A stretch of DNA of 39,548 bases. Source: Thermodesulfobacteriota bacterium. GTDB taxonomy: Bacteria > Desulfobacterota > Desulfobulbia > Desulfobulbales > JBFMBH01. This document shows positions 1 through 39,548 of this stretch, one piece after another (the first letter of the stretch is position 1; every line of letters begins with the position of its first letter). The DNA lies in assembly GCA_040755095.1 (NCBI GenBank), contig JBFMBH010000022.1:1-39548 (forward strand). The letters run 5' to 3'. The notes beneath the pieces are model-generated. The model was not told the origin of the DNA, searched no databases, and saw nothing but the letters and a program-made list of their open reading frames with translations. The translations under genes were made by a program, and so were the position numbers.

Positions 1-17
1 ACAAAAATGGTGCCTTG

Positions 18-35
18 TGTCAATCCCCGTTGACA
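18..35. promoter_or_regulatory. Inverted repeat upstream of the cytochrome gene
   Basis: A perfect inverted repeat, TGTCAA-N6-TTGACA, lies about 90 bp upstream of the cytochrome start. The layout resembles operators of Crp/Fnr-type dimers, and a Crp/Fnr-family regulator is encoded at 36623-37324. The right arm also matches a -35 hexamer, but no good -10 element follows at the proper distance. An operator role is inference only. Confidence 0.25.
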
Positions 36-125
36 GGTTTTTGCGCATCTCCTTTTGCCGGCCACGCCGGCAGGTGTCATGGGCCAAGGCATTCCGTGGT
101 GGGGTGACCGTGCGAGGTGGCAGGT

Positions 126-1271
126 ATGAAGAGGAAAAGCGCGTTGGCCATCGCCGGGGCGGTGTGGCTGCTGTGTGGTCCGGCGCAAGCCCAGGTGTCC
201 GGGGTGTGCAGCAACTGCCACACCATGCACAATTCCCAGAACGCGCAGCCGGTCAGCGACCGCGGGGATGTGGCCTTCGATCCCGGCGATGTGGACAACT
301 ACCAGGTGGTGAACCTGCTCGTCAACGCCTGCATCGGCTGCCATTCCTCGGCCGGAACCGACACCATCGTGAACGTGGGCAGCACCCGCATTCCCATCGT
401 CTACAACACGGTGGAGCCGTCGCACCCTCTGGCGGCGGGCAACTTCTTCTACGTGGAAAACCGGGGCGATGAGTTCGGCCACAACGTGCGCAGCGAAGAT
501 TCGCATCTGACCCAGGCGCCGGGCAACACCGTTTACGGCTGCGGCTTCGAGGGCTGCCACTTCTCCCTCGCCTCCATCCGTTACGGCCCCGGACCCACGC
601 CGCTGTTCAACCCGGTCATCGGCAACGGCTGCATCGGCTGCCACAACCCGGCCCATCACGCCAATGACCGCCAGCTGGTCCTGGCCGGCGGCGCCAAGTA
701 CGTGGACGAATCCGGCGGCGGCTACCGGTTTCTCAACAAGGCCGGCGCCAATTTCTGGGACATCCCGCCCCACAACAACCCCGGGGTCGCTGGCATCGAG
801 GACCCGGACTGGGAATTCGCGCCCGCGGCCGCCAGCCACAACGAATACCAGGACAACCCGAAGCCCTTTGCGCCCGGCGCTTATGGCGGCAGGCCCGAGG
901 GCATCAGCGACTTCTGCTCCGGCTGCCACATCGACTTCCACTCCTGGCCAGCGGGCGGCTCGCCCAACGGTACGACCAGCCCCTGGCTGCGCCACCCGGC
1001 GGGGGTGACCCTGCGTGCCGACGGTGAATACGCTGGCTACACGACCTACGATCCTGCTGTCCCGGTGGCGCGCAAGGACCACACTACCTTGAGCTCGGCC
1101 GCCGGACCGTCCCAGGCCGTCACCCCGGGCGAGGACAAGGTGATGTGTCTGTCGTGCCACCGCGCCCATGCCAGCCCCCATAAGGACATGCTGCGCTGGG
1201 AATACAGCGACATGGCCATCGACAGCGGCAGAACCCACGGCTGCTTCAGATGCCACACCACCAAGAACTAG
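126..1271 (+). CDS. Multiheme c-type cytochrome (seven heme motifs)
   Basis: Probable periplasmic electron-transfer protein of 381 residues. It opens with a signal peptide (MKRKSALAIAG, hydrophobic core, cleavage after AQA near residue 23). Heme attachment motifs in order are CSNCH (28-32), CIGCH, an unusual CGFEGCH with four residues between the cysteines (139-145), CIGCH, CSGCH, CLSCH and CFRCH close to the C-terminus. The first motif continues as HTMHN, common in doubled-CXXCH cytochromes of sulfate reducers. The ATG at 126 was chosen over a GTG at 117 because GAGGTGG sits just upstream and the signal peptide then begins with lysine/arginine. The redox partner is unknown, and neighbouring genes give no pathway clue. 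A 16-bp hairpin follows the gene. Confidence 0.9.
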   Translation: MKRKSALAIAGAVWLLCGPAQAQVSGVCSNCHTMHNSQNAQPVSDRGDVAFDPGDVDNYQVVNLLVNACIGCHSSAGTDTIVNVGSTRIPIVYNTVEPSHPLAAGNFFYVENRGDEFGHNVRSEDSHLTQAPGNTVYGCGFEGCHFSLASIRYGPGPTPLFNPVIGNGCIGCHNPAHHANDRQLVLAGGAKYVDESGGGYRFLNKAGANFWDIPPHNNPGVAGIEDPDWEFAPAAASHNEYQDNPKPFAPGAYGGRPEGISDFCSGCHIDFHSWPAGGSPNGTTSPWLRHPAGVTLRADGEYAGYTTYDPAVPVARKDHTTLSSAAGPSQAVTPGEDKVMCLSCHRAHASPHKDMLRWEYSDMAIDSGRTHGCFRCHTTKN

Positions 1272-1317
1272 ACCGGCACCAGCCGCTTTGACATCGGCCC
1301 CGCGCGCGGTTACATTG

Positions 1318-1353
1318 CCTTGAGCCGGAAAGCCTCCGCTTTCCGGCTCAAGG
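1318..1353 (+). promoter_or_regulatory. 16-bp hairpin covering the ribosome binding site of the next gene
   Basis: Perfect 16-bp inverted repeat: arms 1318-1333 and 1338-1353, loop CTCC. The last four bases of the right arm (AAGG, 1350-1353) are the Shine-Dalgarno of the gene starting at 1360, with 6-nt spacing, and they pair with CCTT at 1318-1321. No T-run follows, so a simple intrinsic terminator is less likely than a hairpin limiting translation. It could also protect the 3' end of the cytochrome mRNA. Confidence 0.6.
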
Positions 1354-1359
1354 TGCTTC

Positions 1360-2184
1360 ATGAGCCCATCTCTTCCTCTTTACCCGATCTCGCCTGCGCA
1401 TGCCGTTGCCGCCCCGGCCAATCCCTGGCTTCGGGAGCGCCACCATTTCTTCGTCCGCAATCTGGTTCAGGGCTTTGTCCGCGCCAAGGGGCGCTTCGAT
1501 CGCCTTTACCAAGTCTTCCGGACCGATGGTGCGCTGGCCTTTGCCGAGCTGGCGGCCTGGGTCGGCCGTGAGGGACGCAAGGGCCCGTTGTGGGTGCTCA
1601 AGGATCTGGGCCACCAGCTGTGGCGGCAGCCGGGGGCGGAGGCGGACAGCCCGGCCAGCCTGCTGGACTGGCTCCTGGGCAGCATCTTTCACGAGGCCAT
1701 GAAGCTCAAGGAGAACCTCTATATGGTGGAGGTGTACGGCCCGAAGATGGACGCCCTGGTGGCCTCGGCCGCCGGCCTGCTGTCGCCGGTGGAGTGCCGG
1801 GAGCTCTTGCACCGCACCGGCCTGGAGCTTGACCAGCAGATGGACCTCCTGGGCCGACTCTTCGGCCGCGCCTCCTACCTCTTGCGCGCCCTGCTGCCCT
1901 CCCTGGCCGACAACCCGCTGGTGATCCGCTTCCTGCTCGAAAACCGCGAGGCCGTGGAAGCGCTCTGGGGGGAGTCCCTGACTGCCATCCTGGCCGACCT
2001 GTTCCCGGCGGGCATCGAACAGGCCTATCTCATCGCCGCCGACAGCTACCGCCGCGGCCACTGGTACGAGGAGGCCCTCGGCTGGTACCGGGGAGCGCTG
2101 GCCGCAGCCCCGGAGTGCGAGGAAGCCCGGCGCCGGCTGTTCGAGCTGGGCTCCCTGGTGCAGCCGGCGATCCCTGCCCCCTGA
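1360..2184 (+). CDS. Hypothetical protein, helical, TPR-like C-terminus
   Basis: A 274-residue protein that I do not recognise. It has no signal peptide or membrane segment and reads as mostly alpha-helical and rich in Leu, Ala and Arg. The last 50 residues (ending WYRGALAAAPECEEARRRL and onward) look like one TPR-type helix pair. The start is supported by AAGG six bases upstream, inside the hairpin at 1318-1353. It sits alone between the cytochrome and gap, about 155 bp before gap, so it is probably not co-transcribed with the glycolytic block. Codon use and GC match its neighbours, so it is a real gene. Function unknown. Confidence 0.7.
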   Translation: MSPSLPLYPISPAHAVAAPANPWLRERHHFFVRNLVQGFVRAKGRFDRLYQVFRTDGALAFAELAAWVGREGRKGPLWVLKDLGHQLWRQPGAEADSPASLLDWLLGSIFHEAMKLKENLYMVEVYGPKMDALVASAAGLLSPVECRELLHRTGLELDQQMDLLGRLFGRASYLLRALLPSLADNPLVIRFLLENREAVEALWGESLTAILADLFPAGIEQAYLIAADSYRRGHWYEEALGWYRGALAAAPECEEARRRLFELGSLVQPAIPAP

Positions 2185-2215
2185 TCCCGCCAGCCTGCCT
2201 GGTTGTCGCCAGCGC

Positions 2216-2245
2216 TTAACAAACCGCCGCATTCTGGGCTACGAT
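2216..2245 (+). promoter_or_regulatory. Candidate sigma-70 promoter for gap
   Basis: TTAACA (2216-2221) and TACGAT (2240-2245) are separated by 18 bp in the 155-bp gap before gap. Both are imperfect matches to -35 and -10 consensus. A short hairpin (CCACCG/CGGTGG) lies farther down the presumed leader. No other gene precedes gap closely on this strand, so a promoter is expected here. Confidence 0.4.
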
Positions 2246-2300
2246 ACAAGGGCTGCCGGCGGCGGCCGCCACCGGTCCGGTGGGGCCTGCCGCGCTCTGA

Positions 2301-3344
<1,044 letters not shown>

Positions 3345-3360
3345 GCTCGACGCCCCTTCT

Positions 3361-3396
3361 GCCGGCCCGACCGCCGTTGTGGGCGGTCGGGCCGGC
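3361..3396 (+). terminator. Strong GC-rich hairpin after gap (terminator or attenuator)
   Basis: A perfect 15-bp stem (3361-3375 with 3382-3396) and a GTTGTG loop, starting 17 bases after the gap stop and ending 12 bases before the next ATG. The following bases (CTTCATTCTG) are only weakly T-rich. It could terminate part of the gap transcripts, stabilise the gap 3' end, or uncouple gap from the downstream gene. Confidence 0.55.
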
Positions 3397-3408
3397 CTTC
3401 ATTCTGCC

Positions 3409-6400
3409 ATGCGACCCGAGCCTGCTGCCCCTGAGATCGACTCCGACGCCCTCCGGGCCAACCTTCTCGAGACCGCCGTCACCGGGGTGACCATCGACCC
3501 GGAGCTCCTGGTGCTCCGGGAGATCGTCGCCCCCTTCCGCGGCATCCAGAAGGCCCTGGACCACCTGCTCTACGAGCTGGCGCACCCGTTCCGCAACTGG
3601 CGGCTCCTCATGCCGGAGCTGCGGGCCTTTGCCCTCAAACAGCTGGGTCACTACCTGGCCGACCCCCGGGGCGCCGCGGCCTGCGACCGCTTCGTGTCGT
3701 TGTTCTTCCAGGCCGTGGAGGAGACCGCCAAGAGCGAATCCCTCCAGGGCCAGGCGGTGGAGTCCTTCCTGGCCTACCTGGAGAAGCTTCTTTCCGAGCT
3801 GCCGGCCAGCCAGCTCACCGCCTACGCCGGCCCCCTCAACCGCGCCTTTCTGAGCCTGGCCGCCTGGCCGCCCGGGGTGCTGCGCTTCGTGGTCCAGGGC
3901 CACCATCCGGTGAAACGCCTGGGCAGCCGGCTGGTGGCCGCGGGCAGCCAGGCCCCCGGCTTCGCTCTCGCGCCCCTGGCCGCCCTCATCACCCGGGTCT
4001 TGCGGGAAACCTACGGCTATTGGCTGTCCGAGGAGGACCCCCTGCCCTGGTTCCTGGCCGAGTGCGGCGAGCTGTGCTCCGGCTGGGAGGCCGGCCGGCT
4101 TTTTGCCGCCATCTCCCACCAGGAGCTCCGTGGCCATCTGGCACGGGTCGAGACCCTGGCCGCCGAGCCAGACGCCTCCCGCCGTCTGACCGCCCTCCTG
4201 GAGCTGCCCTTCCACATGGACCTGGTGCGGCTCTACAAGGAGGTGCCGGACCGGCTGACGGTGCCGGAGGCCAGCGACCGCTTTGCCGAGAACCGCAAGC
4301 TCCTCTTTCTGTTCCGGATCATGGAGACCCGGGGGCTCGCCCTCATCCACGAGGAGACCCTGCGGGAGATCAACCGCTCCCTGGTCCAGCTCATCCGCCA
4401 ACAGAGCTTCGACGACATCAAGGCCTTCCTGATCCGCACCTTCGAGCTCCTGAAGGCTAATGTCCGGAACTACCCCCACACCTCGCTCCAGTGCATCCAG
4501 GTCCTGGGCACCGAGGTCTTCCGCCGGGGCAACAGCCGGCTGGTGGAGGCCTTCCTGTGGGAGGCGGCCCGCTTCGGCTTCCAGTACCCCAACGTCTCCG
4601 GCGTCGACCGGGACTGGCAGCCCCTGGCCAACCCGGCCCATCTGGCCAACATCCGGGTCTGGCTCAGCCTCATCATGCAGGAGCCCAAATGGTGCTCCAC
4701 CGTGCTCTCCGCCCTGGTCATCAACCTGCGCCTGGCCGGCACCTGCATCAAGGATACCGATCTCTTCCAGCGGGACGTCACCCGGCTCCTCAACCATCCC
4801 ATCGAGCCGGTCTACAACCTGGTGAAGCAGTTCGCCAAGCAGCTGCCGGTGTTCTTCAACGAAATCGGCGCCGAGGGCCTGTTGCGGGATGTGTCCACCG
4901 AGATCGATGAGATCCACCAGCGCAAGGACATCCTCATCCACTTCCTGCGCAAGCAGAGCCACGTGGAAAGCTCGAATCTCATCGCCGACTTCGTGCGGGC
5001 CATCTTCCGCTTCTGGCAGACCCGGGACCGGCAGGTGCTGGCACCGTATCTGCCGTTGGAGGTGCTGGCCGGGGTGGAGCCGTCCGGCCCCTACGTGGAC
5101 GGGGTCGCCGCCCTGACCGAGCGGGTCTTTTCCCTGCCCCATATCAGCGGCGTGGACGACCTCCTGACCTGGGACGACCACCGTCTGGAGGCCTTTCTGG
5201 CCGGCCAGACCGATCTGCCGGTCAACGAGGTCCGGCGCTTCCGGCTTTTGCTGCGGATGTTCAAGCTCCTCAACCAGAAGTACAACCTGGGCTTCCAGGA
5301 GCTGCGCTACCAGCTCCAGCAGGCGGCGGCCGGCGACTTCCCCGAGATGCAGGAGCTTCTGGCCGATCTCGAGATCTGCGACACCTTCACCTGCCTGGAG
5401 GCCCTCCTGGAGCGGCTGGAGCGCCTCAAAGAGATCATCCTTGCGCCGCAGCATTTCGAGGCCACGGAGGACATCTACCACAAGCGCCACATCGCGGCCG
5501 ACATCCCCTCGGTATACGGCCGTTACCGGGAGCGCAAGTTCGATGCCCTGGGGCTCACCTTCCGGCTGGAGAACCTGGCCAACGTCTACCTCGAACGGCT
5601 GCCAGCCACGGTCAATTTGTCTTTCATTACCCGGGCCACCTTCAGCCGGATCATCACCTGCATCAAGATCTACTTCCGGAGCTTGCGCATCGACGGCATC
5701 ACGAGCCGTCGTCTGGAGACCCAGCTGTCGCTCCTGGAGAACTCCCTGGGCATCAAGCGCTTTTCCTACACCCAGTATCTGGACATCTTCCGGGGCCTGT
5801 CGGAAGGGGTGAAGGATGTCATCTACGCCTACTACACCAATATCCACCGCAACAACCTGTCCATCATCGTGCCGCAGCTCTCCGCCGACACCCTGCTGCC
5901 CAAGCTGCACGGCCTGTGGGCCGACGACGATCCGGCCGGCAATTTGCACCGGCTGTCCGAGTTCTTCCTCCGGGACCTCATTGCCGGCACCTTCGGTCTC
6001 CAGCATCTGGACAACTTCATCACCCGCATCTACCAGACCCTGGAGAGCCAGAAGGAGGTCTTGGACGAGCGCATGCTCGATCTGCTCATGACCTATGACC
6101 CGGAGAAGGCCATCAGCCACCTCCACCACAAGAACCCCCGCACCGACGACCTCATCCACCTCGGCAACAAGGGCTTCAACCTGTCGATCCTGGCCGACGC
6201 CGGCAAGCCGGTGCCCCCGGGCTTCATCATCACCACCGAGGTCTTCCGCTGCCGGCCGGTGATCGGCGAGTTCTTCCAGGCCCGGGATGAGCTGATGGGT
6301 CAGATCCGCCACGGGATCAGCGAGCTGGAGCGGGCGACCGGCCGGACCTACGGCGACCCGGAAAACCCTCTGCTGCTCTCGGTGCGCTCCGGTGCCGCCA

Positions 6401-7638
6401 TCTCCATGCCCGGCATGATGGGCACCATCCATTTCGTGGGCACCAACCAGGACCTGGTGGAGGAGTTCGCCGAGGCGTCCGGGGAGGCCTTCTTCGCCTG
6501 GGACAACTACCGCCGCTTCCTGCAGTCCTGGGCCATGACCCACGGCCTGGGCCGGGACACCTTCCAGGCCCTCATGGACGATGCCAAGACCCGGCACCGG
6601 GTGCGGCTGAAAAGGGAGTTCTCGCCGGCCCAGATGCGGGAGCTGGCCCTGGAGTACCAGAAGGCGGTGCGGGCCATCGGCCTCGGCATCCCGGACGACC
6701 CCTGGCTGCAGCTGGTAGCCGCCATCGACATGGTGCTCAATTCCTGGAGCGCCAAGAAGACCGTGGAGTACCGCCATCTCATGGACGTCTCCGATGCCTG
6801 GGGCACGGCGGTGATCATCCAGGCGATGGTCTACGGCAACCGGACCCCGGACTCCGGGGCCGGGGTGCTGTTCACCGCCCATCCCTACCGCAAGGTCAGC
6901 CGGGTCGCCCTGTGGGGGGACTACGCCGCCGGTGACCACGGGGAGGACATCGTCTCGGGCCTGGTGGCCACTGATCCCATCTCCATTGAGCAGACCGAGA
7001 TCGACGGCCGGGACCCGGCCCAGTCCCTGGAGGCCCGCTTCCCGGAGATCTACCAGGCCCTGCTGTCGCTCAGCCGGGAGCTGGTCTACGAGAAGCGCTG
7101 GGGCGCCCAGGAGATCGAGTTCACCTTCGAGGGGCCGAGCGCGGACGACCTGTTCATCCTCCAGACCCGGGACATGATCACCATCAAGAAGGAGAGCTTC
7201 GATGTCTTCGTGGAGACGCCGGCCTTGGCCGGCAGCCTTCTGGGCAAAGGCCTCGGGGTGAGCGGCGGCGCGCTGTCCGGCCGGGCGGTCTTTTCCGCCG
7301 CCAACATCCAGGCCCTCCGGCGCCAGGATGCGAGCACCCCCCTCATCCTCATCCGCAAGGATACCGTGCCCGAGGACGTCAAGGTCATCGCCATGGCGGA
7401 CGGCCTGCTCACCGCCCGGGGCGGCCAGACCTCCCACGCCTCGGTGGTGGCCTCCCGCCTGGACAAGACCTGCGTCGTCGGGGTCAACTCCCTCAAGGTC
7501 ATGGAGAGCCTCAACCTGTGCGAGATCAACGGCCACACCGTGCGCTTCGGCGACGAGGTGAGCATCGACGGCCGCCGGGGTCTCTTCCTGCGCGGCTGCC
7601 ACGAGGTGAAAAAGGAGGTCCACATCGTGCCGGTCTAG
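3409..7638 (+). CDS. PPDK-like dikinase: long N-terminal region, ATP-grasp and phosphohistidine domains, no PEP/pyruvate barrel
   Basis: A 1409-residue protein. Residues 1-~900 are a large helical region of unknown function. From about 910 there is a PPDK-type nucleotide-binding domain: KGFNLSILADAGKPVPPGF (~921 on), SVRSGAAISMPGMMGT, then DSGAGVLFT and HGEDIVSGL, as in pyruvate phosphate dikinase. A swivelling phosphohistidine domain ends the protein, with GGQTSHASVV and catalytic-type His1343. The PEP/pyruvate-binding TIM barrel that normally follows is absent. ATP-dependent autophosphorylation is therefore plausible, but the acceptor is not evident; the N-terminal region may supply it. The ATG at 3409 was chosen because longer readings run through the preceding hairpin and the gap 3' end; no strong Shine-Dalgarno is visible. 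It lies between two GAPDH genes, suggesting a role in triose/PEP metabolism. Confidence 0.85.
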   Translation: MRPEPAAPEIDSDALRANLLETAVTGVTIDPELLVLREIVAPFRGIQKALDHLLYELAHPFRNWRLLMPELRAFALKQLGHYLADPRGAAACDRFVSLFFQAVEETAKSESLQGQAVESFLAYLEKLLSELPASQLTAYAGPLNRAFLSLAAWPPGVLRFVVQGHHPVKRLGSRLVAAGSQAPGFALAPLAALITRVLRETYGYWLSEEDPLPWFLAECGELCSGWEAGRLFAAISHQELRGHLARVETLAAEPDASRRLTALLELPFHMDLVRLYKEVPDRLTVPEASDRFAENRKLLFLFRIMETRGLALIHEETLREINRSLVQLIRQQSFDDIKAFLIRTFELLKANVRNYPHTSLQCIQVLGTEVFRRGNSRLVEAFLWEAARFGFQYPNVSGVDRDWQPLANPAHLANIRVWLSLIMQEPKWCSTVLSALVINLRLAGTCIKDTDLFQRDVTRLLNHPIEPVYNLVKQFAKQLPVFFNEIGAEGLLRDVSTEIDEIHQRKDILIHFLRKQSHVESSNLIADFVRAIFRFWQTRDRQVLAPYLPLEVLAGVEPSGPYVDGVAALTERVFSLPHISGVDDLLTWDDHRLEAFLAGQTDLPVNEVRRFRLLLRMFKLLNQKYNLGFQELRYQLQQAAAGDFPEMQELLADLEICDTFTCLEALLERLERLKEIILAPQHFEATEDIYHKRHIAADIPSVYGRYRERKFDALGLTFRLENLANVYLERLPATVNLSFITRATFSRIITCIKIYFRSLRIDGITSRRLETQLSLLENSLGIKRFSYTQYLDIFRGLSEGVKDVIYAYYTNIHRNNLSIIVPQLSADTLLPKLHGLWADDDPAGNLHRLSEFFLRDLIAGTFGLQHLDNFITRIYQTLESQKEVLDERMLDLLMTYDPEKAISHLHHKNPRTDDLIHLGNKGFNLSILADAGKPVPPGFIITTEVFRCRPVIGEFFQARDELMGQIRHGISELERATGRTYGDPENPLLLSVRSGAAISMPGMMGTIHFVGTNQDLVEEFAEASGEAFFAWDNYRRFLQSWAMTHGLGRDTFQALMDDAKTRHRVRLKREFSPAQMRELALEYQKAVRAIGLGIPDDPWLQLVAAIDMVLNSWSAKKTVEYRHLMDVSDAWGTAVIIQAMVYGNRTPDSGAGVLFTAHPYRKVSRVALWGDYAAGDHGEDIVSGLVATDPISIEQTEIDGRDPAQSLEARFPEIYQALLSLSRELVYEKRWGAQEIEFTFEGPSADDLFILQTRDMITIKKESFDVFVETPALAGSLLGKGLGVSGGALSGRAVFSAANIQALRRQDASTPLILIRKDTVPEDVKVIAMADGLLTARGGQTSHASVVASRLDKTCVVGVNSLKVMESLNLCEINGHTVRFGDEVSIDGRRGLFLRGCHEVKKEVHIVPV

Positions 7639-7659
7639 GCCAGTCCGGCCCGCCGGCTC

Positions 7660-7681
7660 CCGGTGGTCGCCCGACCGCCGG
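7660..7681 (+). terminator. Hairpin after the dikinase-like gene
   Basis: A 9-bp stem with one G-U pair (7660-7668 with 7673-7681) and a GCCC loop, 21 bases after the dikinase stop. No T-run follows, so it is at best a weak or Rho-assisted terminator or a 3'-end stabiliser. A promoter begins 12 bases later. Confidence 0.35.
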
Positions 7682-7693
7682 CCGGGGAAACAC

Positions 7694-7722
7694 TGGACAA
7701 CGACCCGCCAGGCCGGTATAGT
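7694..7722 (+). promoter_or_regulatory. Sigma-70-type promoter for the second GAPDH
   Basis: TGGACA (7694-7699), a 17-bp spacer and TATAGT (7717-7722), each with five of six consensus matches. The leader then carries an 8-bp perfect hairpin (7748-7755 with 7761-7768) before the start at 7812. This suggests that the second GAPDH and the following rimI-pgk-tpiA genes can be transcribed independently of gap. Confidence 0.6.
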
Positions 7723-7747
7723 TCCGGGTTCTCATCGATGACCTCAT

Positions 7748-7768
7748 GCTGGCGGCCGGACCGCCAGC
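7748..7768 (+). promoter_or_regulatory. Leader hairpin of the second GAPDH gene
   Basis: Perfect inverted repeat GCTGGCGG-N5-CCGCCAGC in the presumed 5' untranslated leader, 43 bases before the start codon. It does not cover the GGAGG ribosome binding site (about 7796-7800). It may act in mRNA stability; no known riboswitch is recognised. Confidence 0.35.
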
Positions 7769-7811
7769 CGATCCTGCACCCCCTTCCATCCTTTCTGGAG
7801 GTCCGCACGCG

Positions 7812-9029
7812 ATGAAGCTCGGCATCAACGGCCTGGGGCGAATCGGCAAGCTCACGGTCTGGCACCACGTCTCCCGCAAGCATTTCTCCGGCCTCACCAT
7901 CAACATCGGCCGTGCCGCCGGCCAGGGCCTGGAGCACGTGGCCAGCTACCTCGAAAAGGACAGCACTTACGGGCGGCTGGGCCAGTATCTCCACGGGCAC
8001 CGCGCCGGCCGGGTCATCGAGGGCCTGGACGAGGCCAAGGGCTTCATGCTGGTGGACGGGGTGCCGGTGACCATCCTGCGGGAATCCCGCAACCCGGCCG
8101 GCATTGCGTGGAAGGATCAGGGCACCCGCCTGGTGGTGGACACCACCGGCGCCTTCACCGACCCCACCGGGGCGGCCGAGGACCCCAAGGGTAGCCTGCG
8201 GGGCCACCTGACGGCGGGCGCCGAAAAGGTCATCCTGTCGGCGCCGTTCAAGATCAAGGCCCAGGGCATGGCCATGCCCGATGACGCCGTGACCACGGTC
8301 ATGGGCATCAACTTCGACGACTACCAGCCGGCTCGCCATCACCTGGTCTCGGCCGCCTCCTGCACCACCACCTGCCTGTCTTACATGGTGAAGCCGCTCC
8401 TGGAGCATTTCGGTGCCGACCGGGTCCTGAGCGCCTCCATGGTCACGGTCCATGCCGCCACCGGCTCCCAGCAGGTCCTGGACCGGCTGCCCAATGCCGG
8501 CGCCAAGGACCTGCGCAAGAACCGCAGCATCCTCAACAACATCATCCTCACCACCACTGGCGCTGCCAAGGCCCTGGGCCTGGTGATCCCCGAGATGAAG
8601 AACATCGGCTTCATCGCCGAGTCGGTGCGCATCCCCACCAGCACCGGCTCCCTGATTGTCCTGGTGATCAACCTCCAGGACGAGGAGGCAAGCCCGGTCA
8701 AGCGCAACCTGATCAACGGCATCTACCAGGCCTACGCGGCCCGCAGCCGCTACCTGGCATACAGCGAGGAGCAAAACGTCTCTGGCGACATCATCGGCAC
8801 CCCGGAGGCGGCCACCATCATCGAGGGCACCGAGACCCATACCCGCACCGCCCACATCCGGGTGAGCCTCAAGAACATCCCCGGCTGCTCCATCAGCGAA
8901 GGCTCGGCGGCCTTTCTCAACATCCCGGTCACCCAGGCCGTGATCTACGGCTGGTATGACAACGAGCTGGGCAGCTACTCCAACATGCTGGGGGATCTGA
9001 CCGTGGCCGTTGCCGACAAGATGATCTGA
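7812..9029 (+). CDS. Divergent glyceraldehyde-3-phosphate dehydrogenase paralogue
   Basis: A GAPDH-family protein of 405 residues, about 70 longer than the canonical copy at 2340. It keeps the Rossmann GINGLGRIG, catalytic-type Cys184 in AASCTTTCL, His214 in TVHAATGS and the C-terminal WYDNELGSYSN. It differs at key places: SCTTNC becomes SCTTTC, and the acidic residue after strand 2 that binds the NAD ribose is replaced (TINIGR instead of AINDL). Insertions lie at about 75-115 and after His214. Altered cofactor or substrate preference is plausible, for example NADP use or another phosphorylated aldehyde, but this is inference. The ATG at 7812 follows GGAGG. The gene has its own promoter and precedes rimI, pgk and tpiA. 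Confidence 0.85.
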   Translation: MKLGINGLGRIGKLTVWHHVSRKHFSGLTINIGRAAGQGLEHVASYLEKDSTYGRLGQYLHGHRAGRVIEGLDEAKGFMLVDGVPVTILRESRNPAGIAWKDQGTRLVVDTTGAFTDPTGAAEDPKGSLRGHLTAGAEKVILSAPFKIKAQGMAMPDDAVTTVMGINFDDYQPARHHLVSAASCTTTCLSYMVKPLLEHFGADRVLSASMVTVHAATGSQQVLDRLPNAGAKDLRKNRSILNNIILTTTGAAKALGLVIPEMKNIGFIAESVRIPTSTGSLIVLVINLQDEEASPVKRNLINGIYQAYAARSRYLAYSEEQNVSGDIIGTPEAATIIEGTETHTRTAHIRVSLKNIPGCSISEGSAAFLNIPVTQAVIYGWYDNELGSYSNMLGDLTVAVADKMI

Positions 9030-9042
9030 CCCGCCAGAGGCC

Positions 9043-9534
9043 ATGCCTGTTCTTGCCTGCGGTGCGGTGCAGGCCGCACAGCATTCGGACCTTGACGCCA
9101 TCGCCGCCCTTGAGGCATCCTGCGGGCGGGATCACTGGAGCCCGGCGCAGCTGGCCGCCGAGTGGGAGATCCCCCAGAGCCGCTTCTTCGTCTTCCGCCC
9201 TGGCACCGGCCAACCGGCCACCGGCTACATCGGCCTGCGGCTGGTCGTTGATGAGGCCGAGGTGCTGCGGCTGGCGGTCCTGCCCGCCCACCGGGGCCAG
9301 GGCATTGGCACCCGCCTGGTCCGGCACGCCTGCGCGGCCCTGGAGCAGGAGGGAGCCGGCCGCCTGTTTTTGGAGGTGCGGCCCTCCAACACCGTGGCCC
9401 GCCACCTGTATGCCCAGGCCGGCTTCCAGCCGGTCGGCCGCCGGAGCCACTACTACCAGCAGCCGGACGAGCCGGCCCTGATCCTGACCCGGGTGCGGCC
9501 AAGCGCTGGGCCGCTCGCCCTCCAACCGTCATGA
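9043..9534 (+). CDS. rimI: GNAT N-acetyltransferase, RimI-like
   Basis: A 163-residue acetyl-CoA-dependent N-acetyltransferase. RimI-type enzymes acetylate the N-terminal residue of ribosomal protein S18 and some other proteins. The acetyl-CoA pyrophosphate loop RGQGIG (84-89) follows LAVLPAH, and the later VRPSNTVARHLYAQAGF segment with YY nearby is typical of RimI, where NxxAxxLYxxxGF is conserved. It begins 13 bases after the GAPDH paralogue and ends 9 bases before pgk, so it is embedded in the glycolytic operon. The ribosome binding site is weak (AGAGG, close to the ATG), so translation may depend on upstream coupling. The RimI assignment rests on family resemblance; another GNAT substrate is possible. 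Confidence 0.75.
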   Translation: MPVLACGAVQAAQHSDLDAIAALEASCGRDHWSPAQLAAEWEIPQSRFFVFRPGTGQPATGYIGLRLVVDEAEVLRLAVLPAHRGQGIGTRLVRHACAALEQEGAGRLFLEVRPSNTVARHLYAQAGFQPVGRRSHYYQQPDEPALILTRVRPSAGPLALQPS

Positions 9535-9543
9535 AGGACAACC

Positions 9544-10734
9544 ATGAAGAACATCCGCGACATCGATATCAGGGGTAAGAAGGTCCTTATCCGGGTCGAC
9601 TTCAACGTGCCCATGGATGATCAGGGCAACATCACCGACGACACCCGGATCCGCAGCGTCTTGCCCACCATCAACCACCTCCTGGACGAGCATGCCCGGG
9701 TGATCATCTGCTCGCACATGGGGCGGCCCAAGGGCCAGCGGCTGGCCACCCTCTCCCTCGAGCCGGTGGCCAAGCGCCTCGGCCGTCTGCTGGCCAAGGA
9801 GGTGCCCCTGGCCCCGGACTGCATCGGGCCGGAGGTGGAGGCGCTGGTGGCCAAAATGCAGCCCGGCGACCTCCTGCTGCTGGAAAACCTGCGCTTCCAC
9901 GCCGAGGAGCAGGCCAACGACGACGCCTTTTCCCGGCAGCTGGCCAGTCTGGCGGATGTCTATGTCAATGATGCCTTTGCCGTCGCCCACCGGGCCCACG
10001 CCTCGGTGGTCGGGGTGACCCGGCACGTGCCGGTGGCGGCTGCCGGCTTCCTGCTGCAGCGGGAGATGGACTATTTCCACCGCTCGGTGAGCGACCCCAT
10101 GCGGCCTTTGGTGGCCATCATCGGTGGCGCCAAGGTCTCCAGCAAGCTGGGGGCCCTGACCAACCTGCTGGACAAGGTGGACAAGATGATCGTCGGCGGC
10201 GCCATGGCCAACACCTTCCTGAAGAGCCAGGGCATCGACGTCGGCGCCTCCAAGGTGGAAAACGATCTCCTGGACACCGCTCGCCAGCTGGTGGCCAAGG
10301 CCCGGGAGCGGGGGGTGCACCTCTACCTGCCCGTGGACTGCATCGTCGCCGACCGCTTCGATCCCAAGGCGGAAAGCAAGCGGGTACCGGTGCAGGAGGT
10401 GCCACCGGACTGGATGATCCTGGATATCGGCCCGGCCACCACCATCCTGTTCAGCGAGGCCCTGGAGAACGCCAAGACCATCATCTGGAACGGCCCCATG
10501 GGCGCCTTCGAGATGGATGCCTTCTCCCGGGGCACCATGGCCATGGTGCGCAACGTCGCCAACTCTTACGCCCTGACCATCGTCGGCGGCGGCGACACCG
10601 ATGTCGCCGTGCACCGGGCCGGCGAATCCGCCAACATCTCGTACATCTCCACCGGCGGCGGCGCCTTCCTGATGCTCATGGAGGGCAAAACCCTGCCCGG
10701 GGTGGCTGCCCTGGACGCGCTCCAGGACCGCTGA
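9544..10734 (+). CDS. pgk: Phosphoglycerate kinase
   Basis: Cytosolic monomeric enzyme of 396 residues that transfers phosphate between 1,3-bisphosphoglycerate and ADP to form 3-phosphoglycerate and ATP. Seen in sequence: the N-terminal signature [14 protein letters not shown], substrate-binding SHMGRPKG, the hinge [12 protein letters not shown], the nucleotide-domain motif NGPMGAFE and GGGDTDVAV near the C-terminus. Length is standard for bacterial PGK. AAGGA sits five bases before the ATG. It follows rimI by 9 bases and precedes tpiA by 32 bases, giving the common pgk-tpiA-secG order. It uses the product of the GAPDH genes upstream. Confidence 0.98.
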
Positions 10735-10766
10735 TCCCTTCCTCGACCCCAGCTCAGGAGAGCGCC

Positions 10767-11525
<759 letters not shown>

Positions 11526-11529
11526 GAGT

Positions 11530-11564
11530 CACCCCCGCCCAGGGCGCAGGGTGCTTTTCTTTTT
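11530..11564 (+). terminator. Intrinsic terminator between tpiA and secG
   Basis: Bulged hairpin 11530-11553 (outer CACCC/GGGTG, inner CGCC/GGCG, loop CAG), followed by CTTTTCTTTTT to 11564. It begins five bases after the tpiA stop and ends 11 bases before the secG start. It probably terminates or attenuates the glycolytic transcript before secG. Confidence 0.6.
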
Positions 11565-11575
11565 GTGGACCGTTC

Positions 11576-12037
11576 ATGACAGCTATCCTCACGATCATCC
11601 ATGTGGTGGTCTGCGTCTTTCTGATCGCCATTGTGCTGCTGCAGCACGGCAAGGGCGCCGACATCGGTGCCACCTTCGGCGGCTCCAGCCAGACGGTGTT
11701 CGGTACCGAGGGTCCCACCTCGCTCCTCAACCGCATCACCACCATCTCGGCCATCGTCTTCATGTGCACGTCGGTGGCCCTGGCCTACCTGGCCGGCCGG
11801 CCCACCGGTGGCTCGGTGATGGAGGGCTTGAGCCTGCCGGCCAAGCCGGCGGTTGAGCAGGCTGTGCCGGTGGAGACCTCGCCACCGGCCGCGGTGCCGA
11901 CGCCGATCCCCCTGGGCCGGTCCAGCCAGGAGGCGACGCCGGCACCGGTTGTACCGGAGCCGGCCGCCAGCGCGCCTGCAGCAACAGAACCGCCTCCCGC
12001 CGCACCCGCGGCTGGCGAGGCGCCCAAAGGTCAATAG
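11576..12037 (+). CDS. secG: Preprotein translocase subunit SecG
   Basis: Small inner-membrane subunit of the SecYEG channel, 153 residues. Two membrane helices frame the cytosolic loop: helix 1 (ILTIIHVVVCVFLIAIVLL), the conserved QHGKGADIGATFGGSSQTVFG loop region, then helix 2 (about 47-68). The tail from about 75 to the end is a Pro/Ala-rich, low-complexity extension about twice the size of the conserved core, which is variable in this family. The ATG at 11576 precedes TAILTIIH directly; the upstream ribosome binding site is weak. The neighbours tpiA and tRNA-Leu match the common tpiA-secG-tRNA-Leu order. Confidence 0.93.
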   Translation: MTAILTIIHVVVCVFLIAIVLLQHGKGADIGATFGGSSQTVFGTEGPTSLLNRITTISAIVFMCTSVALAYLAGRPTGGSVMEGLSLPAKPAVEQAVPVETSPPAAVPTPIPLGRSSQEATPAPVVPEPAASAPAATEPPPAAPAAGEAPKGQ

Positions 12038-12046
12038 CCAGGTTGT

Positions 12047-12132
12047 GCCGAAGTGGTGGAATTGGTAGACACGCTATCTTGAGGGGGTAGTGGGCGCCGC
12101 CCGTGCGAGTTCGAGCCTCGCCTTCGGCACCA
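12047..12132 (+). tRNA. tRNA-Leu (anticodon GAG)
   Basis: An 86-nt class II tRNA. The acceptor GCCGAAG (12047-12053) pairs with CTTCGGC (12122-12128). Discriminator A12129 and encoded CCA (12130-12132) follow. The anticodon stem CTATC/GGTAG encloses the loop TTGAGGG with anticodon GAG at 12081-12083, reading CUC and CUU. A long variable arm and the T-arm GCGAG-TTCGAGC-CTCGC are present. It lies 9 bases after the secG stop, so it is probably processed from the secG transcript. Confidence 0.97.
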
Positions 12133-12144
12133 ACGGTTCTTGGG

Positions 12145-12174
12145 AAAGCCACCCCTGGGGTGGCTTTCTTTTTT
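12145..12174 (+). terminator. Intrinsic terminator after tRNA-Leu
   Basis: A perfect 10-bp stem (12145-12154 with 12158-12167), CTG loop, then CTTTTTT (T-run 12169-12174). This is the clearest Rho-independent terminator in the window. It ends the secG/tRNA transcript 14 bases before the rdgB start codon. Confidence 0.9.
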
Positions 12175-12188
12175 GGAGGAGACGGATC

Positions 12189-12911
12189 ATGCACAAAGCG
12201 ATCATCGCCCTGGCCACCAGAAACGAAGGCAAGATCCGGGAGCTGACCGAGCTGGTGGCCGGCTTTCCCGTGGAGATCCGCAGCCTGCGGGACTTCGGCC
12301 CCATCCCCGAAGCCAAGGAAGACGGCGCCACCTTCGATGACAATGCGTACCAGAAGGCCCTGTTCACCGCCAAGGTCCTGGGCATCCCGGCCATGGCCGA
12401 CGACTCCGGCCTGGTGGTGCCAGCCCTGGACGGCGCGCCCGGGGTCTACTCGGCCCGCTACGCCGGCGAGCAGGCCAGTGATGCCGACAACATCCGGAAG
12501 CTGCTCGCGGCCATGGAGGGCAAAAGCGACCGCCGGGCCGCCTTCGAGTGCGTCGTCTCCATCGCCGTGCCCAGCGGCCCGGCCCTGACCTACGAAGGCC
12601 GTTGCGAAGGGGAGATCACCCTGGCCCCCCGGGGGAAAGACGGCTTCGGCTACGATCCGGTCTTTTTCTATCCGCCGTTGGGCAAGACCTTTGCCGAGCT
12701 GACCCTGGAGGAGAAGAACGCGGTCAGCCACCGGGGCCAGGCCTTGGCCCAGGTACGCCAGGAGCTGGCCAAGATCCTCACCTGGCTCAGCCAGCGCCTC
12801 CGGGAGGTCAAGCCCCCCAAGCCCGACCACGCCGAGTTCGCGGACAACGACTGGTCGCAGCAGGAGTGGCGGCCGCCGTGCGCAAAGAAGGGAGGAGCCA
12901 CCACGGTGTGA
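12189..12911 (+). CDS. rdgB: RdgB/HAM1 non-canonical purine NTP pyrophosphatase
   Basis: Hydrolyses ITP, dITP and XTP to monophosphates, keeping deaminated purines out of DNA and RNA. At 240 residues, the catalytic core matches the family: ATRNEGKIREL at the N-terminus, MADDSGLVVPALDGAPGVYS with the metal-binding acidic pair, GFGYDPVF substrate loop and SHRGQAL. The last ~40 residues (from LTWLSQRL) form a charged extension beyond the usual 195-205-residue protein. GGAGGA (12175-12180) precedes the ATG. The promoter must lie downstream of, or overlap, the terminator at 12145-12174, or transcription reads through it. Confidence 0.93.
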   Translation: MHKAIIALATRNEGKIRELTELVAGFPVEIRSLRDFGPIPEAKEDGATFDDNAYQKALFTAKVLGIPAMADDSGLVVPALDGAPGVYSARYAGEQASDADNIRKLLAAMEGKSDRRAAFECVVSIAVPSGPALTYEGRCEGEITLAPRGKDGFGYDPVFFYPPLGKTFAELTLEEKNAVSHRGQALAQVRQELAKILTWLSQRLREVKPPKPDHAEFADNDWSQQEWRPPCAKKGGATTV

Positions 12912-13060
12912 ACCGGCGGGCTCCGTTTGGGCCCCGCGTGCGGATCGACTCCATCACAAGAAGGGATTCGTGCTTTCGGCGAAACGCACCCATCGAGCCA
13001 CTGTTTCCGGACACTCCGCCGATCTCGATCCCGGACAGATCGGAGGGAGGCAGGCCATCG

Positions 13061-13687
13061 ATGCTGACCCCTACTCAACTTCAGGCACTCTTGTCCGATC
13101 TTGAATCGGACCGCATTGAGCGCCTGGTGTCGACCAGGGACACCGACAAGTTCGCGCAGGCGGTCTGCGCCTTTGCCAATGACCTTCCCGGCCACGGCCT
13201 GCCCGGGTGTCTCCTTGTTGGCGTCAACGACCAGGGGGTACCGGCGGGCATCGAGGTGACCGATCAGCTCCTGCAAAACCTGGCCGCTCTCCGCTCGGAC
13301 GGCAATATTCAGCCCTTGCCCGTTCTGACCGTGACCAGGGAGTCGCTGCCATCCGGGGATGTGGCGGTGGTGGTGGTCCAGCCTTCGGACCTGCCGCCGG
13401 TCCGCTTCAAGGGGCAGATCTGGATCCGAGTCGGTCCCCGCAAGGCCATCGCCAGCGAGCAGGAAGAGCGCCTGCTCATCGAGCGCCGGGTTGCCCGGGC
13501 CCGCACCTTCGATGCTCAGCCCTGCACCGAGGCCACCTTCGCTGATCTCAACGAGGAGCGGTTCCTGCTCGGCTACCGGAAGGCGCTGCGGGACAATGGC
13601 AACCCGGCCGCTGACTTTCAGCCGGACAAGGACTGGTTTTCGGTGCGTATCCACGGGAAGACCACACCCCGCACACTGCAACCATGA
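13061..13687 (+). CDS. AlbA_2-type protein, internally deleted remnant
   Basis: Encodes 208 residues. Residues 1 to about 170 match an AlbA_2 (Schlafen-type putative DNA-binding) domain: FAQAVCAFANDLPGHG, LLVGVNDQGVPAGIEVTD, VVVQPSDLPPVRFKGQIWI and VGPRKAIASEQEERLLIERR. Intact relatives that I know are around 450-500 residues with an ATPase-like C-terminal half. Here the chain jumps after about residue 180 to GNPAADFQPDKDWFSVRIH, which looks like the family's extreme C-terminus, then ends in unrelated sequence. A large in-frame deletion is inferred. GGAGGGAGG lies 10 bases before the ATG, so it may still be translated. Lower-GC codon choices than its neighbours suggest acquired DNA. Confidence 0.6.
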   Translation: MLTPTQLQALLSDLESDRIERLVSTRDTDKFAQAVCAFANDLPGHGLPGCLLVGVNDQGVPAGIEVTDQLLQNLAALRSDGNIQPLPVLTVTRESLPSGDVAVVVVQPSDLPPVRFKGQIWIRVGPRKAIASEQEERLLIERRVARARTFDAQPCTEATFADLNEERFLLGYRKALRDNGNPAADFQPDKDWFSVRIHGKTTPRTLQP

Positions 13688-13792
13688 TCGCCGCCACTCT
13701 CCAGCACGCTCGCAGACGACGTCCCTTCACAGCCCGCCATCCAGACGGCAGCGCCGCAAGGGAGGCCGGCGAGCTTGATCGGGTGGGTCGAA

Positions 13793-13815
13793 GTCGGGCC
13801 GGCGGCGTAGCCGAC
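13793..13815. repeat. REP-like hairpin in decayed intergenic DNA
   Basis: GTCGG (13793-13797) and CCGAC (13811-13815) flank a GC-rich centre including GGCGGCGTAG, a layout like bacterial REP elements. It lies in the 165-bp gap between the AlbA_2 remnant and the gpsA 3' end. No second copy was noticed in the window, so repeat status is unproven. Confidence 0.3.
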
Positions 13816-13852
13816 CTCTGAATATAGGAAAAAAGCCAATACGAAGGGGGTA

Positions 13853-14884
13853 TCAGCCAACCGCCGCTACGGCCAACTCGTCCTTGCCCTCCCGGGCCAG
13901 GAGCTCCTGGACGGCGGTCATGGGCCTCTGGCCTTCGTAGAGGACGCGGTAGACCTGCTCGGTGATGGGCATCTCGACGCGGTGGCGGGCGGCCAGCTGG
14001 TAGATGGAGCGGGTGGTGCGCACGCCCTCCGCCACCATCTGCATGCCGGCGAGGATCTGGGCCAAACCCTTGCCCTGGCCCAGCGCCAGGCCCACCTGCC
14101 GGTTGCGGGACAGGTCGCCGGTGCAGGTCAGGACCAGGTCGCCCAGGCCCCCCAGGCCGGAGAAGGTGAGGGGATTGGCGCCCATGGCCAGGCCCAGGCG
14201 GATGATCTCGGCCAGACCCCGGGTGATGAGGGCGGCCCGGGTGTTGGTGCCGAAGCCCAGGCCGTCGGCAATGCCCGCGGCGATGGCCACCACGTTCTTC
14301 ACCGCCCCACCCAGCTCCAGGCCAATGAGATCGGTGGAGGTGTAGACCCGAAAACGGTCGGTGTGGAAAAGCCGCTGCCAGGCCCGGGCGATGTCCAGGC
14401 TGGCGCCGGCCACGGTGACGGCAGTAGGCTGGCCGGCCGCCACCTCCCGGGCGAAGCTCGGCCCGGCCAGAACGGCGATTCTCCCGGCCAGGGGTCCGGG
14501 CAGGACCTGGGACATGACCTGGGACATGGTGCACAGGGTGTCGTTCTCGACCCCTTTCACGGCACTGACCAGGAGTGCGGACGGATCCAGGAACGGGGCC
14601 AAGGCCGCCAGCTGCGGCCGGAAGCCATGGGAGGGCACCACCATGACCACCCCGCAGGCGCCGGCCACTGCCTGGGTCAGGTCACTGGTGACGAAGAGGT
14701 TGCCGGGCAGCGGCGCGCCGGGCAGGTAATCGCGGTTCTCGCGGTCCCGGTCGATGGCCTGGGCCAAGGCCGGTCGCCTGGCCCAGAGCCGGACCGCGGC
14801 GCCCTTGTCCGCCAGCAGCTTGGCCAGGGCCGTGCCCCAGCTGCCGGCGCCGATCACCGCCAGGGTCTGGTGGTCAGGCTTCAT
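13853..14884 (-). CDS. gpsA: Glycerol-3-phosphate dehydrogenase [NAD(P)+]
   Basis: Reduces dihydroxyacetone phosphate to sn-glycerol 3-phosphate, the phospholipid backbone precursor. It has 343 residues. Rossmann motif VIGAGSWGTALA near residue 12 is followed by LWARRP, VPSHGFR, SAVKGVE, AGPSFAREVA and the C-terminal-domain signature GLGGLGDLVLTCTGDLSRNR; the lysine in GGAVKNVVAIAAG is catalytic. The start at 14884 was chosen because it gives [14 protein letters not shown]; longer readings run far into gyrA. Its first 11 bases overlap the gyrA end, so translation is likely coupled. Confidence 0.97.
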   Translation of the reverse strand: MKPDHQTLAVIGAGSWGTALAKLLADKGAAVRLWARRPALAQAIDRDRENRDYLPGAPLPGNLFVTSDLTQAVAGACGVVMVVPSHGFRPQLAALAPFLDPSALLVSAVKGVENDTLCTMSQVMSQVLPGPLAGRIAVLAGPSFAREVAAGQPTAVTVAGASLDIARAWQRLFHTDRFRVYTSTDLIGLELGGAVKNVVAIAAGIADGLGFGTNTRAALITRGLAEIIRLGLAMGANPLTFSGLGGLGDLVLTCTGDLSRNRQVGLALGQGKGLAQILAGMQMVAEGVRTTRSIYQLAARHRVEMPITEQVYRVLYEGQRPMTAVQELLAREGKDELAVAAVG

Positions 14885-17390
14885 CACCCTCGCTGACCGG
14901 GTCCCCGGACCCTTCCTCGGCCTCGCCAGCCTCGTCGGCCACAAACCGCTCCGCCACCCGGTCCATGCCCACCACCTTCTCGTCGGCCGCCAGGTTGATG
15001 AGGCGCACCCCCTGGGTGTTGCGGCCGATGACGCGCAGCTCGTCCATGCCCATGCGGATGATCTTGCCGGAGTCGGTGACCAGCATCACCTGATCGTCGT
15101 CGGACACCGACAAGGCGCCCACCACCTGGCCGTTGCGCTCGTTGACCCGGATGGTGATGATGCCCCGGCCGCCCCGGCGCTGCAGGCGGTACTCCTCGGT
15201 GGAGGAGCGCTTGCCGTAGCCCTTTTCGGTCACGGTCAAGACCGACGTCTCGCCGGTGAAGACCACCACCCCCACCACCGCGTCATCCTCCGCCAGATCG
15301 ATGCCTTTGACGCCGGTGGCCACCCGACCCATGGAGCGGATGTCATCCTCCCGGAAGCGGATGGACATGCCGGAACGGGCGATGAGCAGGATGTGATCCC
15401 CGGCCTGGGTGAGGGCTGCGGAGATGATCTCGTCGTCGGGCCGGATGCGAAGAGCGATGATCCCCCGGCGGATGGGGTTGGCGTAGGCCGCCAGCTCGGT
15501 CTTCTTCACCACCCCTTTGCGGGTCACCATGAGGATCGACGGCTCCTGGTCCGGCTCGGCCACAAAGCTCTTCACCCGCAGGATCGCCGCCACCTTCTCC
15601 CCCTCGACCAGGTCGAGGAGGTTCACCATGGCCTTGCCCCGGGCGGTGCGGCCGGCCTGGGGGATCTCGTAGACCCGGCGCCAGAACACCTTGCCCAGGT
15701 TGGTGAAAAAGAGCAGGGTGTCGTGGGTGGAGGCGAAGTAGAGATCCCGGACATAGTCCTCCTCCCGGGTGCCCATGCCCAGGAGGCCCTTGCCACCCCG
15801 GCGCTGGGAGCGGTAGAGGCTCACTGGATTGCGCTTGATGTAGCCGGAGTTGGAGACAGTGACCACCACATCCTCGGGCATGATGAGGTCCTCGGGCAGC
15901 ACCTCGTCCACGACCTCCAGGATCTCCGTCCGGCGGGGGTCGCCGTACTCGTTGCGGATCGCCTCGCACTCCTGCCGGACGATGGTCATCACCAGGGCGT
16001 CACTGGCCAGAATCTCCTGGAAGCGGGCGATCTGGGCCAGGACCTCCCGGAGCTCTTCCAGGATCTTGTCCCGCTCCAGGGCGGTCAGGCGCTGCAGCCG
16101 CATCTCCAGGATGGCCTGGGCCTGGATGGCGGAAAGGGCAAAACTTTCCATGAGACCGGCCTTCGCCTCGGCCGGGCTGGCGGAAGCCCGGATCAGGGCC
16201 ACCACTGCATCCAGGTTGTCGATGGCGATCTTGAGGCCCGCCAGAAGATGGGCCCGCTCCTCGGCCCGGGCCAGGTCGTAGGCGGTGCGGCGGTAGACCA
16301 CCGTCTTGCGGTGGCCGATGAACTGCTCCAGGATCTGCTTGAGATTGAGGATCTCCGGCCGGTTGTTGACCAGACACAGGAAGATGATGCCGAAGCTCCG
16401 CTCCAGAGGCGTATGGGCGAAGAGCTGGTTCACCACCACGTCGGCGATCTCGTCCTTCTTGAGGTCGAGGACGATCCGGGTCCCTTCCCGGTCCGACTCG
16501 TCCCGTACCTCGGCAATGGACTCGATCTTCTTCTCCTTCACCAGGAGGGCGATCCGCTCCACCAGCTTGGCCTTGTTCTGCTGGAAGGGGATCTCGGTGA
16601 AGACGATGCTCTCCCTGCCCGCCGGACCCTTCTTCTCCACATGGTGGCGGGAGCGGATGGTGACGGTGCCGCGGCCGGTCTCGTAGGCCTCCCGGATGCC
16701 GGCCCGGCCGCAGATCATGGCACCGGTGGGGAAGTCCGGACCGGTGATGATCTCCATGAGCTGGGCCACGGTGTGGGTCGGCTCGTCGATCAGGGCGATG
16801 ATCCCGCTCATCACCTCGGTGAGGTTGTGGGGCGGGATGTTGGTGGCCATGCCGACCGCGATGCCGGCCGAGCCGTTGAGGAGCAGGTTGGGCACCCGGG
16901 ACGGGAAGACCAGGGGCTCCACCAGGCTGTTGTCGTAGTTGGGGCCCCAGTCCACCGTCTCCTTGTCCAGATCGGCGATGATCTCGGTGTTGAGCCGGGT
17001 CATGCGCACCTCGGTGTAGCGCATGGCCGCCGGTGCGTCGCCATCCGTGGAGCCGAAGTTGCCCTGGCCGTCCACCAGGGGATAGCGCATGGAGAAGTCC
17101 TGGGCCAGGCGGACGATGGTGTCGTAGACCGCGGCGTCGCCATGGGGATGGTACTTGCCGATGACGTCGCCCACCACCCGGGCAGACTTGAGATAGGGCC
17201 GGTTGTGGAAGTTGCCCAGCTCGCGCATGGCGAACAGGGAGCGCCGGTGCACCGGCTTCAAGCCATCCCGGACATCGGGCAGGGCCCGGCCGACGATGAC
17301 GCTCATGGCATACTCCAGATAGGATTTCTGGAGCTCGCGATGGATGGCGATGGAGCCAGGCTCCGGCAGATGGGTCTCGTTCATGGGCAT
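14874..17390 (-). CDS. gyrA: DNA gyrase subunit A
   Basis: Breakage-reunion subunit of the gyrase heterotetramer, which introduces negative supercoils using ATP bound by GyrB. About 838 residues. The catalytic tyrosine lies in MRYTEVRM (E. coli Tyr122 position). The C-terminal half carries the beta-pinwheel with a GyrA-box-type QRRGGKG and later repeats (QRRGGRG), and the end is acidic. In the quinolone-resistance region the chain reads [10 protein letters not shown]: Ala replaces the Ser83 of E. coli while Asp87 is kept. A TTG at 17396 and an ATG at 17384 are alternative starts; ribosome binding sites are weak. It follows gyrB by 100 bases and overlaps gpsA. Confidence 0.97.
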
Positions 17391-17490
17391 GGTCAACAGA
17401 CTCTTGGCTCGGCAGCCCCTTGGGCTTGCGGCCTGAATGAAGAAGCGGCGGCGACTTGTGGGGGGTTACGATACGACCGGCGCCGAGAGA

Positions 17491-21095
<3,605 letters not shown>

Positions 21096-21501
21096 AACGG
21101 ATGCCTCGACGTTTTTTCTTTGATTAGAAAGCGGAAAGACAAGAAACGACAATGGCTGGCGGTCTTGTTGACTGTTCGGACAACATCTTGTTTTAATGGA
21201 AAATAGTGTGTTGAGTCACGATTGGACAAGCCTTGGAAAGACTCAGGATGAGCGGACGGCCGCGGGTTTTCGCAATCTTGTCCACACGAGGGTGTTGAAA
21301 GAAAGCTTTCCTTGAAAGAAAGGGATGGACACACTAGAATTGGAGCTTTTCCGCCATCCGTCCAATCGGACAAAATTAGTGCAAACCGACTGAAATGGCA
21401 ACCATTTTCCGGCAGCAGCATAGAGGCCGGCTGTTCCCTGGCGGGCTGGGGATGAGCCGCCGGCAGGGGGGCGGGGCGGCCGTCCGGGGAGGTTGGGATT
21501 G
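21096..21501. other. Candidate origin or DnaA-controlled region between dnaN and the GAF gene
   Basis: A 406-bp non-coding gap between divergent genes, clearly richer in A+T than its flanks between about 21110 and 21410. Four TTGTCC sites are visible: TTGTCCACA (21278-21286, + strand; one mismatch to the DnaA box TTATCCACA and identical to the form favoured in high-GC actinobacteria), and on the minus strand TTGTCCGAA (21175-21183), TTGTCCAAT (21221-21229) and TTGTCCGAT (21365-21373). A weaker fifth, GTGTCCATC, is at 21324-21332. The T/A-rich 21180-21215 stretch could be an unwinding element. Origin function is inference. Confidence 0.45.
21214..21229 (-). promoter_or_regulatory. dnaN: Possible dnaN promoter -35 side with overlapping TTGTCC box
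   Basis: On the minus strand TTGTCC (21229-21224) is followed 18 bases later by TATTTT (about 21205-21200), a poor but possible sigma-70 promoter for dnaN. The -35 hexamer is also a DnaA-like box, which would suit DnaA control of dnaN. Weak evidence. Confidence 0.2.
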
Positions 21502-22428
21502 ATGGCGAGCGCACGGGTCACGGAGATCATGGGGCTGGTGACGAATGTCATGGAGGCCTTCACCGTGGCTCTCTTTCTGCCCCGGCCCGGGGCCGAGGGC
21601 CTGAGCCTTCACGCCTTCCACAGCTTCAGCCGGCAGATCGACCCGGAGGTGGTCATCCAGCCCGGGGAGGGCATGGTGGGCTGGGTATTCCGGGAGCAGC
21701 GGCCCATGCTCGTGAACAGCTTCGAGCGCAGCACCACCACCCTCAAGTTCTACCAGGCGGATGAAGGGATCAAATCCTTTCTCGCGGTGCCGCTGCCCGA
21801 CCGGCGAGGCGTGCTGTGCGCCGACAGCAAGAAGAGCTATCTCTTCACCGAGCGCAACGAGAAGGTCTTTGGCCAGCTTGCCTGGGCCCTGGCGGAGATC
21901 CTCCGGTTGGAGGAGGAGACGGCGGCCCTGGCCAGCTGCCGGCAGTTTCTGGGCCTGCTGCAAAGCGTGGACACGATCGTGCGGGGGGGGGGGCTGGACG
22001 GGGAGGAGCGGCTGCGGCAGGGGCTCCTGGCCCTGCTCAGGGCCACGGCGGCCGGCAGCCTGTTCTATGTCGTGCCAGGCCAGCGGATTCTGCGCATCTT
22101 CGCCGAGGGCAAGGCCGGCCATGAGGAATTCTTGTCCATCAGCCCCCGGGTCTTCGAGAATGAGGGCCTGGTGGGCTGGGTGATCAACAAGCGACGGATC
22201 CTGGTTCTCGACCACATCGTCGAAGAAGGTGGCAAGGCCTACCTCCTGCGGCGGGACGACGGCTTCGGCTCCTTCGCCAATTTCATCGGCATCCCGGTGG
22301 CCTTCAGGAAGAAGGGCGCCTTCGGCGCCGTGGCGCTCATCAACCACCGCGGCGGCTTTACCGATCACGAGATCGCCATCATGGAGATCGCCTGCCGGCA
22401 GATCGTGCAGGAAGCAACCCAGAGCTGA
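21502..22428 (+). CDS. Tandem GAF-domain protein
   Basis: A 308-residue soluble protein with two GAF-like sensory domains, about residues 1-150 and 165-305. Recurring GAF features are GEGMVGWVF and IKSFLAVPLPDRRGVLCAD in the first, and NEGLVGWVINKRRILVLDH and FIGIPVAFRKKGAFGAVALIN in the second. There is no output domain, so it probably senses a ligand or interacts with a partner. The linker is encoded by an 11-G run. GGGGAGG precedes the ATG at 21502. It ends four bases before mreB, suggesting co-transcription with the cell-shape gene. The ligand is unknown. Confidence 0.8.
   Translation: MASARVTEIMGLVTNVMEAFTVALFLPRPGAEGLSLHAFHSFSRQIDPEVVIQPGEGMVGWVFREQRPMLVNSFERSTTTLKFYQADEGIKSFLAVPLPDRRGVLCADSKKSYLFTERNEKVFGQLAWALAEILRLEEETAALASCRQFLGLLQSVDTIVRGGGLDGEERLRQGLLALLRATAAGSLFYVVPGQRILRIFAEGKAGHEEFLSISPRVFENEGLVGWVINKRRILVLDHIVEEGGKAYLLRRDDGFGSFANFIGIPVAFRKKGAFGAVALINHRGGFTDHEIAIMEIACRQIVQEATQS
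21983..21993 (+). repeat. Eleven-G homopolymer inside the GAF gene
   Basis: Eleven consecutive G residues encode Arg-Gly-Gly-Gly at residues 161-164, between the two GAF domains. Loss of one G would shift reading to a frame that stops at 22183; gain of one would stop at 22124. Either would remove the second GAF domain. Such tracts are prone to slippage, and also to sequencing error. Confidence 0.8.
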
Positions 22429-22432
22429 TTCT

Positions 22433-23548
22433 ATGTTCCGGAAGCCCCCGACCACCAGCAGCCGCATCAAGCGGGATGTCAGCCGCCGTCAGATCTCCCT
22501 GGAGAAGAAGCCCCAGGCGCCCCCGCGCCGCCGCTTCTTCAACCTGTTCACCAAGGATATGGCCATGGATCTGGGCACCGCCAATACCCTCATCTACGTG
22601 AAGGGGGAGGGCATCGTGCTGAACGAGCCGTCGGTGGTGGCCTACCACGCCGATACCAAAGAGGTGCTGGCGGTGGGACGGGAGGCCAAGAGCTACATGG
22701 GCCGCACCCCCAGAAACATCATCGCGCAGCGGCCGCTCAAGGACGGCGTCATCGCCGACTTCGAGGTCACCCGCCACATGATCCGGGAGTTCTTCCTCCG
22801 GGTCCAGCGCATGGGCCGCTTCTTCAAGCCGACGGTGGTCATCTGTGTGCCGGCCGGCATCACCCAGGTGGAGAAGCGGGCGGTGGTCGAGGCAGCGGAC
22901 GAGGCCGGGGTGGGCAAGGTCTTCCTGATCGAAGAGCCGGTGGCAGCGGCCATTGGCACGGGGCTTGATATCAGCGAGAACAAGGGCCAGATGATCATCG
23001 ATATCGGCGGCGGCACGACGGAAGTGGCGGTGCTGTCCCTGTTCTCGGTGGCGTACAGCGAATCGGTACGGGTGGCCGGGGATGAGGTCAACGAGGCCAT
23101 CATGCGCTACCTGCTCAAGAAGCATCAGCTTCTGGTGGGGGAGAACACGGCCGAGGTTTGCAAGATCAAGGCTGGCTCCGCCTTTCCCGTGGAGGGCCTG
23201 CCGGCCGGCTATCTCATCTCCGGCAAGGACGCCATCCATAACACCCCCAAGGATGTGACCCTGTCTCCGGAGGAGATCCGGGAGGCCATTGCCGAGCCGG
23301 TGGCCGCTGTGGTGGAGGCGGTGCATCGGGCCTGCGAGAAGACGCCCCCGGATCTGCTCACCGACATCCATGCCGACGGCATCCATATGGCCGGTGGCGG
23401 CTCCCTGTTGAAGGGTCTGGACGCCCTCATCACCCACGAGACCCAGATCCGCTGCCAGCTGGCGGAGGATCCCTTGACCACCATCGTCATGGGATCGGGA
23501 ATAGCCCTGGAGGATCTTGACAAATACCGTAGGGTCTTTGTCAACTAG
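22433..23548 (+). CDS. mreB: Rod shape-determining protein MreB
   Basis: Actin-like ATPase that forms membrane-associated filaments guiding lateral cell-wall synthesis. It has 371 residues. Actin-fold motifs are present: MDLGTANTLIYVKG (phosphate 1), DGVIADFEVTRHMIREF, VICVPAGITQVEKRAV, LIEEPVAAAIGTGL, IDIGGGTTEVAVLS (phosphate 2) and MAGGGSLLKGLD (adenosine). About 40 residues precede the usual start, rich in Arg, Lys and Pro and ending in RRRFFNLFTKD, which resembles the normal membrane-binding N-terminus. An ATG nearer the core (about 22558) is an alternative. mreC and mreD do not follow; a phosphatase-like gene does. Confidence 0.96.
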   Translation: MFRKPPTTSSRIKRDVSRRQISLEKKPQAPPRRRFFNLFTKDMAMDLGTANTLIYVKGEGIVLNEPSVVAYHADTKEVLAVGREAKSYMGRTPRNIIAQRPLKDGVIADFEVTRHMIREFFLRVQRMGRFFKPTVVICVPAGITQVEKRAVVEAADEAGVGKVFLIEEPVAAAIGTGLDISENKGQMIIDIGGGTTEVAVLSLFSVAYSESVRVAGDEVNEAIMRYLLKKHQLLVGENTAEVCKIKAGSAFPVEGLPAGYLISGKDAIHNTPKDVTLSPEEIREAIAEPVAAVVEAVHRACEKTPPDLLTDIHADGIHMAGGGSLLKGLDALITHETQIRCQLAEDPLTTIVMGSGIALEDLDKYRRVFVN

Positions 23549-23572
23549 GGTAGCCTCTTCCACGGGAAGGCC

Positions 23573-24341
23573 ATGGAACGGATCCGCACGACAGCCATCC
23601 GGCTGGCCCGGGAAGCCGGGGCCGAGATCCGCCGGCTCTTTGGTGCGCACCCACCAGGTGCGCCACAAAGGGGTGATCGATCTGGTCACCGAGGCGGACC
23701 TGGCGGCCGAAGCGATCATCGTCGCCGGGATCCGCCAGGCCTTTCCGGAGCACGGGATCATCTCCGAGGAGCAGGCACCGGCGGGCAGCACGGCGGGCCA
23801 TTTCTGGCTGGTCGATCCTCTGGACGGCACCGTCAACTTCGCCCATCACTTCCCCTGGTTCTGCGTCTCGGTGGCCTACGGCTGGCAGGGGAAGATCCGG
23901 GCAGGGGTGGTCTTTCATCCGATTCTGGATGAGCTGTTCTGGGCGGAGGAGGGCAGGGGCGCCTGTCTGGGGGAAAGGCCCCTGCGGGTGTCCGGCGAGA
24001 CCCGGCTGCAAGGGAGTCTGGTGGCTACTGGCTTTCCCTATGATGTCCATGAGGCTGCTGATGCCGCCATCCGACCCCTGGCCGCGGTGCTGCCCCACGT
24101 CCAGGGTGTCCGCCGGGCCGGGGCCGCGGCTCTTGATCTGGCCCAGGTGGCTGCCGGCCGGTTCGAGGCCTTCTTCGAGATCAAGCTCAAGCCCTGGGAT
24201 ACCGCGGCCGGCATGCTCCTGGTGGCCGAGGCCGGAGGAGTCTGCACCGATTTTGCCGGCCGGCCCTTTGATCCGTTCAGCACCGAGATTCTGGCTTCCA
24301 ACGGCCTGGTGCACCCCGACCTCCTGCGGCTTCTGGGCTGA
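23573..24341 (+). CDS. suhB: Inositol monophosphatase family protein, apparent frameshift
   Basis: Family members are Mg2+-dependent, Li+-sensitive phosphatases acting on inositol phosphate or related sugar phosphates; SuhB also binds NusG/ribosomal complexes in some bacteria. The first 23 residues (MERIRTTAIRLAREAGAEI onward) read from ATG 23573 and match the family's N-terminal helix. The rest (VRHKGVIDLVTEADLAAE, the metal site ISEEQ, VDPLDGTVNF and the late WDTAAGMLLVAEAGG) is in another frame. Dropping one G at 23642-23643 joins the two smoothly. It is either a recent one-base insertion or a sequence error; without it the protein would have about 255 residues. Downstream genes remain intact. 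Confidence 0.75.
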
Positions 24342-24350
24342 GGTCGAGCC

Positions 24351-25541
24351 ATGATCACACCCTGGCGCCCCGGCCTGGCCCTTCTCGACGACCTCCTGGC
24401 CGAAGGGGTGCGCCAGGGCGTCTTTCCCGGCGGGGCCTACGGGGTGGGCCAGGGGCCGCCGGCAGCGCGCCGGATCTGGCAGGGGGCGGCCGGCTGCGCC
24501 TGCCTTGCGCCCGTGCCTCTCCCCCTTATGCCGGCTGCCCTGTTTGATCTGGCCTCCCTGACCAAGCCCCTGGCCACCACCCTGCTGCTGGCCCAGGCAG
24601 TCGGCCGCCGGCAGCTGGATCTGGACACCCCCCTCGCCCATCTGCTGCTGCCGCCGCTGCCGGCCGACAAGAAGGCCATCACCGTCCGCCAGCTCCTCAG
24701 TCACTGCTCCGGGCTGCCGGCCCATCGCCCATACTACCGGGAGCTGGTGACCCAGCCGCCAGCGGCGCGGCGGCGCCGTCTTCTGGAGCTGCTCCTGGCC
24801 GAGCCGCTCCTGGCGCCACCAGGCGAGGCCACCTTGTACTCGGATTGCGGCTTTCTGCTCCTGGGCCTGCTTGTGGAGGCCTGGTGTGGCGAGTCCCTGG
24901 ATCGGGCGGTGCAGCGGCTCGTCTACCAGCCTCTGGGTCTGGAGGCGCACCTGGGCTTTCGCCCCCTGGCCCGGGATGGCCTGCTGGACCCGGCAGCGCC
25001 GGGTGCGGGCGGCCGCCAGCTGGTGGCCACCAGCCGCTGTCCCTGGCGAGGTCGGCTGTTGCAGGGCGAGGTGGAGGACGAGAACGCCCATGCCCTGGAA
25101 GGGGTGGCGGGTCATGCCGGGCTGTTCGGGGATGTGGCCGGCGTTGTGGATCTTGCCCTCATCCTGCTCGACGCCTGGCAGGGCCGGGGGGCGGGCGCCG
25201 CCTTCTTCGGTCCCGGTCTGGCCCCCTTCTTCCAGCGGGGGACAGCGCCGGCCGGCAGCACCTGGGCCTTGGGCTTCGACACCCCGTCCGACGTCGGCTC
25301 CAGTGCCGGACGCTTCCTGTCGCGGCGAAGCGCCGGTCATCTGGGCTTCACCGGGACCTCCTTCTGGATCGATCCTGATCAGGATCTGGTGGTGGTGCTC
25401 CTCACCAACCGGGTCCATCCCCGTCGGGACAACCCGGCCATCAGGGCGTTTCGGCCCCGCTTCCACGAGGCGCTCGAAGCGGCCCTGGCCCGCACGGCAG
25501 AGGGGCCGGCCACAGCCGCTCTGGCCGGAGGGCGGCCATGA
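24351..25541 (+). CDS. Beta-lactamase-family serine hydrolase
   Basis: A 396-residue class C beta-lactamase/PBP-fold protein. The nucleophile motif SLTK (Ser69, Lys72) follows FDLA, the second motif is YSDCG in place of the usual YxN, and HLGFTGTSFWIDP supplies the HxG-type third motif. Members are esterases, D-aminopeptidases or cell-wall peptidases as often as lactamases, so the substrate cannot be stated. No signal peptide is apparent, which points to a cytoplasmic esterase or peptidase rather than a periplasmic lactamase. It begins 9 bases after the phosphatase-like gene and overlaps the ABC gene start by four bases (ATGA), indicating one transcript. Confidence 0.85.
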   Translation: MITPWRPGLALLDDLLAEGVRQGVFPGGAYGVGQGPPAARRIWQGAAGCACLAPVPLPLMPAALFDLASLTKPLATTLLLAQAVGRRQLDLDTPLAHLLLPPLPADKKAITVRQLLSHCSGLPAHRPYYRELVTQPPAARRRRLLELLLAEPLLAPPGEATLYSDCGFLLLGLLVEAWCGESLDRAVQRLVYQPLGLEAHLGFRPLARDGLLDPAAPGAGGRQLVATSRCPWRGRLLQGEVEDENAHALEGVAGHAGLFGDVAGVVDLALILLDAWQGRGAGAAFFGPGLAPFFQRGTAPAGSTWALGFDTPSDVGSSAGRFLSRRSAGHLGFTGTSFWIDPDQDLVVVLLTNRVHPRRDNPAIRAFRPRFHEALEAALARTAEGPATAALAGGRP

Positions 25542-28033
25542 AGCCCGGGCAGACCGCGACCTCGGTGGTGCACCGCTCCATCTTCTCCTGGGCCTTCACC
25601 GGCAACCTCAAGATTCAGCTCCTGTTGCTTCTGGCCATCGTCATCACCGTTTTCGCCCGGGTGCTGCCGCTGGAGATGCAAAAGCGGATCATCAACGAGG
25701 CGATCGGGCTCCGGCAGTTCGATCTCCTGCTCCGCTATTGCGGCATCTACCTGGCGTCGGTGGTCCTGGCCGGCGGCCTCAAGTATGTGATCACCGGCCT
25801 GCAGTCCCTCCTGGGCGAGCGGGTGATGGCCCAGCTGCGCAAGGATCTGTATCACCATATCCTCACCCTGCCTTTGACCTTCTTCCGCAAGACCCAGCCC
25901 GGGATGGTGGTCTCGTCCCTGATCAACGAGCTCAACACCACCGGCACCTTTGCCGGCATGGCCCTGGGGGTGCCGCTGATCAACATCCTCACCCTCCTGG
26001 CCTTTGCCGGCTATCTGTTCTGGCTCCATCCGCTCCTGGCGGTCATCTCCCTGTCCATCTATCCTCTGGTTCTGGTCCTGGTGCCGCTGGTGCAGCGGGG
26101 GGCCAACCGCCTCAACAAGGAGCGGGTGGATGTCTCCCGCACCCTGGCCGACCGCATCGCCGAGAGCATCAACGGCATCCACGAGATCCAGGCCAACGCC
26201 GCCTTTGGCACCGAAAACGACAAGTTCGACCGGCTCACCGACCGGCTCCGGGGCATCCGGGTGCGGTGGAACCTGTTCCGCAACGGCGTCAAGGTCCTCA
26301 ACAACTTCCTCAACAGCCTGGGGCCGTTCCTCATCTTCATCGTCGGCGGCTACCTGGCCATGCGCGGCCAACTGGAGCTGGGCTCCCTGGTGGCCTTTCT
26401 TTCGGCCCAGGAGAAGCTCTATGACCCGTGGAAGGAGATGATCGAATTCTACGACGTCTACCAGGACGCCTCGGTGCGCCACAAGCGGGTCATGGAGGCC
26501 TTCGATGCCCAGCCGGAGTTCCGGCTGCTGCCGGGCACCGGCCAGGTGCAGTCCCTGGGCGGTGGCCTCGAGGTGCAGGAGCTGTCTTTTGTCACCCCGG
26601 ACGGCATCCGGCTGCTGGACCGGGTCTCCATGCGCCTGGCCCCTGGCGAGCATCTGGCCCTGGTGGGGTTTTCCGGCAGCGGCAAGAGCACCCTGGCCCA
26701 GTGCATCGGCCAGCTCTACCGGTATTCGGAGGGCCATGTTCTCCTGGGTGGCCAGGAGGTCGCCGAGCTGTCGAAGGCGGATCTCGCCGCCAACCTGGGC
26801 TTTGTTTCCCAGACGCCCTTCGTCTTCTCCGGCACCATCGAGGACAACCTGCTTTACGCCTGCAAGGCCTTGCGCGCCGTGACCACAAAGGGCTGCCGGC
26901 CGGAGCTCGACGACCTCATCGAGGTTCTGCAGCAGACCGGCATCTTCCTGGATGTGCTGCGCTTCGGCCTCAACACCATCATCGACCGGCAGGAGCACCA
27001 GGCCCTGGCCCAGCAGCTGGTGCGGGTGCGGGAGAGCTTCCAGTGCACCTTCGGCCAGGAGCTTGCCGCCTCGGTGGAGTTTTTTGATCAGGAGCGCTAC
27101 CTGTTCCACTCCAGCGTGGCAGACAACATCACCTTCGGCACCGCCAACCGGCAGGAGCTGGCGCCGGAGCTTCTGGCCGACAACCCGTATTTCCTGCGTT
27201 TTCTGGCCGACAACGATCTGTCGGTGCCTCTGGTGGCCCTGGCCGAGGAGCTGGCCAGCCAGACCATCAGCATCCTCGGTGAGCTGCCTGCCGACGACCT
27301 CTTTTTTGAGGAGAGTCCGCTGGCGGCCAGCGAGCTGCCCGTCTACCGCCAGCTGCTGGAGGCGCGCCGGGGCGACGCCGCGGAGCAACGGCAGCTCGTG
27401 CGTCTGGCCTTGCGCTTCATCCCGGCCCGCCACAAGATGGCCCGTCTGGGCAGCCGTCTGGAGAGCCTGATCCTCGCCAGCCGCCAACGCTTCAAGAGCG
27501 CCATCCAGCAGGACGATCCCGGAGCCTTCGCCTTCTACCAGGCCACGGAGTATATCTTTTCCCAGACGATTCAGAGCAACATCTTCTTCGGCAAGATCAA
27601 GCGAGCGACACCCCAGGTGCAGGAGAGGGTGCACCAGAGCATCATTCATCTGCTCATCGAGGAGGATCTGCTCGAGACCATCCTCCAGATCGGCATGCAG
27701 TTCCAGGTCGGCAGCAAGGGAGACAACCTGTCCGGCGGCCAGCGCCAGAAGGTGGCCATCGCCCGGGCCTTCCTCAAGCGGCCGCCGGTCCTGATCCTGG
27801 ACGAGGCGACCTCGGCCCTGGACAACAAGTCCCAGGCCCGCATCCAGCACCTGCTGGAGACCCGTTGGAAGGGCCGCTCCACCGTGATCGCCGTGGTGCA
27901 CCGGTTGGACATTGTCAAGAGCTTCGACCGGGTGGCGGTGATGAAGGCCGGCAAGGTGGTGGAGATGGGCCCCTACGATGAGCTCCTGGCCAAGAAAGGA
28001 ATCCTCTATGAGCTTGTCCACGGCAAACGGTAG
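25538..28033 (+). CDS. ABC exporter (TMD-NBD) with expanded nucleotide-binding domain
   Basis: An 831-residue half-transporter, about 230 longer than usual. Residues 1-~330 are the exporter membrane domain, with helices starting at IQLLLLLAIVITVFARVL. Walker A GFSGSGKST is at 377-385, a Q-loop segment SQTPFVFSGTIEDNLLYA near 424-440, signature LSGGQRQK at 731-738, Walker B VLILDEATSALD at 751-762 (Asp755/Glu756) and H-loop His788. About 300 residues separate Q-loop and signature, against roughly 60-70 in normal exporters. The insert contains two more copies of the post-Q-loop pattern: YLFHSSVADNITFG (~521) and YIFSQTIQSNIFFG (~672). The substrate is unknown. Its 3' end overlaps a cyclic-nucleotide-binding gene. 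Confidence 0.88.
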   Translation: MKPGQTATSVVHRSIFSWAFTGNLKIQLLLLLAIVITVFARVLPLEMQKRIINEAIGLRQFDLLLRYCGIYLASVVLAGGLKYVITGLQSLLGERVMAQLRKDLYHHILTLPLTFFRKTQPGMVVSSLINELNTTGTFAGMALGVPLINILTLLAFAGYLFWLHPLLAVISLSIYPLVLVLVPLVQRGANRLNKERVDVSRTLADRIAESINGIHEIQANAAFGTENDKFDRLTDRLRGIRVRWNLFRNGVKVLNNFLNSLGPFLIFIVGGYLAMRGQLELGSLVAFLSAQEKLYDPWKEMIEFYDVYQDASVRHKRVMEAFDAQPEFRLLPGTGQVQSLGGGLEVQELSFVTPDGIRLLDRVSMRLAPGEHLALVGFSGSGKSTLAQCIGQLYRYSEGHVLLGGQEVAELSKADLAANLGFVSQTPFVFSGTIEDNLLYACKALRAVTTKGCRPELDDLIEVLQQTGIFLDVLRFGLNTIIDRQEHQALAQQLVRVRESFQCTFGQELAASVEFFDQERYLFHSSVADNITFGTANRQELAPELLADNPYFLRFLADNDLSVPLVALAEELASQTISILGELPADDLFFEESPLAASELPVYRQLLEARRGDAAEQRQLVRLALRFIPARHKMARLGSRLESLILASRQRFKSAIQQDDPGAFAFYQATEYIFSQTIQSNIFFGKIKRATPQVQERVHQSIIHLLIEEDLLETILQIGMQFQVGSKGDNLSGGQRQKVAIARAFLKRPPVLILDEATSALDNKSQARIQHLLETRWKGRSTVIAVVHRLDIVKSFDRVAVMKAGKVVEMGPYDELLAKKGILYELVHGKR

Positions 28034-28535
28034 CAGCCAGCTGCCCAGCCAGTTCCAAAGCCATTTGGCCATCCTGCGGCAGACGCCGTTCTTCCGGGAA
28101 TGCCCCATGGAGGCCCTCAAGGTGCTGGCCTACCTGGCCACCCAGGAGGTCTTCGCCACCGGCGATTACCTGTTTGTGCAGGGGGAGGATGACGGCCGCG
28201 CCTACGTGCTGTTGGAGGGGGAGGCGCAGCTGGTCCGGGAAGCACCGGCGGGGGTGCAGCCGGTGCGGCCGGTGCTGGCGGGCGAGTTTCTGGGTGGGCT
28301 GTCCCTCCTGGGACCCCAGCCCCGGGTTCTTTCGCTGCGGGCCGAGACCGCGGTCACCTGCCTGGTGCTGAGCCGCGAGCGGTTCAGCCGCATCCTGGCC
28401 CAGATGCCGGCCATCCTGCCTCAGATCCTGAAGGCGGTGGTCGAAGGCATCCGGAACTGGGAGGAGCGTCTCCTGGTCGATGCGGCCTGTGACTGCAGCC
28501 GTTGCCGCCAGCTCCTGGGGGTCAGCCTGCTGTGA
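28008..28535 (+). CDS. Stand-alone cyclic-nucleotide-binding (Crp-type sensor) protein
   Basis: A 175-residue protein with a Crp-like beta-barrel: GDYLFVQGEDDGRAYVLLEG, PVLAGEFLGGLSLLG (the phosphate-binding-cassette region, though without the canonical Arg-Ser pattern) and a following helix. There is no helix-turn-helix, so it is a sensor or docking protein, not a DNA binder. The C-terminus carries CDCSRC (Cys161, Cys163, Cys166), possibly redox or metal related. The ATG at 28008 was preferred to one at 27978 because AAGGA lies seven bases upstream. It overlaps the ABC gene by 26 bases and ends in a GTGA overlap with the kinase gene, implying coupled synthesis. Confidence 0.8.
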   Translation: MSLSTANGSSQLPSQFQSHLAILRQTPFFRECPMEALKVLAYLATQEVFATGDYLFVQGEDDGRAYVLLEGEAQLVREAPAGVQPVRPVLAGEFLGGLSLLGPQPRVLSLRAETAVTCLVLSRERFSRILAQMPAILPQILKAVVEGIRNWEERLLVDAACDCSRCRQLLGVSLL

Positions 28536-29041
28536 GCCAGACGCCGGCGGAAAGGCGGCCCGGCCCCGGGCCAGCCGAGGCGGCGGCCCGGCCCCGGGCC
28601 AGTTTCTGCCTGGCGAATCGCCTGTCCGAGCTGTCTGTCCTGGCCCGGCAGCTGGAGGCCTTTGGCCGGGCCGGCGGCCTGTCCCGCCGCCTGGTCCTGG
28701 AGATCAATCTCGCCCTGGAGGAGCTGTTCACCAACATCGTCTCCCACGGGTTCACGGACCAGACCGAGCACTTCGTTCACTTCGACCTGACCTGCGACGA
28801 GGAGCGGGTCATCATCCGGGTGGAGGACGACGCCCCCTTTTTCGACCCGCTGGCCGCCTGCAGCCCTGACCTTTGCTGTTCCCTGGAACAGCGCCCCGTA
28901 GGCGGTCTGGGGGTCCACCTCATCCGCTGTTTCATGAACGGCCTCGTCTACGAGCGGCGGGGAGAGCGCAACATCCTGATGCTGGAAAAACGGCGGCCGG
29001 CCCCTGGCCGGCCGGAAGGAGCTCGCCATGGAGATCATTGA
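28532..29041 (+). CDS. RsbW-like anti-sigma factor / serine kinase
   Basis: A 169-residue GHKL-type ATPase. The N-box is LEINLALEELFTNIVSHGF, the G1 box is IIRVEDDAPFFDP, and the G2 region GGLGVHLIRCFMN completes the site. Proteins of this family bind a target (often a sigma factor) and phosphorylate a STAS-domain antagonist; the STAS gene follows directly. The first ~30 residues are Pro/Arg/Ala-rich. The start is GTG in a GTGA overlap with the previous stop. No sigma factor gene is in the window, so the target may be another protein, perhaps the exporter or its sensor. Confidence 0.85.
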   Translation: MSQTPAERRPGPGPAEAAARPRASFCLANRLSELSVLARQLEAFGRAGGLSRRLVLEINLALEELFTNIVSHGFTDQTEHFVHFDLTCDEERVIIRVEDDAPFFDPLAACSPDLCCSLEQRPVGGLGVHLIRCFMNGLVYERRGERNILMLEKRRPAPGRPEGARHGDH

Positions 29042-29360
29042 GGAGCGCCAGGAGGCCACCCACATCTTCCACCTCCACGGCCGACTGGACTCCCACACCG
29101 CGTCGCAGCTGGAGGACCGGCTCCAGGGCTCATTGCACGGTCAGACCCGGTCGCTGATCATCGACTGCAGCGATCTGGAATATGTCTCCAGCGCCGGCCT
29201 GCGGGTGATCCTCAAAGCCACCAAGGAGATGCAGCGCCAGGAGGGCCGCCTCATCCTCTGCGCCATGCAGGATTATGTGCGGGAGGTCTTCGATGTCTCC
29301 GGCTTTTCCACCTTCATTCCCATCGTCCCCGGGGTGACGGAGGCGCTCAGGACCCTGTGA
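29028..29360 (+). CDS. STAS-domain anti-anti-sigma factor (RsbV/SpoIIAA-like)
   Basis: A 110-residue STAS protein. The phosphorylation loop reads LEYVSSAGLRV; by alignment with DSSGLG of SpoIIAA, Ser55 is the predicted phosphosite. The preceding strand SLIIDCSDL and the late VFDVSGFSTFIPI are typical. When unphosphorylated it would bind the RsbW-like partner and release the partner's target. AAGGAG lies seven bases before the ATG, and the first 14 bases overlap the kinase gene. A matching PP2C phosphatase is encoded two genes downstream, completing the switch. Confidence 0.92.
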   Translation: MEIIEERQEATHIFHLHGRLDSHTASQLEDRLQGSLHGQTRSLIIDCSDLEYVSSAGLRVILKATKEMQRQEGRLILCAMQDYVREVFDVSGFSTFIPIVPGVTEALRTL

Positions 29361-29734
29361 CCGGAAACGACGACCGCCGGAACAGCTCCCGGCAGCCGGC
29401 CAGGCTGCCGATCATGTATGCCCGCCACCAGGAGCATCCGTACTGCTTCTACGGCGGCTTTCTGGGCAATACCAGCTCCGGCGGTCTCTATTTCGAGTCC
29501 CGCTATCCCCTGGGACCCGGCGACAGCATTGCCTTGCACGAGGCCCCCGACGGTCCCGGGAAGGAGCGGGACTTCCTTCTCGCCCCCTGTGCAGCGGAGG
29601 TCTGCTGGTGCCAGGACCTGTCCGGTCCGGCGGGGCCCCGCTACGGGATCGGGGTCCGTTTTCAGGAGCCGGCAGCCGCTGCCGACTGGGCGGCCCAGAT
29701 CCTGGACCTGGCGCCAGGCGGACAGAAGTCGTGA
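29357..29734 (+). CDS. PilZ-domain protein (probable c-di-GMP receptor)
   Basis: A 125-residue single-domain PilZ protein. The c-di-GMP-binding motifs are RNSSR-type RxxxR near residues 8-12 and NTSSGG (the D/NxSxxG motif), followed by GLYFES and the late YGIGVRFQE strand. Its start is GTG in a GTGA overlap with the STAS stop, and its own end forms another GTGA overlap with the phosphatase gene. Its position suggests c-di-GMP input into the partner switch, though direct evidence is lacking. Confidence 0.85.
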   Translation: MTGNDDRRNSSRQPARLPIMYARHQEHPYCFYGGFLGNTSSGGLYFESRYPLGPGDSIALHEAPDGPGKERDFLLAPCAAEVCWCQDLSGPAGPRYGIGVRFQEPAAAADWAAQILDLAPGGQKS

Positions 29735-31069
29735 CCGCCGATGCCCTCTTGACCGCCCTGGCCAAGGCCAAGGAAGAGGCGGAGGCCCGGGCCCGGGAGC
29801 TGGCCATCATCAACCGCTTCGCCCAGGCCATCGGCTCCACCCTGGATCTGGACGCCATTCTCCAGACCATCTGCCGGGAGATGGTCTCGATCTTCGAGGC
29901 CCGCAACACCGGCATCGGCCTTTTGAGCCCGGAAGGGCAGGCGCTCACCCTGGTGGCCTTCCACGCCGCCAGCCCCCAGGAGAGCGATGTCACCGGTCTG
30001 ACCATTCCTCTGGCCGGCTACCCTGCCACCCAGTACGTTATCCGCACCGGGCGGCCCATCGTGGTGCCGGATGTCCAGCACAACCCCCTCACCGCCTCGT
30101 TTCACGCGGTGCTCAGCGCCCGGGGCACCACCTGCCTCATGATCGTGCCGCTCATGGCCCGGGGTGAGGTGATCGGCACCATCGGCATCCCCACCTCGGA
30201 CCCGGTGCGGATCTTCACCCCCCAGGAGGTGTCCCTGGCCCAGACGATCGCCGGCCAGATCGCCGGTGCCATCGCCAATGCCCGGCTCCATGCCGCCAGC
30301 GAGCGGGCCCGGCAGGTGGCCGAGCGGGATCTGGAGATCGGCCGCCAGATCCAGACCGGCTTCTTCCCGGAGACCCTGCCCCGGGCCCCGGGCTGGGAGA
30401 TCGGCGCCTTCTTCCGGCCGGCCCGGCAGGTCTCCGGGGATTTCTACGACGCCTTCCCCCTGGCCGGCGGCAGTCTCCTGGCCCTGGTGGTGGCCGATGT
30501 CTGCGACAAGGGGGTGGGCGCCGCCCTGTTCATGGTCCTCTTCCGCAGCCTCATCCGGGCCTTCTCTGCCCAGGCCTTTGCCGAGACCGGACCAGCCAAC
30601 CGGGCCCAGGCCCTGGAGTGGGCGGTGGCCCAGACCAACGACTACATCGCCGGCACCCACGGCCGCCAGAACATGTTCGCCACCCTGTTTGCCGGCATCC
30701 TGGAGCCGGCCGCTGGCCGGCTGCTCTACGTGGACGCCGGCCTGGGGAGCAGCGTGGTGTTCGGGCCTGGCGGCCGGCAGCGGCGGCTGCCCACCACCGG
30801 CCCGGCCCTGGGCCTTTTTGCCGGCCTGCCGATGCAAGTCGGTGCAGCGGCGCTCACGGAGGGGGAGGGGCTGTTCGTCTTCACGGACGGCGCCGTGGAG
30901 GCGGTGGATGGCCAGGGTCACATGCTGGGTGAGGCGCGGCTCTTGGCAGGCCTGCACCAGGCGGCGGCCAGCGGGGGGGAAGTCGCTCAGCGATTGGGGG
31001 CAGCGGTATCGGCCCACATGGGAGCCGCCGAGCCGTTCGACGATGTCACCATGCTGGTGGCGCAGCGGC

Positions 31070-31092
<23 letters not shown>
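29731..31092 (+). CDS. GAF-PP2C (SpoIIE/RsbU-type) serine phosphatase
   Basis: A 453-residue regulator. A short coiled segment (AKAKEEAEARARELAIINR) leads into a GAF domain (~30-185), a helical linker (RQVAERDLEIGRQIQTGFF) and a PP2C/SpoIIE domain: VSGDFYDAF, VADVCDKGVGAALFM, FATLFAGILE, FTDGAVEAVDG and DDVTMLV, which together supply the Mn2+/Mg2+-binding aspartates. It should dephosphorylate the STAS protein, activating it. The start is GTG 29731 in a GTGA overlap; the alternative ATG nearby is out of frame. The 3' end overlaps the sigma-54 regulator gene on the opposite strand by 23 bases. Confidence 0.9.
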
Positions 31093-32440
<1,348 letters not shown>

Positions 32441-32472
32441 GGAAGCTCTCCCGGAAGACAGAGCGGGGCCTT

Positions 32473-33285
32473 TCAGAGGCCGGGCCATTGGCCCAGGAAA
32501 GGCCACAGGGCGTGCAGGAAGACACGAACCTCAGGCCGAAAGAGGTAGGCGAGCGCGGCCAGGGAAAGGAACGGCCCGTAAGGGATCACGGTCTGGCCGC
32601 CCCGGCGTTGCCGGACCATGGCACCGAGGCCGAACAGGGCGCCGGCCACCGCGGACAGGAACACCACCGGTACGATGGCCCGCCAGCCGAGGAAGGCACC
32701 GATCATGGCCAGGAGCTTGATGTCGCCTCCCCCCATGCCCTCCCGCCTGGCCAACCACTGGTAGCCGATGGCCACCCCGTAGAGGAGGCCCCCGCCGGCA
32801 AGGATGCCCAGGCCCGACTCCAGCCAGGACACGCCACCTCCGGGCAGAGCCGCCAGGAAGCCCAGGCCGATCCCCGGCAGACTCAGGACGTCGGGGATGA
32901 TATAGTGCGCCAGATCGATGAGGGTGATGGCCAGGAGCAGGGCCGCAAAGACAAAGGCGGCAAGCCCTGCCAGGCTGGGTCCGAAGGCCCGCAGGGAGGC
33001 GTAGGCCAGACCGGCGCCTGCCGCCTCCACCAGGGGGTAGCGCCAGCCGATCGGCCGGCGGCAGTGCCGGCACCGGCCGCCCAAAAGGAGGAAGCTCAGG
33101 ATGGGCACGTTGTCCCGCCAGCGGATCGGCTGCTGGCAGCCCGGGCAGTGGGAGGCTGGCAGGACGACAGACTGCCCCAGGGGCAGGCGGTGGATGAGGA
33201 CGTTGAGAAAGCTCCCCACCACCGCGCCCACCGTGGCGGCAGCCACGGGCAGCAGGGGCTCCAGGGCGGCGATCCGGTTCATCAT
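32473..33285 (-). CDS. pilD: Type IV prepilin peptidase / N-methyltransferase
   Basis: Integral inner-membrane aspartic protease that cuts prepilin leader peptides and methylates the new N-terminus, serving type IV pili and type II secretion. It has 270 residues. It has the N-terminal GSFLNVLIHRLP, the zinc-type cysteine pairs CPGC (47-50) and CRHC (72-75) of the methylase domain, and two catalytic aspartates: Asp124 in LIDLAHYIIPD and Asp188 in GGGDIKL. Seven or eight membrane helices are apparent. No pilin gene is in the window. A candidate promoter lies at 33316-33343. It is transcribed with the sigma-54 regulator downstream. Confidence 0.96.
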   Translation of the reverse strand: MMNRIAALEPLLPVAAATVGAVVGSFLNVLIHRLPLGQSVVLPASHCPGCQQPIRWRDNVPILSFLLLGGRCRHCRRPIGWRYPLVEAAGAGLAYASLRAFGPSLAGLAAFVFAALLLAITLIDLAHYIIPDVLSLPGIGLGFLAALPGGGVSWLESGLGILAGGGLLYGVAIGYQWLARREGMGGGDIKLLAMIGAFLGWRAIVPVVFLSAVAGALFGLGAMVRQRRGGQTVIPYGPFLSLAALAYLFRPEVRVFLHALWPFLGQWPGL

Positions 33286-33315
33286 GCGGGCTCCACGCGT
33301 CGTAAAAACTTTTTT

Positions 33316-33343
33316 ATCCTAACATGCCGGTCCGGTTTTGCCA
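33316..33343 (-). promoter_or_regulatory. pilD: Candidate promoter for pilD
   Basis: Minus-strand TGGCAA (33343-33338), 16-bp spacer, TAGGAT (33321-33316), followed by an A-run in the initiation region. It lies 31 bases upstream of the pilD start in the 94-bp divergent gap, so the spacing suits a sigma-70 promoter. Confidence 0.4.
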
Positions 33344-33379
33344 GGGGAAAGGCATTGGCCGGCGGCACCGGAAGACCCC

Positions 33380-34510
33380 ATGACCTCACCACCGAGCACC
33401 CTGTCCATCGACGATTCCATCCAGATTCTCAAGGCCGAGATCCTGGCGCCGGACTGGCGCCTGAGCGCCTCCCGGGGGCAGCGCCTGGGAGAAGCGCTCT
33501 CCTGCCTCAAGCGGCGCTACAGCAGCCGCAAGGCGCCGGCGGCCATATTGACAATGGCGATGAGCGTGGTGGACTATATGATGAAAACCGGCGAGCGGGT
33601 GCCGCCGGCGGCTGTGGACTTCCTGAAGGAGGCCCTGGCCCATGTGGTCGGCATCCACGAGCAGGCGGACTTCGTGCCCGAAGAGGAGGAGCAGCTCTTC
33701 CGGACGGTCTACGGCCGGTTTTCGCTCTTGAAGGGCCGCCTGGGGGCTGGCAGGTCGACCGCCACTCCGCCGCCGCCCCCGCCCAAGGCCTCTACGGCCG
33801 GCCCCGGTGATCTGCCCAGCCTACTGGCGGCCCTCACCGGCACCCTGGAGCAGGCCGAGCGCCTCACCGAGGCCCTGCGAGCAGCGGTGGCGGGGCTCAG
33901 CCAGGCCCTCCCGGAGCCGCCTTTGCCGGAGAAGGCGGAGCCGGCCCCCGAGGCTGCGGTGTCGCCGCCAGCGGCCGCGCCGGCGCCGCCGGTGTCGCGC
34001 CAGCCCTATCTGGCCACCGAGGTGCGGCCGTTGGCCCTGGGCAACGAGATCCTGGGGGTGCCGGAGAGCTATGTGACCCTGGTCAAGGATCTGGGCCGGG
34101 AACGGATGGCCGCCTATGCCCGGGAGAGCCGGGTGCCGGCCCGGGACTTCAAGCGCCTGTTCGGCCGTCTGGCCGGCGCCTTCCGGGGTCCCCTCGCCGA
34201 GCTGCCGGAGGCGGTTCTCCGGGATCTGGTCTTCCCGGTTCTGGTGCCCATGGGCATGGAGATGCCACAGGGGCCGGACCCCGAAGCGGCCACTGTGCTC
34301 CTGCTCAGCAACGGCCATCGCCATGGCGCCCTGCTCTGCGCCGAGGTCGGCGAGGAGCCCATGGCCCTGGTGCGGTTCCGGCAAGGGGCGGACGGCGACC
34401 TGGCCGGCACTGCCATTCTGGCCGACGGCACCTCGGTGCGGCTGGTGGATGTCAGCGATCTCTTGCGGCGGGAGGGGCACCTGACCGTGGCCCCAGAGGA
34501 GCTTCCCTGA
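33380..34510 (+). CDS. CheW-like domain protein
   Basis: A 376-residue protein. Residues 1-~120 form a helical domain of unknown family. A Pro/Ala-rich linker (~130-220, including PPPPPP) follows. The C-terminal ~150 residues resemble a CheW-type domain: EVRPLALGNEILGVPESYVTLVKDL, then VLLLSNGHRHGALLCAEVGEEPM and a late GTAILADGTSVRLVDVSDLL end that matches the family pattern. CheW domains couple receptors to histidine kinases. No CheA or receptor is nearby, so it may serve another signalling array. GGAAG is just upstream of the ATG. It heads a plus-strand run with PilZ, CXXC and polyferredoxin genes. Confidence 0.65.
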   Translation: MTSPPSTLSIDDSIQILKAEILAPDWRLSASRGQRLGEALSCLKRRYSSRKAPAAILTMAMSVVDYMMKTGERVPPAAVDFLKEALAHVVGIHEQADFVPEEEEQLFRTVYGRFSLLKGRLGAGRSTATPPPPPPKASTAGPGDLPSLLAALTGTLEQAERLTEALRAAVAGLSQALPEPPLPEKAEPAPEAAVSPPAAAPAPPVSRQPYLATEVRPLALGNEILGVPESYVTLVKDLGRERMAAYARESRVPARDFKRLFGRLAGAFRGPLAELPEAVLRDLVFPVLVPMGMEMPQGPDPEAATVLLLSNGHRHGALLCAEVGEEPMALVRFRQGADGDLAGTAILADGTSVRLVDVSDLLRREGHLTVAPEELP

Positions 34511-34527
34511 AGGCATGGAGGATGGCG

Positions 34528-34911
34528 ATGGCACACGAAGACAGGCGGCACAACGTCCGGGTCCGGTTTGCCACCAGGGCTACGCTGGTCTTTCCGGACC
34601 GCACCTACCCGGATCTGGCCACCCGCAATCTCTCCATCAAGGGGCTCCTGGTCCTGGGGGCGGTCGGCCCGCGGGTCGGTGATCAGTGCGACGTCACCCT
34701 GTTTCTCTCCGGCACCACCAGCGAGCTGACGGTGCGGGTCAAGGGGGTGGTGGCGCGGGTGGAGGGTGACAATCTGGGTGTGAGCTTCCGGGAGATCGAC
34801 CTCGACAGCTTCTTCCACCTCAAGAACATCGTCTATTTCAACGCCGAGGATCCGGACCAGGTGGACCAGGAGCTCTTCAGCCGGCAGCGGCCGGCCGGAG
34901 GCAGCGCATGA
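34528..34911 (+). CDS. PilZ-domain protein (second copy)
   Basis: A 127-residue PilZ protein. RHNVR (residues 7-11) is the RxxxR motif, and NLSIKG is the D/NxSxxG motif that binds c-di-GMP. The later LGVSFREIDLDSFFHLKNIV is a common PilZ ending in Desulfobacterota. The ATG at 34528 was chosen over 34522 because GGAGG lies six bases upstream. It starts 17 bases after the CheW-like gene and overlaps the CXXC mini-gene by four bases (ATGA). It is distinct from the PilZ protein at 29357; the two share little outside the motifs. Confidence 0.88.
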   Translation: MAHEDRRHNVRVRFATRATLVFPDRTYPDLATRNLSIKGLLVLGAVGPRVGDQCDVTLFLSGTTSELTVRVKGVVARVEGDNLGVSFREIDLDSFFHLKNIVYFNAEDPDQVDQELFSRQRPAGGSA

Positions 34912-35084
34912 ATCACCCCCCGGAAGGGTGTCCGGCTGGCCGCCCAGCGGTCCGGCCTGGGATCAGCCTGGGCCTGGTCGGCTTCTTTGTTCTGCTCTGG
35001 ATGCTGGGGGTCGCCGCCGGAGAGCCGCGGCGGGTGCTGGAGCAGGCGGTGCAGCTTTGCCTGTCGTGCATCGGCATCGGCTGA
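34908..35084 (+). CDS. CD1871A-family CXXC mini-protein
   Basis: A 58-residue protein: a hydrophilic start, one membrane segment (SLGLVGFFVLLWMLGVAAG) and a tail ending CLSCIGIG. This C-terminal CxxCIGIG is the hallmark of the CD1871A CXXC-containing family, usually beside a polyferredoxin membrane protein, as here. Its ATG forms an ATGA overlap with the PilZ stop, and it ends seven bases before the 4Fe-4S gene. The cysteines may bind or pass on metal or electrons; function unproven. It is too short for most automatic gene calls. Confidence 0.8.
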   Translation: MNHPPEGCPAGRPAVRPGISLGLVGFFVLLWMLGVAAGEPRRVLEQAVQLCLSCIGIG

Positions 35085-35091
35085 GGCCAGC

Positions 35092-36003
35092 ATGGCGGCA
35101 CCGGCATCCATGGAGCCCATCCGCAAGTGGGTGCAGCTTCTCTGGCTGTTCCTGTCCAACGGCTCCTGGAGCTTCCCGGTCACCCGCACCATCTACCAGG
35201 GGCCGCTGAAGGCGATCTGCGCGCCCGGTCTCAACTGCTATTCCTGCCCGGCGGCCACCACCGCCTGTCCCATCGGCTCGCTGCAGCACCTCATGGCCGC
35301 GGCCCGGGAGACCCTGGCTGCCGGCCAGCTCTTCCTGGGTGGCTCGGTGGTGGGCGCCATGGGCGTCCTCGGGGCCCTGGTGGGCCGCATGGTCTGCGGC
35401 TGGGCCTGCCCGTTTGGCCTGATCCAGGAGCTGCTCTACAAGATCCCCTCCCGGAAGCTGGGGGTGCCCCGGCCCCTTGGCTGCATCAAGTACGGGATGC
35501 TGGCCCTCCTGGTGCTGGTCCTGCCCGCCCTGGCCGTGGATCAGTTCGGCTACGGCAGCCCCTGGTTCTGCAAGCTGATCTGCCCGGCCGGCACCCTGGA
35601 GGCCGGCCTCCCCATGCTCATCCTGCAGCCGGCCCTGACCGCCAGCCTCGGCCTGCTCTTCTACAGCAAGCTCTTCATCCTGGCCTTCTTCACCTCCTGG
35701 TCGGTGCTGGCCAGCCGCCCCTTCTGCCGGACCACCTGCCCGTTGGGCGCCTTCTACGCCCTGTTCTCCCGGGTGAGCCTGGTGCGGCTCCGCCACGATG
35801 CCCAGGCCTGCACCCAGTGTGGCGCCTGCCATCAGGTCTGTCCCATGGGGGTGCGGTTCAACGAGTCGCCGGACGACGCGGAGTGCATCCGCTGCCTGCG
35901 GTGCATGCAGGAGGCCTGCCGCTTCGGGGCCATCCGCCTGGAGATCGGCGGCGTGCCGGTGGGCGATGCCGGCCGGCCGCAGCCCGCCGCCCCCCAGCCT
36001 TGA
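35092..36003 (+). CDS. Membrane polyferredoxin, NapH/YccM-like 4Fe-4S protein
   Basis: A 303-residue inner-membrane iron-sulfur protein. Cysteine-rich elements in order: CYSCPAATTACPIG near the N-terminus, CGWACPFGLIQE, CKLICPAGTLEAG, CRTTCPLGAFYALF, and a two-cluster ferredoxin end with CTQCGACHQVCPMG and CIRCLRCMQEACRFGA. Four or five membrane helices separate them. Relatives pass electrons from quinol or cytoplasmic donors to periplasmic or membrane enzymes; the specific partner is unknown. The ATG at 35092 follows GAGG; an in-frame ATG at 35110 is an alternative. It follows the CXXC mini-protein and converges with the protease-like gene after three bases. Confidence 0.9.
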   Translation: MAAPASMEPIRKWVQLLWLFLSNGSWSFPVTRTIYQGPLKAICAPGLNCYSCPAATTACPIGSLQHLMAAARETLAAGQLFLGGSVVGAMGVLGALVGRMVCGWACPFGLIQELLYKIPSRKLGVPRPLGCIKYGMLALLVLVLPALAVDQFGYGSPWFCKLICPAGTLEAGLPMLILQPALTASLGLLFYSKLFILAFFTSWSVLASRPFCRTTCPLGAFYALFSRVSLVRLRHDAQACTQCGACHQVCPMGVRFNESPDDAECIRCLRCMQEACRFGAIRLEIGGVPVGDAGRPQPAAPQP

Positions 36004-36006
36004 GGC

Positions 36007-36657
36007 CTACGGCTCCGGCCGTGACCAGAGCAGCCGCTGCCGGTCGAAATCGATGCGGTACTCGAGGCCCTTCAGGAAGCTCATGCCGAGCAGGCCATCG
36101 AAGGGCACCGGCGGCCCCTGGTGGTCGATGATCGAGACCGCCACCTGCCGGCGGAGGATCGGCCCCACCTGCACGGAATCGGCCTCGACCACCTCGGCGG
36201 TCACCGTCCGGCCGCCGGCCACCACCAGCTCCGCCTGGCTGCGAGCCGCCAGCCGCAGCCGGCCGGCAGCCTGCCGGTGGAGGGCGGTCACCGCCGCCCC
36301 GGTATCCAGGAGCAGGGTGGCCTCCACGATCTGGCGGCCGACCGTGATCCGGACTGGCACCAGGACCAGATTGTCGGCAATGGTCACCGGGGTCTCCTGG
36401 AGAGCCGGCTCCGGGGCGGCCGGCGGCCGTTCCGGGAAGGAATAGGTGCTGATCTCCGGCCGGCCTTTGGGCGGGGGGGTGGAGGTCAGGTGGGGGACGC
36501 CCTTGTCGTCCACCCAGTGGTGGAGCTGGCCACCGGAGCCTGGCTGCCAGGACGCCAGCACAAGAACGGCCACCAGGCCGGGCCAAAGGAGGGCAGGGCG
36601 GAAGAGAGGCAAGGCCAGGGCCTTAGAGGCGGCGCTCGCCGCCGGCCAGCTCGGCAA
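36007..36657 (-). CDS. DUF4124 plus retroviral-type aspartic protease-like protein
   Basis: Up to 216 residues. A hydrophobic N-terminal segment (ALLWPGLVAVLVLASW) is a signal peptide or anchor. A DUF4124-like patch (HHWVDDKGVPHLTSTPP) follows, then a Pro-rich linker, then a pepsin/retropepsin-like domain with the catalytic motif LLLDTGAAVTAL (Asp118) and the companion DGLLGMSFLKGLEY. It is likely a periplasmic protease or binding protein. No ATG suits: TTG at 36657 (GGGAGGGG upstream, 35-base overlap with the Crp gene) or TTG at 36612 are the candidates, so the exact N-terminus is uncertain. Confidence 0.8.
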   Translation of the reverse strand: MPSWPAASAASKALALPLFRPALLWPGLVAVLVLASWQPGSGGQLHHWVDDKGVPHLTSTPPPKGRPEISTYSFPERPPAAPEPALQETPVTIADNLVLVPVRITVGRQIVEATLLLDTGAAVTALHRQAAGRLRLAARSQAELVVAGGRTVTAEVVEADSVQVGPILRRQVAVSIIDHQGPPVPFDGLLGMSFLKGLEYRIDFDRQRLLWSRPEP

Positions 36658-37324
36658 GCCCCTCCCGGTCGAGGATGCGGATCAAGGGCCCATCGGCCGC
36701 GATGAGCCCGGACCGGGACAGGCGGGCCAGGATCCGGGACAGGGTCTCCGGGATGGTGCCCAGCACCGAGGCCAGCAGCCCCTTGGTGATCTCCAGGCGG
36801 ACGACATCGGCGCCGCCGTTCTGGTCACTTTCCATGAGGAGGTAGGCGGCGAGTCGGCCCGGCACCTCTTTCAACGACAGGTCCTCGATGAGCTGGGCGA
36901 AGCGCCGCAGGCGCAGGGACAACGAGGCCAGCAGATTGAGGGCCAGGGAGGGCTGCCGGGCCAGGAGCTCCCGGAAGGCCGCCCGGGGGATGACCAGGAG
37001 GCGGCAGCGGCTCAGGGCCTCGGCGTGGGCCGGGAAGGAGCGGCCGGCAAAGACCGCCACCTCGCCGAAGGGCTCGCCGGGCCCCAGGAGGTGGAGCACC
37101 TGCTCCTTGCCGTCGGCACCCAGCTTGAAGACCTTCACCCGGCCTTCCAGGACGATATAGAAGCCGTGGCCGGGATCCCCCTCGGCAAAGATGGCCGCCC
37201 CCCGGGGACGGCTCTCCTGGCGGGCCACCGCCGCCACTGCCTGGCATTCCTCCCGGCTCAGCCCGGCGAACAGGGGCAGGCCAGCCAGGACGCCGGCCAG
37301 CTCGCTCTCCGGCCCGGTCCTCAT
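36623..37324 (-). CDS. Crp/Fnr-family transcription regulator
   Basis: A 233-residue regulator. The cNMP-type sensor domain has GHGFYIVLEGRVKVFKLG and GPGEPFGEVAVFAGRSFPAHAEAL, but the second does not carry the full Arg-Ser cAMP signature. A dimerisation helix follows, then a winged helix-turn-helix: ITKGLLASVLGTIPETLSRIL, with the recognition helix PETLSRIL as in Crp. There is no N-terminal cysteine cluster, so it is not an iron-sulfur FNR; the effector may be a nucleotide, nitric oxide or heme. Its ATG overlaps the MOSC stop (ATGA), and its end overlaps the protease-like gene start. Targets unknown. Confidence 0.93.
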   Translation of the reverse strand: MRTGPESELAGVLAGLPLFAGLSREECQAVAAVARQESRPRGAAIFAEGDPGHGFYIVLEGRVKVFKLGADGKEQVLHLLGPGEPFGEVAVFAGRSFPAHAEALSRCRLLVIPRAAFRELLARQPSLALNLLASLSLRLRRFAQLIEDLSLKEVPGRLAAYLLMESDQNGGADVVRLEITKGLLASVLGTIPETLSRILARLSRSGLIAADGPLIRILDREGLAELAGGERRL

Positions 37325-37782
37325 GGCGCTTCCCCCGGGGCCGCTTGCAGATGGATGCTGTCCCCTTGGCGCAGGGTGCCGGGACGGATCACCCGGGCGA
37401 AGACCCCCTGCCGGGGCATGATGCAGTCCCCCACCAGCTGGTGGATGGCGCAGCGGCTGTGGCAGGTCTTGCCGATCTGGGTGATCTCCAGCTCCACCTC
37501 GCCGCTGACCAGGCGGGTGCCCACCGGCAGGGCCGCCAGGTCAAGGCCGGCCACCGTGATGTTCTCGGCAAAGGAGCCGGGGGCGAGCGAAAGGCCCTGG
37601 GCCCGCACCCGGTCGATCTCCTCGACGGCCAGAAGGCTCACCTGGCGGTGCCAGGCCCCGGCATGGGCATCGCCCACCAGGCCGTGCTCCAGGCGCAGCT
37701 CCACCTGGGCCACCGGCGTTTTCACCGTGCCTTTGGCGGTGCTGATGTTGAGCGAAACGATGGTGGCCACAGACATCTCCAT
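37321..37782 (-). CDS. MOSC-domain protein
   Basis: A 153-residue protein comprising only the MOSC domain (molybdenum cofactor sulfurase C-terminal). Typical segments are GDAHAG near residue 39, RQVSLLAVEEID, GSFAENITVAGLDL and the conserved cysteine pair in IGKTCHSRCAI, with GVFARVIRPGTLRQGD at the end. MOSC proteins carry sulfur from cysteine desulfurases to metal-sulfur cofactors or reduce N-hydroxylated compounds with molybdenum; the single-domain form fits a sulfur carrier in molybdenum cofactor metabolism. Its stop overlaps the Crp-family ATG, so the two are co-transcribed. A second ATG two codons in (37776) is possible. Confidence 0.93.
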   Translation of the reverse strand: MEMSVATIVSLNISTAKGTVKTPVAQVELRLEHGLVGDAHAGAWHRQVSLLAVEEIDRVRAQGLSLAPGSFAENITVAGLDLAALPVGTRLVSGEVELEITQIGKTCHSRCAIHQLVGDCIMPRQGVFARVIRPGTLRQGDSIHLQAAPGEAP

Positions 37783-37855
37783 GGGCTATGGTACGACCCG
37801 TTTCCGGCAGCAGGTGTCGTTCCCGATGTGATCTTCTTCCAGAAGGAGGCCCGGC

Positions 37856-38449
37856 ATGAGCTTCTTCGACGCCATTGTCCTGGCCATCGCCGTCTTTTTT
37901 CTGGCCCGCGGCATCTGGCGGGGCTTCATCCGGCAGCTCGCCTCCATCGCGGCCCTGGTGGCCGGCTATCTGGCCGTGGCCACCTGGTATCCCCGGCTGG
38001 CGCCCCTGGTGGCGCCTCTGTCCGACAGCCCGGTGGTGACCTTTGCCGGCACCTACGCGGTCATCTTCCTGGCCGCCTATCTGTGCACCATCCTGGCGGG
38101 CCAGGTCTTGAAGGCCGTGGTGCACCTGTCGCTCCTGGGCTGGATCGACCGCTCCCTGGGGGCGGTCTTTGGCCTCGCCAAGGCAGCCTTCCTGGCCACC
38201 CTTCTCTTCATGCTGCTGTCCGCGGTGCTCGCCGCCGGCAGCCCCTTCCTGCGCCAGGCGGTCTCGTATCCCTACCTGTCCGTCTCCTCGGCCTTTCTGA
38301 TCCGCTTTCTGACAGACCCCGGGCTCAGGGAGCGCTTCCTGCCCCGGGAGCCGGCCATCCCCGGGCTCCCCGAGCCGGCCGCCCCGGCCCAACGGGGCCT
38401 GCCGCCGGTCGCGAAGAAGCCGGTCACGGCTGCCGGTCCGGGTCGCTGA
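37856..38449 (+). CDS. CvpA-family inner-membrane protein
   Basis: A 197-residue integral membrane protein. Four helices are visible: FFDAIVLAIAVFFLARG, LASIAALVAGYLAVATW, TYAVIFLAAYLCTILAG, and a fourth at about 103-125. The start MSFFDAIVLAI and the RGIWRGFIRQLAS turn match CvpA (colicin V production) proteins. The role of the family is not settled: envelope homeostasis and bile or stress tolerance are reported in enterobacteria. The last ~45 residues are Pro/Ala-rich and cytoplasmic. AAGGAGG gives a strong ribosome binding site. It stands alone between divergent MOSC and the minus-strand glycosyltransferase, whose end it overlaps by 26 bases. Confidence 0.9.
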   Translation: MSFFDAIVLAIAVFFLARGIWRGFIRQLASIAALVAGYLAVATWYPRLAPLVAPLSDSPVVTFAGTYAVIFLAAYLCTILAGQVLKAVVHLSLLGWIDRSLGAVFGLAKAAFLATLLFMLLSAVLAAGSPFLRQAVSYPYLSVSSAFLIRFLTDPGLRERFLPREPAIPGLPEPAAPAQRGLPPVAKKPVTAAGPGR

Positions 38450-39128
38450 CCAGCCCCTGCCGGCGCCAGCGGGCCAGCCGCGCTTTGGGCACCCCCAGGG
38501 CGTGGCCGGCCATGATCGCCTGGTTCAGAAGGAAGTTGGCCCAAAGGCCCCTCGCCTGCCAGCGCCGGGCCGAGGTGGCCACCGCCTGCCGGGCCAAGGC
38601 GATGCGGCCAAGGCGGGCCAGACTCCGCACCAGCAGCACATCCTCCAGGAGCGGCTCCTCGGCATAGCCACCCGCGGCCCAGAACACGTCCCGGCGGCAG
38701 AACAGGGCCTGATCGCCGTACGGCAGGCCCCAGAGCCGGGAGCGCAGGTTGGCCCCCCAGGCCATCACCGCCGGCCCCATCCCCTGGTCCCGGATCGACA
38801 GGCGGAAGGCCCCGGCCGCCACCCCGGGCTGGGCCAGGAGCCGCCGCACCTCGCCGGCGTAGCCTGACGGCAGCCAGGTGTCGGCATGGAGGAACAGGAG
38901 GATGTCGCCGCCGGCCGCCCGGGCGCCGGCGTTCATCTGCCGGCCGCGGCCCGGACCTGAGACCAGGACCAGGGCTCCGGCCGCCGCCGCCCGCTCCTGC
39001 GTGGCGTCCCTGCTGCCGCCGTCCACCACCAGCACCTCCCGGGGCGCTCCGGCCAGGGCTCGGCCAATGGCCTCGGCCACCATCGCCTCCTCCTGGAGGG
39101 CCGGGATGACCACCGAGATGCTGTCCAC
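38424..39128 (-). CDS. Family 2 glycosyltransferase (TIGR04283 type)
   Basis: A 234-residue GT-A glycosyltransferase. It begins DSISVVIPALQEEAMVAEAI, then VLVVDGGSRDATQERA, GRGRQMNAGARAAGGDILLFLHADTWLP (DxD-like metal site HAD) and the late GLPYGDQALFCRR. This matches the TIGR04283 group named for rSAM/selenodomain-associated or arsenosugar-related transferases. A TTG at 39134 overlapping the next gene's stop (TTGA) is an alternative to GTG 39128; GTG was chosen because GGGGTGG lies eight bases upstream. It overlaps the cvpA 3' end by 26 bases. The actual sugar acceptor is unknown. Confidence 0.88.
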   Translation of the reverse strand: MDSISVVIPALQEEAMVAEAIGRALAGAPREVLVVDGGSRDATQERAAAAGALVLVSGPGRGRQMNAGARAAGGDILLFLHADTWLPSGYAGEVRRLLAQPGVAAGAFRLSIRDQGMGPAVMAWGANLRSRLWGLPYGDQALFCRRDVFWAAGGYAEEPLLEDVLLVRSLARLGRIALARQAVATSARRWQARGLWANFLLNQAIMAGHALGVPKARLARWRRQGLVSDPDRQP

Positions 39129-39130
39129 GC

Positions 39131-39548
39131 TCAACGCCACCCCGCCGGCAGATGGACCAGGTCCGCGGGCCGGTCGATGTCCGCCAGCTCCTCCAGGAGC
39201 GCCAGGGTCAGGCCCTGGTCGCAAATCCGCTGCCGGGTGCGGGCCAGAACCGAGGGCTGGCCCCAGGGCATGCCGCGAAAAAGGCCGGTGACCGGCCGCC
39301 CCAGGCCCACGAGATAGTAGCCGCCATCCCGGGCCGGCCCCAGGACCACGTCCCGGCCGGCCAGGGCCTGGCAGGCCGCCAGCAGGTGCCGGGGCGCCAG
39401 GCCCGGGCAGTCGCTGCCAAAGAGCACCACCCGGTGCATCCCCTCGCGCCAAGCCTCGGCAAAGGCCCGCTGCATCCGCCTGCCCAGCCCGCCCCAGCCC
39501 TGGGGCCGGACGGACAGATCCCCGCCCAGCCAGACCCGCCCCTGATTC
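39131..39548 (-). CDS. TIGR04282-type transferase (DUF2064), truncated by window edge
   Basis: At least 139 C-terminal residues of a protein that continues past position 39548. Visible motifs: RRMQRAFAEAW, VVLFGSDCPGLAPRHL, VLGPARDGGYYLVGL and FRGMPWGQPSVL, the pattern of TIGR04282 (transferase 1, rSAM/selenodomain-associated, nucleotidyltransferase-like fold). These genes commonly sit just upstream of TIGR04283 glycosyltransferases, as here, three bases apart. The open frame extends to the edge (NQGRVWLGGDLSVRPQGW), so the true start lies outside the window. Confidence 0.88.
   Translation of the reverse strand, partial: NQGRVWLGGDLSVRPQGWGGLGRRMQRAFAEAWREGMHRVVLFGSDCPGLAPRHLLAACQALAGRDVVLGPARDGGYYLVGLGRPVTGLFRGMPWGQPSVLARTRQRICDQGLTLALLEELADIDRPADLVHLPAGWR

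Follow-up and report, generated by a model that had tools for sequence, protein, structure and literature searches.

Background

The closest described relatives of PPDKX, the protein reported here, belong to the dikinase superfamily. PPDK (TIGR01828; structure 1kbl) shares with PPDKX the ATP-grasp and phosphohistidine domains (about 32-36% identity) and the same catalytic residues, while PPDKX differs in lacking the C-terminal PEP/pyruvate barrel and in carrying a 905-residue N-terminal helical domain. VadK of Mycobacterium (Rv1127c) also represents a barrel-less PPDK module (i.e., ATP-grasp and His domains) linked to metabolic enzymes, but it comprises about 490 amino acids, has no domain in addition to this module, unlike PPDKX with its 905 extra residues, and has enzymes of the methylcitrate cycle as its partners (PMC13400623). 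Rifampin phosphotransferase (RPH) and small-molecule dikinases such as HpeHI, like PPDKX, contain a dikinase module with a swivelling His domain, and their acceptor domain is not a barrel and is partly helical (PMC4844700, PMC12167813). In these enzymes the acceptor domain lies between the ATP-grasp and His domains (or two subunits are used), whereas in PPDKX the candidate acceptor domain precedes both, in the order acceptor, ATP-grasp, His; no relationship between the acceptor domains was detected. An acceptor domain of the RIF-binding type was not detected in PPDKX, and the Foldseek alignment to RPH covered about 460 columns with an rmsd of about 12.

Lower glycolysis is regarded as a solved, near-universal pathway. 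PPDKX and the divergent GAPDH GAP2 would imply an undescribed phosphate-transfer step or control layer in lower glycolysis/gluconeogenesis, which current annotation hides under the name "PPDK-like" in hundreds of genomes representing at least three lineages. No paper on PPDKX was found among open-licence papers.

Results and Discussion

The PPDKX locus

The window, i.e., the whole stretch of DNA analyzed here, comprises 39,548 nucleotides from a Thermodesulfobacteriota bacterium (GenBank assembly GCA_040755095.1, contig JBFMBH010000022.1). The following features, all on the + strand, were located in it:

2340..3344, +, GAP1, an ordinary type I GAPDH of 334 amino acids
3361..3396, +, hairpin between GAP1 and PPDKX (perfect, 15 bp, -39.6 kcal/mol, z -5.2)
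3409..7638, +, PPDKX, 1409 amino acids (helical N-terminal domain, PPDK-type ATP-grasp domain and phosphohistidine domain)
3409..6123, +, N-terminal helical domain of PPDKX (residues 1-905), outside known families, with the first ~300 residues variable
4615..5016, +, conserved block 1 of the N-terminal domain (residues 403-536)
5467..5595, +, conserved block 2 of the N-terminal domain (residues 687-729)
6157..7173, +, PPDK-type ATP-grasp domain of PPDKX (residues 917-1255)
7210..7635, +, phosphohistidine (PEP-utilizer) swivel domain of PPDKX (residues 1268-1409), in which H1343 corresponds to PPDK H455
7812..9029, +, GAP2, a divergent GAPDH of 405 amino acids (longest ORF 7746-9029)
9544..10734, +, phosphoglycerate kinase (PGK), by Pfam
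10767..11525, +, triosephosphate isomerase (TPI), by Pfam

The gene order GAP1-PPDKX-GAP2-PGK-TPI recurs among relatives, and GAP2 adjoins PPDKX even where it is inverted (loci L034 and L035). The hairpin between GAP1 and PPDKX is terminator-like, without a clear U run. Its sequence is not conserved at other loci, and it was thus rejected as a conserved regulatory element; as these loci carry various terminator-like hairpins instead, GAP1 may in many cases form a unit of its own.

A PPDK-type catalytic module without the PEP/pyruvate barrel

Translation of positions 3409-7638 (+ strand) yielded one open frame of 1409 amino acids, which a preliminary description of this DNA had taken to contain a PPDK-type module and no PEP/pyruvate barrel. 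Both claims were borne out. Pfam matched only PPDK_N (residues 962-1196, E = 1.5e-23) and PEP-utilizers (residues 1312-1391, E = 3e-16), the NCBIfam score was 356 bits for PPDK (TIGR01828) as compared to 71 for PEP synthase, and phmmer aligned residues 918-1400 to solved PPDKs, with the alignment ending where the PPDK His domain ends, before the barrel. Foldseek matched PPDKX to 1kbl with E = 1e-30 and an rmsd of 3.4. H1343 is placed in the motif TSHASVV, whose TSHA histidine is invariant among 60 sequences, and the chain stops 66 residues past it; the PEP/pyruvate TIM barrel (PF02896) was absent from PPDKX by Pfam, and the AlphaFold model did not contain a barrel either.

The established PPDK sites K22, R92, E323, Q335, R337 and H455 were mapped by motif to PPDKX K921, R993, E1237, Q1252, R1254 and H1343, respectively; the position of PPDK D321 is occupied by Glu. 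As the nucleotide and histidine residues of PPDK are present, the His-charging half-reaction of PPDKX would be expected to function. Overall, we lean towards the interpretation that PPDKX is a PPDK-derived variant of the dikinase superfamily with a candidate new acceptor domain.

Distribution and integrity of PPDKX

Genome surveys of PPDKX covered three lineages. Full-length PPDKX was found in 38 of 148 Desulfobacterota genomes (an even sample), nearly always as an open frame of ~1400 amino acids, as well as in 45 of the 48 genomes of the Magnetococcia class and in 22 of 198 Nitrospirota genomes (called at E <= 1e-100). A scan of genome contigs confirmed at least 443 relatives; the 80 retained were mostly from Desulfobulbales, Thermodesulfobacteria and Magnetococcales. 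No plasmid homologues of PPDKX were found.

We considered whether PPDKX could be a damaged or split PPDK, with the barrel supplied in trans or retained in a longer form of the protein in relatives. The PPDK-like catalytic module would fit this explanation, but the ~1400-amino acid form is conserved across three lineages, and full-length relatives are so widespread that PPDKX is not a truncated PPDK; a longer form was not found among the relatives. The home genome was also checked for a separate barrel protein that could complement PPDKX. PEP-utilizer barrels occur in just two proteins encoded there, PEP synthase and a 761-amino acid protein with its own His domain. As both are complete multidomain proteins, there is no free-standing barrel to complement PPDKX. 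A truncated or split PPDK was thus rejected and appears extremely improbable.

The N-terminal helical domain

The N-terminal ~900 residues had been described as unknown, and searches with residues 1-905 agreed with this description. Pfam yielded no match at a cutoff as loose as E = 10, a 60-sequence profile matched no PDB sequence significantly, and Foldseek gave only fold matches to importin-like solenoids with a best TM of about 0.15-0.18. A known PEP- or pyruvate-binding fold was not found in this region by Pfam, PDB profile or Foldseek. The home genome also carries barrel-less PEP-synthase paralogues; hhalign comparisons of the N-terminal domain with these paralogues were negative. Based on these four negative searches, a known fold in residues 1-905 was rejected. 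The domain constitutes a new family, for which Pfam has no model.

The AlphaFold model of residues 1-905 is nearly all helix (mean pLDDT 86, pTM 0.74). Approximately 47 polar residues of the domain are at least 98% conserved among 60 sequences, with the highest density in residues 401-550 and 651-750. The conserved residues of block 1 are D449-T-D, E489, R493, D500-E501, R514-K515, H518 and E520, while block 2 consists of a beta hairpin carrying the loop KRHIAxDIPS, and then YGRYxExKFDAL. Two loops, at residues 484-488 (NEIGA) and 692-702 (KRHIAxDIPSx), show pLDDT values <50 and yet are among the most conserved stretches; in the model, these loops can be read as candidate mobile ligand-binding loops. 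The acceptor domain of RPH is partly disordered without substrate (PMC4844700), and the low-confidence conserved loops of PPDKX may be likened to these disordered parts. From the conservation and the flexible, invariant loops we infer that the N-terminus may stand in for the barrel as acceptor, and, on balance, a metabolite acceptor that binds to this domain seems the better supposition.

GAP2 accompanies PPDKX in two phyla

The placement of PPDKX between two GAPDH genes had been taken as a hint of a functional link to GAPDH, and co-occurrence in two phyla provides strong support for such a link with the downstream gene, GAP2. Both genes were present in 37 of the 39 Desulfobacterota genomes with PPDKX or GAP2 (among 148 genomes, 37 carried both, 1 GAP2 alone, 1 PPDKX alone and 109 neither), and both exceptions are incomplete genomes (62% complete for GAP2 alone and 76% complete for PPDKX alone). 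This co-occurrence was significant (P = 1e-32; Fisher's test), with the P-value serving as a guide only since the test ignores shared ancestry. In Nitrospirota, the same 22 of 198 genomes carry PPDKX and GAP2. GAP2 was also found in 8 of 8 further PPDKX genomes, most of them with the two genes unlinked, and in five Desulfobulbales GAP2 is unlinked from PPDKX and located beside PGK. That the pattern recurs in separate phyla, and also where the genes are unlinked, represents a stronger argument than the P-value. Co-divergence in the PPDKX and GAP trees did not separate GAP2 from GAP1. Overall, these data make it likely that PPDKX is a dikinase functionally paired with GAP2.

GAP2 probably starts at 7812, with an ATG behind GGAGGT. 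As compared to type I GAPDH (TIGR01534), GAP2 shares the catalytic Cys and His and the phosphate-site motifs, with SCTT(T)C, TVHA, TTTGAA and the phosphate-site arginine all retained, but differs by a score below the cutoff (318.8 versus 367.2 bits), by insertions and by N-x-GR (NIGR) where the NAD-binding NDLT motif is expected. It is 32-34% identical to GAP1 and contains several conserved insertions. Among the best PDB matches of GAP2 are coenzyme-specificity mutants of the enzyme from Geobacillus; at the sequence level, the motif change and the PDB matches would fit use of NADP by GAP2.

The divergence of GAP2 also bears on the identity of the acceptor. PPDKX could be a small-molecule dikinase that acts on a different sugar acid or aldehyde (e.g., glycerate, erythronate or an unknown acid); in this case, GAP2 would use the resulting product instead of glyceraldehyde 3-phosphate. 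The low identity between GAP2 and GAP1 and the conserved insertions would be consistent with such a substrate, and changes of this kind have precedents, as the RPH family switched substrate repeatedly (PMC4844700) and HpeHI phosphorylates aromatic ketones (PMC12167813). On the other hand, GAP2 keeps all of the GAPDH motifs listed above and adjoins PGK and TPI, and we consider this explanation improbable.

The main alternative explanation is that PPDKX is a regulator like VadK; PPDKX would autophosphorylate at His1343 from ATP and modify or bind GAP2 (and GAP1), so that triose-phosphate flux is tuned. The helical N-terminus would then serve for docking, as the HPr-binding domain does in PTS enzyme I. 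VadK is itself a barrel-less PPDK that autophosphorylates at a histidine and binds neighbouring metabolic enzymes, through which it can act (PMC13400623), solenoid-like helical folds are frequent in docking platforms, and GAP2 would represent the obligate protein partner. VadK does not have an N-terminal extension, however, and many invariant charged residues in mobile loops are more typical of a ligand site. A regulatory role is thus possible but, in our assessment, rather unlikely.

Proposed phosphate transfer to a metabolite

If the N-terminal domain binds a metabolite acceptor, ATP would pyrophosphorylate His1343 of PPDKX and AMP would leave, after which the pyrophospho-His would lose PPi to Pi (as in PPDK) or Pi to water. 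The phospho-His domain would then swing to a putative N-terminal site formed by residues 403-536 and 687-729, where the mobile cationic loops would bind an anionic acceptor. This acceptor would be something that GAP2 needs or makes; as the sole obligate partner of PPDKX is a GAPDH with its catalytic residues kept, it would most likely be the carboxyl group on which GAP2 acts. The reaction would be 3-phosphoglycerate + ATP + Pi <-> 1,3-bisphosphoglycerate + AMP + PPi, and GAP2 would perform an NADP(H)-type reduction of 1,3-bisphosphoglycerate. The reverse option would use 1,3-bisphosphoglycerate, AMP and PPi to form ATP; PPDKs work in both directions (PMC5371819). Although 3-phosphoglycerate/1,3-bisphosphoglycerate is the leading candidate for the specific acceptor, this assignment is rather unlikely to be correct. 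The full proposal that PPDKX is a phosphoglycerate dikinase (converting ATP to AMP and PPi) which makes or uses 1,3-bisphosphoglycerate and passes it to a dedicated NADP-type GAPDH is likewise speculative.

PGK was found in essentially all PPDKX genomes, and PPDKX was thus rejected as a replacement for PGK. As PGK is always present, a second route to 1,3-bisphosphoglycerate would be unnecessary for completeness of the pathway, and the PPDKX step would run parallel to PGK at a different energy cost. PEP synthase and pyruvate kinase represent a parallel for such a difference in cost. If the proposal is true, several anaerobic, sulfur-cycling and magnetotactic lineages would have a second, energetically distinct PGK/GAPDH step, and, with 3-phosphoglycerate as the acceptor, the energetics of gluconeogenesis would be altered in autotrophic sulfur bacteria. 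A link to AMP and PPi from sulfate activation was dropped as a general rule; aprA, found in 28 of 38 PPDKX genomes, is enriched and not obligate.

A second subfamily without GAP2

A second subfamily was found in Nitrospirota, with proteins of 1456-1493 amino acids that are 23-27% identical to PPDKX and occur without GAP2. These proteins retain the whole dikinase module as well as most N-terminal motifs (i.e., D449, R493, D500, RKQ.H at 514-518, KRHI..PS at 692-701 and E708.KF). As these motifs persist at only 23-27% identity, they are not simply recent inheritance, which argues that they may serve chemistry common to both subfamilies. The survival of most motifs in genomes without GAP2 also speaks against a VadK-like regulator, as a surface for docking of GAP2 should vanish there; conversely, the other neighbours of the second subfamily would fit a kinase with changing clients. 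Since the second subfamily keeps the N-terminal motifs without GAP2 and with other neighbours, the core chemistry may not concern 3-phosphoglycerate. A glutamate synthase-type neighbour was observed twice in this subfamily (confirmed by domains in locus L161 only).

Dikinase-like genes in the home genome and its relatives

PPDKX, the 1409-aa protein with a helical N-terminal domain followed by PPDK-type ATP-grasp and phosphohistidine domains, is not the only dikinase-like protein of its genome. Two PEP-synthase-like genes are neighbours on a single contig:

L003:202-2793, minus strand, dikinase with ATP-grasp and His domains
L004:226-2733, minus strand, dikinase with ATP-grasp and His domains

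In both, the barrel position is taken by an unknown C-terminal domain. A further PEP-synthase-like protein (L002) is incomplete at a contig end.

In one Desulfobacterota genome (G065:C1:682944-687060), PPDKX is represented by two adjoining open frames with a break near residue 600, reflecting either a true split gene or a frameshift; PPDKX is unbroken in congeners. In Nitrospirota (loci L159-L165), proteins of 1456-1493 aa with the PPDKX architecture form a second subfamily, with GAP2, the divergent GAPDH, absent. At L161, the subfamily gene shares 8 bases with the end of a gene for the glutamate synthase large subunit; L163 presents two long frames in the same layout.

Surroundings of the cluster

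117-1271, multiheme cytochrome-like protein (doubled CXXCH), upstream of the cluster
1360-2184, weak TPR protein, following the cytochrome-like gene
3361-3396, GC hairpin with a perfect 15-bp stem, in the GAP1-PPDKX interval
12047-12132, tRNA-Leu gene
12548-13687, Schlafen AlbA_2 domain protein, directly downstream of tRNA-Leu
14754-17534, long open frame, 926 aa
17437-19902, long open frame, 821 aa

No obvious ribosome-binding site was found upstream of the PPDKX ATG. The two long frames overlap each other and gave zero matches in a Pfam search; as long opposite-strand frames overlap both, the coding strand at 14754-19902 is uncertain. The TPR protein is also located beside GAP1 (type I GAPDH) in several relatives.
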